DNA of 64,000 bases from Salinisphaera sp. (GTDB lineage Bacteria > Pseudomonadota > Gammaproteobacteria > Nevskiales > Salinisphaeraceae): the NCBI RefSeq assembly GCF_002729955.1, contig NZ_PBYA01000003.1:1-64000 (forward strand), in the 5' to 3' direction. Shown piece after piece: positions 1 to 64,000 of the stretch. A program made the translations under genes and the position numbers. Every line of letters starts with the position of its first letter. The stretch's first letter is position 1. Below the pieces are notes generated by a model that did not search any database, was not told where the DNA came from, and saw only the letters and a list, made by a program, of their open reading frames with translations.

Positions 1-36
1 GCATCGGCGCAAGACAGGGTGTCCTTTGCTTTGGTT

Positions 37-64
37 ACTTTCATTTGGACAAGCAAATGAAAGT
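37..64. repeat. Inverted repeat ACTTTCATTTG-gacaag-CAAATGAAAGT
   Basis: 11-bp perfect arms read directly; resembles the 'TTTGGTTACTTTC..GGACAAGCAAA..GAAAGT' intergenic motif seen in many proteobacteria. Confidence 0.6.
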
Positions 65-147
65 CACTCGCGCAGCAGCGCGAAACCCCAAGCCAAAACC
101 GACCCCAGCGTTGATTAAAAACCCCCGAGCATCAGAGCTACCCGCCG

Positions 148-280
148 CGTAGGTTGGCCTTAGGCCGAAGGCCGTAAGCCAACAAGGAACCACCCCGTGG
201 CGCAATCGAAGGGCACAGTCGAACCGCCCCCCGCGAGCAGCGTTCCTTGTCGGCTTACGCTGCGCTAACCCGACCTACGC
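148..280. repeat. Imperfect long inverted repeat (GCGTAGGTTGG...GTAAGCCAACAAGGAAC / GTTCCTTGTCGGCTTACG...CCCGACCTACGC)
   Basis: About 40-bp arms pair across the interval; GTAGGTCGGGTTAGCG-type dispersed repeat. Confidence 0.6.
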
Positions 281-301
281 CTGCAGCGGACAGAAGCGCA
301 T

Positions 302-337
302 AAAAAACCCCGGGCGTTCTAGATGAGCGCCCGGGGT
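302..337 (-). terminator. Intrinsic terminator for the monooxygenase gene
   Basis: ACCCCGGGCG/CGCCCGGGGT stem with an A-run on + (T-run on -) just beyond the stop. Confidence 0.6.
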
Positions 338-361
338 CGGTTACCGCGTGATGGCCTCGCC

Positions 362-1918
362 TCAGGCCGCTTTCTTGCGCGAACGCGCAACCTTCGGCGC
401 GCTCTGCTTCACCTCTTCGTATTCACTCGGCTTGAAACGCATCAGCCGCAGCTTGTACTCCCAGTTGAACCCGGGATACAGCGTGGTGTTCTTGCCCGAA
501 TCGGTCAGATACCAGCTGTTGCAGCCCGAGGTCCACGAGGTGTATTTCATCCGCCACTGGATGCCGCGGTTGAACTTGTCCTGCACGGCTTGCTTCACGT
601 CGATGAAGCGCAGCTTCTTTTTCGCCATGTGGGCGATGGCTTGCAGGATGTAGTCCATCTGCTGTTCGGTAAAGGCCAGCACCGAGGTATGGCTGGGGCC
701 GGTGTTCGGGCCCATCAGGAAGAACAGGTTGGGAAAGCCGGACACGGTCACGCCCTTGTAGGCTTCCGCGCCATCGTCCCAGGCGGTGTTGAGGTCGACG
801 CCCTGGCGGCCCTTGGTGGGGAACGGCGCGGCCTTGCTGGGTACCTTGAAGCCGGTGGCACAGACGATGGCATCCACTTCGATGGTGCGCCCGTCCTGGG
901 TGACGATGCCGTTTTCGGTGATCTTCGCCGGGCCGTCGGAAATCAGCTCCACGTTGTCGCGCTGCAGGGCCGGGTACCAGTCGTTGGAGATGAGGATGCG
1001 CTTGCAGCCGATCTTGTAGTCCGGCGTGACCTGCTCGCGCATGGCCGGATCCTTGACCTGCTTCTTGATATGCGCCTTGGCCATGTTCTCGGCCATGCGC
1101 TTGAACGGCCCGAAATCGGAAATGACGAAAGGCGCGAACAGTTCGTTGATCCAGTAGATCTTGGCGCGGCGGCGATACAGCTTGGACGGCGATTCCTGGT
1201 ATTCGGCCTGCCGTTCGGCGCTGATGGGCCGGTCCGGCTTGGGCATGATCCAGCTCGGCGTGCGCTGAAACACGGTGAGCTGGTCGGCCTGCTTGGCCAC
1301 TTCCGGCACCACCTGGATGGCGCTCGCGCCGGAGCCGATCACGGCGACGCGCTTGCCGGCCAGGTCGTAGTCGTCATCCCACTGGGCGGTATGCATGAGC
1401 TTGCCGGTGAAGCTGTCCAGGCCCTCGATCCGCGGCCAGGCCGGGTCGGCCAGCGCGCCGACGGCGGACACCACGACGTTGGCGGTCAGCGTTTCGCCGT
1501 CGGCCGTGTGCACGTTCCAGATGCCGGTGTCTTCGTCGAAATCGGCGCCCACGATGGTGGTGTTGAAGCGCACGTGCTGGCGCAGCTTGTACTTGTCGGT
1601 ACAGCGCTTGATGTAGTCGAAGATCTCCGGCTGCTGGCCGAAGCTGCGCGACCAGGTCGCGCTCTGCTCGAAAGAAAACGAGTACAGATGCGAATGCACG
1701 TCGCAGGCCGCGCCCGGATAGTGGTTGTCGCGCCAGGTGCCGCCGACCTCGCTGCCGCGCTCCAGAATGGTGAAGCTGTCCACACCGGCTTCCTTGAGCC
1801 GGATGGCCATGCCCAGACCGGAAAACCCGGCGCCGATGATCGCGATATGCATATCGGTATCGATCTTCGGATGGGAGGTAAGCGGATTGAAGCGGGACAC
1901 GAGTTCGGTAACGGCCAT
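362..1918 (-). CDS. Flavin-containing / Baeyer-Villiger-type monooxygenase
   Basis: N-terminal IAIIGAGFSGLGMAIRL Rossmann motif, GGTWRDNHYPGAACD, second dinucleotide site AVIGSGASAIQ. Confidence 0.85.
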   Translation of the reverse strand: MAVTELVSRFNPLTSHPKIDTDMHIAIIGAGFSGLGMAIRLKEAGVDSFTILERGSEVGGTWRDNHYPGAACDVHSHLYSFSFEQSATWSRSFGQQPEIFDYIKRCTDKYKLRQHVRFNTTIVGADFDEDTGIWNVHTADGETLTANVVVSAVGALADPAWPRIEGLDSFTGKLMHTAQWDDDYDLAGKRVAVIGSGASAIQVVPEVAKQADQLTVFQRTPSWIMPKPDRPISAERQAEYQESPSKLYRRRAKIYWINELFAPFVISDFGPFKRMAENMAKAHIKKQVKDPAMREQVTPDYKIGCKRILISNDWYPALQRDNVELISDGPAKITENGIVTQDGRTIEVDAIVCATGFKVPSKAAPFPTKGRQGVDLNTAWDDGAEAYKGVTVSGFPNLFFLMGPNTGPSHTSVLAFTEQQMDYILQAIAHMAKKKLRFIDVKQAVQDKFNRGIQWRMKYTSWTSGCNSWYLTDSGKNTTLYPGFNWEYKLRLMRFKPSEYEEVKQSAPKVARSRKKAA

Positions 1919-2069
1919 GGGGCGCTCCGTGGCGGTGCAAGTGGGTGCCAGCGGTCTGGCGGACTTCAAAAATATCAATTTCCGCTCTTTCTGACAAGGC
2001 GCAATGTCAGATTGGGCTGGCCGGTCTTACCGCATAAACTGGCAAGGGGCAGCCCGCCCGCGTTAACGT

Positions 2070-2090
2070 ATTGATAATCATTCCTATCGT
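2070..2090. promoter_or_regulatory. Putative Fur box upstream of fhuF-like gene
   Basis: ATTGATAATCATTCCTATCGT resembles GATAATGATAATCATTATC. Confidence 0.5.
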
Positions 2091-2138
2091 CTGGCGCGAG
2101 CGCGGCGCACAAGACTTCTAGCCACCGGCCCGGCTGCG

Positions 2139-2891
2139 ATGTTCGCTGACCATTTCCATGATGATCTCGCCTCGTTTTCGGACGTGCTTCTGCACGCCGA
2201 GGCGGCGCCGTCCGCCCGCACCATCGATGCCGGCACGCTCACCGACCCGGCCCGCCTCAAGCCGCTGCTCGTCCACTTCGGCGAACGCCACGAATGCGCC
2301 GAGCCGCGGGCCCGCGCATCGCAGTGGTCCAAATTCTTCTTTGCCCGGCTGGGCATCGCCACGCTCGTCGCTCAGCTGTCCACCGACCGCGCGCTCGATT
2401 TCGATCTGAACAGGCTGCAGATCGTCTGCGACGACGACGCAACCGTTGCCCAGGTGGTGTTCACCAACGGCAGCGCGGCCATAAGCGACCGGCCGGGGCA
2501 TGATTTCAGCGCGCTGGTGGACTCGGCGTTCACCCCGGTCATCACCACGCTGGCCCAGCATTGCCGGCTCGCCACCCGGGTGTTCTGGAGCAATGCCGGC
2601 GTGTACTTCGACTGGGCGCTGGGCGAGCTGGAACGCCAGCAGCGCATTCCGCCCGAACGCCTGGCCGCCGTGCGCGCCCTGATGACCTGTCGGCAACGCC
2701 CGGACGGCGGCTTCAACCCCTTCCACCGCATTCTCAAGCAATGCCCGCCCGGCACCCTCGACGGTAACGACGAACCCGTGGAACAGTGTCGCCGCCTGTG
2801 CTGCATGCGCGATCTCGAGCCCAGCCTGGGCCTGTGTTCAAACTGCCCGCGCGCCATGCACAGCGCCGAACCCGACCGCGCTACCGGATAA
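2139..2891 (+). CDS. FhuF-like siderophore-iron reductase
   Basis: C-terminal CC-x10-C-x2-C ([16 protein letters not shown]), next to siderophore exporter and fhu genes. Confidence 0.7.
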
Positions 2892-2898
2892 CGCCCGA

Positions 2899-4575
2899 AT
2901 GGAACTGCTTCGTCTGATCTGGCGCGACTATCGCGCCGCCTTCATCGCCGTGCTCGTCGGCAGCATGGCCAGCGCGGGGCTGGGCATCGGCGTAATAGCC
3001 TTCATCAATGCCCGGCTCATCGAAACCGGTAGCAGCGCGCTGGCGGCCCTGCCCCAGTTCTTCGGCCTCATCGTCCTGCTGCTGGCGATTTCTCTGGCCT
3101 CCCAGCTCGGGCTGACCACGCTTGGCCATCGCTTCGTGTTCGACCTGCGCTCGCGGCTGGTCAAACAGATTCTGGATACCGATATCGAGCGGATCGAACG
3201 CCTGGGCAGCGCCCGCCTGCTCGCCGCGCTTTCGTCGGACGTGCGCAATGTCACCATCGCCTTCGTGCGCCTGCCGGAGTTGGTTCAAGGCAGCATTCTC
3301 ACCGTAGCCAGCATCGCCTACCTGGCCTGGCTGTCGTTGCCGATTCTTCTGATTACGGCCGTATGGATCGCGGCCACCATGGGCTTTGGCGCCTGGCTGG
3401 TGCGCCGTGTCTATCACCATATCGCGCTCGTGCGCGAGGCCGAAGACGCGCTCTATCGCGACTACGAAAACGTCATCCACGGCCGCAAGGAACTACGCCT
3501 GAACCGCGCCCGCGCACGCCGCCTGTTCGACGAAACCTATACCGACAACGCCCGCCGCTACCAGCGCCATATCATCCGTGCCGACACCTTCCATCTGTCC
3601 GCCAACAACTGCACCAACATCATGATGCTGGGCGCGATCGGGCTGGTGTTCTTCCTCGCCAACGGCCTGGGCTGGGCCACGCCGGCCGTGGCTGCGACCT
3701 ATGCGCTCACCCTGCTGTTCGTGCGCACGCCGCTGATCGGCGCCATCGGCGCCCTGCCCACACTGATCGCCGCCCAGGTCGCCTTCGACAAGCTGCGCAC
3801 CCTGGCCCTGGCGGAACACGCCCACGGCTTCGACCAACCCGCGCCCATCAGCACCGACTGGCAGACCATCGAACTACGCCAGGTCTGTTTTGCATATGAC
3901 GGCGACGACACAGAAGACAACACGACCGGCGGCTTTGCCATCGGCCCCATCGACCTCACCCTGCGCCGCGGCGAACTGGTGTTTCTGATCGGCGGCAACG
4001 GCAGCGGCAAGACCACCCTTGCCCGGCTGCTCACCGGCCTGTATGCGCCCAAATCCGGCCAGATTCTTGTCGATGGCCAGGTCATCGATGCCAACCGGCG
4101 CGCATCGCTACAACACCTGTTCGCCGCCGTATTCACCGACTTTCATCTGTTCGAACAACTGCTCACCAGCGACGGCGCCCCCGTGGACGACGCCTTCATT
4201 CAGAACTGGCGCGAACGCCTGGGCCTCACCGACAAACTCGCCCTCGAAGGCGAACGCATCCTCGACACCCAGCTCTCCCAGGGCCAACGCAAGCGCGTGG
4301 CGCTCATGCTGGCCCTGGCCGAATCCCGCGACATCCTCCTGCTCGACGAATGGGCCGCCGATCAGGACCCCACCTTCCGCCGCGTGTTCTACCGCGAACT
4401 ACTCCCCACCTTCGCCGCCCGCGGCCATACCGTGTTCGCCATCAGCCACGACGACCACTACTTCGAACACGCCGACCGCCTGCTGGAGATGCGTAGCGGC
4501 CAACTCACGGAGCTCACCGGTGCAGCGCGGGATGCGGCTAGTCGGGATGCGGTGGGGCGGATTGCTCAGAGCTGA
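2899..4575 (+). CDS. Cyclic peptide/siderophore ABC exporter, fused permease-ATPase (PvdE/SyrD-like)
   Basis: N-terminal TM domain; Walker [30 protein letters not shown] signature; [12 protein letters not shown]. Confidence 0.8.
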
Positions 4576-4759
4576 GGGAACACAGCCCGGCGCCAAGTAC
4601 CGAAGAAGCAATATCGAGTCTGCTTTCGGCTAAAAGCGGACCCTTGCCCCACTTAAAGTGAGTATCGGGTGATACTCTGATCCGCCCCGCATCGAGTTAC
4701 TAGCTGCGATCAGTGTGGAGCTTTTGTGCGGTAATAGTGAGCAAGGTTGAGGCGGAAGC

Positions 4760-6490
4760 ATGGGGCGAATCGCGAAGGTCCAAATCCGTAATTTTCGATC
4801 CATTCGGCAATTAGACTGGCTACCGAAACCGGGGTTTAACTGCCTGTTTGGACCTGGTGATAGCGGAAAGTCAGCAGTGCTCGACGCTATTAACTGGTGC
4901 CTTTCAACTAACTTCACGCGCGCAGCAACCGACGCGGATTTTTATCGGTTGGATACGAACCACCCGATCGAGATATCGTTGGTGATCGCCGATCTAGCCC
5001 CTGAACTCGGCTCTCTAGAGCCCTTCGGCCCCTTTCACTGCGGCTTAAATCCCGAAACCGGCGACATAGAAGATGAGCCTGGACGCGGCCTCGAAACAGC
5101 GCTCTCTGTCACCCTTCGAATCGACCAATCGATGCAAGGACTCTGGTATTTAAATTCGAGCCGCGTCGAAGAAGAAAGCCACTGTCGAGAAATGGCGTCT
5201 CGAATGTTGCGGCGACTTTCGTTACTCCAGTTGCAGGGTGAAAACGCGTCACAACTAACGTTTGGCCGCGGCTCGGTCCTGTTCAATCTAACTGACGACC
5301 GGTTGGAGTTGAGCGGCGCTCTAGCTCAGGCCGCACGGGCTGCGCGGGAACAATTCGGCGATTCTGCAAATGCACAGCTTGAGGCTACATTAACTCGCGT
5401 TGGGGAGATCGCGGGCGATCTCGGAGTCGACGCTGCGACCGATGCGAGCGCGAGCCTCGATGCTTCGCAAACAACTCTGCGCCCAGGCCATATTGCCCTA
5501 CAAGACCGATACAGCGTCCCTTTGACTCGCTTGGGACTTGGTTCCTCTCGCCTACTGATCGCGGGACTACAACATGAAGCGGCTACCGGTGCAGATATCG
5601 GCTTAATTGACGAATTAGAGGCCGGCTTGGAACCACACAGGATTGTGCGGCTATTGCAAGCTCTTGGTGCAAAGGAGAACGACGCTCCTCTCCAGGTTTT
5701 CGCAACAACGCATTCCCCGGTAATTATACGAGAGCTACGTGCCGATCAACTCGTCCGCGTTCGGAATACGGATGGCGTTATGACGATGCCCAGCATGGAT
5801 GCCTCAGATGACTTGCAAGGGACGCTACGAGCGTTTCCGGAAGCGTTCTTGGCGAAATCTGTCATTGTATGCGAGGGCGCAGGTGAAGAGGGTTTCTTGC
5901 GGGGACTGGACTTATACCGATTAGATCATGGCCAGCGCTCACTAACGGCGGTCGGCGCATCGCTCGTTAATGCGGGAGGTTGCAATCAGATTCTTAAGCG
6001 TGTGGAGGCGTTCCGTGCATTGGGTTACCGAACGGCGATTCTGCGCGACGACGATAAGCAGCCAGATGCCGACCAAGAGGCGGAATTGGTCAGTCAAGGC
6101 TGCTTGTTAGCAAAATGGCCAAAAGATTATGCGCTCGAACACGCACTCTTTATGGGCTTAGATTCCGAAACAGGGGTCGAGCTTGTAAAAAGGGCAGTAG
6201 CGCGCTATGGCCAAAAGACGATCGATGCCCAGGTTACCCAAAAGCTGCCGAAAGACAGTTCCTTTGACTTTGAAGTATGTGAGACGAAGGAAGTTCTAAC
6301 CGAACAAGAGCGTTGGGCCTGTGCGGAGGCCGCTAAATCAAAACAGCGGTCATGGTTCAAAGACCGTGGTGTCGGCGTTATGGAGGAGATCGCTCGGGAC
6401 GTGGTAGGTCCAGCGCTGGAGAATAGCGCTGATTGGTTTAAAGCTGAGATCGATCGAATATTTAGGTGGGCGGCCGATGGCGGGGGTTGA
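4760..6490 (+). CDS. gajA: GajA-like OLD-family ATPase/TOPRIM endonuclease (Gabija)
   Basis: Walker A GPGDSGKSAVL, Walker B region LIDELEAGLEPHR, TOPRIM VIVCEGAGEEGF and ILRDDD; 576 aa; directly followed by a UvrD-like helicase gene. Confidence 0.8.
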   Translation: MGRIAKVQIRNFRSIRQLDWLPKPGFNCLFGPGDSGKSAVLDAINWCLSTNFTRAATDADFYRLDTNHPIEISLVIADLAPELGSLEPFGPFHCGLNPETGDIEDEPGRGLETALSVTLRIDQSMQGLWYLNSSRVEEESHCREMASRMLRRLSLLQLQGENASQLTFGRGSVLFNLTDDRLELSGALAQAARAAREQFGDSANAQLEATLTRVGEIAGDLGVDAATDASASLDASQTTLRPGHIALQDRYSVPLTRLGLGSSRLLIAGLQHEAATGADIGLIDELEAGLEPHRIVRLLQALGAKENDAPLQVFATTHSPVIIRELRADQLVRVRNTDGVMTMPSMDASDDLQGTLRAFPEAFLAKSVIVCEGAGEEGFLRGLDLYRLDHGQRSLTAVGASLVNAGGCNQILKRVEAFRALGYRTAILRDDDKQPDADQEAELVSQGCLLAKWPKDYALEHALFMGLDSETGVELVKRAVARYGQKTIDAQVTQKLPKDSSFDFEVCETKEVLTEQERWACAEAAKSKQRSWFKDRGVGVMEEIARDVVGPALENSADWFKAEIDRIFRWAADGGG

Positions 6491-7895
6491 CCTGCTGGCA
6501 ATACAGCGTGGGCATATCAGCGCGCCGGCGGGTTACGGCAAAACACAACTCATCGCCGAAAGCTTAACTCGTCACGATGAAAGTCTACCCGTATTAGTCT
6601 TGACCCATACCAATAGTGGAGTCGCGGCATTACGGAAGCGGCTATCGGGTCACGGCGTCTCAAGTGATGGCTACGTGCTTAGGACGCTTGACGGATGGGC
6701 GCTTCGATTGCTGGCTGCCTATCCTGGGCGCGCTCAAATCAATGCCCAGCACCTAAACATCGCAAATCCCGGCGAGGATTATCCTGAGATTCAACGGCGC
6801 GCCCGGGGTTTAATCGAAGGTGGTCACGTCGACCGGGTGCTTCGGGCATCCTACAGCCATATGGTCGTCGACGAATATCAGGACTGCTCGCTTGATCAAC
6901 ACGCCATGATCGTGGCCTGTGCTGGCATCCTCCCGACAGTAGTGCTTGGCGATCCGATGCAATCCGTCTTCGGTTTCGCTGGTAGACGAGTGGACTGGAA
7001 TAACTTGGGGAATGACTTTCCAGAGCACCATGAGCTTGATATCCCGTGGCGCTGGGACAATGCAGGTGCGCCGCAGATCGGCAGCTGGTTAGCAGATGTC
7101 CGCCGCGCGCTCCTCGATGGGGCTCCAATCGATCTGAACAACCTACCGGGCGGGGTTGTATGGCGGCGGCCCGCCCCGCCGAGGCAACGAGCTCGTAATG
7201 AAACTGCTGAGTTAAGGGAGCTTGCACGCGCAGGTAGCGTGCTGGTCATCGGTCCGAGCGCGAACGCAAACGCGCGTCATAATTTCGCTCGTAACACTCC
7301 CGGTGTAATCGTGGTTGAACCAGTGGAGTTAAGCCGGCTAGCGGCGTTCGCCCGCAACTTGAATCTTGATCACCCGTTCTACGCGGTAGAACAATGTGCG
7401 AGTTTGGCTCGTGACGTTATGACTGGGTTAGGGCGCGCCGGAGATTTCCGAGCACGTATCGAGCGAATACACCGGAACGGCCAAGGTCGGTTCAAAGTAA
7501 ACGACGCAGACCGCGCAGCATTGGATTTGGTCGCGAGCCCTTCATATACGGCCGTAGCCAACTTATTAAAGGCACTGAGAGGAACCGCGCAGTCGCGATT
7601 ATTTCGACCGACGGTATATGACGCCACACTCTGTGCACTTTCGCGGGCGAGCGCCGATCAATTCGAGAACCTAGCCGCTGCTGCCCGAGCGGAACGTGAT
7701 GTCCGGCGACACCAGGAGCGTACAGCGGGGAAAATAGCCATCGGCAGCACTCTATTGCTGAAAGGGTTGGAAGCTGACTCCTGCATGATCATGAATGCGC
7801 ACACTTTAAATCGACATGACCTTTACGTTGCGCTTACGCGCGGCGCGAAGCGTATTTGTATTTGGTCGGAACGCGCGACGCTACGACCAGGCTGA
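6477..7895 (+). CDS. gajB: GajB-like UvrD/Rep-type superfamily 1 helicase (Gabija)
   Basis: APAGYGKTQLI Walker A, VVDEYQDCS motif II, LYVALTRGAKRI motif VI; overlaps gajA by 14 bp; 472 aa. Confidence 0.8.
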   Translation: MAGVDLLAIQRGHISAPAGYGKTQLIAESLTRHDESLPVLVLTHTNSGVAALRKRLSGHGVSSDGYVLRTLDGWALRLLAAYPGRAQINAQHLNIANPGEDYPEIQRRARGLIEGGHVDRVLRASYSHMVVDEYQDCSLDQHAMIVACAGILPTVVLGDPMQSVFGFAGRRVDWNNLGNDFPEHHELDIPWRWDNAGAPQIGSWLADVRRALLDGAPIDLNNLPGGVVWRRPAPPRQRARNETAELRELARAGSVLVIGPSANANARHNFARNTPGVIVVEPVELSRLAAFARNLNLDHPFYAVEQCASLARDVMTGLGRAGDFRARIERIHRNGQGRFKVNDADRAALDLVASPSYTAVANLLKALRGTAQSRLFRPTVYDATLCALSRASADQFENLAAAARAERDVRRHQERTAGKIAIGSTLLLKGLEADSCMIMNAHTLNRHDLYVALTRGAKRICIWSERATLRPG

Positions 7896-7969
7896 CTAGC
7901 GACCGAGATTTTCACCACACGTGCGTACAACCTTCCAATTCGCGAACGCTTTCTTCGTCCCAAACCCGC

Positions 7970-9934
7970 CTAAAGCCGCCGCAACCGCCACATGAAGTAA
8001 CTCCCACCGATCAGGGTAGCGACGATGCCGGCGGGGATTTCGCTGGGGAACAGCAGCATGCGGCCGATCCAGTCGGCCATGACCATGACCAGGGCGCCGA
8101 GTACGGCGGCACCCGCGAGCTGGTGGCGGGCGCGGGCGAGGCCCATGATGCGTACGAGGTTGGGGGCGAGCAGTCCGACGAAGCTGAGCGGGCCGACCAC
8201 GAGCGTGGCGCCGGCGGTGAGCAGCGCGACCAGTACCAGCAGTAGCAGGCGGCTGATGCCGACGTTCACGCCCAGCGACCGGGCGGTGGGCATGCCCAGT
8301 GGGAGCAGATCGAGCCAGACCTGCAGGGGCCGGATCAGCGCGAACAGCACCAGCCCGAGTACGGCCACCGTCAATGCCAGCGGCAGTTCGACGTAGTAGG
8401 TGGTGCCGGACATCCACGCGAGCAACTGTTGTGTGCGCGGGTCGCCGCCGGCGAGCACGATCTTGGCGACGGCATCGAACAGAAACAGCACGCTGATGCC
8501 GGTGAGCAGCACGCGCTCCGGTTCGTAGTCGCTGCGGGCATTAAGGCCGACCAGTACGGCCAAGGATGCGAGCGCACCGAGCATGCCGGCCAGTAGCAGC
8601 ACGGGCACGCCGGCGCCGGGCACGAGCAGTACCACCGCCAGCACGCCCAGGCCGGTGCCGGCACTGATGCCGAGCACTTCGGGGCTGGCCATGGCGTTAC
8701 CGGATACGCGCTGGATAACGGTGCCGGCCACGGCCAGCATGGCCCCGGCCGCGCCGGCGGCCAGTACGCGAGGCACGCGCCACAGGCCGGTTTCGTCCCA
8801 GGGGCGGGTGAAGGGCCAGTCCCAGCCGTCTGCGCCTTGGCCTACGAACAGCGCGACGATGACGGCCCCCACCAGCCCGATGGCGAGCATGGCCACCAGC
8901 CGGCCGGGCGTCTGGCTGCGCGGGGCCGGCGTCGGCGGCGAGCCGGGTTCGCGGGCCAGATTCAGGCGCGGGATGAGCCACAGCAGCAACGGCGCGCCGA
9001 GGGCGGCCGTCGTCGCGCCCGTGGGGATGAGCATGGACGAATGCAGCGTGACCAGTTCCAGCACCTGGTCGGTGACGGCCAGCAGCAGGCCGCCGAATAT
9101 CGGTGCCCAGATCAGCCGGCTGGCCAGTCGTCGCGCGCCGGCCAGACGCACGATCGAAGGCGCGGCCAAGCCGATGAAGCCGACGATGCCCAGCTCGACG
9201 ATGACCACCGAGCTGGCGAACACGCCCAAACCGAGGCTCGCCGCCCGTAGCCAGGCGAGTGAAATACCGAGATTCTTTGCGTTGGTGTCGTCGAGATCCA
9301 GCAGCGCCAGCGCGCGCGATAAGGCCACCGCGGCCACGCCAGCCAGCGCCAGACGCGGCAGCAGATAGAGCACGCCGTCCCAGTTGTTCTGGGCGAGCGA
9401 GCCCGCGCCCCAGATCATCATGCCGCGCAGCGCTTCCTCGTTGAACAGCAACAAGACGACCGCGAGCGCGCCGAAATAGAGATTGACCACGAGCCCGGCG
9501 AGCACCACCACCGTGGGGGCGAGGTTGCGTCGCCAGGCCAGCGCAAAGACCAACCCCATGGCCCCGGCGCCGCCGGCAAAGCCGACCAGCCCGCGGGCAT
9601 GCACCATGAGCGCAGGCGCAAACAACGTGCCCACCAGCAATGCCAGATGGACGCCGCCCACCACGCCCAGCGTGGTGGGCGCGGCCAGCGGGTTGCGCAG
9701 GGTCTGTTGGAACAGCACGCCGGCCAGGGCCAGCCCGGCGCCGCCGACCAGCGCCGCCGTTACCCGCGGCAGCCAGTTGTAACGGGCCAGTACACCCGAA
9801 ATATCGTTACCGTCGGCCCAGAGGGCAGCAATGCCCGCCGCCGAATTCTGATCCAGCACGAACGCGGCCAGCACCACCAGCAGCAGCGCGAAACCACCGC
9901 ACAGACGCGCCGGTGTGACCCATGGCGTGGTCAT
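7970..9934 (-). CDS. fhuB: Fe3+-hydroxamate ABC transporter permease, fused double FecCD domain
   Basis: 654 aa, two repeated FecCD-type permease halves. Confidence 0.85.
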   Translation of the reverse strand: MTTPWVTPARLCGGFALLLVVLAAFVLDQNSAAGIAALWADGNDISGVLARYNWLPRVTAALVGGAGLALAGVLFQQTLRNPLAAPTTLGVVGGVHLALLVGTLFAPALMVHARGLVGFAGGAGAMGLVFALAWRRNLAPTVVVLAGLVVNLYFGALAVVLLLFNEEALRGMMIWGAGSLAQNNWDGVLYLLPRLALAGVAAVALSRALALLDLDDTNAKNLGISLAWLRAASLGLGVFASSVVIVELGIVGFIGLAAPSIVRLAGARRLASRLIWAPIFGGLLLAVTDQVLELVTLHSSMLIPTGATTAALGAPLLLWLIPRLNLAREPGSPPTPAPRSQTPGRLVAMLAIGLVGAVIVALFVGQGADGWDWPFTRPWDETGLWRVPRVLAAGAAGAMLAVAGTVIQRVSGNAMASPEVLGISAGTGLGVLAVVLLVPGAGVPVLLLAGMLGALASLAVLVGLNARSDYEPERVLLTGISVLFLFDAVAKIVLAGGDPRTQQLLAWMSGTTYYVELPLALTVAVLGLVLFALIRPLQVWLDLLPLGMPTARSLGVNVGISRLLLLVLVALLTAGATLVVGPLSFVGLLAPNLVRIMGLARARHQLAGAAVLGALVMVMADWIGRMLLFPSEIPAGIVATLIGGSYFMWRLRRL

Positions 9935-10860
9935 GAAGCGGCCCCGCCCGCGCTGCAGTCGCGGCCCAGCGCGTCCACCAAGAGGCGGGCAAAGCGGCTG
10001 GCCGACGGCAACCCGCCGAAACCCCAGACCGGCGGCACGTAGAGCACGGGGGCGTTGTTCACGGCCGGCAGGTGATGCCAGAGCACGCTGGTATCGATTT
10101 CTTCGGCCACGCCGACCGGCAACGGTTTGACCACCACCATGCGGGCGTTGTCGATCGACGCCAGCCGTTCAAGCGGCACGGTGGCAAAGCCCCAGTAGTT
10201 GCCGCCGTCCTGCCAGGCGTTGGCGATATCCATGCGCTCGAGCACGCTGCCGACCAGGCTGTCTTCGGTATACACCCGCACATGGCGGGCATCCATGAAC
10301 TGCACCACGAGCAACGGCTTGACCTGCTCGGGCACCTTCGCCGCACAGGCCGCGATACGGACCTGCGTGGCGTCGATCAACGCTTCGGCGGCGGCCTCGC
10401 GGCCCACCAGCGCGCCCAGACGGCGGGTGGATTCCACGGTTCGATCCCAGACCGCACCCTGGCCGTCGTAGATGTCGATGGTCTTGACCGGCGCGATCGG
10501 GGCGAGGCGTTCACGCAGCCCGGAATACATGGAGGTGATGGTGACCACGTCGATATCCAGCTGCGAAAGCAGCTCCATGTTCGGCTGTACCCGCAGGCCC
10601 AGATCGCGCACGCCCTCGGGCACGTCGGGTGCGGCCACCCACTCGTTGTAGGCCGGGATTTGCGACATGGCGACCGGCGGCGCGCCGATGGCGATGAGGG
10701 TCTGGGCCTGGCCCCAGTCGATGACGGCCACACGCGGCGTGTCTTTGGCCTGGGCGACGCCGGCCACGGCACAAAAAAACAAGGCCAGCCCGAGCAGCCA
10801 GCCTGTGTAGATCGCGCGCCGTGGCAGAACGGCGCCAGCGGCACCCGCCCGCCGCCTCAC
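9931..10860 (-). CDS. fhuD: Iron-siderophore ABC transporter substrate-binding protein
   Basis: Signal peptide then VAVIDWGQAQTLIAIGAPPVAM...; GTG start overlaps the fhuC stop (GTGA). Confidence 0.8.
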   Translation of the reverse strand: MRRRAGAAGAVLPRRAIYTGWLLGLALFFCAVAGVAQAKDTPRVAVIDWGQAQTLIAIGAPPVAMSQIPAYNEWVAAPDVPEGVRDLGLRVQPNMELLSQLDIDVVTITSMYSGLRERLAPIAPVKTIDIYDGQGAVWDRTVESTRRLGALVGREAAAEALIDATQVRIAACAAKVPEQVKPLLVVQFMDARHVRVYTEDSLVGSVLERMDIANAWQDGGNYWGFATVPLERLASIDNARMVVVKPLPVGVAEEIDTSVLWHHLPAVNNAPVLYVPPVWGFGGLPSASRFARLLVDALGRDCSAGGAAS

Positions 10861-11624
10861 TGGACGACGGCGATGGGGTGGTTGTCGGCCGGGTGTTCCA
10901 TCACGCGCATGCGCACACCGTAAATTTCTTCGAGCGTTTGATCGCACATGAGTTCGCGCGGTGCACCCTGGGCCAGCAGCCGGCCGCCGCGCAGGGCCAC
11001 CAGCTGGTCGCAATAGCGCGAGACCATGTTCACGTCGTGCAGCACGATGATCACGCCGATGCCGAGGGTGCTTGCCAGTTCGCGAATGAGCGCGAGGGTA
11101 TCCACCTGATGGGCGATATCCAGCGCCGAGAGCGGTTCGTCGAGCAGCAAAAAGCGGCTGCCCTGGGCCAGCAGCATGGCCAGCCATACGCGCTGGCGCT
11201 CGCCGCCGGAGAGCGTATCCACCATGCGGTCGGTCATGGCCTCGATACCGGTCAGCGCCATGGCCTTGGCCACGGCGCGCTTGTCTTCACGGGTCATGCG
11301 CCCGAGCAGGCCCTGCCAGGGGTAGCGCCCGAACGACACCAGCTCGCGTACGGTCAGGCTGGTCGCGGCCGGCAGCTGCTGCGGCAGATAGGCCACTTCC
11401 CGAGCGAATTCACGATCGCCCCACTCGCCCACCGCGCGCCCGTTCAGCGACACCTGGCCGCGGCTGGCGTTCTGCTGGCGGGCCAGCAGCTTGAGCAGCG
11501 TGGACTTGCCGGAACCGTTGTGCCCGATCAAGCCATAGACCAGACCCTGCGTAAAACGCAGATCGGTGGCTTCGAGCAGACAGCGTCCATTGACCTCGAA
11601 GCGTGCGGCGTTGAGTTCGAACAT
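10857..11624 (-). CDS. fhuC: Iron-hydroxamate ABC transporter ATP-binding protein
   Basis: GHNGSGKSTLLKLLAR, LSGGERQRVWLAMLLAQ, LLLDEPLSALD. Confidence 0.85.
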   Translation of the reverse strand: MFELNAARFEVNGRCLLEATDLRFTQGLVYGLIGHNGSGKSTLLKLLARQQNASRGQVSLNGRAVGEWGDREFAREVAYLPQQLPAATSLTVRELVSFGRYPWQGLLGRMTREDKRAVAKAMALTGIEAMTDRMVDTLSGGERQRVWLAMLLAQGSRFLLLDEPLSALDIAHQVDTLALIRELASTLGIGVIIVLHDVNMVSRYCDQLVALRGGRLLAQGAPRELMCDQTLEEIYGVRMRVMEHPADNHPIAVVQ

Positions 11625-11683
11625 GACCTTCTCCGCAGCGTGGCGATACGCCCGCGCCGCGCGGTGATTCGGCAGGGCTCCGA

Positions 11684-11713
11684 GAATAAGCTAAATACGA
11701 ATGCTTATCAAAA
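11684..11713. promoter_or_regulatory. Putative Fur box upstream of fhuCDB
   Basis: AATAAGCTAAATACGAATGCTTATCAAA (reverse TTTGATAAGCATTCGTATTTAGCTTATT). Confidence 0.4.
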
Positions 11714-11823
11714 AGATGAACCGCCACGGGCCGGCCCTCGCCCGACACCAGCCAAGCCAGCCGGGCCTTTGCGGCCAAGCCGGACGCAGGCGCCGCTTGG
11801 GCGTAAGGTCCGGGCGCGGCGGT

Positions 11824-12579
11824 TTAGCGGCCGCCCTGAAAGACCGCCTCGATTTCGGCCCGGCATTTAAGCAATGCCGCGGCCAGCTCGTCGTAATGCG
11901 GCTCGAAGCGTAGCGCCGGCACCGCCAGCGAGACGGCGTAGTTACCGCTCAGCCCGGTGCGAATGTACACGCCCAGGCCACAGACCCCGTCGGCGTGTTC
12001 TTCGCGATCCACGGCGATGCCGGTGCGCCGGACGGTGCTCAATTCCGCCTGTAACGTGCTCAGCCGCGTGTGCGAGGCCGCCGTGCAGGGTTGCAGGGTC
12101 TCGCCGAGCACGCTGGCCAGCCGGGCGTCGTCCTGGGCCGCCAACAGGGCCTTGCCGTGGGCGGTGCAGTGAATGGGGAACGCGGTGCCGACCTGCGACA
12201 CCACCCGCAGTTCACGATCGGAGACGTACTGATCCACCGAAATGGCATGCGTGCCGCGATCCAGGCACAGGTCGACGGTCTCGCGGGTGCGCCGGCCCAG
12301 GGCTTCGATATGCGGGCGTGCCACGGCGACCATATCGGTATGCGCGGCCGTGGCCAGCCGGGCAATCGCCGGGCCGAGCCGCAGCCCGCGTTCGCCCTCG
12401 ACCAGCAGCTGCTGGTCGAGCAATGCGCTGGCCAGGCGGTGCACGGTGGTTCGCGGCAAGCCGGTGGTACGCGCCAGTTCGGAAACGGTACGCCCCTCCG
12501 AGGCCGCTTCCAGAGCGGCCAGGATCTGGGCAGCGCGGGCGATGACCTGGCCGTTCGAGGACTGCTGTACTTCTGTCAT
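11824..12579 (-). CDS. IclR family transcriptional regulator
   Basis: N-terminal wHTH (TVSELARTTGLPRTTVHRLASAL) plus IclR ligand-binding domain. Confidence 0.85.
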   Translation of the reverse strand: MTEVQQSSNGQVIARAAQILAALEAASEGRTVSELARTTGLPRTTVHRLASALLDQQLLVEGERGLRLGPAIARLATAAHTDMVAVARPHIEALGRRTRETVDLCLDRGTHAISVDQYVSDRELRVVSQVGTAFPIHCTAHGKALLAAQDDARLASVLGETLQPCTAASHTRLSTLQAELSTVRRTGIAVDREEHADGVCGLGVYIRTGLSGNYAVSLAVPALRFEPHYDELAAALLKCRAEIEAVFQGGR

Positions 12580-12653
12580 GGGCACACGATACGCGCGGTA
12601 GACGGATGCGCGGATTCTGCCGCTTGACGCGCCGCCTGTCAGGCTTACCATAT

Positions 12654-12684
12654 CCGCCTATCGGTCATGCCATCCGATAGGCGG
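12654..12684. promoter_or_regulatory. 11-bp perfect inverted repeat in IclR/MFS intergenic region
   Basis: CCGCCTATCGG-N9-CCGATAGGCGG, 4 bp before the MFS ATG. Confidence 0.65.
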
Positions 12685-12688
12685 TCAT

Positions 12689-13840
12689 ATGAGCACGCAA
12701 AACCCCGGTCTAGCCGCGGCCTTCAGCCTGCTTGCCGTCGCCTGCCTCACGATCATGGTGGGCTGCGTGGTGGTACCCGGCCTGCCGAGCATTGCGCAAA
12801 ATCTGGGCGTGGCCTCGGCGGCGAGCTGGCTGGTCACCCTGCCGGCCCTGGGCGTGGTGCTGTTCGGGCCCGTGGCGGGGCATCTGATCGATCGTTTGGG
12901 CGCCTATCGCATGCTCTGTGCCGGACTGTTTGCCTATGGCCTGCTGGGCGTGGCCGCTGTGGCCCTACACGGGATGTGGCTGGTGTTCGCCAACCGGCTG
13001 TTGCTGGGCGCGGCCACGGCGGTGGTCATGACCTCGGGCACCGCGCTGATATCGGCGTTCTACAGCGGCCAGGATCGGCTCACCATGATCGCCCGCCAGG
13101 GCATGACCATCGAGCTGGGCGGTGTGATCTTCATCGCCCTCGGCGGCCAGCTGGCGAGCCTGGGCTGGCGCTGGCCGTTTGTGCTCTACCTGTTCGCCTG
13201 GCTGATGCTGGGAATGGTTCTCTGCTGCGTGCCGCGACCACCGGCGACCCGCGAAAACCCGCAGCCCACCGCGCAGGCTCGCCGACTGTCGGCCACGCTC
13301 AAAACCGTCTACGTACTCGCGCTGGCGGCGATGACGATATTCTTCTTCGCCGTGGTCAAGCTGCCCATCCATCTGCACGCCCTGGGTTATAGCGAACCGC
13401 AAACCGGGTATTTCCTGTCGTTCATTTCGTTGGTCGCGGTGGGCGCCGCCTTTGTCATGCCGCGCGTGGTGAGCAGGCTCGGCAACTTCTCGACGCTGGC
13501 CGTGGCCTTTCTGTTCTTCGCCGTCGCGCACGGGCTATTCGCCTGGGTGGGCAGCACCGCCTGGCTGCTGCTGTGCTGTATCGCCATGGGCACGGGCTTC
13601 GGTTTGTCGGTGCCGCTGGTCAATCACATGACCGTGGAAAACAGCGCAGCCGAAGTGCGCGGCCGCAATCTGTCCTATCTCTCGGTCGCGATATTCATGG
13701 GGCAATTCCTGGCATCGTTCTCGGATTTCCTCCCCGGCCCGCCGACGCTTGCGCTGTGTATCGCGGGCGCGGCGAGCGTGGTGGTGGCGGGGTCGATCGG
13801 CGTGGCCCGCGGTCTGTTTGCCCCAGGTGCCACGCGCTGA
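12689..13840 (+). CDS. MFS transporter
   Basis: 12-TM-like hydrophobic profile, FGPVAGHLIDRLGAYR motif. Confidence 0.8.
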   Translation: MSTQNPGLAAAFSLLAVACLTIMVGCVVVPGLPSIAQNLGVASAASWLVTLPALGVVLFGPVAGHLIDRLGAYRMLCAGLFAYGLLGVAAVALHGMWLVFANRLLLGAATAVVMTSGTALISAFYSGQDRLTMIARQGMTIELGGVIFIALGGQLASLGWRWPFVLYLFAWLMLGMVLCCVPRPPATRENPQPTAQARRLSATLKTVYVLALAAMTIFFFAVVKLPIHLHALGYSEPQTGYFLSFISLVAVGAAFVMPRVVSRLGNFSTLAVAFLFFAVAHGLFAWVGSTAWLLLCCIAMGTGFGLSVPLVNHMTVENSAAEVRGRNLSYLSVAIFMGQFLASFSDFLPGPPTLALCIAGAASVVVAGSIGVARGLFAPGATR

Positions 13841-14033
13841 AACAAGCCGCATGGCCCACCCGCGGCCGGGGCGGGCATTTCAAACCGGCCGATAGGCTCG
13901 ACCACACATGCCTCGGAGGCGCATCCTTGCCACCGTTCCGCCATTTCCACCTTGGCTTGACCGGTCCGACGCGCCTTCGTTGTAAGGCAGCCGACCAAGC
14001 CGGCCAGGCCATGCAAGGAGGCAAACAGCGCCT

Positions 14034-14465
14034 ATGACGATTATCGACAGCTTGCGTCGCTGGTTCGGCCAGCAAAAAAACAGCACATCGAAGGCCCCCG
14101 CAGGCCTGGCAAACGCTGCGGCGCCCGATACGCCGGTGGACGTGCTCGATCTCAACGCCGCCTTTGAGGCCCACCAGGCGGGTGCGCGCTTCATCGACGT
14201 GCGTGAGCCGGGGGAATGGTCGCAGGGCCATATCGCGGGCGCGGTTCACCATCCCATCGACACGCTGGAAGCCCAGCCGCAGATTTCGGTCACCCGTGAT
14301 ACCCCGGTGGTGACTTATTGCGCCGCCGGCATCCGCGCCGCGCGCGGGGCGGCCGCGCTTGCCGCGAACGGCTATCGCGACGTGAAGGTGCTCGAAGCCG
14401 GCTATGGCGACTGGCGCGCGGCCGGGTACCCGGTCGAACATCCGGACCGCGACACCCCGGCGTGA
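14034..14465 (+). CDS. Rhodanese-like domain protein
   Basis: FIDVREPGEWSQGHIAGAVH and active-site loop TYCAAGIRAARGA. Confidence 0.85.
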   Translation: MTIIDSLRRWFGQQKNSTSKAPAGLANAAAPDTPVDVLDLNAAFEAHQAGARFIDVREPGEWSQGHIAGAVHHPIDTLEAQPQISVTRDTPVVTYCAAGIRAARGAAALAANGYRDVKVLEAGYGDWRAAGYPVEHPDRDTPA

Positions 14466-15586
14466 GCACACAGGCGAAGGTGGTACTCGTGGGCGCCGGC
14501 CATGCCCATCTGCATGTGGCTGCCCATGCCGATGCGCTGGCCGAGGCCGGCGCCAGCGTCACGCTCGTGGACCCCGGCACCTTCTGGTACTCCGGCCGGG
14601 CCACCGGCATGCTCGGCGGCCGGTTTGCCCCCGAAGACGACCAGATCGACCCGCGGGCCGTGGTCGAAAACCACGGCGGCGCGTTTGTAGCCGGGCACGT
14701 CGAGACGGTCGACCGCGAACGCCAGCGCCTACATCTGGCCGATGGCCAAACGCTCGCCTACGACTGGCTGTCGTTCAACGTGGGCAGCGGCGTGAACAGC
14801 TCGGCGATCGACGGCTGTACGGCCGAGGCGAACTGCTGGCCGGTCAAACCCATCGCCAATCTCGCGCCCCTGCGTACCACGCTGAGCCGGGCGTTCGCGG
14901 CCGGCGAGGCACCCGCCGTGGCCGTGGTGGGCGGCGGCAATACCGGCTGTGAAATCGCGGCCAATATCGCGGCCCTGGCCCGTCGCCATGCGCCGACCGA
15001 TGCACGCCCCGCCATCCGTCTGCTGCAGGGCGGCGATACCTTCGCGCCGTCGCTGCCGGCCAGCGCAGGCAAACGCCTTGCCGACAAACTCGCCGCCCTC
15101 GGTATCGACGTGCAATACAACCGCCGTATCACCGAACGCCGCGACGGCGAACTGATCTGCGACGACGGCGAACATATTGCCGCCGCGCATGTGGTGATTG
15201 CGACCGGGCTGGTGGCACCGCAGTGGCTCGCCCACCTCGGCCTTGCCTTTGACGATGGCCTGGTGGTCGACGACACCCTGCGCAGCGTCGACGATCCGCA
15301 GGTATTCGCGGTGGGCGACTGTGCGCATATTCGTGGCCATGCGCTGGCCCGCCTCGGCGTTTTCGGTGTACGTCAGGCGCCGGTGCTGCTGGCCAATCTG
15401 CTGGCCGGTCTGCGCGGGCAGGCGCTCGAAAACTATGAGCCGCAGTCGAAGTGGCTGTCGATTCTCGACCTCGGCGACGGCACCGGTCTGGCCAGCCGCG
15501 GGCAGCGCTGGTGGCTGGGCCGTAGCAGCGTGTGGCTCAAGCACTGGCTCGACCGCCGCTTCATCGAAAGCTACCGGCCGCGTTGA
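14462..15586 (+). CDS. NAD(P)/FAD-dependent oxidoreductase (NDH-2/SQR-like)
   Basis: GTG start overlapping the rhodanese stop; VVLVGAGHAHLHVA; second site VAVVGGGNTGCEIA; VFAVGDCAHI. Confidence 0.75.
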   Translation: MSTQAKVVLVGAGHAHLHVAAHADALAEAGASVTLVDPGTFWYSGRATGMLGGRFAPEDDQIDPRAVVENHGGAFVAGHVETVDRERQRLHLADGQTLAYDWLSFNVGSGVNSSAIDGCTAEANCWPVKPIANLAPLRTTLSRAFAAGEAPAVAVVGGGNTGCEIAANIAALARRHAPTDARPAIRLLQGGDTFAPSLPASAGKRLADKLAALGIDVQYNRRITERRDGELICDDGEHIAAAHVVIATGLVAPQWLAHLGLAFDDGLVVDDTLRSVDDPQVFAVGDCAHIRGHALARLGVFGVRQAPVLLANLLAGLRGQALENYEPQSKWLSILDLGDGTGLASRGQRWWLGRSSVWLKHWLDRRFIESYRPR

Positions 15587-15860
15587 GCCGCCACGGGGCG
15601 CAGCAACCGCCCATGCTGCGCTGCGTCAGGCCGGGTGGCACACCGCCGGCGAAGCACGCCGGGCCCGCGCCCTATCGGCATTGCAGGCGCCACGGCGCAG
15701 CATACGCTCGCGTACGTGCATTGACGCGCACCGTACGGACGCCGATATTGAGCGTTTTGCGCCTCGGCGCCTGTGTTATGCATAGACTCGTGATTGCCGC
15801 TGTCATCGGGAGAGATACCTTGCCCTGTCGAGCCCTCCGCCACCGTCGAGGCCGCTACTG

Positions 15861-16892
15861 ATGGCCGCCGTGATTGATGCCATCGAGTACATGCTGCCGG
15901 CGCGCACGGAGTCGATCGAGGAAATCGCGGCGCGCTTTCCTAACTGGCCGCTGGAAAAGATCGCCGAAAAAACCGGCATCCGCGCGCGGCATGTGGCCTC
16001 CGACGAGGAATGCGCCTCGGATTTCGGCGTGATCGCCGCCGAGGCGCTGATCGAGCGTACCGGCACCGACGTGGCCGATATCGACTACCTGATCTTCTGT
16101 ACCCAGACGCCGGACTATCTCGCTCCGACCACGGCCTGTCTCGTGCAGCAGCGGCTTGGCCTGAGCACACACATTGGCGCGCTGGATATCAACCTCGGCT
16201 GTTCCGGCTATATCTATGCGCTGGGCGTGGCCAAGGCCCTGATCGAAACCGGCCAGGCCCAAAAACTGTTGCTCATCACCGCGGATACCTACAGCAAGTT
16301 CGTCAACCCCGGCGACAAGAGCGTGCGCGCCCTGTTTGGCGATGCCGCCGCGGCCACGCTGATGAGCGCCGGCGAAGGCGCCGAAGCGATCGGCCCGTTC
16401 GTCTACGGCACCGACGGCTCGGGCGCACAGGATCTGATCGTACCCAACAGCGGCCTGCGCAACCGTGCGATCGACCGCCCCGTGGAGGAATACACCGACC
16501 GCCACGGCAATACCCGCAGCGACCACAACATCTACATGAACGGGCGCGCGGTGATCGAATTCACCCTGCGCGAAGTGCCGAAGGCCATTGATGCCCTGTG
16601 CGCCAAGGCCCATGTGAGCCTGGACGAAATCGATGCCGTGGTGCCCCACCAGGCCAGCGCCACCGTGCTCGAAGGCATTCGCAAGAAGCTGGACCTGCCG
16701 GCCGAGCGCTTTGTGGTGTGCATGGAAGACATCGGCAACACCGTGTCCTGCAGTATTCCCATCGCCATCAAGCGCGCGGCCGCAATGGGCCAGATCAAAC
16801 CCGGCGCCCTGCTGTTGCTGGTCGGCTTTGGGGTCGGGCTGTCCTGGGGCGCAACGCTCGTACGGCTGCCCGACGACTTCGCCGCTGCCTGA
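15861..16892 (+). CDS. 3-oxoacyl-ACP synthase III family protein (KAS III)
   Basis: DINLGCSGYIYAL active-site Cys; VPHQAS; EDIGNTVSCSIP. Confidence 0.8.
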   Translation: MAAVIDAIEYMLPARTESIEEIAARFPNWPLEKIAEKTGIRARHVASDEECASDFGVIAAEALIERTGTDVADIDYLIFCTQTPDYLAPTTACLVQQRLGLSTHIGALDINLGCSGYIYALGVAKALIETGQAQKLLLITADTYSKFVNPGDKSVRALFGDAAAATLMSAGEGAEAIGPFVYGTDGSGAQDLIVPNSGLRNRAIDRPVEEYTDRHGNTRSDHNIYMNGRAVIEFTLREVPKAIDALCAKAHVSLDEIDAVVPHQASATVLEGIRKKLDLPAERFVVCMEDIGNTVSCSIPIAIKRAAAMGQIKPGALLLLVGFGVGLSWGATLVRLPDDFAAA

Positions 16893-16920
16893 TTCACTCA
16901 CGGCCGGGCCGCGTGCGGCT

Positions 16921-17271
16921 CTAGGACAAAAGCCAGCGCGTGGCCGGCCCGGCGAGCCCGAAGGCGACGATTCCCGCCACCACGGCCAGGCCCACGCTCT
17001 GGCGCCAGCGTAGAACCACGGCCGTCGCCACCGCGCCCGCCGCGTAGCTCAACAGCGTCTGCCACGACGGGCTTTCGATGGATGGCCCAGCCAGGCTCGC
17101 CACGGCCAGGCCGACCAGCAACGCGGGGCCGGCGATGCGAATCGCCGGATGGTCGCCCGAAAGCAGCCTGAGCAACCGGCTGTCGGGGGCCAGCAGAAAC
17201 GGCAGAACGCGGCTGAACGCCGTCACCCCCGCCATGGCCGCGATAGCGATGAACAGCGACCGGTCGGTCAT
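16921..17271 (-). CDS. azlD: AzlD family branched-chain amino acid transport protein
   Basis: Small hydrophobic protein directly downstream of azlC. Confidence 0.7.
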   Translation of the reverse strand: MTDRSLFIAIAAMAGVTAFSRVLPFLLAPDSRLLRLLSGDHPAIRIAGPALLVGLAVASLAGPSIESPSWQTLLSYAAGAVATAVVLRWRQSVGLAVVAGIVAFGLAGPATRWLLS

Positions 17272-17963
17272 GCCGTCTCCGACCGATGGCGCCAGCCCGC
17301 CGCCGTGACCGCCACCACCACGCCGGCTGCCAGCGCGAGGGCGATATTGCCGAGCCAGACGGCCACAAGCGCCGCGCCCGCGCCGGCCAGCAGCGGCACG
17401 GCCGTTTCGCGGTTCAGGTTTTCCAGCGAAAGCGCCAGAAACAGCGCCGGCAGGGCAAAATCCAGGGCATGGGTCAGCGCCGGCGCGGCATGGCTGAGCA
17501 CCGTGCCCAGCACAGCACCCAGGGCCGTGCCGGCAACCCAGCAGAGATACGCCGCCGCGGCCAGGCCGACAAGCCAGGCGGTCAATTGCCGCCCCGGCGT
17601 GGCATCACGCCGCGTGAGCGCGGTGGCGAACACTTCGTCGGTCAGGCCCAGGGCCAGAGGCAAGCGCGCCGAAAGTCGCGTCGGGAAGATACGGCGCAGG
17701 AAGGCTCCGTAGACGATATGCCGCGAATCGATCAACGCACACAGGGCCACCACATACGGCCACGGCGTGGCGTCCTGTAACGCGGCCAGCAGAATGAACT
17801 GGCTGCCGCCGGCAAAGATCGCGGCCGAGAACAGCAGCGGCACATAGACGGGATAGCCAAAGCTCGTCGCCGCGGCGCCGAACGTGATCGCCACCGGCAC
17901 ATAGCCCAGACAGATCGGCCCCGCCGACTGCAGCCCGCGCACAAGACCGCGTCGCCGGCTCAT
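17268..17963 (-). CDS. azlC: AzlC family ABC/branched-chain amino acid exporter subunit
   Basis: GPICLGYVPVAITFGAAA..., SAAIFAGGSQFILLA; ATGA overlap with upstream regulator. Confidence 0.8.
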   Translation of the reverse strand: MSRRRGLVRGLQSAGPICLGYVPVAITFGAAATSFGYPVYVPLLFSAAIFAGGSQFILLAALQDATPWPYVVALCALIDSRHIVYGAFLRRIFPTRLSARLPLALGLTDEVFATALTRRDATPGRQLTAWLVGLAAAAYLCWVAGTALGAVLGTVLSHAAPALTHALDFALPALFLALSLENLNRETAVPLLAGAGAALVAVWLGNIALALAAGVVVAVTAAGWRHRSETA

Positions 17964-18502
17964 GTCGGCTGCGCTTCGGGGTAGACCACCGAAACCAGCG
18001 CGGCCGCACCGGCCCTGCCCGCTTCGTAGCGATGCGTCTGATCGGCGGCGAACGTCCAGGCCTCGCCGGCCTGCAACACGGCACGCTCGGCCGGCGTTGT
18101 CACCGTCAGCGTGCCTCGAAGCACCAGCACGTGCTCGCTTACGCCAGCGGCATGCCCGTCGGCCTGCCGACAGGCGCCGGCGTCGAAGTGCATGCGAAAC
18201 GTTTCGATCCTGCGCTCGGCGTCTTCGCGATCGACGAGCACGACCGACACACCGGCCGCCGCCGATGACTGCGGCGCGGCAGACCCCACGAGCTCGCCAT
18301 AGCCGACCTGAAGCCCCTGGGCGAGCTGCCATATCGTCTCGATCGTGGGGTTGCCCTCACCGCGCTCCAGATTCGACAGCGTGGACTTGCCGATTCCGGT
18401 CAGCGCCGCGAGGCCGACCAACGTCAGGCCGCGCTCGGTTCGAAACGCCTTGATGCGTTGGGCGAACTGCCGGTGCAGCTCCTGCGGGGTGGCGTTATCC
18501 AT
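17960..18502 (-). CDS. XRE family regulator with cupin domain
   Basis: LVGLAALTGIGKSTLSNLERGEGNPTIETIWQLAQGL HTH plus C-terminal cupin. Confidence 0.85.
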   Translation of the reverse strand: MDNATPQELHRQFAQRIKAFRTERGLTLVGLAALTGIGKSTLSNLERGEGNPTIETIWQLAQGLQVGYGELVGSAAPQSSAAAGVSVVLVDREDAERRIETFRMHFDAGACRQADGHAAGVSEHVLVLRGTLTVTTPAERAVLQAGEAWTFAADQTHRYEAGRAGAAALVSVVYPEAQPT

Positions 18503-18523
18503 AGAAAACTAATCATCGGCTCT

Positions 18524-18545
18524 AATTCCGTTATATTGGAATTAA
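18524..18545. promoter_or_regulatory. Palindrome TAATTCC-N8-GGAATTA upstream of XRE regulator
   Basis: Perfect 7-bp arms read directly. Confidence 0.5.
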
Positions 18546-18579
18546 AGGCCAACCCGCAAAAAGCGCCTGCCGGCACGGC

Positions 18580-19452
18580 TCAGCCTGCAGCGCGGTACTC
18601 GGGGCGCACGGGCGCCACCTCCGCCCAGCGGGCGGCCAGGCGTTCGGCGCTATCGGCGGCCACCCCGCGGATATCGCGCGGGTAGTCCACGTCCACGGCT
18701 TCCTGAGCGCGCACGGCATGGAACTGGCCGTTGGTTGCACGCAGAATCCAGCCGCTGTCTTCGCAGGCCGCGCTGACCAGAAATACCGCGCCGGGGGCGA
18801 CGCTCTCCGGGGTGAGTTCGGTGGGCTGTTCGGTCACGCCCCACATACGGGTCTTGGCCACCGGCGATATCGCATTCACACGAATATCGTGAGGCGCGCC
18901 TTCCAGGGCGAGGGCATGCATCAGCCCAACGGCCGCCATTTTCGTTGCGGCATAGGCTGCAAGGCCGGCCTGGGCATATTGCGGATAGAGGGCGCGGTCG
19001 GAGGTGGTGAGCAGAATACGGCCATGGCCCTGGGCGACCATTGCCGGCCAGGCGGCCTGGGCAAGCCAGGCCGGCGCGTTCAGGTGGATGGCCGTGGCAC
19101 GTTCGAGAAAGGCCGGGGTGAGCGCTTCGATGGCCTCATAGCCCACCCAGCCGGCGTTGTGGATCAGGATATCCAGCCGCCCGTGCTCGGCGACGATACG
19201 TTCGACCAGCTGCCGACAGCCCTCGCGTGTATCGATGTCGTCGCTGGCGGCCTCGGCCGAATGGCCCTCGCGCCGAAGAACCTCGACGGCCTGTTCGGCC
19301 ACCGTCTCGTCGCGGCCGCTGCCGTCGTTACGGGTGCCGCCGTCGTGCACCACCATGTGGGCGCCGCGGGCGGCCAGCGCCCGGGCATAGGCCAGGCCGA
19401 TACCGCGCCCGGCGCCGGTGATCAGGGCGATACGTTGACTGAAATCGAGCAT
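18580..19452 (-). CDS. SDR family oxidoreductase
   Basis: ALITGAGRGIGLAYA TGxxxGxG; YAATKMA. Confidence 0.8.
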   Translation of the reverse strand: MLDFSQRIALITGAGRGIGLAYARALAARGAHMVVHDGGTRNDGSGRDETVAEQAVEVLRREGHSAEAASDDIDTREGCRQLVERIVAEHGRLDILIHNAGWVGYEAIEALTPAFLERATAIHLNAPAWLAQAAWPAMVAQGHGRILLTTSDRALYPQYAQAGLAAYAATKMAAVGLMHALALEGAPHDIRVNAISPVAKTRMWGVTEQPTELTPESVAPGAVFLVSAACEDSGWILRATNGQFHAVRAQEAVDVDYPRDIRGVAADSAERLAARWAEVAPVRPEYRAAG

Positions 19453-19546
19453 GGGATTCTCGTGCGGGAAATGAGCGCGCAAGGCTAGGCGCCGCCCGCC
19501 CCGCCGGCTAATACCTTTCAGCCGCGCTGGCAATACCCGCGGCGTA

Positions 19547-20434
19547 TCAGCGCCTGTCTTGTACGCCGTGCAGGAAGTTGCGCACCACCGGCGAATCGCA
19601 GTCGGCGCGGCGGGCGGCGGCCAGTTCGAACACGGCCGCCGGGTCGGCGTCGAGAATGCGGTAATGGACTTCGTTGCTGCGTACCGAGGCCATGCTGGCC
19701 GGCACGATCGCCACCCCCGCTTCGGCGGCGACCAGCGCGATCACGCCGTGCATCTGACGGGCTTCCTGGACGATATCCGGCTCGAAACCGGCCGCATGGC
19801 ACAGGTCGAAGGCGCGCCGGAAAAAGCCACGGCCTTCATGCCCCGGCCAGAACACAAAGGCCTCGCCGGCCAGATCGGCGACGGCGAGGTCGGATTTGCC
19901 CGCCAGGGGATGCTCCGCCGGCACTGCGATCGCCAGACGGTCGCGATCGAAGGGCTGCAGCATGAGGTGGCTGTCGTCAGCCAGCGGCGGCAGCACCACG
20001 GCCAGGTCGAGGGTCTGCTCGTGCAGGGCTCGAATCTGGCCGGCGGTGGTTTCCTCGACCAGATCGACCTGCACCTGCGGCCAGCCACGCCGGAATGCCC
20101 GTACCGCGGCCGGCAAACGCCCGTACATTGCACTGCCGACATAGCCGATACGCAGCCGCCCGGTCTGGCCGGCCGCGGCGGCGCGGGCCGCAGGCAGGCA
20201 ACGCTCGGCCGCAGCAAGCGTCTGTCGTGCCTGTTCGGCGAATGCCGCACCCGCCGCGGTGAGGCGGTTCTCGCGCTGGCCGCGCAGAATCAGCGCTTCG
20301 CCGACCTCGTCTTCGATACGTTTGATGGCCGCGCTCAACGGCGGCTGCGACATGTTCAGCCGCCGTGCCGCACGATGAAAATGCAGCTCTTCGGCCACCG
20401 CCACGAACTGGCGCAGCTGGCGTAATTCGATCAT
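19547..20434 (-). CDS. LysR family transcriptional regulator
   Basis: N-terminal LRQFVAVAEELHFHRAARRLNMSQPPLSAAIKRIEDEVG. Confidence 0.9.
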   Translation of the reverse strand: MIELRQLRQFVAVAEELHFHRAARRLNMSQPPLSAAIKRIEDEVGEALILRGQRENRLTAAGAAFAEQARQTLAAAERCLPAARAAAAGQTGRLRIGYVGSAMYGRLPAAVRAFRRGWPQVQVDLVEETTAGQIRALHEQTLDLAVVLPPLADDSHLMLQPFDRDRLAIAVPAEHPLAGKSDLAVADLAGEAFVFWPGHEGRGFFRRAFDLCHAAGFEPDIVQEARQMHGVIALVAAEAGVAIVPASMASVRSNEVHYRILDADPAAVFELAAARRADCDSPVVRNFLHGVQDRR

Positions 20435-20529
20435 CCCAACCCCGCGAACCGGCCTTGAACGCAGCAGCCTACACGCGCCGGCCTGCGCTCCGCCGGGCGA
20501 TGCATTCGGTACGGCTCGGCCGTTGTGAG

Positions 20530-21474
20530 TTACAGCGTAATCACGACCTTGCCGACCGTACGCCCGCTTTCGATATGTTCGTGGGCGGCGGCCGTGTCTT
20601 CGAGCGCATAGCGCGCGGCGATATGCGGCACCAGCGCGCCGTCGGCCAGCATCGCGGCGATTTCGCGCATATTCTCGCCGCTCGGAAAGACGTGCATGAA
20701 GTAGTTCACAACCAGCCCCTTGGCCTCGGCGGCCTCGCGATCGCTTTCGACCAGCCCGGACGGCAGGTTGATGATCGTGCCGCCTTCGCGCATAACGCTC
20801 ACCGAGCGCTGGAACTGGGGCCCGCCCTGGGTTTCCAGACAGAAATCGATATCGCCGGTCACATCTTCGAAGCGCACCGCCTTGTAGTCGATATGTTCGT
20901 CGGCGCCGAGCGATTCGACGAACGCCTTGTTCTTTGCCGACGAGGTGGCGATGACATAGGCGCCCAGATGCTTGGCCATCTGAACCGCGAAATGGCCGAC
21001 GCCGCCGCTGGCCGCATGAATCAACACTCTGTCGCCGGCCTTGAGCTCGCCGAAATGGGTGAACGCCTGCCAGGCGGTGAGTGCGGCCAGCGTGCTCGCC
21101 GCGGCGGCCTCATACGACACGCCCGCGGGAATGACGGCGAGCTCATCCGCCGGCGCGTTCACGTACTGCGCATAGCCGTTGGGCGGCAGCGGGAAACGGA
21201 TCATGCCGAATACGGCATCGCCTTCGTTGAGGTGCTTTACGTCATCGCCGACTGCGACGACTTCGCCGGCCACGTCCCAGCCCAGGATCAGCGGCAGGGC
21301 GTGTTCCAGCTGCGAGGCCAGCGCTTCGCCCTGGCGGGTTTTGATATCGACCGGGTTCACGCTCACGGCGGCCGTCTTGATCAGCACCTCGCCCGGGCTG
21401 CAGACAGGCATGGGACGCTCGGCGAGCACGAGGTTCTTTGCAGGGCCGAACTGTTCGAAGGCAACGACGTTCAT
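20530..21474 (-). CDS. NADP-dependent MDR-family oxidoreductase (quinone reductase-like)
   Basis: PGEVLIKTAAVSVNPVDIKTRQG; RVLIHAASGGVGHFAVQMAKHLGA. Confidence 0.85.
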   Translation of the reverse strand: MNVVAFEQFGPAKNLVLAERPMPVCSPGEVLIKTAAVSVNPVDIKTRQGEALASQLEHALPLILGWDVAGEVVAVGDDVKHLNEGDAVFGMIRFPLPPNGYAQYVNAPADELAVIPAGVSYEAAAASTLAALTAWQAFTHFGELKAGDRVLIHAASGGVGHFAVQMAKHLGAYVIATSSAKNKAFVESLGADEHIDYKAVRFEDVTGDIDFCLETQGGPQFQRSVSVMREGGTIINLPSGLVESDREAAEAKGLVVNYFMHVFPSGENMREIAAMLADGALVPHIAARYALEDTAAAHEHIESGRTVGKVVITL

Positions 21475-21890
21475 CGGGGACAGGCTTCAACTGATTGTTT
21501 GGATAATACAAATATATCGCACCAGGCCCACCGGCCTCACGTCCACAGCCACGGCACAAGACCGCCCGGCCCATGACGGCGCGGTATGGCGAGCGGCGAG
21601 GAATTTTGCGTACCGCCCGTCAGCGCCGCCGGTGCGCTATTGCGCCCTGCCCACGGCACGCCCGTGCACGAGACTGGTGTGGGCAAATGAACTCTTGAAA
21701 TTCGAGCGAACGAGCGTAGATAGTCTGTTCGCGGCGTGGCTGTATGTCCGGACAGTCGCCGCGATTCATTATCCAACTCAACCCTCCGGACCGGGGCATG
21801 CGCCCCGCGCAGGCCAAGGCAGGCCTGCTCGTACAAGGCCTGGGCTCCCGTCAATAACGCAGCAACGCAAGAATCGCCCAGGAGCAACAA

Positions 21891-22553
21891 GTGAACGAGA
21901 CCATTTATGTCGTAGAAGACGACGACGCGATACGCGAATCCCTGAAAGGCCTGGCCAGCGATGCCGGCTACGCGGTGCGCTGCTTTCGTAGCGCCGAACG
22001 ATTCCTAGGCCATGCGCCGCGTATCGACGCGGGCTGTGCGCTCGTGGATATGCGCCTGCCCGGCATGGACGGCCTGCAGCTGCAGCGCCGAATCAGCGCC
22101 GCGGGGCTGGGCGTCAGGACGGTGTTCATCACCGGCTATGCCACGATCCGGCTGGCCGTAGAGGCCATGCAGCTTGGCGCCTCGGGGTTTCTGACCAAAC
22201 CCGCGCGCGCCGAGCAGCTGCTCGCCGAAATCGAACGCTGCCTGCGCCGCGGCAAGCGCCAGCGTGGGCGCCACGAGGCCGGCCGTGCCTATGCCCGCCA
22301 GCTCGAACGGCTCACGCCGAGAGAGGCGGAAACGGCGAACGGCCTGGCCAACGGCCTGACTACGCGACAGGTGGCCCTCGCGCTAGGCATCAGCAAGCGC
22401 ACGGCGGAAAGCCACCGCGCAAACATCATGGCCAAGCTGTATATCACCTCGGTAGCCACGCTGACCAAGATGGTCTGCCTGGCCGCATCTGACCACCAGC
22501 TGCCAGCGCACGGCGCCACCGCTGGCAAACGGCCGCCAGACTGCCGGCCATAG
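21891..22553 (+). CDS. FixJ-type response regulator (REC + LuxR HTH)
   Basis: YVVEDDDAIRESL, ALVDMRLPGMDGL, FLTKPARAEQLL; C-terminal LTPREAETANGLANGLTTRQVALALGISKRTAESHRANIM. Confidence 0.85.
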   Translation: MNETIYVVEDDDAIRESLKGLASDAGYAVRCFRSAERFLGHAPRIDAGCALVDMRLPGMDGLQLQRRISAAGLGVRTVFITGYATIRLAVEAMQLGASGFLTKPARAEQLLAEIERCLRRGKRQRGRHEAGRAYARQLERLTPREAETANGLANGLTTRQVALALGISKRTAESHRANIMAKLYITSVATLTKMVCLAASDHQLPAHGATAGKRPPDCRP

Positions 22554-22708
22554 CGACGCGCCCGGCCGGCTTTTCGGGCCGGCCGGGCGGCTAGCATCGC
22601 GTCCTCGCGCCTCGCTACCCGTATATTTTCCGACCGGTTCGTCCCGATATACCGCCACGGTTTGCGCTTTCTATATTGCGCATCCATTTAGCGCGATGGA
22701 GCGCTGTC

Positions 22709-23350
22709 ATGTGGCAATTCATCAGCGAGCATGCCGCCGCACTCACCGTGATCGTCACCGGGGTGACCCTGATCGTCTGGACCGTTTACGGCCAGCTCAT
22801 GTCCGCGAATCAGAGCCGCCAGCAGAAGACGCGTCTGTTCGTGACCCAGGGCAACGGCAGTGGCCTGGATTCCACCTGCCTGCTGACCAACATGGGCAAG
22901 GAGTTCGTGTTTCTGCGCGGTGTGTTCGTCGATCTTCACGACCGCGACGGCCATCACTACAGCGAGCCGGTGGAGAAGGAGTGGCAGGAACAGCCACAAA
23001 GCTATACGGCCGAAGACATCGGCCAGGGCCCGGTCGGCGCCAGCCAGCAACTGGCGCTCGGCCCGTTTCGATGGCTGGTAGCCGAAGCCGCCCGCAAGGC
23101 CGGCCTGCCCGAACAGGACGAGGATGCCGAACTCTGGCAACGGCTCGAGTCGTTCACCGTGACCGCGATCATCACCGCCGGCCCCTACGAACGCCTGATC
23201 GGCGCCGCCCATCGCTTTTTCGTGGATGCAGGCGACCGCCGCATCCGACCCGACCCGGAAGGCACGCGCCTGCGTACATCGCGCCGTGACGTGCGTGCGC
23301 TGAATCGGCGTCTGCGGGCCATGACCGAGGGCAGCGACCCGCCGGCCTAA
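22709..23350 (+). CDS. Hypothetical single-TM protein
   Basis: ORF with N-terminal hydrophobic segment; no family recognised. Confidence 0.5.
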   Translation: MWQFISEHAAALTVIVTGVTLIVWTVYGQLMSANQSRQQKTRLFVTQGNGSGLDSTCLLTNMGKEFVFLRGVFVDLHDRDGHHYSEPVEKEWQEQPQSYTAEDIGQGPVGASQQLALGPFRWLVAEAARKAGLPEQDEDAELWQRLESFTVTAIITAGPYERLIGAAHRFFVDAGDRRIRPDPEGTRLRTSRRDVRALNRRLRAMTEGSDPPA

Positions 23351-23400
23351 TCACGGGCCGCCGTGCTACGAGTGCGGCAATGTGTGCATCGACTGCCCGC

Positions 23401-24780
23401 TCAATCCTCCGTCAGGCCGTATTTTTCCAGCCGGTAACGCAGCGCGCCCCGGCTCAGGCCCAGGCGGCGGGCCGCGGCGGAGATGTTGTGACGGGTTTCG
23501 GCCAGCGTGCGTTCGATGAGACGGCGTTCGCTATCGGCCAGCGTTGGCGTGGCCTCGCGCGGCGTGGCGCCGGCTTCAAAGCCGGCCGGGGCGGCCGGCG
23601 TGGCCGTGGGCAACTGCAGGTGCGCGGCCTGGACCACATCGTCGGCGTGCACGAGCACGGCCCGCTCGATGACGTGGCGCAGTTCACGCACGTTGCCCGG
23701 CCAGGCGTAGGCGCATATCGCCGCGCGCGCGGCGGCATCGATACGCGGCACGGGCCGGCCGTAGCGTTCGGCGGTTCGCGCAGCGAAGTGTTCGGCCAGG
23801 GCCAGCACATCGTCGCCGCGTTCACGCAGCGGCGGCAGATGCAGCGTGAGCACGTTGAGCCGGTAGTAGAGGTCCTGGCGAAAATCGCCGCTCGCCATCA
23901 TCGCGGCCAGGTCGCGGTTGGTGGCGGCCACGAACCAGGCGCCGATCGCCCGCTCCGTATCGCCGCCGATCTCGCGTACGGTACGTGCTTCGAGGGCGGT
24001 CAGCAGCTTGGCCTGCAGCGACAACGGCAGCTCGCCGATTTCGTTGAGAAAGGCCGTGCCCTCGCCGGCCGCCGCCAGCAACCCGCGCCGGGCGCGATGG
24101 GCGTGGGTGAAAGCGCCTTTTTCATGCCCGAACAGCTCGGCTTCGACCAGATCCTGCGGCAGGGCGGCACAGTCCACCTGCACGAACGGGTGCGCGCCGC
24201 GCGCCGAGCGCGCATGCAACAGACGCGCGACGCGATCCTTGCCGGTGCCGGTTTCGCCGGTGAGCAGTACGTTGGGCGGTGCCTCGCCGGTACCCAGGGC
24301 CGCGATCCGATCGAGCTGGGCATACAGCTCGCGCATGGCTGCGCTGTTGCCGATCAGCGCCGTGTCCGGCGCGCTATCGGCCGGGGTGTCGCAGGCCGAG
24401 CGCGTGCCCGGGGTTTCGCGCGCCAGCGCATCGGCGACCACGCGATGCAGGGCGTCCAGATCGAGCGGCTTCTTGAGAAAGTCCACCGCGCCCAGGCGCA
24501 TGGCGGCGATCGCATCGTCGAGCTCGCCGTAGGCGGTCATCACCAGCGCCGGTATGTCCGGGATTTCGCCGCGCAGCCAGTCGAGAAAATCCAGCCCGTA
24601 GCCGTCGGGCAGGCGCAGATCCAGCACCGCGAGATCGGGCCGCCGGCGACGCGCGGCCAGTTTGGCGTTGGCGATGTTCTCGCACACCGCCACGGTATAG
24701 CCATCGCGGCGCAGACGCCGATCCAGCGCGCGGGCCAGCGCGCCCTCGTCTTCCAGCAGCAGGATGTGGGCGCTACTCAT
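23401..24780 (-). CDS. NtrC-family sigma-54-type response regulator
   Basis: REC (LAVLDLRLPDGYGLDFL), AAA+ GETGTGKDRVARLL, GAFTHA loop, Fis-type HTH. Confidence 0.85.
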   Translation of the reverse strand: MSSAHILLLEDEGALARALDRRLRRDGYTVAVCENIANAKLAARRRRPDLAVLDLRLPDGYGLDFLDWLRGEIPDIPALVMTAYGELDDAIAAMRLGAVDFLKKPLDLDALHRVVADALARETPGTRSACDTPADSAPDTALIGNSAAMRELYAQLDRIAALGTGEAPPNVLLTGETGTGKDRVARLLHARSARGAHPFVQVDCAALPQDLVEAELFGHEKGAFTHAHRARRGLLAAAGEGTAFLNEIGELPLSLQAKLLTALEARTVREIGGDTERAIGAWFVAATNRDLAAMMASGDFRQDLYYRLNVLTLHLPPLRERGDDVLALAEHFAARTAERYGRPVPRIDAAARAAICAYAWPGNVRELRHVIERAVLVHADDVVQAAHLQLPTATPAAPAGFEAGATPREATPTLADSERRLIERTLAETRHNISAAARRLGLSRGALRYRLEKYGLTED

Positions 24781-26204
24781 GGCGGATCGCTCAAAGGCAG
24801 ATGGATAGTTACGCAGGTGCCGCCACCGGGCGCCGGCGCATAGTCCAGCGTACCGCCATGGGCGTGAATGACCTTGTAGGCAAAGGGAATTCCCAGGCCG
24901 GTGCCGCGACGCTTGGTAGTCGGTAACGGCGCGCTCGCGTGCGGGTCCGGCCGTACCGCCATGCCCGGCCCGGCGTCGACGATGTCGAGCCGGGCCCGGC
25001 CGTCGTCGGCGGTGCCGGTGGTGACGCGTATGCGCGAGCCGGCCGGCGAGGCTTCAAGCGCATTCGCGAGCAGGCCGTGCAGGGCCTGTTCCAGCAGCGG
25101 CGCGTCGGCGTTCACCGCGACCGGCCCACGCCCGCGAACCAGCTCGATATCGGCCGCGGCCAGCCGGCCGCCGAGGGCGGCGATCGCGCCGTCGACGATG
25201 GCGTCGAACGGGCCAGGGGTACGCTTGAGATCGAGCGGGTGCAGGTAGGCCAACAGCGCGTTCAGCCAGCGTTCGAGCCGATCCGCGGCGTCCATGATGT
25301 CGGCGCCGGTTTCCTCGATTTCGTCGGCGGTGGCCTGGTGATCGAGCATTTGTGCGTTGGCACGAATACCGGCCAGCGGATTGCGGATGTTGTGGGCGAT
25401 GACCGGTACGAGCGCGCCGAGCGCGGCCTCGCGCTCGCGTTCGACCAGCGCCTGGCGCTTGTGTTCGAGTTCGGCGGCCATCGTATTGAGCGTATCCGCC
25501 AGATGGCGAACCTCGGCGACGCCCTGCGGGCGCAGCCTGTAATCGAGCCGCCCCTGGGCGATTTCACCGGTGCCGGCCACCAGCCGTTCCAGCGGGCGCA
25601 GGAATTCGCGCACGAAACGGCGATTGAGCCAGAGCGCGAGTGCGATGCCGAACAGCAACGGCAGCCACGCCAGCCATGGCGCCATGCGGTTCCACAAGTC
25701 CATGCGCTCGGCCAGGGCATCGCGGCGGGCGGCCACCTGCCGGGTAAGCCGGGCGTAGGCGCTTTCGAAATCGCCGGTCTGCCAGGTGTCGAAGGCGACC
25801 TGGTTCGTGTCGCCGCCCGGCGTGGTCACCACCCGGTTCATGGCCGCGAGAATCAGGCCGTAGGCGGTTTCCATACGGGCGATGCTGGCCTGCTCCTGGG
25901 GGGTGTCGGCTGCCCGGCGCATCCGATAGAAATGCTCGTCGATACGATACAGCCGTTGCCAGTAGTCGTCGCTCGGCCCCGCGGCGCCGTACTCGTCGAC
26001 CGTCTTGATCTGGCGATACAGATCGCCGCGTACCGCCTGGGCTTCGATCAACAATTCGTTGAAACGCAGCGAGCGCTGATAGCCCGCCTGCCAGAAGCTC
26101 GCCCACAGCGCGCCCAGGCCCGCGGCCGCCATCAATACCAGCAGCAGCGCGAGTTGATAGCGCTGAAGCAGGCGCTTGAGCGAATCGGCAGGGCGACGAA
26201 TCAT
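24777..26204 (-). CDS. Sensor histidine kinase (two TM, HAMP, HisKA, HATPase)
   Basis: PVIAHNIRNPLAGIRANAQML H-box; GTGLGIPFAYKVIHAHGG; ATGA overlap with response regulator gene. Confidence 0.85.
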   Translation of the reverse strand: MIRRPADSLKRLLQRYQLALLLVLMAAAGLGALWASFWQAGYQRSLRFNELLIEAQAVRGDLYRQIKTVDEYGAAGPSDDYWQRLYRIDEHFYRMRRAADTPQEQASIARMETAYGLILAAMNRVVTTPGGDTNQVAFDTWQTGDFESAYARLTRQVAARRDALAERMDLWNRMAPWLAWLPLLFGIALALWLNRRFVREFLRPLERLVAGTGEIAQGRLDYRLRPQGVAEVRHLADTLNTMAAELEHKRQALVEREREAALGALVPVIAHNIRNPLAGIRANAQMLDHQATADEIEETGADIMDAADRLERWLNALLAYLHPLDLKRTPGPFDAIVDGAIAALGGRLAAADIELVRGRGPVAVNADAPLLEQALHGLLANALEASPAGSRIRVTTGTADDGRARLDIVDAGPGMAVRPDPHASAPLPTTKRRGTGLGIPFAYKVIHAHGGTLDYAPAPGGGTCVTIHLPLSDPP

Positions 26205-26268
26205 TCCGCGAGTCTAGCCGTCGTGGGCGCCTCCCCGAAATGCCGATGGCGCCACGCGTTGCGACTCC

Positions 26269-26325
26269 GGCCAGGCGGCCAATAGTAGCCAGCCTCATCG
26301 GCCATTATTGGCCAATATGGCCAGT
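26269..26325. promoter_or_regulatory. Cluster of GGCCA/TGGCC inverted repeats, candidate enhancer (UAS)
   Basis: GGCCAATAGTAGCC, GGCCATTATTGGCC and TGGCCAATATGGCCA in tandem. Confidence 0.45.
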
Positions 26326-26412
26326 GACTGACCAAGGCGGGCACAGCGAACCTGGCGGTTGAAAAAGCCGTTGGCAGGCAAGCGCTTGCCGCGCGAACCG
26401 CGAGGTTGTCGC

Positions 26413-26428
26413 TGGCATGGTCGATGCA
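26413..26428 (+). promoter_or_regulatory. Putative sigma-54 promoter of pqqA
   Basis: TGGCATGGTCGATGCA: GG-N10-GC, about 33 nt 5' UTR to pqqA. Confidence 0.55.
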
Positions 26429-26471
26429 TCGATCACGGGTGCCAATCAATGATCAAACCAAGGAGATCGCG

Positions 26472-26549
26472 ATGAAACAGTGGACGACCCCGAAGGCCCA
26501 CGACCTGCGTCTGGGCTTTGAAATCACGATGTACATCAACAACCGCTAA
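26472..26549 (+). CDS. pqqA: PQQ precursor peptide PqqA (25 aa: [25 protein letters not shown])
   Basis: Conserved E-x3-Y (EITMY) core; SD AAGGAGA; directly upstream of pqqE. Confidence 0.92.
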
Positions 26550-26571
26550 ACCCGGTTGTCGTGTACGACGA

Positions 26572-26596
26572 GGGGGCTTTACGGCCCCCTTTCTTG
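26572..26596 (+). terminator. Terminator/attenuator-like hairpin between pqqA and pqqE
   Basis: GGGGGC-TTTACG-GCCCCC followed by a T-rich TTTCTT tract. Confidence 0.55.
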
Positions 26597-26613
26597 TGCG
26601 CACCGAGTTCACC

Positions 26614-27792
26614 ATGAGCGCCACGATTCCCACATTGCCGACCCGCCATGACAGCGAAACGACCGCCCGGCCGCTCTGGCTGCTGGCCGAGCTGACCTAT
26701 GCCTGCCCGTTGCAGTGCCCCTACTGCAGTAACCCGACGGAGATGGCACAGATCGGGCGAGAGATTTCCACCGAGGACTGGAAGCGCGTACTGCGCCAGG
26801 CCCGCGGCATGGGCGCGGCCCAGCTCGGGCTGTCTGGCGGCGAGCCGCTGGTGCGACAGGATCTGGAAGAAATCGTGGCCGAAGCTCGACAGCTCGGCTA
26901 CTACAGCAACCTGATCACCTCCGGCATCGGCATGGACGACGCGCGCGTGCAACGGCTCGCCGAGGCAGGCCTGGATCATATTCAGATCAGCTTTCAGGCC
27001 AGCAATGCCGAGCTGAACAACTTTCTCGGCGGCAGCGACAGCTTCGAAAAGAAGAAGGACATGGCGCGTGCGATCAAGCGTCACGGCTATCCGATGGTGC
27101 TCAATATCGTGCTGCACCGGAAGAACATCGACGATATCGAAGAAATCATTGCGATGGCGGAGGCGCTCGATGCCGACTATGTAGAACTGGCCAACACCCA
27201 GTACTACGGCTGGGCCTGGCACAACCGCGATGCACTCATGCCCACCCGCGAACAGCTCGCTCATGCCGAACGCGTGACCACGGCCTATCGCGAACGCGGC
27301 GGCGCGATGAAGCTCTATTTTGTGGTCCCCGACTACTACGAAGACCGACCCAAGGCCTGCATGAGCGGCTGGGGCGATATCTTTCTCACTGTCGCCCCCG
27401 ACGGCGCCGCCCTGCCCTGCCATGCCGCGCGCCAGCTACCCGGCCTGGAATTTCCGAACGTGGTCGACCACGACATCGACTGGATCTGGGGCGAATCCCC
27501 CGCCTTCAATCATTTCCGCGGCTACGACTGGATGAAGGAGCCTTGTCGCAGCTGCTCGGAAAAAACCAAGGACTTCGGCGGCTGCCGCTGCCAGGCCTAT
27601 ATGCTCACCGGCGATATGTACGCCACCGATCCGGTGTGTGCGAAATCACCCCAGCACCATCTCGTCACCGATGCGGTCGAGCGCGCGAACGCACAGCCGG
27701 CCGACGCCCCCGCGGCCCAGCCGATCGTGTTTCGCAACCCGAAGAATTCGAAGCGGCTGCATGGATCACGGGTGGCACGCGAACGGCCGTAA
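26614..27792 (+). CDS. pqqE: PqqA peptide cyclase, radical SAM
   Basis: [15 protein letters not shown] CxxxCxxC; C-terminal SPASM-type cysteines [18 protein letters not shown]. Confidence 0.95.
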
Positions 27793-27801
27793 ACTCCACG
27801 A

Positions 27802-27961
27802 TCAGTCGATATCCAGATCGTCGAAATGCCGCAGCGGCTCCATACGCTGATGGAGCAGGCGGATAACGGAGAGGCCGCGTGCGAGCGCGATAGAAAACTA
27901 AGGTAACGGTGATCGTGACGAAATCTTCCAGCGCCCGATTCAAAAGCCTATACGCCTTGAC
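27802..27961 (-). pseudogene. Decayed ParE-family toxin remnant
   Basis: N-terminal VKAYRLLNRALEDFVTITV and, in another frame, C-terminal ARGLSVIRLLHQRMEPLRHFDDLDID; about 50 aa total versus about 95 aa in intact ParE. Confidence 0.6.
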
Positions 27962-28217
27962 GATGCTTCATCCGGTCGGCAATATCTCGTAGTGATTCGT
28001 CGCTCTCACCGCTGCGTTCTCCGGCTTCTACAGCCGCGCGAAGTGCACCACTTGCCTGCGCCCGGCGTTCGAACAAACGCAATGCGCAGCGCACGACTTC
28101 GCTTGTCGAGCCGTAGCGGCCCGAGGCGACCCGTTGGCTCACAAACTCGTCCATCCGAGGACCAATCGTTATACGGGTCGTCCTGCGCATGTAACGCCCC
28201 ACGTGTGATTTATTCAC
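27948..28217 (-). CDS. ParD-like ribbon-helix-helix antitoxin
   Basis: RITIGPRMDEFVSQRVASGRYGSTSEVVRCALRLFERR. Confidence 0.8.
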   Translation of the reverse strand: MNKSHVGRYMRRTTRITIGPRMDEFVSQRVASGRYGSTSEVVRCALRLFERRAQASGALRAAVEAGERSGESDESLRDIADRMKHRQGV

Positions 28218-28404
28218 GCAATATAGCGAATCCGAAGACGCTTGGAATCTTCATTCTCCGCTTGCAGAAAACCGGAAACTCGATCAGAACCCACCGCCCT
28301 ATTCCGCACGGCTAAGCGCAATAAACGTTGGTTTGTCGACCATACATCCCGTGCGTACGACACCGTCAAAGAATGGCGTGGTCAGGGTCGATGCCTGTGC
28401 GCTG

Positions 28405-28680
28405 CTACCTATCCTCGCGCGTGTGCCATAGACGCAGTACGTAGACGGTATCGCCCACGACTTCGTAGCGAAGTTCGTATTGGCTCACCAGAATACGGCG
28501 CACCATCCGCGGTTCGAACTGAAACAGGTGCTCGCCGATATGCGGGTTGGTTAGCAAGGTACGGGGCGCCTCTGTAAGCGCTTGAACGGCCCGTACGGCC
28601 GCCGGTTTATTGGCCGCTGCCAGGAATTCATACAGTCGCGCCAGATCGGACAGCCCCTTGCTTGTCCATTTCAGCTGCAT
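28405..28680 (-). CDS. ParE/RelE-superfamily toxin
   Basis: LKWTSKGLSDLARLYEFL...LRYEVVGDTVYVLRLWHTRED; 92 aa. Confidence 0.8.
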   Translation of the reverse strand: MQLKWTSKGLSDLARLYEFLAAANKPAAVRAVQALTEAPRTLLTNPHIGEHLFQFEPRMVRRILVSQYELRYEVVGDTVYVLRLWHTREDR

Positions 28681-28949
28681 CAACGCGGTATTGATCGCGG
28701 TTCGTCGGTGTTCAGACTGTCGGCCCATGCCTGTACCGCATCGTGGTCGACGACCCGGCCTTCATCAACTTCCGCGAGGGCCTCACGTGTCAGCCGATCA
28801 CGTTCTTCCTCCTGGGCGATCCAGGAGGATAGCGCCTGCTTCATGATCCAGCCGCGCGAACGTTCCAGGCGCTCGGCCAGCTGGTCCACCTTCTCCGCCA
28901 TGGGAATCGGCACATGGGCGGTCAAAACACGGGTTTCGGTCTTTGCCAT
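28680..28949 (-). CDS. CopG/RHH-type antitoxin
   Basis: TRVLTAHVPIPMAEKVDQLAERLERSRGWIMKQAL; overlaps the toxin start. Confidence 0.8.
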   Translation of the reverse strand: MAKTETRVLTAHVPIPMAEKVDQLAERLERSRGWIMKQALSSWIAQEEERDRLTREALAEVDEGRVVDHDAVQAWADSLNTDEPRSIPR

Positions 28950-29035
28950 CGGGATTGCTCCATCCAACGACTCAATGTCGGCTTGCTCAACAACGCGGGT
29001 CGCTTCTAAAAGCCCTGAAGGGCGTTCTCGATTTA

Positions 29036-29058
29036 TTTTTAATCATATCGATTAAAAA
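29036..29058. promoter_or_regulatory. AT-rich palindrome TTTTTAATC-N5-GATTAAAAA upstream of TA operon
   Basis: 9-bp perfect arms. Confidence 0.45.
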
Positions 29059-29147
29059 ATAATCGGCAAGACGTAACCGAACGTCGAGCCCTCACCGGGG
29101 CGTCGGAGCAATAGCGAGACTGCGCTACACAATCTATCGCACTCGCC

Positions 29148-29432
29148 TCAAGCCAATACGACCCAACCGTGGGAGGCGGCAAGCTTCAAGAAATCATGCA
29201 CATCGGCCGTGACCTCGGCCCCGTCGAACGCCGCCGAGAGATCATCGCAGATCGCCTGCACGGACCGCTGGCCGTCGCAGCGCTGCAGGATTTCCGCCGC
29301 ACTGTCGTTGAGGGTGATCATGCCTTCTGGGTAGAGCAGGACATGGCAGTCCTGGGCCGGCTCGAACTGCAGGCGGTGGCCGCGGGCGATACGGGGCACA
29401 GCGTTGGCGCTAATCGTTTTCGGCGTGCTCAT
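29148..29432 (-). CDS. pqqD: PqqA-binding chaperone PqqD
   Basis: 94 aa; [25 protein letters not shown]; coupled to pqqC. Confidence 0.93.
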
Positions 29433-30175
29433 CGGCTCGGCTCCGGGCAGCTGTGGTAGGGCGGGCGGTCTTCGACATAGGCCATCCACATGGCATCGAG
29501 CATGCTCCAGAGCACGTCGAGCTTGAACTGCAGAATGTTCAATGCGTGTTCCTGCTGTGCGCGGGTGACGAAATGGTCGAGCGTAACGCGCAGGCCGTGT
29601 TCCACATCGCGCCGGGCTTCGGACAGGCGTTTGCGGAAATAACTCAGGCCGGCATCGTCGATCCAGGGGTAGTGATCGGGCCAACCGGTCAGGCGCTGCT
29701 GGTGGATTTCGGGGGCGAACAGTTCGGTGAGCGATGAGCAGGCCGCTTCCTGCCAGGTCGCCCGCCGGGCGAAGTTCACGTACGCATCCACGGCGAAGCG
29801 CACGCCAGGCAACAGGTCGGTGAGATTCGCGACGCGTTCGCGATCCAGACCCGTGGCTTCGGCCAGCATCAGCCAGGCTTCGATACCGCCGGTTTCGCCG
29901 GGCGTGCCGTCGTGGTCGATGATGCGCTGGACCCAGAGTTGGCGCGCGGCCGGGTCCGGACAGTTGGCAAGCACGTTGGCATCCTTGATGGGGATGCACA
30001 CCTGATAGTAGTAGCGGTTGAGCACCCAGCCGCGTATCTGATCCGGCGTGCAGCGGCCCTCGTGCATCATCCGGTGATAAGGATGATGAATGTGATAGCG
30101 GGCACCGAGTGCCCGCAGGCGGGCTTCGAACTCGTCGCGCGGCCAGGCTTCGCGCTCGTCAATCGCAACACTCAC
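29429..30175 (-). CDS. pqqC: Pyrroloquinoline-quinone synthase PqqC
   Basis: [32 protein letters not shown]; 248 aa. Confidence 0.96.
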
Positions 30176-31083
30176 AGTTCCAGCTCCATGCCGTCATAAG
30201 CCACTTCCACGCCCGCGTTTTCGACCGTGGCGCGCTCGGGCGAATCCGGATCGAGAATCGGATTGGTGTTGTTGATATGAATGAGCACCCGCCGCTTGTC
30301 GGGGAAATTCGCCAGCCAGGCCAGCATGCCGTTCTCGCCGGACTGCGGCAGATGACCCATGGCGGCGGCGGGCTTTTTGCCCACGCCCTGGTCGATCATC
30401 TCGGTTTCCGTGAAGAAGGTACCGTCGACGAGCAGGCAGTCGGATTCGCGGGCGATCGCGGCGATGTGATCGTCCGGCGCGCCGAGGCCGGGGGCATAGA
30501 ACAGCGTGCCGCCGGTGGCGTCGTCGGTGACCAGCAAGCCGATGTTGTCGCCCGGGTGCGGATCGCCCCCATGCGGCGAATACGGCGGCGCGGCCGAGGA
30601 CAGTTCGACTGCACGAAACGACAGCCCGGGCACGCCATCGATCGCAAAGCTTTCGGCGGCGGTGTCGATCTCGTGCCAGTCCACGCCGCAGTAGTGCGAG
30701 AGCACGTTGAACAGCGGCAGACCGGTAGTGAGGTCTTCGTAGACGGGGCGCGTTGACCAGACGGGCAGCGTGTCGCCCTCGCGCAGGATGATCAGCCCGG
30801 TCGCGTGATCGATCTGGCTGTCCATGAGCAGCACCGCGCCGATACCCGTGCCCCGCGTTTCCGGTGCTGGGCGTAATGCCGGAAAATCGAGTATCTGCTG
30901 GCGCACGTCGGGCGAGGCGTTGACCAGCAGCCAGTGCTCGTAGTCCGCGCTGACCGCGATCGACGACTGGGTGCGAGCCTGGGCACGGGTCGTGCCCTCG
31001 TGGAGCTGTCGGTTGAGCCCGACATTGGTGTTCCACTGCGGAAAGCCGCCGCCGGCGGCCGATCCGAGTACGCGTACATGCAT
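30172..31083 (-). CDS. pqqB: PQQ biosynthesis protein PqqB (MBL fold)
   Basis: [16 protein letters not shown]; 303 aa. Confidence 0.96.
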
Positions 31084-31120
31084 GATTTCATCCTGCGAAG
31101 ACCGTTTCGTTGGCCCAATC

Positions 31121-31138
31121 AGGCAGGAGTCGTGCCAG
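31121..31138 (-). promoter_or_regulatory. Putative sigma-54 promoter of pqqBCD
   Basis: Minus strand CTGGCACGACTCCTGCCT: TGGCAC-N5-CTGC, GG-N10-GC. Confidence 0.6.
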
Positions 31139-31152
31139 CTCTCGGCTTGGCC

Positions 31153-33078
31153 TCAGCGCATTCGCGATGGCTCGATGGCGTGTTTTTTCATTTTTCGATA
31201 CAAAGTGTTGCGGCTTGTTTCCAGCTGCAGCGCGGCCCGGGTGACGTTCCAGCCATTGTTTTCAAGCGCGGCGATCAGGGCATTGCGTTCGGCGCTGGCC
31301 AGCGGGTTGGGGGCCGCCGCGTGCGCTGCGCCTGCGTGGGCTGGCGCATCGCTGCGCGCTGCATAGCCCGCCAGTTCATGCGGCAGGTCCGACAGGCGCA
31401 GGCACCCGTCTTCGCATAGCGCGAGCGCGGTGCGTACGACGTTGCGCATCTGGCGGATATTGCCGGGCCAGTCGTAGTGCAGAAGCGCGGCCATCGCATC
31501 CTCGGCGATGCAAACGGCGCTGCCGCCCTCCTGTTCCGCGGCGATCACCGAACGCAGTAGGGCCTCGCGATCGGCACGCTCGCGCACCGAGGCGAGCGTG
31601 AGGGTGATGCCGTCGAGCCGGTAGTAGAGATCGGCCCGGAAGTCGCCCGCGGCCACGCGTTCGCCCAGGTCGGCATGGGTGGCACAGATGACGTTGAGAT
31701 CGAGCGCGATCGGCGTATCGCCGCCCAGCGGCACGACTTCGCGTTCTTCGAGCACGCGCAACAGTCGCGTCTGCAGCGCCAGCGGCATGTCGCCGATTTC
31801 GTCGAGAAACAGCGTGCCGCCGGAGGCCTGCAGCAGCTTGCCGCGCATGCCCTCGCGGCTGGCGCCGGTAAAGGCACCCGGCTTGTAGCCGAACAGCTCG
31901 GCCTCGATGAGCGTTTCCGGAATGGCGGCACAGTTCACGGCCACGAACGGGGCCCTGGCCCGCGCGCTGGCCGCGTGGATGGCACGGGCGAAGACTTCCT
32001 TGCCGGTGCCGGTTTCGCCGCGCAGCATGATGGCGATGCGGCGATCAACCACGCGCTTGGCGCAGCGTACGTTTTCGCCCATCACCGGATCGGCTCCGGC
32101 GAGTTCATCCAGGCCGGGGCGGCGATCACTCCCACGAGCCGGTATGTAAAGGCCGCGCGACTCGGTACGGCGGCCCGACGGCGCACACAGCCGGGCATGG
32201 TAGCGGCGCCCTCGGGCACGCTCATGCACAGGCCAGACGGTTTGCATGCCGTCGCCGCAAGCCGCTTTCAGCCCGGTACCCACGATATCGAAAACCTGTT
32301 CGATCGATTGGCCGATCAGTTCGCGACGCCCCTGCGCGCCCAGCTGCAGGGCGGCGTTGTCGTCGGCCGCGATAATCCGGTCGTTGTCGTCGATGGCGAG
32401 CAGGCCGTCGTGGATCAGGCCCACGAACTCGGGCCGGCCGTGAAAACGCAGCACCCGCGAATCCCGGTGCGCGTTGAGGAACACGCTTTTTTCGATCAGC
32501 CGTGCCGACATGCTCACCAGCGCCACGGTATGCATCTGCCCGGCGCGGGTGCCCTCGCACTGCACGGAGGAGGCATCGAGCACGGCCAGCAGCTCGCCGG
32601 CAGCATTGCGAATCGGCGCGGCCGAACAGCTCAAGCCGGTGTGGCGAACGGCGAAATGGTCGGCACAATGGATGACCACCGGCCGCTGTTCGACAATACA
32701 GGTGCCGATGCCGTTGGTGCCCTGGCGCCACTCGCTCCAGTTGGCGCCGTCCCACAGCCCGGCAGCCCGGAAGTTCTCGCGCAGGCGGGCCTCCACCCGG
32801 TTGTAGAGAATCACGCCCTGGGCATCGGTGAGCATCAGCGCATAGCCGGCGCCGGCAATCTGGGCCGCCAGATCGTCCATTTCACCGCGTGCAAGGGAAA
32901 CGACCTCGGCCAGCTCGTCGCGATGGGCGCTGAGCTGGCTGCGCGACAGCACGTCCAGCTCGATACGCGACGGGTCCAGCCCGTAGTCGCGAATACAGCG
33001 ATTCCAGGAACCCGCCACCAGATCGGCCGAGTCGCCATGGACGGTTGCCGTCGAAGGATGCGCCGCCAGATCGACCAT
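31153..33078 (-). CDS. AcoR-like sigma-54-dependent activator (GAF-PAS-AAA+-Fis)
   Basis: GETGTGKEVFARAIH, GAFTGA, Fis-type HTH; N-terminal GAF-like domain. Confidence 0.85.
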   Translation of the reverse strand: MVDLAAHPSTATVHGDSADLVAGSWNRCIRDYGLDPSRIELDVLSRSQLSAHRDELAEVVSLARGEMDDLAAQIAGAGYALMLTDAQGVILYNRVEARLRENFRAAGLWDGANWSEWRQGTNGIGTCIVEQRPVVIHCADHFAVRHTGLSCSAAPIRNAAGELLAVLDASSVQCEGTRAGQMHTVALVSMSARLIEKSVFLNAHRDSRVLRFHGRPEFVGLIHDGLLAIDDNDRIIAADDNAALQLGAQGRRELIGQSIEQVFDIVGTGLKAACGDGMQTVWPVHERARGRRYHARLCAPSGRRTESRGLYIPARGSDRRPGLDELAGADPVMGENVRCAKRVVDRRIAIMLRGETGTGKEVFARAIHAASARARAPFVAVNCAAIPETLIEAELFGYKPGAFTGASREGMRGKLLQASGGTLFLDEIGDMPLALQTRLLRVLEEREVVPLGGDTPIALDLNVICATHADLGERVAAGDFRADLYYRLDGITLTLASVRERADREALLRSVIAAEQEGGSAVCIAEDAMAALLHYDWPGNIRQMRNVVRTALALCEDGCLRLSDLPHELAGYAARSDAPAHAGAAHAAAPNPLASAERNALIAALENNGWNVTRAALQLETSRNTLYRKMKKHAIEPSRMR

Positions 33079-33303
33079 CGCTGCTCCTCGCTGGACACCG
33101 CGCCGCGCACGGGCCCTCGCATGCATATCGCCCGCTTTCAACGCGGGTCTGACTCGGTTCTAGCAGGTTCGAAAAGCGCAGACAAGCGGGCGTATCGGCC
33201 ATGGCACGAACTGCAACACCGCCGTATCGAAAACGTGACAGTGACAACGGCATGCGGTGAGCACGCCCTCTTTCAAACGACTGTTTTAAAAGCGAGTTGT
33301 GAA

Positions 33304-33318
33304 TGGCCTGGATCTTGC
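33304..33318 (+). promoter_or_regulatory. Putative sigma-54 promoter of aldehyde dehydrogenase
   Basis: TGGCCTGGATCTTGC: TGGCCT-N5-TTGC, GG-N10-GC. Confidence 0.6.
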
Positions 33319-33422
33319 GATTCTCGATCGTGGTGTCGCCGTTGCTACGACGACCATACAAAGAACCGTGTGCCGGCACAGCGTTGCCGGCGCGATAAAA
33401 ACCGATGGAGGAGAGAATCGAT

Positions 33423-34934
33423 ATGTGTGCAGTAGCTGCTTCTGAAGTATCGCTCGAGCCGAATGTCCAGCAATTCATCGACAGCCCACGCAAGATGCTC
33501 ATCGACGGCCAGTGGGTGGCCTGTGAATCGGGCGAGACCTTCGATGTCTACAACCCGTCCAACGACCAGGTCATCGCCCAGGCTCAGGCGGCCACCAAGG
33601 TGGATGTCGACAAGGCCGTAAAGGCCGCGCGCCGGGCATTCGACGACGGCCCGTGGACGAGGATGGCACCCGCCGAACGCCAACAGATCGTCTGGAAGAT
33701 CGGCGATCTGATCATGGACTATCAGGAAGAGCTGGCCCAGCTGGAATCGCTGGACAACGGCAAGCCGATTTCCATCGCCCGGGCCGCCGACGTGCCGCTG
33801 GCCGCGGAGATGTTTCGCTACATGGCCGGCTGGGCCACCAAGCTCAACGGCGAAATGATCACCCCCACCGTGCCCTATGCGCCCGGTGCCGAATGGCATG
33901 CCTATACCCGGCGTGAACCGGTGGGCGTGTGTGGCCAGATCATCCCCTGGAACTTCCCGCTGCTCATGGCTGCCTGGAAGCTGGCCCCGGCGCTGGCCAC
34001 CGGCAATACCATCGTCATGAAGCTGGCCGAGGAAACCCCGCTATCCGGGCTCAAGCTCGCCGAGATCATGCAGGAAGCCGGTGTGCCGGACGGCGTGGCC
34101 AACATCATCACGGGTTTTGGCGAAGACGCCGGCGCGCCGATCGCCGCCCATCCCATGGTCGACAAGATCGCCTTTACCGGCTCCACGGAAGTAGGCCGGC
34201 TGATCGTCGATGCGGCCAAGGGCAACCTCAAGAAGGTATCGTTGGAGCTGGGCGGTAAATCGCCGAACATCGTGCTCGACGATGCCGACCTGGAAAAAGC
34301 CATTCCGGGGGCGGCGAACGCGATTTTCTTCAACCACGGCCAGTGCTGTGCGGCCGGCTCGCGGCTGTTCGTGCATGAAAAGATCTACGATCAGGTGGTC
34401 GAAGGCGTGGCCGACTTCGCCCGCAACATCAAGCTTGGCCCGGGCCTGGATCCGGAAACCCAGATGGGCCCGCTGGTATCGCGTACCCAGTTCGACCGTG
34501 TGACCGGCTATCTGGAATCCGGCAAAAACCAGGGCGCGAGGGCCGCGGCCGGCGGCGAACGCGGCGACGGCGACGGCTATTTCGTGAAACCGACCGTGCT
34601 GACCGACGTAACCGACGATATGAAGGTGGTACAGGAAGAGATCTTCGGGCCGGTGGTCACGGCGACGAAGTTCTCCGACTTCGACCGCGATCTGGTCAAC
34701 CGCGCCAACGACACGGTGTTCGGCCTGGCCTCGGGCGTATGGACCCAGGATATCGGCCGCGCGCACAAGCTGGCTGCCAAGCTGCGTGCCGGCACGGTAT
34801 GGGTGAACTGCTACAACATCTTCGACGCGGCATTGCCGTTCGGCGGTTACAAGCAGTCCGGCTGGGGCCGCGAGATGGGCGCCCAGGTGCTCAACAACTA
34901 CACCGAAACCAAGACAGTGACGGTGTCGTTGTAG
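33423..34934 (+). CDS. NAD-dependent aldehyde dehydrogenase
   Basis: IIPWNFPLLMAAWKLAPALATGNT, ELGGKSPNIV, FFNHGQCCAAGSR; SD GGAGGAGA. Confidence 0.92.
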   Translation: MCAVAASEVSLEPNVQQFIDSPRKMLIDGQWVACESGETFDVYNPSNDQVIAQAQAATKVDVDKAVKAARRAFDDGPWTRMAPAERQQIVWKIGDLIMDYQEELAQLESLDNGKPISIARAADVPLAAEMFRYMAGWATKLNGEMITPTVPYAPGAEWHAYTRREPVGVCGQIIPWNFPLLMAAWKLAPALATGNTIVMKLAEETPLSGLKLAEIMQEAGVPDGVANIITGFGEDAGAPIAAHPMVDKIAFTGSTEVGRLIVDAAKGNLKKVSLELGGKSPNIVLDDADLEKAIPGAANAIFFNHGQCCAAGSRLFVHEKIYDQVVEGVADFARNIKLGPGLDPETQMGPLVSRTQFDRVTGYLESGKNQGARAAAGGERGDGDGYFVKPTVLTDVTDDMKVVQEEIFGPVVTATKFSDFDRDLVNRANDTVFGLASGVWTQDIGRAHKLAAKLRAGTVWVNCYNIFDAALPFGGYKQSGWGREMGAQVLNNYTETKTVTVSL

Positions 34935-34978
34935 CCCGGCACACGGCCGCCGCGCCCCCTCGGCGGCCATGTACCCGA

Positions 34979-35010
34979 AGCCGGCTGCGCCCTGCAGCTG
35001 GCTTTTTCTT
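34979..35010 (+). terminator. Rho-independent terminator after aldehyde dehydrogenase
   Basis: AGCCGGCTGC-gccct-GCAGCTGGCT then TTTTCTTT. Confidence 0.75.
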
Positions 35011-35055
35011 TATTGATTTATGGATGGACCGCCGGCGGCACCCAACAAGCAGATT

Positions 35056-35090
35056 GTCCGCGAATGAACGCGAAGACACGCGAATAAGAC
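35056..35090 (+). repeat. Dispersed 10-bp-period repeat (copy 1): GTC-CGCGAATGAA-CGCGAAGACA-CGCGAATAAG
   Basis: Read directly; shared with copies at 43665 and 43869. Confidence 0.6.
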
Positions 35091-35218
35091 AAAAGGCAGA
35101 TCGCGCGGAGCTTAAGGGGCTTATGTTCGCGCCGAACGCTAAAGCCGGCCCGCAGGCGCAGCACGATATGCGCGCAGTTCGCTCATCGACCGCGAGATGG
35201 CTTCGTTGCTCAGGAGCA

Positions 35219-35425
35219 ACCGCAGATTTCGCAGATTACACAGATGAAAGAGCGCGCCACATGCGCTGGACGGCATCGAACGACCGGGTTGTCCTGTCTT
35301 TGCGCTGCTATATATGCGTCGACCTGCGAACCATTCCCTACCGCGAGTGCCAGCGAAGCCAACACGCCAAAGCGCTCGGTTGCCCACCCTGGCCAAATCA
35401 ACAAATCGGCGTAATCTGCGGATAA
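35219..35425. repeat. Second intergenic repeat family, inverted pair CCGCAGATTTCGCAGATTACACAGAT / ATCGGCGTAATCTGCGGAT
   Basis: CCGCAGATTnCGC cores at 35219 (+) and 35402-35425 (-). Confidence 0.45.
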
Positions 35426-35654
35426 ATGGCGTTCTGGTTATCTATGAAACGCCGCTGACTTGTCTCGAGCAAGCAGGTGATGGGCCAATAAAGCCCGACC
35501 GCTCGGAGGCCGGGGCGCGTGTACTTACGCCACAGCCCGAACTTGGCACAATCGAGAATTTTCTTTTGCCGCCGCCGGGTTGGCGCACCCGGACCGGTAT
35601 TCGATTACGCTATCGTAAGGCCCAATGCGTACTCGAATGCGTCAGGAGTTTGCC

Positions 35655-36296
35655 ATGCCCAAGCAGCCGATCCGGGTTCTGCTCGTCGACGATCATGCCG
35701 TCGTGCGCGCCGGCTATGCGCGCCTGCTCAAGCTGGCCGGCGATATCGAAGTCGCCGGCGAGGCCGATAGCGGCGAACGCGCCTATGCCCTGTGCCGCGA
35801 GCACAACTTCGACGTGATCGTCATGGACCTGTCGTTGCCGGGCATGAGCGGCATCGAAACCACGCGACGTATCTGCAGCCGTCACCCGGGTACACGGGTG
35901 CTGGTGTTTTCGGTACACGAAGAAGCCATTTTCGTGCGCCGTGCGCTGGCCGCGGGCGCGACCGGCTATATCGGCAAACGGGCGGTGGCCGACGTATTGA
36001 TCGAGGGCGTGCGTCAGGTGGCCTGCGGGCGCGAATATCTGGACCCGGGCCTGGCTGACGATATCGTCGCCTCGGCACAGGACAGCACGTCGCCGCTGGC
36101 CTGTCTGTCTTCGCGCGAGTTCGAGATTTTTCGCCTCGTGGCCTCGGGCATGAGCGTGACCGATATTGCCGAGGAGCTGTTCGTCAGCCCCAAGACCGTT
36201 GCCAACCATGCCTCGCGCCTGCGCGCGAAGCTGGGCGTGGGCGGCACCGCCGAGCTGACCCGACTGGCGATTCGTACCGGTGTCGTCGGGCTCTAG
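35655..36296 (+). CDS. NarL/LuxR-family response regulator
   Basis: VLLVDDHAVVRAGYARLL; VIVMDLSLPGMSGIE; LSSREFEIFRLVASGMSVTDIAEELFVSPKTVANHASRLRAKLG. Confidence 0.88.
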   Translation: MPKQPIRVLLVDDHAVVRAGYARLLKLAGDIEVAGEADSGERAYALCREHNFDVIVMDLSLPGMSGIETTRRICSRHPGTRVLVFSVHEEAIFVRRALAAGATGYIGKRAVADVLIEGVRQVACGREYLDPGLADDIVASAQDSTSPLACLSSREFEIFRLVASGMSVTDIAEELFVSPKTVANHASRLRAKLGVGGTAELTRLAIRTGVVGL

Positions 36297-37632
36297 GCAG
36301 ACTCAAGCTACGCCCCCGCGCCAGCGGATCGGGGCGCGACTGCGCCTGCGACAGCGGCTGATGTTTGCCGTGACGCTGCTGCTGGCCGCCATTCTCGGCG
36401 CGGCGGTCTGGCTGGTCATCCACAATGCCCAGCGTGCGGTGAGCGAAGAGATGCAGGCGAGCATCGCCCTGGCCGGCGACCTGGTCGATAACACGATCCG
36501 CAGGGATGACGACGCCCTGGGCGCCGCGCGCCGGCTCTCCGAGATAGGCCATCTGCGCCATCTATGCCTGTCGTTGATCGAGCGGCGCGGTGCGTCGCCA
36601 AGCGGCGGCTGCACCAACCCCGAATCGGCCGGCGCACCGGCTTGGTTTGCGGCCCTGACCCGACCCGAGACCCTGCCCGAACGCCGACTCATGGTCGCGC
36701 CCGACCACGCGATGGTGATCCTGGCCGACCCGGACGACGAAATCGCCGAAGCCTGGCAGGACACACGCGGCCTGCTCGCACTGCTGGTCGTGTTCTATCT
36801 GGCGACAATCGCGGTGGTCTATCGGCTGTTCGGGCGCGCGCTCGTGCCGGTACGGCGTATCGACGCCGCGCTCGCGCGTATCGAGCACGGCGACTACGGC
36901 ATCCGCCTGCCCCGCTTCTCGCTGCCCGAGTTCGACGGCATCGCTGCCCAATTCAACCACATGGCGGCCGCACTCGATGCCGCCCAGCACGAAAACCGGC
37001 GCCTGCGCGAACATTCCCTGCGTATCCAGGAAGACGAACGCCACAACATCGCCCGCGAACTGCACGACGAACTCGGCCAGAGCCTGACCGCGATTCGCGC
37101 CGATGCGGCCGGTATTCTGGCACGCGGCGACCGTCTGCCGGCCGGGGTGGCCGAGTCCGCCCAGGCGATTGCCGCGGTGGCCGGGCGCATCTACGACCAG
37201 ACGCGGCTGATGATGCGCCGCCTGCGCCCGCCGGGCCTGGACGAACTCGGCCTCGATGCCGCTCTGGAGGATCATGTGGCGAGTCGCCAGCGCAGCCATC
37301 GTGACGTATCACTGGCCTATACCGGCTGCGATCGCCTGGCGGATGTGCCCACCGCGGTCGCCATTCATGTATTCCGCCTGGTCCAGGAAGCCCTGACCAA
37401 CGCCCTGCGCCACGGCCGCCCGTCACGCATCGATATCACGGTCGGCCTGGAGGCCGGCCGACTTCGGGTCGATGTGCGTGACGACGGCGACGGTTTCGAC
37501 TCGCAGGTCTGCCGGCCCGGCGTCGGGCTCTCCGGCATGGCCGAACGTATCGACCTGCTCGGCGGGCAGCTGCAGGTGGACAGTCGCCGCCGCCACGGCA
37601 CCCATATTCATGCCGATATTCCACTCGCATGA
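36280..37632 (+). CDS. HisKA_3-type sensor histidine kinase
   Basis: EDERHNIARELHDELGQSLTAIRADA; GVGLSGMAERIDLLGG; overlaps response regulator 3' end. Confidence 0.87.
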   Translation: MSSGSRQTQATPPRQRIGARLRLRQRLMFAVTLLLAAILGAAVWLVIHNAQRAVSEEMQASIALAGDLVDNTIRRDDDALGAARRLSEIGHLRHLCLSLIERRGASPSGGCTNPESAGAPAWFAALTRPETLPERRLMVAPDHAMVILADPDDEIAEAWQDTRGLLALLVVFYLATIAVVYRLFGRALVPVRRIDAALARIEHGDYGIRLPRFSLPEFDGIAAQFNHMAAALDAAQHENRRLREHSLRIQEDERHNIARELHDELGQSLTAIRADAAGILARGDRLPAGVAESAQAIAAVAGRIYDQTRLMMRRLRPPGLDELGLDAALEDHVASRQRSHRDVSLAYTGCDRLADVPTAVAIHVFRLVQEALTNALRHGRPSRIDITVGLEAGRLRVDVRDDGDGFDSQVCRPGVGLSGMAERIDLLGGQLQVDSRRRHGTHIHADIPLA

Positions 37633-37748
37633 GCGGTGTCAGCAAATGGTCGTATACCCTCGATACCGGGAAGAATTCCCATTGAGCGAAGCAATTGCCC
37701 CGGTCGAGACTCAATAGCACTAAATAATAAGAACAGTGCGGGGGAGAA

Positions 37749-40097
37749 ATGAATTATCGCAGGGGATTCGGCCTTACGGTGGGCGCGGTATGCGTCATGG
37801 GTGGACATAGCGCCACCGCCCAGCCACTCGAACTGGGCGGCATCGATATCATCGGCGCCACGCCTTTTGCCGGCAGTGAGGTGGACGCCGACCGCTACCC
37901 GGCCAACGTGCAACACGCCGAAAGCCAGCGCATCGAACGCGGCGAAACGCTCAACCTGAACCAGTTCATGCAGCAGGAGCTGGGCAGCGTCCACGTCAAC
38001 GACGCCACCAACAACCCGTTCCAGCCGGACCTCAATTACCGCGGTTATACCGCCTCGCCCCTGCTCGGACTGCCGCAGGGGCTGTCGATCTACCAGGATG
38101 GCGTGCGTATCAACGAGCCCTTTGGCGACACCGTCAACTGGGACCTGATACCGCAGGTCGCGATCGATTCGATCGATCTGATCCCGGGGGCCAACCCGTT
38201 GTTCGGCCAGAACACGCTCGGCGGTGCGGTATCGATCAAGACCAGGACCGGCTTCACTTATGAAGGCGCCGAGGCCGAGCTGTTCGGTGGCGACTTCGGC
38301 CGTTTCGGCGGCCATGTGCAGGCTGGCGGCAACAACGGCACCGACGCATGGTACTTCGCGGCCCAGGGCGTGTCCGAAGACGGCTGGCGCGATTTCTCCG
38401 ATTCCGACGTGGCCCAGCTGTTCACCCAGTTTTCCACGCTCACCGACCACGGCACCCTGGATTTTTCGATCACCGCCGCCGACAACAGCCTGCGCGGCAA
38501 TGGCGCGATTCCGGCGGAGCTTGCCGACGCCGAAGGTCGCGATGCGGTGTTCACCTACCCGGACGAAACCAACCCGGACATGGTGATGTTCAACCTGCGC
38601 GGCACCCGCGACTACAGCGACGACTTTACCCTGGCCTGGGGCGCCTACTATCGACGTACCGAAATCAACACCTTCAACGGCGACGGCTCCGAGTTCGAGG
38701 ACTGCGAAGACGCCGCCAATGCGGGCCTGCTCTGCGAAGAAGCCGAAGACGGCGGCGACGAGGAAATCGTCTTCGATGCCGATGGCAATCCGGTGGTGGC
38801 CCGCGACGGCGTGATCGGCGGCACCGAAAACACCTCGCAAACCAAGGAAAACGGCTTCGGTCTGAACCTGCAGGGCCGGCAGAACAGCGTGCTCGGCGGC
38901 GAGCTGATCGTCGGCACCAGCCTCGACTACGCCAGCAGCGATTTCTCGCAGCAGACCGAACTGGCCAGCCTCACCGACGAGCGCGGCACCGTGGGCAGCG
39001 GCATCGTCTCCGGTGAATCGCTGACCGGCGTGTCGGCCCACAACAGCACCGCCAGCCTGTTCTTTCTGCAACGTGTGCCGATCACCGAGACGCTCGAAGG
39101 GACGCTGGCCGGGCGCTACAACCGTACATCGATCTCGTTGCACGACACCTCGCCGGAGGTGGAATTCGCCGGCGGCGACGATGACGACGACACCAGCCTG
39201 TCCGGCGATCACGAGTTCAAGCGCCTGAACCTGGCCGGCGGGCTGACCTGGCAGGTCAACGACCACCTGACCAGCTTCGCCAGCCTGTCGCAGTCGTCGC
39301 GCGCGCCCACGCCGGTCGAGCTGACCTGTGCCAACCCGGATGCGCCGTGTCGGCTGCCCAACGGCTTCGTCGACGATCCGCCGCTGGAACAGGTGGTCAC
39401 CACCACCTACGAACTGGGCCTGCGCGGCGGCGACGACGACCTGCGCTGGCACGCGGCCGTGTTCCGCTCGGACAACCAGGACGACATCCTCTTCATCGCC
39501 GCCGAATCGCGTTTCGAAGGCTATTTCGACAACGTTGGCGAAACCCGGCGTCAGGGCGTGGAACTGGGTCTGGACTGGGCCTTCGCCGGACGCTGGCGAC
39601 TGTCGGCGAACTACACCTATCTCAACGCCGAGTTTCGCGACTCGTTCATCACCAATTCGCCCAACCACCCGCTGGCCGATGAAGACGCCGCACCCGGCGA
39701 AGACCCGACCCAGCAGGTCGAACCCGGCGATCGTATCCCCCTCATTCCGGAACATCTGTTCAACGTCGGCATCGACTGGGCGCCGACAAACCGGCTTCGC
39801 CTGGGCATGGACGTGGTCGGCAACGGTGATCAGATCTATCGCGGCGACGAATCCAACACCGACAACGAAAAGATCGATGGCTATGCCATCGTCAACGCCA
39901 ACGCCGCATTCAAGATCACCGACCGCATCACGACGTTCATCCGGGTGAACAACCTGCTTGATTCCGACTACGAAACCTTCGGCCTCTACGGCGAAGCCGA
40001 CGAAGTGCTCGAAGGTGATCGCTACGACGACGCCAGTCGCTTCATCGGCCCCGGCGCGCCGCGCGGCATCTGGGGCGGCGTGCGCGTGGAGCTATAG
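37749..40097 (+). CDS. TonB-dependent outer-membrane receptor
   Basis: Plug domain VYQDGVRINEPFGDTVNWDLIP, IDLIPGANPLFGQNTLGGAVSIKTR; C-terminal beta-barrel strands. Confidence 0.88.
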   Translation: MNYRRGFGLTVGAVCVMGGHSATAQPLELGGIDIIGATPFAGSEVDADRYPANVQHAESQRIERGETLNLNQFMQQELGSVHVNDATNNPFQPDLNYRGYTASPLLGLPQGLSIYQDGVRINEPFGDTVNWDLIPQVAIDSIDLIPGANPLFGQNTLGGAVSIKTRTGFTYEGAEAELFGGDFGRFGGHVQAGGNNGTDAWYFAAQGVSEDGWRDFSDSDVAQLFTQFSTLTDHGTLDFSITAADNSLRGNGAIPAELADAEGRDAVFTYPDETNPDMVMFNLRGTRDYSDDFTLAWGAYYRRTEINTFNGDGSEFEDCEDAANAGLLCEEAEDGGDEEIVFDADGNPVVARDGVIGGTENTSQTKENGFGLNLQGRQNSVLGGELIVGTSLDYASSDFSQQTELASLTDERGTVGSGIVSGESLTGVSAHNSTASLFFLQRVPITETLEGTLAGRYNRTSISLHDTSPEVEFAGGDDDDDTSLSGDHEFKRLNLAGGLTWQVNDHLTSFASLSQSSRAPTPVELTCANPDAPCRLPNGFVDDPPLEQVVTTTYELGLRGGDDDLRWHAAVFRSDNQDDILFIAAESRFEGYFDNVGETRRQGVELGLDWAFAGRWRLSANYTYLNAEFRDSFITNSPNHPLADEDAAPGEDPTQQVEPGDRIPLIPEHLFNVGIDWAPTNRLRLGMDVVGNGDQIYRGDESNTDNEKIDGYAIVNANAAFKITDRITTFIRVNNLLDSDYETFGLYGEADEVLEGDRYDDASRFIGPGAPRGIWGGVRVEL

Positions 40098-40371
40098 CCT
40101 CTTCTTCGATCTCCTCCGGCAGGCGCCGGCCCGCAGGGAACGGGTCCCAAACGCGGGTCGGCCGCCTGTTTTTCGATGCCTCGACAGCACGGAGCAGCGA
40201 AGGTTTTCGACCGGATATCGGCCGGGTCGGTCATGCCCACGACACGCCCCGGCGAAGACGGCATGGCCGGCCGCTTGAAAAAGAAAAATACTTGACCGGA
40301 AACACTTCATCCGGCGCTCGGCGCGCCGATACTCGGGCGTGCCGTGACAACCTCCCCCGAGAACTCAAACG

Positions 40372-40689
40372 ATGAACATGACCGACGCCCGGTCGCTGCT
40401 CCACAAACGACTGACCAATATCCGTGAATACGACAGCGTGCTCGTGCTCAACGGCGTGATCTGCCTGGGCCTGAGTCTTGCCATGCTGCATGGCGAGCCC
40501 GTCGGCGGACTCGTGTTCGGCGTCATCGCCGTACTCTCGTTCATGGCACGCCACCGCCTGCGGCGCTTCGGCCGATTGCTCGCCGCCGATCTGGCCGGCC
40601 TCGGTAACGACACCGCCACTCACGAGTACGGCCCGGCTACGTTCGATCGCGCCCGGACGAGCATCTGGCGGATCGTGTTCGCCCGCTAA
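40372..40689 (+). CDS. Small hypothetical membrane protein
   Basis: 105 aa, two hydrophobic segments. Confidence 0.5.
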   Translation: MNMTDARSLLHKRLTNIREYDSVLVLNGVICLGLSLAMLHGEPVGGLVFGVIAVLSFMARHRLRRFGRLLAADLAGLGNDTATHEYGPATFDRARTSIWRIVFAR

Positions 40690-40842
40690 GCCCACGGCAC
40701 GGACGCACGCCGACTGCCGGCGGCTATTGGCCGTGGCGCGGCCGCCCACAGGGATGTATTCGTCGACGCAGCATGGCGGGCAATCGGCGTTTCGTCGTTC
40801 GAACAGGGCGGCACGAGTGCCGCCCGCTAGTCCTATGCCTGG

Positions 40843-42408
40843 CTAACCGCTATTCGGCATCGCAGGCGTGGCGGCGTGTTTTGCCGCCAGTTCCATGCGC
40901 ATGCTCTTCACCACGGCGATACACATCAGAATCATCACCACCGAAAACGGCAGCCCGCCGACCAGCGAGGCGGTCTGCAGCGCGGCGAGCCCGCCCGCAA
41001 CCGCCAGGGAAATACTCACCAGCCCCTGTACGATCACCCAGAACGCGCGGGTGAGCACCGGCGGTTGCTCGAGACCGCCGGTGGACAGCACCGACACCAC
41101 GAACGCGCCGGAATCGGCGGAGGTGATGAAGAAGGTCACGATCAGCACGATCGCCAGCAGAGAGCTGAAGAACGCGAACGGCAGATCGCTGAGGTACTCG
41201 AATATCACCAGCTGCGCCGGCAGATCGCCCAGGCCGCCCGAGCCCATCATTTCGCGATGCAGCGCGGCCCAGCCCATGACGCCGAACCAGACGAAAATGC
41301 CGAGCGTGGGTATGATGAGTACGCCGAGCGTGAACTCCCGCACCGTACGCCCGCGCGAGATGCGCGCCAGGAACGTGCCGACGAACGGCCCCCAGGCAAT
41401 CCACCAGGCCATGAAGAAGACCGTCCAGTAGGACTGCCATTGGTCGCTACCGGTGGCGAAATCGGTCTCGAAGCTGGACTGCAGGATGTTCTGGAAGTAG
41501 TAGCCAAACGACGACGTCAGCGCCTTGAGAATGAAGACCGTCGGCCCGGCAAAGAACACGAGCAGCAGCAGAACCAGCGCCAGCGCGATATTGAGGTTCG
41601 AAAGCCACTTGATCCCTCGCGACAGGCCGGACAATACCGATACGCCGGCAGCGAGACTGATCAACGCGATGATGGTGACCCGCAGATCCAGCGAGGCATC
41701 GAACAGGTTGAGAAAGTCCAGGCCGGCGTTGATCTGAATCACCCCCAGCCCGAGCGATGTCGCCAGCCCGAACACGGTGCTGACGATGGCAACGATATCG
41801 ATCAAGTCGCCCACCCAGCCGTGCACCCAGCGGCCCAGAAGCGGTTCCAGGCCCCAGCGAATAGCCAGCGGCCGGCCGCGTCGATGGGTGGCGAACCCCA
41901 GCGCCAGGCCGACGATGATATAGATGGCAAAGGGCGCCGCGCCCCACTCCATCCAGGCCAGATGCACGGCATAGCGTGCCGCTTCCACCGTTTCGGAGGT
42001 CAGCTGTCGCGGCGCGTTGTGGTAGTGGGCCACCGGCTCGGCGGTGCCATAGAAGATCACGCCGATGCCGATTCCGGCAGAGAACAGCATGGTGTACCAC
42101 GACAGGCGCGAAAACGCCGGCCGCGAATCATCGGGCCCCAGCCGGAGCTTGCCGAACGCACTGCAGCCCACCCAGATCGAAAACCCGATGAAGCCGGCGC
42201 ATACGAAAATGTAATACCAGCCGAAGTAGTGGACCATCCAGGCCAGGATTTCGTCGAAGGCCTGCTTGGTCGCCTCGGGTGCTGCCACGGTCACGCCGAT
42301 CAGCAGGGCCATCAGCAGAAGCACCGGATAGAAAACCCGCCCCACGAGTTTCATGGGCCCATGTCGGGACACGGCGTCGTGCCCTGTACTGTAAGTCGAG
42401 TCGTTCAA
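40843..42408 (-). CDS. BCCT family (betaine/carnitine/choline) transporter
   Basis: GIGVIFYGTAEPVAHYHNAPR; WTVFFMAWWIAWGPFVGTFLARISRGRTVREF. Confidence 0.93.
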   Translation of the reverse strand: MNDSTYSTGHDAVSRHGPMKLVGRVFYPVLLLMALLIGVTVAAPEATKQAFDEILAWMVHYFGWYYIFVCAGFIGFSIWVGCSAFGKLRLGPDDSRPAFSRLSWYTMLFSAGIGIGVIFYGTAEPVAHYHNAPRQLTSETVEAARYAVHLAWMEWGAAPFAIYIIVGLALGFATHRRGRPLAIRWGLEPLLGRWVHGWVGDLIDIVAIVSTVFGLATSLGLGVIQINAGLDFLNLFDASLDLRVTIIALISLAAGVSVLSGLSRGIKWLSNLNIALALVLLLLVFFAGPTVFILKALTSSFGYYFQNILQSSFETDFATGSDQWQSYWTVFFMAWWIAWGPFVGTFLARISRGRTVREFTLGVLIIPTLGIFVWFGVMGWAALHREMMGSGGLGDLPAQLVIFEYLSDLPFAFFSSLLAIVLIVTFFITSADSGAFVVSVLSTGGLEQPPVLTRAFWVIVQGLVSISLAVAGGLAALQTASLVGGLPFSVVMILMCIAVVKSMRMELAAKHAATPAMPNSG

Positions 42409-42745
42409 TGCACGTTCCGTTTCTGGGCGACGGCTTCACGCAGGCGCCGCCGGCATCACGCCCAGCCGGCGTTCACGGCAACGGCTGCCGGTGCACGTCG
42501 GGCCTGGGCCTGAATCGGGTTGGATGAAGATACCCCAGCCCCGGGGGGTGAAACCGCTGGGGCAAGTCGTTCATGACAAACGACCGGGGATCGCACAATA
42601 AAGCAACGGCGCCTCGAACGCTCTCCAGTGCCTGGCGCCGGCGACGAAAAACCACTGAACCAAGCCAGGCGCGGCCGTAACGGCGTGTCCGGAAACAGGG
42701 GATGAGCCGGTGCTCACCGGCCCCCGGGCCGAGGCGCGACCGCAG

Positions 42746-43552
42746 CTACCCTTTGCGCCGCACCAGTCCGCGCTGTGGATCATAGCCCCAGACGGCCAAT
42801 GCGAAAAACACGATCAGCGTACCGGCGACGACCGCCAGTGCGACGAGATTGATCTGGCCGTAGAGGGCAAAACGCACCAGCTCCACGCCGTGGGTAAAGG
42901 GGTTGATACGCGATAGCTGGTAGATCACGGTCGCCCCCGATTCCTGTAGCCGCCAAAGCGGATAGAGTGCCGGCGACAGGAAGAACATGGGAAAGATCAC
43001 GAAGTTCATGGTGCCGGCGAAGTTCTCAAGCTGCTTGATATAAACGGACAGCAGCAGACCCAGCGCGCCGAGCATGAGACCGGTCAGGATCAGGGCGGGC
43101 AGTACGGCAAGCAGGCCCGGCCACCAGGGCAGATCGACGCCGAACAACGCGCACACGAGGAGAAACGCGTACGCCTGCAGCACCGACAGAAACGTGCCCG
43201 CCAGCAGCTTGCAGGCCAGCAGCACCGAGCGCGGCAAAGGCGCGGTGAGCAACAGGCGCATGAGCCCCATTTCGCGGTCGTAGACCATGGCCAGCGATGA
43301 CTGCATGCCGTTGAAAAGCAGCACCATGCCCAACAGCCCGGGGACCACATAAACCGGGTATTCGATATAGCTGTCGTAGGGCGGCAGTACGGAAATACCG
43401 AAGACGTTCTTGAAGCCGGCAGCGAAGATCAACAGCCACAGGCTCGGGCGGACCACGGCCGAGGCCAGCCGCCCGCGCTGATGCATGAACTTGACGGTTT
43501 CGCGCGAGGAAACCGCGGTCAATGCTTGCAGAACATGGCTCAATCGCGGCAT
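42746..43552 (-). CDS. ABC-2 type permease (PQQ alcohol dehydrogenase system-associated)
   Basis: ABC-2 membrane profile; last gene of PQQ-ABC block. Confidence 0.75.
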   Translation of the reverse strand: MPRLSHVLQALTAVSSRETVKFMHQRGRLASAVVRPSLWLLIFAAGFKNVFGISVLPPYDSYIEYPVYVVPGLLGMVLLFNGMQSSLAMVYDREMGLMRLLLTAPLPRSVLLACKLLAGTFLSVLQAYAFLLVCALFGVDLPWWPGLLAVLPALILTGLMLGALGLLLSVYIKQLENFAGTMNFVIFPMFFLSPALYPLWRLQESGATVIYQLSRINPFTHGVELVRFALYGQINLVALAVVAGTLIVFFALAVWGYDPQRGLVRRKG

Positions 43553-43664
43553 GACAATCCTTTCGGTCTATGCGTCGGCACGCGCCGCCGTGGTACTCGC
43601 CCGACGCGCAACCTCGGCCCGTCGTGCTCGTTAAACACGCCGTTTTCGTTCGCGAAGGCTTCTT

Positions 43665-43697
43665 GTCCGCAAACGCACGCAAATGAGCGCAAATAAG
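43665..43697 (+). repeat. Dispersed 10-bp-period repeat (copy 2): GTC-CGCAAACGCA-CGCAAATGAG-CGCAAATAAG
   Basis: Same phase and sequence pattern as 35056. Confidence 0.6.
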
Positions 43698-43868
43698 AAA
43701 AGAAATCGCTGGCCCGGTACACCATAGATAGCCTGTTTGGCATCCGCTGGCTCGAGACAACGCTTCCACGGCGCGTCGACTGCCCGCCACGACCGCTAGG
43801 CCAAGCTTCTTTATAAAACCTCACTGGCTTCTTCGCTTTGTGCTGCTTTCTTGTCTTCCATCTGCCGT

Positions 43869-43901
43869 CATATTTGCGTTTATTCGCGTTCATTTTCGGA
43901 C
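43869..43901 (-). repeat. Dispersed 10-bp-period repeat (copy 3, inverted): GTC-CGAAAATGAA-CGCGAATAAA-CGCAAATATG
   Basis: Reverse complement matches copies 1 and 2. Confidence 0.6.
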
Positions 43902-43915
43902 GGTGTCTTTCCAGA

Positions 43916-45157
43916 TCAGTCTCGCGCGAGCTTGCAGGTACTTTCACGCGGGTCGAAACCGAGCGTGTCGAGATAGTTGTCCGGGTGCAGAAAACCGTCC
44001 AGCGGTGCGCGTGCGACCACCCAGTTGCCGCTGCCCAGCAATATGGGCTGGCGTAGCTGGCCGTTCCAGTCGCGAAAGCCCATGCGATAGCCCTTGAAGC
44101 CGTCGAGATTGATTGCGTCGCCGCGAATGTACTCCGCCAGGGTTTCGTAGTCGGTGCTGTCGGTGCGTTGCACGGCTTCGACCACCGCCTTGACCGCCAC
44201 CCAGGCGGCCCAGTCGTAGGCGGTCATGTGACGGTTGGCCTTCTTTTCCAGACGATTGTTGAGCTGCCGGGCGCCGTGGCGCAGCCAGGCCCAGTGCCAG
44301 GCCTGTGGCACGAGCCCTGCGCTGCCGACCACCGGCCGGGGCTTCTGAATGGCGAAATTGGCGTTGCGGGCGAATTCGCCCTGGGTATCGGCGATATAGA
44401 CCGCGTCGTAATCCACGCCCGACGTGAGCAGTCTGGGGTTGTTGTGCTCGCGCTCACGCGGATCGTTGCCGAGCACGAATTCACGCCGGCCGGTGATATT
44501 CAGGCCGAAGCGATCCGCCGAGCGTCGAAAGGACCGGGCCAGCACCTGGTCGGCCGGTTCGGGGCCGACCAGCAACAGCACCTTCTTCCACTGACGCGAC
44601 ACCAGATATTGGGCCAGCGCATCGTTGCGCATGGCATCCGAGGCAATCGTATGCAGCAGATTGGCCTGGCAGTGGGCACCGCGCAGACGGTCGTCGTGGG
44701 CCGCGACGTTGAACAACGTCAGCTCATCGCCGGCGAACTCGGCCGCGACTCTAGAGACGGTACCGGCCGGCAGATCGAGCAGGATGAAGCGGGTGCCGCC
44801 ATCGCGCATGCGGCGTACGGTTTTAAGCACCTCACGCGTATTCGAAACGAGTTGCTCGTCCAGCCCAAACTTCACCCCCGCCGCGATGCCGGGAAAACGT
44901 GCCTCGTCGACGGCCACGCGCGCGCCTTCGACCGGTCGGCCCCAGGGCTCGCCCTGGTATTCGTGCTCGATGCGCGCCGGCGAATAGCGCGGGTCGTCGT
45001 TCCAGCCGATATAGCCCAGCTCGAATGCTTCGAGATCCGACTGGGCGACGGCCAGACCCGGCAGCATGCAGAGCATTACAGCCAGGCAAAGGACCGGCAG
45101 GCCCGCATGCTGCACCATTCGCAGCAGCGGCGTCGTTGCAACACGGCCCATGGTCAT
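43916..45157 (-). CDS. ABC transporter substrate-binding protein, PQQ-dependent alcohol dehydrogenase system type
   Basis: FELGYIGWNDDPRYSPARIEHEYQGEPWGRPVEGA; co-operonic with YVTN propeller and ABC ATPase. Confidence 0.8.
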   Translation of the reverse strand: MTMGRVATTPLLRMVQHAGLPVLCLAVMLCMLPGLAVAQSDLEAFELGYIGWNDDPRYSPARIEHEYQGEPWGRPVEGARVAVDEARFPGIAAGVKFGLDEQLVSNTREVLKTVRRMRDGGTRFILLDLPAGTVSRVAAEFAGDELTLFNVAAHDDRLRGAHCQANLLHTIASDAMRNDALAQYLVSRQWKKVLLLVGPEPADQVLARSFRRSADRFGLNITGRREFVLGNDPREREHNNPRLLTSGVDYDAVYIADTQGEFARNANFAIQKPRPVVGSAGLVPQAWHWAWLRHGARQLNNRLEKKANRHMTAYDWAAWVAVKAVVEAVQRTDSTDYETLAEYIRGDAINLDGFKGYRMGFRDWNGQLRQPILLGSGNWVVARAPLDGFLHPDNYLDTLGFDPRESTCKLARD

Positions 45158-46152
45158 TCGGCGCGCGTGTCGATCACCACGCTATGCGGCACCCGACCGG
45201 CGGCAATCGAGCGCAGTGTCTTGCGCTGGTCGATATCCACGATCGACATATCGTCGGACAGACCGTTGGTGACATAGAGCTGTTTGCCGTCACGGCTCTG
45301 GGCGATACCCCAGGCCCGATCGCCGACCAGCACATGGTCTTCCACCGCATGCGTTTTCGTATTCACGAAGGCCACGTGGTTGGCGCGCCCGAGGGTGACA
45401 AAGGCCTGCCGACTGTCATCGGCGAGCTTGATGCCCACCGGGGTGACGTCTTCCGGGCGAAAGCCCTGCGGCTTGAACTCGATGGTGTCACTGACTTCAT
45501 TAGTCTGCGTATCGATCAGTGATACCGAGCCGGACAGCTCGTTGGTGACCCAGAGCGTGTTGCCGTCCTCGGACAGCGCAAAACGCCGCGGCCGGTTACC
45601 GACAACGATATTGGCTTCGATCTCGTGGCTGTCGAGGTTCACGCGGTGCACCATGTTTGCCACCTCCGACGTCACGTAGGCGGTCTTGCCGTCCGGCGTG
45701 ACCAGTACGCCTTCAGGCTCCTGGCCAACATCGATTCGCGTCACGGCCTTCTTGGCGCCAATGTCGTAGATGGTGAACTGGGCATCGTCCTCGTTGGAGA
45801 TATACAGATGTCTGCCGTCGGGGCCGATGGCGAAGATTTCCGGATCGTCGATATCGGTAAGGCGATCAACGACCTTGCCCTGGGCAACGTCGATGACATC
45901 GATGGAGTCGTCGTCACCGCAGGCCACATACAACTTTTTGTGGTCGGGCGAAAAGGCGAGCCAGCGCGGGCGCTCGGATACCGCGATGGTGTCGATCTTT
46001 TCCAGGCTCTGGCCGTCGAAGACGGTGACCACGTCGTCGTCTTCGCTGGAGACATACACCTGGCCAGTGCCGGCCGCGAACAGCGCCGGGCTTGCGGCAA
46101 GCCACGCCGCGGCCAGGGCCAGCCGGGCCTTCGGGTATCGATTGCAATGCAT
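45154..46152 (-). CDS. PQQ-dependent catabolism-associated YVTN beta-propeller protein
   Basis: Signal peptide; repeats such as KLYVACGDDDSIDVID, HLYISNEDDAQFTIYD, QLYVTNGLSDDMSIVD. Confidence 0.85.
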   Translation of the reverse strand: MHCNRYPKARLALAAAWLAASPALFAAGTGQVYVSSEDDDVVTVFDGQSLEKIDTIAVSERPRWLAFSPDHKKLYVACGDDDSIDVIDVAQGKVVDRLTDIDDPEIFAIGPDGRHLYISNEDDAQFTIYDIGAKKAVTRIDVGQEPEGVLVTPDGKTAYVTSEVANMVHRVNLDSHEIEANIVVGNRPRRFALSEDGNTLWVTNELSGSVSLIDTQTNEVSDTIEFKPQGFRPEDVTPVGIKLADDSRQAFVTLGRANHVAFVNTKTHAVEDHVLVGDRAWGIAQSRDGKQLYVTNGLSDDMSIVDIDQRKTLRSIAAGRVPHSVVIDTRAE

Positions 46153-46904
46153 CAGACGGTCTCCTCTTTTTTCTTCGGCGCCTCGCCGGTGAGGGCCAGA
46201 AACGCGGCCCCCAGCGAGGTCGTGTCGGTTTGTTCGCACAGTGCGCGCGGCGTATCCACGGCGATGCGGCGGCCCTTGTGCAGCACGATCACCCGGTGCG
46301 CACGTTCGGCCTCGTCGACCAGATGGGTCGCCCAGAGCACACCCATGCCGCGCTCGGCACAGAGTTTGTGGACATAGTCGACCAGCAGCTCGCGCGAGCC
46401 GGGGTCGAGGCCCACGGTGGGCTCGTCCATGAGCAGCAGGGCCGGCTCGTGCAGCAGCGCCCGGGCCAGCTCGATCTTGCGGCGGTTGCCGCCGGACAGC
46501 GCCCGGGCCGGGTCCCGGCCTCGTTCGGCCTGGCCGATACGCACAAGTTCTTCATCGATACGCGGCTTCGCTTTTCTGCCCATGCCGTGCAGGCGGGCAT
46601 GAAACTTCAGATTCGCGACCACGCTCAGATCGAGATCGAGCGTGGGTTGCTGAAACACCACGCCGAGCCGGGCCAGCGCCGCGCGGGCATTACGCCGCAT
46701 GTCGTGGCCGGCCACTTCGATCGCGCCTTCGTCGGGCACGAACAGTCCGGTCAGAAGCTGGAACAACGTGCTCTTGCCGGCACCATTGGGGCCCAGCAGG
46801 GCCACGAACTCGCCCTGCTCGACGCGCAGCGACAGGCCGTCTAGCGCCTTGGTCGGGCCATAGGATTTGCTCACGCCATCGACTTTGAGCGCAGCCTGGC
46901 TCAT
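46152..46904 (-). CDS. ABC transporter ATP-binding protein (PQQ alcohol dehydrogenase system)
   Basis: GPNGAGKSTLFQLLTGL, LSGGNRRKIELARALLHEP, LLMDEPTVGLDPGSR. Confidence 0.85.
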   Translation of the reverse strand: MSQAALKVDGVSKSYGPTKALDGLSLRVEQGEFVALLGPNGAGKSTLFQLLTGLFVPDEGAIEVAGHDMRRNARAALARLGVVFQQPTLDLDLSVVANLKFHARLHGMGRKAKPRIDEELVRIGQAERGRDPARALSGGNRRKIELARALLHEPALLLMDEPTVGLDPGSRELLVDYVHKLCAERGMGVLWATHLVDEAERAHRVIVLHKGRRIAVDTPRALCEQTDTTSLGAAFLALTGEAPKKKEETV

Positions 46905-47698
46905 ACGGTGTCCTTGTCTGTGGCCGGTACGGCGTTCGCTTCGAGTATGCCGGAGAGCAGCCGCGGATAACGGGCCAGCAGCGCCTGCTGGGCCGCGGCC
47001 ACATCGGCGCTTTCCAGATCCCGGCCCGCTGCCTTCTCGACCGGGTGATCGAGCAGCACTCGGGCCGGCGTATCGCCCATGAACAACACGCGATCGGCCA
47101 GTGCCAGCGCTTCGCGCAGATCGTGGGTGACGAACAGCACCAGCGGGCGCTGGCGCTCGCACAGGCGCAGCAACGAACGGCGCAGGCGATTGCCGGTGGG
47201 CATGTCCAGCGATACGAACGGCTCATCCATGAGCAACAGCTGCGGCTCGACGACGAACGCCCGGGCCAGCGCCCCCCGCCGCTGCATGCCGCCCGACAGG
47301 TGATTGGGCCAGACGTGCAGCGCCTCGCCCAGGCCGACTTCTTCGAGCAGCGCCGCCGCCCGCGACCGATAGCCCGGCTCGCGGGCGCAGCGTTCGGCCT
47401 CGGCGAGCTTGACGTTGTCGAGCGCGCTCAGCCACGGCATGAGTCGCGGCTCCTGAAACATCATGCCCATATGCGCCGGCGACTGACCGGCCGCCGACAG
47501 CGGCCGACCGTGCCAGCGGATGTCGCCGTCGTAGTCCTCGTCGAGGCCGGCCACCAGCGACAATAGCGTGCTCTTGCCGGCGCCGGAGGGGCCGACCAGC
47601 GCGATGAACTCACCCGGCGCGGCCTCGATCGTGCATTCGCCCAGCACGGCGGCACCGTCGAAGCGCTTTTCACGAATATGAATACTCAGACCGCTCAT
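46901..47698 (-). CDS. NitT/TauT-type ABC transporter ATP-binding protein
   Basis: GPSGAGKSTLLSLVAGLD, FQEPRLMPWLSALDNV, LSGGMQRRGALARAFV. Confidence 0.85.
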   Translation of the reverse strand: MSGLSIHIREKRFDGAAVLGECTIEAAPGEFIALVGPSGAGKSTLLSLVAGLDEDYDGDIRWHGRPLSAAGQSPAHMGMMFQEPRLMPWLSALDNVKLAEAERCAREPGYRSRAAALLEEVGLGEALHVWPNHLSGGMQRRGALARAFVVEPQLLLMDEPFVSLDMPTGNRLRRSLLRLCERQRPLVLFVTHDLREALALADRVLFMGDTPARVLLDHPVEKAAGRDLESADVAAAQQALLARYPRLLSGILEANAVPATDKDTV

Positions 47699-48483
47699 GC
47701 CCGCCACCGTGTGAGCCGGTTCTCGAGCGGGCGCATCACCCAGGCTTCGATGAGCAGCACCACGCCGGCGAACGCCAGCGTGTACGCAAGAATGGCGGCG
47801 ATATCGAAGAACTGATAATAGACATGCAGCTGGAACCCCACGCCGTTGCTGCGCCCGAGCAGTTCCACCACCAGCACGATCTTCCAGATCAGCGCCAGGC
47901 CGCTGCGGGCCGCGCCCATCAGATAGGGATAGAGCTGGGGCAGAAACACCCGCCGCAGGGTCACGAGCCGAGGCACACGGTAAGCCTGGGCCACGGCGAG
48001 CAGTTTGGGGTCCACCGCGCGTGCGCCTTCGCGCACCATGACCACCACGGTGGGAATCTTGTTGAGCGCGACCGCCAGCACCGCGGCGACGTCGTTCAGC
48101 CCAAACCACACATAGCAGAGAATGATGGTGACCAGCGCCGGGATATTGAGCCCCAGCACCAGCGCGCCGTCGAACACGAGGTCGAGCTGGCGATAACGTC
48201 CGAGCGCAATACCCACCGCGGTGCCGATGGCCATCGCCAGCAAAAAGGCCACCGCCACGCGAGCCAGGGTGATCACCAGGTGGTAAGGCAGCTCGCCCGA
48301 CAACGTATGCGCGAACAGCGCATCCAGCACCGCCAGCGGCCCGGGCAGCACGTCGCTGCGGGCGACCAGTGCGACGATCTGCCATGCCGCCACCAGACCT
48401 GCGAACGACGCCGCACGCACCAGCGCCGGACGCCGGTGCACGGGCAAACGCCCCGGCGCTACTTCACGGCTGGCGATAGCCAT
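47695..48483 (-). CDS. NitT/TauT-type ABC transporter permease
   Basis: BPD_transp_1-like membrane profile; overlap with ATPase gene. Confidence 0.8.
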   Translation of the reverse strand: MAIASREVAPGRLPVHRRPALVRAASFAGLVAAWQIVALVARSDVLPGPLAVLDALFAHTLSGELPYHLVITLARVAVAFLLAMAIGTAVGIALGRYRQLDLVFDGALVLGLNIPALVTIILCYVWFGLNDVAAVLAVALNKIPTVVVMVREGARAVDPKLLAVAQAYRVPRLVTLRRVFLPQLYPYLMGAARSGLALIWKIVLVVELLGRSNGVGFQLHVYYQFFDIAAILAYTLAFAGVVLLIEAWVMRPLENRLTRWRA

Positions 48484-49477
48484 CCCAGAACACATCGGGC
48501 GACAGCCGGGTGACACCGCCGGTGAGACGGCCATCGCTTTCGCTGGCGAGCACGTCGAACAGCTGTCCGGCCGCCGCGATCTCCGGGGCGCCGTAGCGCT
48601 TGATGATGCCGGCACGATAGCCGTCGCGAATGGCGGCGAACACGGCCTCGCTTTCCGGCTTGATCATCGGCTCAAGCGGCGACCAGGCCTCGTCGGACTC
48701 GTCGAGCAGGCGCTTGGCGTCCTGGCTGGCGGCCAGAAAATGCTGCAGTTCGGCGCGGTGTTCGTCGGCCCAGTCTTCGGCAAAGACCCAGCCGAGCAGC
48801 GGCGGTACCGTATCGATACCCAGGCCTTCGAGCATCTGCTCCACGCTGACCAGCGGTCGCATGCCCAGTGCCGACAGGCGTGCGTTGTAGTGCCAGAAGT
48901 TCACCGCCGCCGGCAGATCGCCATCGAGCAGCAGCCGATTGATCATCGGCGGCGCGGCATAGGTTGGCTCCACGGCCTGTTCGAGATCGAGGCCATGGGT
49001 CTTCTGGGCGTACGCACGCAGCAGCAGCCAGGTCTTGTCCACCGGGCCACCGGCAATGCCCAGCTTCTTGCGGTCGAGATCGGCCAGCGTGGTCACCCCC
49101 GAGGCCGGATTGACCATGACCGCGCCCACGGCCCGCGAATAGGGGGCGAACTGATAACGCCGGCCGTCGGCGCGCTGACGCGCGGCCCAAAGCCAGTCGG
49201 AGACGATCAGATCGACGCGCCCGCCCTGCAGGGCCACCGCCAGCGCGTTCTCCGATGCCAGCGGTACCACCTCGATGGCCACATCGTGTTTTTCGGCCAG
49301 GCCGTGGCGCTGGATCGTATCCATCTCCCAGCTGACGGTGCCGAACTTGAGTACGCCGATACGCAGGGGCGCGTCGGCGTTCTCCGGCGTATCGGGCGCA
49401 CAGCCGGCCAGCCACGACACGAGCAGGATCAGGCCTGCCAGCCATAGCCGTGTTGCGCCACCTGCGGGTGTCGTCAT
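48464..49477 (-). CDS. NitT/TauT-type ABC substrate-binding lipoprotein
   Basis: Lipobox-like LAGC; LRIGVLKFGTVSWEMDTIQRHGL; NMT1/ThiY-like fold signature. Confidence 0.75.
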   Translation of the reverse strand: MTTPAGGATRLWLAGLILLVSWLAGCAPDTPENADAPLRIGVLKFGTVSWEMDTIQRHGLAEKHDVAIEVVPLASENALAVALQGGRVDLIVSDWLWAARQRADGRRYQFAPYSRAVGAVMVNPASGVTTLADLDRKKLGIAGGPVDKTWLLLRAYAQKTHGLDLEQAVEPTYAAPPMINRLLLDGDLPAAVNFWHYNARLSALGMRPLVSVEQMLEGLGIDTVPPLLGWVFAEDWADEHRAELQHFLAASQDAKRLLDESDEAWSPLEPMIKPESEAVFAAIRDGYRAGIIKRYGAPEIAAAGQLFDVLASESDGRLTGGVTRLSPDVFWDGYRQP

Positions 49478-49758
49478 TGAATCTCCTGCCCGACGTCTCG
49501 GCCGCACCGCCTCGACACCGTCGCCCTGGGTCGGCTCTTTGGCCGACCGCGTTATTCGTCATCCCGCCGCGTTCGAGCACGGACGTGGATATATCGTTGT
49601 TTGAAATTCTAAATTGCCCGCTAACGGCGGCTGCGCGCAAGCCCGCGAATAGTCGCAGACCGCCCGGCTCGATCGATGCCCTGGAACGACCCCGCGCCGG
49701 TCACCGCGCCCCCATCTCGCGCTTGCCGCCCGCCCGCGGCGGGCGTAGTTTCGAATGG

Positions 49759-50076
49759 ATGAGATACCGGGCATGGACCATGGCGGCGCTGCTGAGTGTG
49801 TTCGCAAGCGCTGTGCTGGCTGCGGGCGAAGGCGAGGCTTTGGCCGGCGCCTGCACTGCCTGTCACGGCCCCGAGGGGCGCTCCGTGTCCGGCCTGCCGA
49901 CCCTGGCCGGCATGGATCGACGCCGGTTCATGGATCGCATGCAGGCATTTCGCAACGGCGAAGGCACGATCATGAATCGTATCGCCCCCGCCTACGACGA
50001 GGCCCAGACCGCGGCCCTGGCCGACCATTTCGCCGCGCTCGACCGCGTCGACGACGACCGGCGCCATGCCCCCTAA
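49759..50076 (+). CDS. Small periplasmic c-type cytochrome (FccA-like)
   Basis: Signal peptide; CTACH haem motif; distal Met region GTIMNRIAPAY. Confidence 0.8.
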   Translation: MRYRAWTMAALLSVFASAVLAAGEGEALAGACTACHGPEGRSVSGLPTLAGMDRRRFMDRMQAFRNGEGTIMNRIAPAYDEAQTAALADHFAALDRVDDDRRHAP

Positions 50077-50362
50077 GGAAGCTCTGCATAACCTCTCGCG
50101 GTTCGCGTTCGAGTCCTCACAGACGGTGCGGCAAGGCGTCGGAGCGCAGCGCCTGCCTTATTGGCAGGTCAAGCCTGGCAACGCAGCCGCGGCGTCTGTG
50201 AGGCCGAACCGCTTGCGGCCGCCGGCTTTGCGCGCGCTTGAGCGGCGTCAGTGTTCGCTACCGTGCCACGTGTTATTGGCTTGGGCACGCTACGCTCTCA
50301 CTTGCTGGTCATCGCGCGCAAAGCACGCCGGCGCGACCGTGACAGGTTATGCAGAGCTTTCC
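50077..50362. mobile_element. 286-bp MITE-like element with near-perfect terminal inverted repeats and TAA target-site duplication
   Basis: GGAAGCTCTGCATAACCT... / ...AGGTTATGCAGAGCTTTCC; TAA at 50074-50076 and 50363-50365; no internal transposase. Confidence 0.85.
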
Positions 50363-51641
50363 TAACGATCGGCGAACCCTGCTGCGTGGGCTGGCCGGCG
50401 CGGCCGCGCTCGGCGCGCTTGGCCTGCCCCTTGGCCGCGGCCGGGCCGCGCCCCCTTCGGTGGTCATCGCGGGCGGCGGTTTCGCGGGCGCCAGCTGTGC
50501 GCTCGCCCTGCGCCAGTTCGCCCCCGAGGTTCGCGTAACGCTCGTGGATCGACAGCCCCGTTTCGTCACCGGCCCATTTTGTAATGCGGTGATCGCCGGC
50601 CTGCGCCCGATTTCTTCCATCACCCAAAGCCACGCCGGCCTGAGCGCGGCGGGCGTTCGCGTGCTGCATGCCGATATCGACGGGGTCGAGCCCGCCGCCC
50701 GGCGCATCCGCCTGGCCGATGGCCGCAGCATCGGCGGCGACCGGCTGGTGATCGCACCCGGCATCGATTTTGACTGGGCCGCGATCGACGGTTATGGCCC
50801 CGGCCATGTCGCGCGTATTCCCCATGCCTGGCCCGGCAGCGCCGACCAGCTGCGCAATCTGCGCCAGCAGCTGCGAACCATGCCCGACAACGGGCGCGTG
50901 GTGATCAGCGTGCCGGACAACCCCTATCGCTGCCCGCCCGGCCCCTACGAGCGCGCCAGCCTGATCGCGCACTTTCTCAAGCAGCACAAGCCGCAGGCCG
51001 AAGTGCTGATCCTCGACGCCAAGGATCATTTTTCCAAGGAGCCGCTGTTTCGGACCGGCTGGGGTGCACGCTACGGCGAACGCCTGCAGTGGCGTGGCGG
51101 GCGCCGCGACGGCGCGCGCGTGGTGGCGGTGGATACGCAAAGCCGGCGTGTGCGTACGGTCGGCGGCGACGAATACGCAGCCGACGTGCTCAATATCATC
51201 CCGCCGCAGCGGGCCGGCCGACTCGCCCACGACGCCGGGCTGACCGATGCCGCCGGCTGGGTGCCGGTCGCCGCCCACGATTTCTCGGTGCCCGGCCACG
51301 CCGGCGTGCACGTGATCGGCGATGCTGCACGCGCCGAGCCCATGCCCAAATCCGCCTATGCCGCCAATATGCAGGCCAAGCTCTGTGCCCATGCCATCGC
51401 CCGCGAGCTGGCCGGCGAGCCGGTGGCCGAAACACGGCTGATCAACGCCTGCTACAGCCTGGTCGCCCCGGACTACGGCATCAGCATCACCGAGGTATAC
51501 CGGCTCGATGGCGATACGCTCGCCGCCCTCGCCAACGCAGGCGGCATATCCGCGCTGGCGGCCGATCGCCAGACCCGTGCGGCCGAAGCCGACTATGCCC
51601 GGGCCTGGTACGAGAACATCGTGCGCGACAGCTTCGGCTAA
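50349..51641 (+). CDS. FccB/SoxF-like FAD-dependent sulfide dehydrogenase-family flavoprotein (probable Tat signal)
   Basis: DRRTLLRGLAGAAALGAL leader; VVIAGGGFAGASCALAL; GDAARAEPMPKSAYAANMQAK. Confidence 0.8.
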   Translation: MQSFPNDRRTLLRGLAGAAALGALGLPLGRGRAAPPSVVIAGGGFAGASCALALRQFAPEVRVTLVDRQPRFVTGPFCNAVIAGLRPISSITQSHAGLSAAGVRVLHADIDGVEPAARRIRLADGRSIGGDRLVIAPGIDFDWAAIDGYGPGHVARIPHAWPGSADQLRNLRQQLRTMPDNGRVVISVPDNPYRCPPGPYERASLIAHFLKQHKPQAEVLILDAKDHFSKEPLFRTGWGARYGERLQWRGGRRDGARVVAVDTQSRRVRTVGGDEYAADVLNIIPPQRAGRLAHDAGLTDAAGWVPVAAHDFSVPGHAGVHVIGDAARAEPMPKSAYAANMQAKLCAHAIARELAGEPVAETRLINACYSLVAPDYGISITEVYRLDGDTLAALANAGGISALAADRQTRAAEADYARAWYENIVRDSFG

Positions 51642-51658
51642 CCTCGCCCCGGGCTATC

Positions 51659-52597
51659 CTACTTGAGCGTGGCCCCTTCCAGCGCCGGATAGAGATACGT
51701 CACCGAGCGCCGGTACTCGGCCGGCTGCACGGCAAGCGCCGCCCAGCGCGGCGGCAGCGGTTCGAACATCAGTTCGGCAGCACTGTCGCCACGCGCCGCA
51801 CCGGCCCGCAGGCGCTCGGCCAGCCAACGCAGATAGGCGCCGGTCTGCTCGAGCGGTGTGTCGTTCTCTGCCACCGGGCCGTGACCCGGCACCACGATAC
51901 GAAAGCCGCTGTCGGCGGCGGTCGTCAGCGCACGCTGCCAGCCGGCGAAATCGCCATGCGGCGTGGCCGGGGCGCGGTCGTGGAAGACGACATCCCCGGC
52001 AAAAAGCACGCCGGTACGACGATCCAGAATCATCAGATCGGCCGGGCTGTGGCCGGCCGTGGCGATCAGTTCGAGCCGATGATCGCCGTAGTCCACGAGC
52101 GGGTCGGCGCGGCGATCAATGATCTCGTCGGGGACAACGACCGACGTGCCGCGCATGGCTGCGCCGACGCGGTCGTAGAGATGCCGCGCCATCGCCTCGC
52201 CGGCGCTGCGAATGGTCTGCGCCGTGGCCGGCAGCGCGGCAATGGGCACGCCCGCGAACGCGTTGTTACCCAGAAAATGATCAGCATGGGCATGGGTGAT
52301 ATACACCCGCACCACCGGGCGCTCGGTCACGCGGGCGATGGCCGCACGCATGGCCTCGCCGTAGAGCCGTGAAGGGCCGGTATCGATGACCACCACGCCC
52401 TGCTCGGTCACGATGAAGCCGCTGTTGGCCACCGCGCCATGGTTGTCGAAATCGAAGGCTTCCAACGCGCCGAGGAACACATAGGTATCGGGGGCGATGC
52501 GTTGCGGGGCCAGATCGTAATAGCCATCGGCGAACGCCGGGGCGACGGCGCAGGGCAACCACAGGCACAGCACGACGATACAACGCGCCCACATCAC
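51659..52597 (-). CDS. Quinoprotein relay-type metallo-beta-lactamase fold hydrolase
   Basis: Signal peptide; THAHADHFLGN; TAGHSPADL. Confidence 0.8.
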   Translation of the reverse strand: MMWARCIVVLCLWLPCAVAPAFADGYYDLAPQRIAPDTYVFLGALEAFDFDNHGAVANSGFIVTEQGVVVIDTGPSRLYGEAMRAAIARVTERPVVRVYITHAHADHFLGNNAFAGVPIAALPATAQTIRSAGEAMARHLYDRVGAAMRGTSVVVPDEIIDRRADPLVDYGDHRLELIATAGHSPADLMILDRRTGVLFAGDVVFHDRAPATPHGDFAGWQRALTTAADSGFRIVVPGHGPVAENDTPLEQTGAYLRWLAERLRAGAARGDSAAELMFEPLPPRWAALAVQPAEYRRSVTYLYPALEGATLK

Positions 52598-53388
52598 GGC
52601 AGCGCCCTGGCAGCCGAGCCAACGCCCCTCTCGTAGCGCTGCCCCCGGGCATCGCGCACGTCGATATGCAGCGGTTCGCGACTGGCGATATCCAGCGTGA
52701 ATACCGCCGTGGGGTCCAGGGTTTTGCCCGGGACGAGACGCGCCCGCAGCCTGCCTGCGCTATCGCTTATGGTGATCTGCGTGATCGCGGGCCACGACTC
52801 GCGGGCCGAGGCCGGCGCTTGGATACGAAACTTCAGGCGCTGATAGCCCGCCGGTCGCGGCCAGGCACGGGCCTCGATGCCAGGCGCCAGGCCTTTGCCT
52901 GCGCCCGCGCTCTCGGGCAGGGTCATGCTTGGCGCGGCACAGCCGCCGCCCTGGGCATCGATCCAGCGGCCACCGATATGCCATACGCCGTCGCCGGTGA
53001 GTACGGCCGCCCGCAACGGCGTCGCCTGGGCCAGCCGCAGACCAAAACCCAGGCTCAAATCGCGGGCTGCGGCCCCCGAGTCGGGAAAATAATCCAGCAC
53101 CGCGCCGGGCGCGACGGCATCGGCCAGCACGCGAATGCGGCGTACGTCGTCCAGACCGGATATACGCACGAAAACCGGCGTGGCCCGCCCGTCCTCGACC
53201 GCGTCGGGCGCCCGCACCTGCACGCGCTCGTCGAACATGAGCCGCGCATCGCGAAAATGCTCGGCCACGATATAACGCCAGCGCGACGAATCCAGCGGGT
53301 CGGCCGGTATCGACGCAGTGCCCGCGGCCTGTGCGCCGAGGGCATAGCCGAACAGGCACAGCCATAGCAGGCCTGTGCCCGCGCGCAT
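52594..53388 (-). CDS. Quinoprotein dehydrogenase-associated SoxYZ-like carrier protein
   Basis: Signal peptide; GGGCAAPS SoxY-like Gly-Gly-Cys; two-part SoxY/SoxZ-like organisation; ATGA-type overlap with MBL gene. Confidence 0.75.
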   Translation of the reverse strand: MRAGTGLLWLCLFGYALGAQAAGTASIPADPLDSSRWRYIVAEHFRDARLMFDERVQVRAPDAVEDGRATPVFVRISGLDDVRRIRVLADAVAPGAVLDYFPDSGAAARDLSLGFGLRLAQATPLRAAVLTGDGVWHIGGRWIDAQGGGCAAPSMTLPESAGAGKGLAPGIEARAWPRPAGYQRLKFRIQAPASARESWPAITQITISDSAGRLRARLVPGKTLDPTAVFTLDIASREPLHIDVRDARGQRYERGVGSAARALP

Positions 53389-53407
53389 GCCCTGGCGCCG
53401 TCCCGCC

Positions 53408-54598
53408 CTAGCCATCGATCGCGCGCAGACGGGCCAGCCTTGCGGCGCCGGGCGGATGCGTTGCAAACACTGCGGCATACCAGCGGTCCATGGTCGGCGC
53501 GGTGAGATTGTTCGCCAGCAGCTTCTCCAGCGCCGAGATCAGTGCCCCCGGCTGGGCGTGTTCGGCGGCATAGGCATCGGCCTCGTATTCGTAGCGACGC
53601 CGACGCGCGGACTGCCAGGCCTGCAGTGGCCAGCCCAGAGCCGGCAGCATCAGATAGGCCGCCACCGCGAGCACGGTCGGCGCCACCGCCAGATCCGCCC
53701 ATGCCACGGCCATGCCGATCGCGAGATAACCGCCAAACAGAAGCAGCGCCTGGCTGGCATAGAAACGCTGCAGATGACCACAGCGGTAATGACCGAGCTC
53801 ATGGGCCATCACGGCCTCCAGTTCCGCTGCCGACAGATGCGCGATCAGCGTATCCGAAAGCACCACCCGCTTGGATCGCCCCAGGCCGGTGAAATAGGCA
53901 TTGGCTCCGCGCGAGCGGCGCGAGGTATCGACCACCAGCACCTGCTCCAGGCGCGTGCCGCAGCGCTGCATCATGGCGTCGAGGCGGCGGCGCAGCTCGC
54001 CCGGCGCCAGCGGCGAGAAGCGCTCGAACAGGGGCGCGATCAGGTTCGGGCGCGCCCAGAAAAGAAACGCGATACCCGCGATCATCAGCACGCCGCTGGC
54101 CGGCCAGGCCCAGCCGAAGGGCGCCACGGCGAACGGCCACAGAATCCACAGGCAAGCCGGCACGGCGAGCATCGAATTGATCATTAAACGACGGGCGCTG
54201 TCGCCCGCGACGGCGCCGACCGTGCTTGTGGACATGCCGGCCGCGCGGTCGACGCACCACCAGCGTGCCCACAGGCGTATTTCGCACAGCAGCTGATCGA
54301 GGGCCGCGAATACGACCGCAAACAGGAGCACACCGACGCCGCCGTATGCTTGCAGGGCGGCATACAGGCCTGCGAGCGCGCCGGTAGCCAGCCAGAACGC
54401 GATACGTGCGACCCGTTCGAAACCCGCCAACCACTGGAACAGCGCCCGCCGCTGCCCGTAGCGCAGAAGCCGTTGCTGCGAAGGCGAGCGCAGCGCGGCG
54501 GCCAGATGGCGCCACTGGCGCAGACAAACGATCGCCTCGAACACCAGCCCGCCCAACAGCCAGGCACTCATGCACCCGAACAGCGCCGCCCCGCTCAT
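53408..54598 (-). CDS. M48 family zinc metallopeptidase
   Basis: VMAHELGHYRCGH HExxH in a multi-TM context. Confidence 0.85.
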   Translation of the reverse strand: MSGAALFGCMSAWLLGGLVFEAIVCLRQWRHLAAALRSPSQQRLLRYGQRRALFQWLAGFERVARIAFWLATGALAGLYAALQAYGGVGVLLFAVVFAALDQLLCEIRLWARWWCVDRAAGMSTSTVGAVAGDSARRLMINSMLAVPACLWILWPFAVAPFGWAWPASGVLMIAGIAFLFWARPNLIAPLFERFSPLAPGELRRRLDAMMQRCGTRLEQVLVVDTSRRSRGANAYFTGLGRSKRVVLSDTLIAHLSAAELEAVMAHELGHYRCGHLQRFYASQALLLFGGYLAIGMAVAWADLAVAPTVLAVAAYLMLPALGWPLQAWQSARRRRYEYEADAYAAEHAQPGALISALEKLLANNLTAPTMDRWYAAVFATHPPGAARLARLRAIDG

Positions 54599-54763
54599 CG
54601 TCGACGCAACCACGACGGGGCCTCGCCCGTTCGCGGCACCCGGCTTACGTCGCATTTGATCGGCTTAACCGAGGGCGTAGTGTGAATCGAGAACCGGCGC
54701 AAAAGCCGGCATATAACAGGCCGACGGCCCATAAATCGATTCATTGCGAGACGAGGAACAGCC

Positions 54764-55330
54764 ATGACGATCACGATACATCCCAGCGTCGATAAAGGCA
54801 TGACGCCGGCCGCGGAGAATTTCTCCGGCGGTACGCTGAAATGCCGCTGCAGCAGCGACCCTGTCCAGGTCGAGGTTTCTTCCCAGTGCGCCCACAACCA
54901 TGTCTGCGGCTGCACGATGTGCTGGAAACCCGAAGGCGCGACCTTCGCCCAGATCGCAGTGGTGCCCAGCGACAGCGTCAAGATCCGCGAAAACGAAAAG
55001 AAACTGAAGGTCGTCAACGAGAACGCGGCGATCAAGCGCCATGCCTGTACCGACTGCGGCACCCACATGGTCGGGCATATCGAAGACAGCAAGCATCCGT
55101 TCTACGGCCTCGACTTCATTCATACCGAGCTCTCCGACGAGCAGGGCTGGGAACCGCCCCAGTTCGCGGCCTTCGTGTCGTCGATTATCGAAGCCGGCAC
55201 CGATCCGAACCGTATGGGCGAGATCCGCCGTCACCTGCACGATGCCGGCCTGGAACCCTACGACTGCCTGTCGCCCACACTCATGGACGTGATCGCGACC
55301 CATACCGCCAAGCAAAAAGGCGTGCTCTAG
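54764..55330 (+). CDS. gfa: S-(hydroxymethyl)glutathione synthase (glutathione-dependent formaldehyde-activating enzyme)
   Basis: [45 protein letters not shown]. Confidence 0.92.
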
Positions 55331-55429
55331 GAGAGCTCTGTATAACCTGCCGCCGGCTGGGGCCGAGCCGGCGGCTTTCTCGAGCGCTTTGCTGCGGCCA
55401 GGGCAAAAGTCTTTTCCCGGCGGCAGGTT
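55330..55429. repeat. Relict element/hairpin related to the MITE end
   Basis: GGAGAGCTCTGTATAACCTGCCGCCGG left end; CCGGCGGCAGGTT inverted copy at 55417-55429. Confidence 0.45.
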
Positions 55430-55504
55430 CAGTGGAATTGCGCATTCCAGGCGGCCTTGCCCGCATGCAGGATGCCGCTTCGACCTTTCGAACAAGAGCG
55501 CCTC

Positions 55505-56668
55505 ATGAAAGCACTCACCTGGCACGGTACCCATGACGTACGCGTGGACAACGTCGACGATCCGAAGATTCAGCAGGATCGCGACGCCATCATCAAGATC
55601 ACCGCGACCGCGATCTGCGGCTCCGATCTGCATCTCTACAACGGCCTGATGGCCGGCATGCAGGCCGGCGACGTGCTCGGCCACGAATTCATGGGCGAGG
55701 TCGTGGAAACCGGCTCGGCGGTGAACAATCTCAAAAAGGGTGACCGCGTGGTCGTACCCTTCACCATTTCCTGCGGCGGCTGCTTTTTCTGCAACAAGCA
55801 TCTGTATTCGCTGTGCGACAACTCCAATCCGAACGCCGATCAGGCCGCCGAGCTGATGGGGCATTCCCCGGCCGCGCTGTTCGGCTATTCGCATGTGCTC
55901 GGCGGCATCCCCGGCGGTCAGGCAGAGTACGTGCGCGTGCCCTATGCCGACGTCGGCCCGATCAAGGTCGAATCCGACCTGCGCGATGATCAGCTGCTGT
56001 TTTTGTCGGATATCTACCCGACCGGCTATCAGGCCGTCGACCAGTGCGATATGGAAGCCGGCGACACGGTCGCCATCTGGGGCTGCGGGCCGGTCGGCCA
56101 GTTCGCCATTCGCAGTGCCTGGATGATGGGCGCCGGCCGCGTGATCGCCATCGATCGCGTACCGGAGCGCCTGAAGCTGGCCCACGACAAAGCCGGCGCT
56201 GAAGTCATCAACTTCGAAGAAGAAGACGTCTACAGCAAGCTGCTCGATATGACCGGCGGGCGCGGCCCGGACTGCGGTATCGACTGTGTCGGCGCCGAAG
56301 CCCACGGTCAGGGCGATCCGGAAGCAATCCGCCGCAACGCGGATTCCACCGAAGACAATCATCCGCATGCGATCAACGAAATGATCATGTCGGTGCGCAA
56401 GGGCGGGCGGCTGTCGCTGCCGGGCGTCTATACCGACAAGGTGGACGGTTTCGCGATCAACGCGCTGATGAACAAGTCGCTATCGGTCAAGGGCGGCCAG
56501 ACCCATATGCAGGGTTATCTCAAGGGCCTGCTCAATACCGTGGAACAGGGCCTGATCGACCCGTCGTTCATCATCACACATCGCTACGGACTGAACGACG
56601 CGCCCGAGGCCTACGCCAACTTCAATGCCAAGGAAGACGGCTGCATCAAGGTGGTCATGACGCCGTGA
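55505..56668 (+). CDS. Zinc-dependent alcohol dehydrogenase, formaldehyde dehydrogenase-like
   Basis: [34 protein letters not shown] zinc site, [10 protein letters not shown]. Confidence 0.9.
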
Positions 56669-56710
56669 TGAAAGGCGTTTGAAAACGCCACAGGCCTGCA
56701 GGCCGAACGA

Positions 56711-56740
56711 AAAAAGGGGCGATCAATCGCCCCTTTTTCT
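56711..56740. terminator. Bidirectional Rho-independent terminator between convergent genes
   Basis: AAAAAGGGGCGAT-CA-ATCGCCCCTTTTT. Confidence 0.85.
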
Positions 56741-56757
56741 TGCCCGAAAAGAATCGG

Positions 56758-57618
56758 CTAGCGCAGGATCAGCACCGGCAAAGTCGCATGCCGGATCATT
56801 TCCGTGGTCGTGCTGCCCACCAGCAGATGACGGATGCGCGAATGACCGTAGGCGCCCATGACCAGCATGTCGATATCGTGGGACTGCTCGTAGGCGCGTA
56901 GCGTGGCTTCGACCTCGCCCTCCTCGAGCACGGCGATGCTGACCTCGCTACAGACGGCGTCGAGCGCGGCCTTGGCCTCGTCGAGCTTGTGGCGGCAGTC
57001 GTCGCTGGCCTTGCCCACGAACACCAGATGACAGGCCACACCCGCGAACAAGGGGCTGGCCACGAGACGTTCGATCATCGCCTTCGAGGTACGGCTGCCG
57101 TCAAAGGCTACCGCGATACGCTGCGGTTCGCTGAAATTCGGCGGCGTAATCAGCATCGGGCAATGCAGCGAGCGAATCACCCGTTCGAGATTGGAGCCCA
57201 GATGCTCGTGGGCTGTGTCGGCGGTTTCGCCGCGTTTGCCGAGCACCAGCAGGCGGGTTTCGCTTTCCATTTCGACCAGCGTTTCGGCCAGCGCGCCGTG
57301 GCGCTGGCGCGAGGTGGCATTCGCCACGCCGTCGGCGGCGGCGCGTTCGCAGGCGGCATCGAGCATGATGCGGCCCTGCTCGCGCTCCAGGCGTGCACGC
57401 TGTTCGTCGAGTTGGGCCAACTCGGATAGCAGGTGCTCGCGCGACCCCAGGCCGATCTGCCCGCTGACGTCGGACTCTGCCGCGCGCCCGGTCTTGTCGA
57501 TGACGTGCACGAAGGTCAGCCCGATCTCCAGACGCAGGCTGGCCCACGCCGCCGCATCGCAGACCGCTTCGGAATAGGCCGAACCGTCGATACAGGCGGT
57601 AACGTGGCGATCGCTCAT
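56758..57618 (-). CDS. Tandem-domain universal stress protein (UspA family)
   Basis: VTACIDGSAYSEAV; C-terminal VMGAYGHSRIRHLLVGSTTTEMI. Confidence 0.9.
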   Translation of the reverse strand: MSDRHVTACIDGSAYSEAVCDAAAWASLRLEIGLTFVHVIDKTGRAAESDVSGQIGLGSREHLLSELAQLDEQRARLEREQGRIMLDAACERAAADGVANATSRQRHGALAETLVEMESETRLLVLGKRGETADTAHEHLGSNLERVIRSLHCPMLITPPNFSEPQRIAVAFDGSRTSKAMIERLVASPLFAGVACHLVFVGKASDDCRHKLDEAKAALDAVCSEVSIAVLEEGEVEATLRAYEQSHDIDMLVMGAYGHSRIRHLLVGSTTTEMIRHATLPVLILR

Positions 57619-57644
57619 GAGGTCTCCTCGATTACTTGTCGTTT

Positions 57645-59132
57645 CTAATGCCCGCCGAGCAGTTTCTCAGCGTCGGGCTTGTCGTGCACGGCGATACGGT
57701 CGACCAGCGTGGCGCTGGCTTCGTTGAGCCCGACCACCTCGACCTCGGCGCCCTCGCGCCGGAATTTGAGCACCACCTTGTCGAGCGCGCCGACCGCGGT
57801 GATATCCCAGAAATGGGCACGGCGCAGATCGATACGCACATGGTCGAGCGCTTCCTTGAAGTCGAAGCCGGCCACGAATTTTTCGGCCGAGGTGAAGAAC
57901 ACCTGCCCCACCACTTCATACTCGCGCGAACGCCCGTCGTCGCTTTCGCGGCTGCCGATATAAAGCAGGCGCCCCACCTTGTTGGCAAAGAACAGCGAGG
58001 ACAGCAGCACACCCACGAACACCCCGATGGCGAGATTGTGTGTAGCCACCACCACGGCGACGACCGTCACCATCACGATATTCGTGCTCATCGGGTGCTT
58101 GCGCATGTCGCGCAGCGACTCCCAGCTGAAGGTGCCGATGGACACCATGATCATCACCGCCACCAGCGCGGCCATGGGAATACGCGATACCCAGTCGGAC
58201 AGAAAGACCACCATGATCAGCAGCACCACGCCTGCACACAGGGTGGACAAACGCGTGCGCCCTCCGGATTTGATGTTGATCACCGATTGGCCAATCATGC
58301 CGCAGCCGGCCATGCCGCCCAGCAGGCCGGCGCCGAGGTTGGCGATGCCCTGCCCGCGACATTCGCGGTTCTTGTCGCTGTTGGTATCGGTGAGATCGTC
58401 GACGATCGTGGCCGTCATCATCGATTCCATCAGGCCGACCACGGTCAACATGATCGAATACGGCAGGATGATCCAGAACGTCTCCATGGTCAGCGGCACG
58501 TCGGGCCACAGAAACACCGGCAGCGTATCCGGCAGTTCGCCCATATCGCCCACGGTGTTGATGCTCATGCCACTGGCCATATAGACCCCGGTGAGCACGA
58601 GAATGCAGATCAGCGGCGAGGGCAGCATGCGCCCGACCACGGGCACATGGGGAAACAGATAGATGATGCCCAGGCCGGCCGCGGTCATGGCATAGACATG
58701 CCAGGTCACGCCGGTGAGTTCGGGCAGCTGGGCCATGAAGATGAGAATGGCCAGCGCGTTGACGAAGCCGGTCACCACCGATCGCGACACGAACCGCATC
58801 AGCTCGCCCAGGCGCAGCACGCCAGCCACGATCTGAAGCACGCCGGTGAGCAGCGTCGCGGCCAGCAAATATTGCAGCCCGTGTTCGGCGACCAGAGTGG
58901 TCATCAGCAGCGCCATGGCGCCGGTGGCAGCCGAGATCATGCCCGGACGTCCGCCCGCGAACGCGATCACCACACAGATACAGAAGGAGGCATAGAGCCC
59001 CACCTTCGGATCGACCCCGGCGATGATGGAAAAGGCGATCGCCTCCGGAATGAGTGCGAGCGCGACCACCGTGCCGGCGAGCACGTCGGCCCGGATATTG
59101 GAGAACCAGGTTTGTCGTATCGATTGGATCAT
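57645..59132 (-). CDS. SulP family anion transporter with C-terminal STAS domain
   Basis: [60 protein letters not shown]. Confidence 0.93.
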
Positions 59133-59522
59133 CGTGTCTCGTGCCTGCAGAACGATACGTCGCACTTCGATACGGTAGAACCGCGCAGCGAGCGTATCGA
59201 TGGCGCCTGTGGTCACAGACACCGGGTTGTTCGTTTCGCAGAGCAGGCGCCGTGGCCACAAAACCGTCGGGATGACGGCATGACGGTCGCAAATGCGACG
59301 GGGCGGCTGCACTCGATCGAGTTTACGGCCTGCCCGTGACACCGCGCGTGCCCTGCCCAGCCGTTCGAGCGCGCGGATATTAACAGAACGATCGTCGCAG
59401 CGCGCTCATGGAGCGCGAGCCGTTCGCCGCGCATGTCGATGCGCCTTCAGGCACGGCGAGGCGGCGCGATCGATGGCGTTTGACCTGGCGGCCAGGGGGC
59501 CCGTCACCCCCATCGACTCAGC

Positions 59523-60434
59523 CTAGCCGTCGCGGGCGATATCCTGCTCGTCGGCGGTAATGAACAGCCCCTCCATCGAGGCACGCAGCGTCGCATCGAT
59601 CGGCGTGGGCCGGTGCCGGGCCCGATCGATGAGCACCATGGTGCTGCGAGCGGTCGCCAGACGCTCGTCGCCCACCGCGGCCGCACCGGCCAGGGCGAAA
59701 GAGGTATTGCCGATACGGTCGATGCCGCAGGCAACCTGCACGTTCGCCCGGCCGCGATGCCAGCGGTGATAGCTCAGATCCACGCTGGCCACGAGCATGC
59801 CCAGCCCCGGATCGTTGCGAATGGGGCGCAGCGTGCCCGCCCGCGACTGCTCGATATAGCGCGAGACCGCCAGTTCGCCGATCACGACGTCGGGGTCGAG
59901 GTCGGCATAGCGGCCGGAGATCTCGCTGAGCGCCGGGTAGCCCTGCATGGGCACGTGCTCGGGCGGCACGGGCGGCCAGTCGTTGGTCGCGAGCGGGTCC
60001 GTCGAACGCGCGTCGTCGAGCGCTGTACGGACATCCGCCGGCAGATCCACCCAGCGATCGCCATGCCAGGCGCCCATCAGGCAGTCCTGCACGCCGACGC
60101 ATTCGCCCTGCTGGAACAGCCCGGTGGCCAGGCGATAGCTATCGGCTGCAACCGAGATCAGCCGCGTGGCACAGGTGACGTCGTGCGGGTAGTGCGTCTC
60201 GCGCAGAAAGTGCGTGACCGTACGCCGCGGGCGCAGCAGCACGGTATCGGAAAACAGACGCTCCTCGCCCAGCACGGCCAGCTGATGACGGATGCGCGCT
60301 TCCACGTGCAGACCGTGCACCGCCACGTTGTTGGCGTGTCGGATCGTATCCAGATGGGCGTACTGCAGCGCCGCCGTATGGCGCAGATCATAGCGTTCGG
60401 GGTCGTTCTGCCAGGCGGGCGTCTTCACGGGCAT
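59523..60434 (-). CDS. Thioesterase-family (hotdog fold) protein
   Basis: Two 4HBT-like halves (LDTIRHANNVAVHGL, EISGRYADLDPDVVIGELAVSRYIEQSRA). Confidence 0.65.
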   Translation of the reverse strand: MPVKTPAWQNDPERYDLRHTAALQYAHLDTIRHANNVAVHGLHVEARIRHQLAVLGEERLFSDTVLLRPRRTVTHFLRETHYPHDVTCATRLISVAADSYRLATGLFQQGECVGVQDCLMGAWHGDRWVDLPADVRTALDDARSTDPLATNDWPPVPPEHVPMQGYPALSEISGRYADLDPDVVIGELAVSRYIEQSRAGTLRPIRNDPGLGMLVASVDLSYHRWHRGRANVQVACGIDRIGNTSFALAGAAAVGDERLATARSTMVLIDRARHRPTPIDATLRASMEGLFITADEQDIARDG

Positions 60435-60761
60435 GTCCTTGAAACGAATAGCGAGGCGCCGCGCAACGCCTTTGCGATAACGCAGGGCCACTGGGCGACA
60501 CGACTGCGATTATGGACCGCTGGCCCACTCGATTTCATGCCGCGTTTGCGCCATGAGCGTCTGCAACGCCTTGCCGTCGGCCGTTGCAGGCGGACAGTCA
60601 TCGTTGCCCCACCCCGGCGACGGCTTTACGCGGCGCCAAGCGTCGACCGGCTTCGGGGGCACCACAGCTGCGGGCAATTCCGGAGTCGTTTGTCCGGGCA
60701 GAAACGCTATGATCCCTCACTGAACTTTTACAAACCTAAAATGCGGCTACGAGGAGACGCC

Positions 60762-61622
60762 ATGACCACGCCACAATTCTCGACCATTTCTTTGGACATC
60801 AAGGATGGCATTGCCACCCTGTGGCTGGACCGGCCCGAAAAGATGAACGCCTTCACGCCGCAGATGAAGGACGAGATGATCGCGGCCTTCGATCACACCG
60901 ACGCCAACGACGACGTGCGCGCGGTGATCGTGACCGGGCGCGGTCGTGCGTTCTGTGCCGGCGCGGATCTTTCCTCGGGCGGCGATACCTTCGATTACGA
61001 CAAGCGCCAGGGCGAAGACCACAAACGCGATGGCGGCGGCCAGGTCACGCTGCGCATCTATCGCAGCCTCAAGCCCGTGATCGGCGCGATCAACGGCGCG
61101 GCGGTGGGCGTGGGCGCCACCATGCAGCTACCCATGGATATCCGTATCGCGGCCGACACGGCCAAGTTCGGTTTCGTCTTCGCACGCCGTGGCATCACCC
61201 TCGAGGCGGCCTCTTCGTGGTTTCTCACGCGTACGGTAGGGCTGTCGACCGCGCTTGAGTGGTGCTATTCGGGCCGCGTATTTCCCGCCAGCGAGGCGCA
61301 GGAACGCGGGCTGGTGCGTTCCCTGCACGCCGCGGATGATCTCTACGACGCCGCGCTCGCCCTGGCTCACGAACTCACCGACGAAAGCGCGCCCGTCTCC
61401 ATCGCCATGACGCGCCAGCTGCTCTGGCGCATGCATGCACAAGGCCACCCGATGGACGCACATCGTATCGACAGCCAGGCCATTCGTGCGCGGGGACGCT
61501 CCGAAGACGCGAAGGAAGGCGTGTCGTCGTTTCTGGAAAAACGGCCCGCCCAATTCCCCAACCGCGTATCCAGCGATATGCCGGATTTTTTCGATTGGCA
61601 GCATGAGCCGCCTTTCGAATAA
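60762..61622 (+). CDS. Enoyl-CoA hydratase/isomerase family protein
   Basis: TLWLDRPEKMNAFTPQM; GRAFCAGADLSS; GVGATMQLPMDIRIAADTAKFGF. Confidence 0.92.
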   Translation: MTTPQFSTISLDIKDGIATLWLDRPEKMNAFTPQMKDEMIAAFDHTDANDDVRAVIVTGRGRAFCAGADLSSGGDTFDYDKRQGEDHKRDGGGQVTLRIYRSLKPVIGAINGAAVGVGATMQLPMDIRIAADTAKFGFVFARRGITLEAASSWFLTRTVGLSTALEWCYSGRVFPASEAQERGLVRSLHAADDLYDAALALAHELTDESAPVSIAMTRQLLWRMHAQGHPMDAHRIDSQAIRARGRSEDAKEGVSSFLEKRPAQFPNRVSSDMPDFFDWQHEPPFE

Positions 61623-61773
61623 GCAGGCGCTAAGGCGCGGCACCCAGTCGCCGCGCCGGCCTGACCGGGATGCGCTCTAGACAAAGAAAGTCGCACTCCC
61701 TATAAACGAAAGGTCGCAGCGAAACAGGCCAGCGCGTAGCCCTAGGCTTTGACGACGCGCTGCAGGGGCGGGG

Positions 61774-63867
61774 ATGGATTTTTCAACCGGCACGTATGAC
61801 GATCGACTGGTCGCCGCGTCATTGGCGATTGCAGTGCTGGCCGCGTATACCGCGCTCGACCTGGTGGGCTGGATACGCACCAAGCCCCGCCTTTTGCGCC
61901 ATGTCTGGCTGGCGGTCGGCGCGATTGCCCTGGGCACCGGCATCGGTTCGATGCATCTGGTGGGCCTGCTTGCCCTGTCGCTGCCTATCGATATCGGTTT
62001 TCGCATCGATATCGCCGCGCTCGGGTGGCTGGCGGGTGTATGCGGTTCGCTCGTTGCGCTGGCCCTGCTCATACCCAAACACGTGACTCGCACCCGGCTG
62101 TTCGCTGCCAGCCTGCTGTTGGCCGGCACAATCGTCGCCCTGCACTATCTGACCCTCTGGTCGATGCAGCTCACGCCGCCTCTCGTGCACGACCGCGCCT
62201 GGGTTGCGCTATCGATCGTTGTCGCCTTCGCAGCCTGTAATGCGGCCCTGCGCATCGCCGCCAGCGCCGTATCGTCCAGCGGACTCAGCGCGTTCGGGCG
62301 CAAGTCGGCGGGCGCGCTGTTGTTGGCGATCGGCATCGCCGGCACGCACTACGTCGGCATGCAGACATCCCAGTTCCCGGCCGCCAGTACGAGTGCCGCC
62401 GCCGGCGAACTGGATTGGCGCTGGCTTGCGCTGCTGATCTCCAATACGACGCTGCTACTGCTGGCGGCCCTGCTCGTCGTCATCGCCCTGGACCGACGCA
62501 TGGAAAGGCGCACCGCGCAGCTGACGCAGTCGCTGGAGATGGCCCACCTTCAACTGCACCATGCCAGCCGCCACGACCCCCTCACCCAGCTTGGCAATCG
62601 ACCGCTGCTGCGCGAGCGCCTGGAACAGGCCATCATGGCAGCGCACGAGCAGCGCCAGCGGGTGGCGCTACTGCATATCGGCCTGGATCGGTTCAAACAG
62701 GTCAACGACACCCTGGGGCACGATTCAGCCGACACGCTGCTCACCCGCCTCGCCCAGTCCCTGAGCCAGTCCGCCCAGCCGGGCGATACCGTTACACGCG
62801 TCGGCGGCGACGAATTCCTGATCTTGATGACCGGCGATGTCGGCAGTCGCAGCCTGCATCGTCATTGCGAACGATTGCTGGCGCTGATTCGAGATATTAA
62901 CTCCGGCCAGACGCAGCTGTCGGGCAGCATCGGCGTGGCGCGTTACCCAATCGACGCCTACGACGCGTCGGGCATGATTACCGCTTCGCATATGGCCATG
63001 TACAGCGCCAAGCGCGCCGGCCGCGATCAATACGCATTTTTCACCTCCGAGCTGGCGCAAAGCGTTGAACGCGATGTGGCGATTCGAAGCGAATTGAGTG
63101 AAGCCATCGACTGCGGGCAGATTCAGCCCTATTACCAGCCCAAGTATGACGTGCGTACACGTCGCCTGGTCGGCGCCGAAGCCCTGGCGCGCTGGCGACA
63201 CCCGGCCAACGGCTTCGTGCCGCCGGATCGATTCATCGCCGTCGCCGAACGCTCGCGCCAGATCAGCGGACTGCAGAACTGCATACTGCGCGCGATATGT
63301 GCCGATATACGCGACTGGCGCCGCCAGGGCCTGAACGTCCCGCCGATCGCGTTCAACCTGTCGGCCAGCTGCCTGCGCGACCCGACGCTGCCTGCCAGCA
63401 TTGCGTCCATTCTGTCCGAATTCGGCTTGGCCGCACGCGATCTGATCTGCGAGATCACCGAAACCGCGGCCGTGCCCGAGCTCGAGCAGGCCCTGCACAC
63501 GCTTGGCAGCTTGCGTAGCCAGGGCATTCGCATATCCATCGACGATTTCGGAACGGGCTTGTCGAGCATGTCCTATCTGCGCGATCTGCCGGTCGACCAG
63601 CTCAAGATCGATCGCGCCTTCGTCGCACGGCTGGGCAACAACGTCGATAGCGGCAATGCGATCGTGCGTTCGATCATCGACCTGGCCCACTCGCTCAAAC
63701 TCGACGTCGTCGCCGAAGGCGTGGAGCTCGAATCCCAGCTGAGCACACTCGCCGAACTTGACTGCGACGAGGTCCAGGGCTATCTGTTCAGCCCGGCTGT
63801 CGAGGCCGATGCGTTCGCGGCCAGCCTCAAACAGACAACGCGTATACGGGCCAGATCGATTCACTAG
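61774..63867 (+). CDS. MHYT-GGDEF-EAL bifunctional c-di-GMP protein
   Basis: Membrane domain with GSMHLVG, VALHYLT, GTHYVGM; RVGGDEFLI; GAEALARWRHP; DDFGTGLSS. Confidence 0.9.
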   Translation: MDFSTGTYDDRLVAASLAIAVLAAYTALDLVGWIRTKPRLLRHVWLAVGAIALGTGIGSMHLVGLLALSLPIDIGFRIDIAALGWLAGVCGSLVALALLIPKHVTRTRLFAASLLLAGTIVALHYLTLWSMQLTPPLVHDRAWVALSIVVAFAACNAALRIAASAVSSSGLSAFGRKSAGALLLAIGIAGTHYVGMQTSQFPAASTSAAAGELDWRWLALLISNTTLLLLAALLVVIALDRRMERRTAQLTQSLEMAHLQLHHASRHDPLTQLGNRPLLRERLEQAIMAAHEQRQRVALLHIGLDRFKQVNDTLGHDSADTLLTRLAQSLSQSAQPGDTVTRVGGDEFLILMTGDVGSRSLHRHCERLLALIRDINSGQTQLSGSIGVARYPIDAYDASGMITASHMAMYSAKRAGRDQYAFFTSELAQSVERDVAIRSELSEAIDCGQIQPYYQPKYDVRTRRLVGAEALARWRHPANGFVPPDRFIAVAERSRQISGLQNCILRAICADIRDWRRQGLNVPPIAFNLSASCLRDPTLPASIASILSEFGLAARDLICEITETAAVPELEQALHTLGSLRSQGIRISIDDFGTGLSSMSYLRDLPVDQLKIDRAFVARLGNNVDSGNAIVRSIIDLAHSLKLDVVAEGVELESQLSTLAELDCDEVQGYLFSPAVEADAFAASLKQTTRIRARSIH

Positions 63868-64000
63868 AACGCAGGCAAGCGGCTTTCGGCGGCGAATGCC
63901 TGAGAAAGCCCTGGTTCGTGAATCTCGCGCAGACCGGTATCGCCATCCACGACCCACATCGGGGGTGGTGGGTGGCGGGCCGCATTTGAAAGCGGGGTAC
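63864..64000 (-). CDS. Possible C-terminal end of a gene continuing beyond the window
   Basis: Open - frame ...MWVVDGDTGLREIHEPGLSQAFAAESRLPAF* abutting the window edge. Confidence 0.3.
   Translation of the reverse strand, partial: TPLSNAARHPPPPMWVVDGDTGLREIHEPGLSQAFAAESRLPAF

Follow-up and report, generated by a model that had tools for sequence, protein, structure and literature searches.

Promoters, terminators and peptides inserted in frame are among the contributions known from mobile elements. For MITEs of bacteria in particular, the literature describes the provision of promoters, stop codons, C-terminal residues and in-frame fusions. QMITE1 and QMITE2 of Coxiella burnetii give host genes stop codons or C-terminal residues; their insertions into functional genes are reported at 3' ends only, with no 5' end of a gene of known function being affected (PMC5896051). 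Rickettsia palindromic elements, ERIC and the Yersinia RU-2 are small repeats lying in frame with host genes, and one Yersinia MITE makes up part of a signal peptide (PMC10969869, PMC2229807). The Salinisphaera MITE described here differs from both groups. Whereas the QMITEs act on the 3' end of the host gene, it would supply a 5' end; and unlike the in-frame fusions of element ORFs seen with the Rickettsia elements, ERIC and RU-2, 13 nt of its repeat together with the duplicated target appear to replace a start codon lost at an overlapping junction. No description of a MITE terminal repeat replacing the start of an overlapping gene was found in the open-access literature.

In the window, i.e. 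the whole stretch of 64,000 nucleotides of DNA analysed from the salt-loving bacterium Salinisphaera sp., the element lies between a cytochrome c gene and fccB, with the following features.

49759-50076, + strand: monohaem cytochrome c gene, fccA-like, with its stop codon TAA at 50074-50076 (Pfam Cytochrom_C, CxxCH, ORF)
50066-50068, + strand: original fccB start ATG, overlapping the cytochrome gene by 11 bp and now separated from fccB (register of G007, G011 and G005)
50066-50365, + strand: 'relay' frame of 99 codons that opens at the old ATG, crosses the MITE and terminates over the new ATG (ORF list)
50073-50076, no strand: target-site duplication CTAA, left copy (copy comparison)
50077-50361, + strand: MITE, 65% GC, no transposase (copies in its own genome, G006 and G007)
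50077-50102, + strand: left terminal inverted repeat (sequence, copy comparison)
50336-50361, + strand: right terminal inverted repeat, bearing the new start codon (sequence, copy comparison)
50340-50342, + strand: in-frame TGA just upstream of the new start (sequence)
50349-50351, + strand: predicted new fccB start ATG, M-Q-S-F-P-N-D-R-R-T (sole in-frame start before the RR motif)
50349-51641, + strand: fccB, flavoprotein subunit of flavocytochrome c sulfide dehydrogenase (Pfam, PDB matches)
50362-50365, no strand: target-site duplication CTAA, right copy (copy comparison)

The best explanation of this arrangement as a whole, with a probability of about 0.7, is insertion of the MITE and replacement of the fccB start by its repeat, with relayed coupling of the two genes likely. 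A non-autonomous element with an IS5-like target entered the CTAA of the cytochrome stop codon and duplicated it. The cytochrome gene is unharmed, because its stop codon was copied by the insertion, and the overlapping start of fccB was left 289 bases off. As the frame ATG-CAG-AGC-TTY-CCT-ARN set by the repeat is that of fccB, this gene regains in its sequence a start, which it is predicted to use, and a leader longer by two residues.

The element, a MITE of 285 bp, is repeated dozens of times in its own Salinisphaera genome, where 59 matching pieces were found, including 18 complete or almost complete copies (best match outside the site 4.5e-118). The family is also present in G006, G007, G005 and other genomes of the genus. 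So many copies in one genome, some whole and others partial, indicate a mobile family, not a chance hairpin. The element is short, has inverted arms of 29 nt (50074-50102 and 50336-50364, 86% complementary), is flanked by a target duplication and is matched by an empty site in relatives; it is multicopy and without a transposase of its own, the ORFs inside it being chance frames only. No copy was found on plasmids, and a match of the MITE end sequence to a viral contig was discarded as a chance coding match. In G010, at least 20 stretches some 80 bp long match positions 93-172 of the MITE only, and represent a different, shorter repeat family with a common core.

Alignment of the full copies gives a target duplication of 4 bp, CTAA. 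The preliminary description had taken the TAA of the stop codon as the duplicated target; the TAA part of this stands but the length does not, the copies showing 4-bp CTAA around an element of 285 bp. The joined empty-site sequence given there, ATGCCCCCTAACGATCGG, is correct, as removing 286 bp plus TAA takes out the same 289 bases. The best-kept copies are flanked on both sides by CTAA (L001, L006) or by CTAG (L005, L013, L020), corresponding to a YTAR target, and exact YTAR flanks are found at 94 of 140 distinct ends gathered from G000, G006, G007, G005 and G010. Several copies (L002, L004, L009, L011 and others) often keep CTAG at one edge only, the opposite flank being CCAG or CTGG, a pattern that resembles erosion of CTAG by a biased process.

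According to a 2023 study, YTAR is the highly conserved target duplication motif of IS5 (PMC10359306). This 4-bp duplication is common to the Salinisphaera MITE, IS5 of Escherichia coli and IS5-type MITEs. The terminal repeats of the MITE are short and start with GGAAG, as, presumably, do the ends of IS5. Unlike IS5, the MITE is without a matching-end transposase among the loci examined, which were drawn from the matches to DDE_Tnp_1, DDE_5 and DDE_Tnp_1_2 in 14 Salinisphaera genomes. A DUF772 search of the own genome and the genus found no transposase bearing the MITE ends either; PF13546 was absent, and the PF13586 loci mostly coincide with transposase loci already examined. As no autonomous partner combining matching ends with an IS5-type transposase was found among these loci, the element is called a MITE with IS5-like target choice, not a member of IS5.

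The cytochrome gene is recognised by Pfam Cytochrom_C (E = 2.3e-5) and, by reading, by one CxxCH motif (CTACH); its 3' end reads ..CGC-CAT-GCC-CCC-TAA, after which the MITE begins. The empty site that had been predicted in relatives, and proposed as a test of the insertion, is found: six congeners (G007, G011, G005, G013, G003 and G004) are without the MITE at this position. In G007, G011 and G005 the cytochrome gene and fccB have the predicted 11-bp overlap in identical register (ATGCCCCGTAG, ATGCACCGTAG and GTGCCCCGTAA; empty-site sequences ATGCCCCGTAGCGATCGC, ATGCACCGTAGCGATCGG and GTGCCCCGTAACAACCGG, respectively), and the reconstructed N-terminus M-P-P-N-D-R-R-T corresponds to M-P-R-S-D-R-R-T in G007. 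The overlap in G013, G003 and G004 differs from the 11-bp form. Together with the comparison of copies, these empty sites bear out the insertion of a MITE at the cytochrome stop codon, and the proposed loss of the native overlapping start is supported as well. It is hardly conceivable that the MITE was ancestral at this site and was lost precisely from the relatives: no points favouring this were found, all six congeners have overlapping genes without the MITE, and the focal copy is young, with identical duplications.

A record titled 'Endozoicomonas sp. G2_2' gives the same match as G011, of the genus Salinisphaera, and is probably mislabelled (L131). In S. shabanensis, G005 (L027/L132), fccB is found in two frames, with a break at about query residues 242-249 that represents a frameshift or a sequencing error.

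After the MITE, fccB continues ..CCT-AAC-GAT-CGG-CGA. The protein carries the FCSD_central (6.7e-43) and FCSD-flav_bind (1.5e-23) domains of its family in Pfam, and matches PDB entries 5n1t (3.4e-110) and 1fcd (3.1e-103); an RR motif and a hydrophobic stretch, recognised by reading alone, form a putative Tat leader at its N-terminus. The in-frame ATG that had been proposed to lie in the right terminal repeat is confirmed at 50349, and, as was also proposed, the leader with its RR motif is kept after the insertion. This is the only in-frame ATG, GTG or TTG upstream of the twin-arginine motif. The fccB-frame codons preceding it are TGA-CAG-GTT, so a start farther upstream in this frame is impossible, and no other in-frame ATG, GTG or TTG follows until 32 codons after the insertion site, where both RR motif and leader have been passed. 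ATG 50349 is therefore the sole canonical start that keeps the leader, and appears to be the only usable start of fccB. Translation from the next canonical in-frame start, a GTG some 32 codons downstream of the insertion, would give a leaderless cytoplasmic FccB; this is very improbable, as it would drop the twin-arginine leader kept by all relatives.

Comparison of fccB with its counterpart in G007 gives a synonymous divergence of 0.37 and a dN/dS of about 0.12, and 43 silent and 10 replacement changes are assigned to its own branch. These values point to strong purifying selection on fccB, mostly predating the insertion. The focal copy has one private base, absent from all other copies, and on this basis the insertion is young. 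Selection was consequently rejected as proof of current fccB function, since after so recent an insertion it cannot yet show that the protein is still made.

The way in which the reading frame is restored can be traced to the structure of the repeat, which at the right-hand side ends ..GGTTATGCAGAGCTTYC. Intact MITE ends have an outward ATG or GTG 13 nt from the edge, and insertion is at YTAR. Read outward, the repeat is ..GGTT-ATG-CAG-AGC-TTY-C followed by YTAR, giving ATG-CAG-AGC-TTY-CCT-ARN (or -CTT-ARN). Where TAR is the stop codon of the upstream gene, the codons of the supplied frame break after its T, as those of fccB do. Both intact ends bear a start, which is GTG in the GCACAA variant and otherwise ATG, so that an overlapping gene in the supplied frame would be restored in either orientation of the MITE. 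As read from the copies, frame restoration is a fixed, built-in property of the family, missed by the preliminary description and recurring in G006. An extra-T frame-repair mutation in the repeat, prompted by the 3-bp reading of the duplication, was dropped given the 4-bp duplication; the T in question is a substitution (GCTTTC for GCTTCC), also present in L005, that leaves frame and Phe unaltered.

About one random overlapping pair in three would match the supplied frame, and the focal case, taken singly, may be no more than luck. Among the 140 ends, only two apparent displaced downstream genes were identified, fccB and a gene in G006, both in the supplied frame; no displaced gene in a wrong frame was seen among these ends, although such insertions may simply be lost. 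The G006 gene, B, belongs to another species and encodes a 382-aa secreted protein without a Pfam family; its neighbour is gene A. B would now begin at the GTG of the repeat, GTG-CAG-AGC-TTC-CCT-AAG-CGC-TGG = VQSFPKRWALRATACFLVAG, VQSFPKRWALRATACFLVAGLTLAGAALADEG (contig C12, L217). Gene A lies on contig C142, which stops 23 bp into the MITE, directly after the stop codon of A; the gene ends ..ATGATGCGCGCTAG at the other MITE half, with the junction ..GATCGCGATGATGCGCGCTAG GGA GGAAGCTC. Orthologous A-B pairs are adjacent and overlapping in G002 (4 bp), G008 (8 bp), G010 and G001, A being 71% identical between G006 and its G002 partner, and joining the two G006 genes gives ATG-ATG-CGC-GCT-ARG-CGC-TGG, in frame with B. 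With C142 and C12 joined by synteny in a genome that is incomplete (87%), the built-in phase thus appears to have restored a second overlapping gene. In the G006 case 3 extra bases are present at the left edge and the two flanks differ, one being CTAG and the other CTAA; B may instead use upstream in-frame starts inside the MITE.

Genes for DUF4186, glyoxalase-like, TrpF-like, QueF-like and thioesterase-like proteins, all in frame with the ATG or GTG of other ends, were rejected as start replacements, each keeping its own start downstream. At L003 (1776-2144) the repeat ATG is in frame with the DUF4186 protein (Pfam E = 2e-50). The ATG of the gene itself follows 7 codons later, and the alternative start may add MQSFPKD. 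The glyoxalase-like gene has a MITE copy just upstream, with its ATG in frame, in both G000 and G007 (L009, L146). This could be one older insertion common to the two genomes, and it may lengthen the N-terminus.

Ends of the MITE are frequently found at stop codons. At least 100 open codons ending at TAR are present at 22 of the 38 own-genome YTAR ends, against 36 of 212 YTAR sites in the window, and at 40 of 94 YTAR ends in the larger set. This excess can reflect tolerance as well as preference, because the duplicated stop keeps the upstream gene intact. Another relic of a stop-codon insertion is found in the window at 55327-55350, where a decayed solo end of the family (CTAG GAGAGCTCTGTATAACCT) coincides precisely with the stop of an ORF ending at 55330.

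The frames at the junction leave room for an alternative to the suggestion that the MITE probably uncouples translation of the two genes. The ancestral 11-bp overlap of the cytochrome gene and fccB is like that of genes coupled by termination-reinitiation (PMC6728339); the proposed relay would reuse this coupling, differing from it in that the MITE and the duplicated stop would form a second step. The 99-codon frame stops at the duplicated TAA (50363-50365) and overlaps the new ATG by 17 bp. Ribosomes would re-initiate at the old ATG 50066 and translate this frame through the MITE, melting its hairpin; after halting at the duplicated TAA they would begin again at ATG 50349, with coupling kept. 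Special openness of this frame was rejected as a feature of the focal copy: 6 of the 18 full copies have it open, by chance, and so it needs no special origin.

The folding of the RNA bears on how this start could be reached. The MITE RNA folds at -180.6 kcal/mol (z = -8.9), and the new ATG of a read-through transcript falls inside the terminal stem, with P(unpaired) of 0.08; the value is 0.49 once the upstream part is melted, and 0.52 for the native start in the joined flanks. A search for a ribosome-binding site or promoter in the element, which had been suggested as a check, yielded only a weak, badly spaced SD-like AGG, 2 bases from the new ATG (-3.7 kcal/mol vs a random-position median of -2.8). 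An SD is likewise missing at the native fccB start (-1.7), which is what coupling would lead one to expect. A consensus scan of 49500-50500, insensitive in a GC-rich gammaproteobacterium, found no site resembling a sigma-70 promoter.

These results have to be set against two other accounts of fccB expression. As the preliminary description held, fccB could be independent of the cytochrome gene, transcribed from a promoter inside the MITE and started at ATG 50349 without coupling. Promoter-carrying MITEs are known (PMC5896051), and transcripts begun in the right half of the MITE expose the ATG better (P(unpaired) 0.26-0.44); with neither a good SD nor, within the reach of the scan, a sigma-70-like site, such a promoter is possible but doubtful. 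Between the relay and an independent start the odds are about even, the relay being somewhat more likely. Alternatively, fccB may in effect be silenced, the repeat ATG being coincidental, the start locked in the hairpin, the coupling broken and the gene a recent, undecayed pseudogene-to-be. The hairpin, the weak SD, the failure to detect a promoter, the youth of the insertion and the one-in-three chance of a frame match all fit this account, but it is rather unlikely, as the open frame of fccB is complete with its leader intact, both displaced starts among the 140 ends are in the supplied frame, and the relay frame offers a route to the start. Start replacement by the repeat, with likely relayed coupling, is hence retained; the anatomy of the preliminary description is confirmed and extended, and the use of the start and the mechanism of coupling are proposed on its basis.

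A tentative extension, itself less probable than not, is that the family is pre-adapted to overlapping genes, through targeting of YTAR stops, duplication of the stop, a phased start and, if the length is divisible by 3, a relay. If this is true, insertion at polycistronic junctions would do next to no harm, and the property would be met with again in other genomes. For annotation, there is the warning that the first residues of a gene may be transposon. For the family itself, a start codon phased to a stop-codon target would explain how insertion into packed overlapping genes can occur without the death of the downstream gene.
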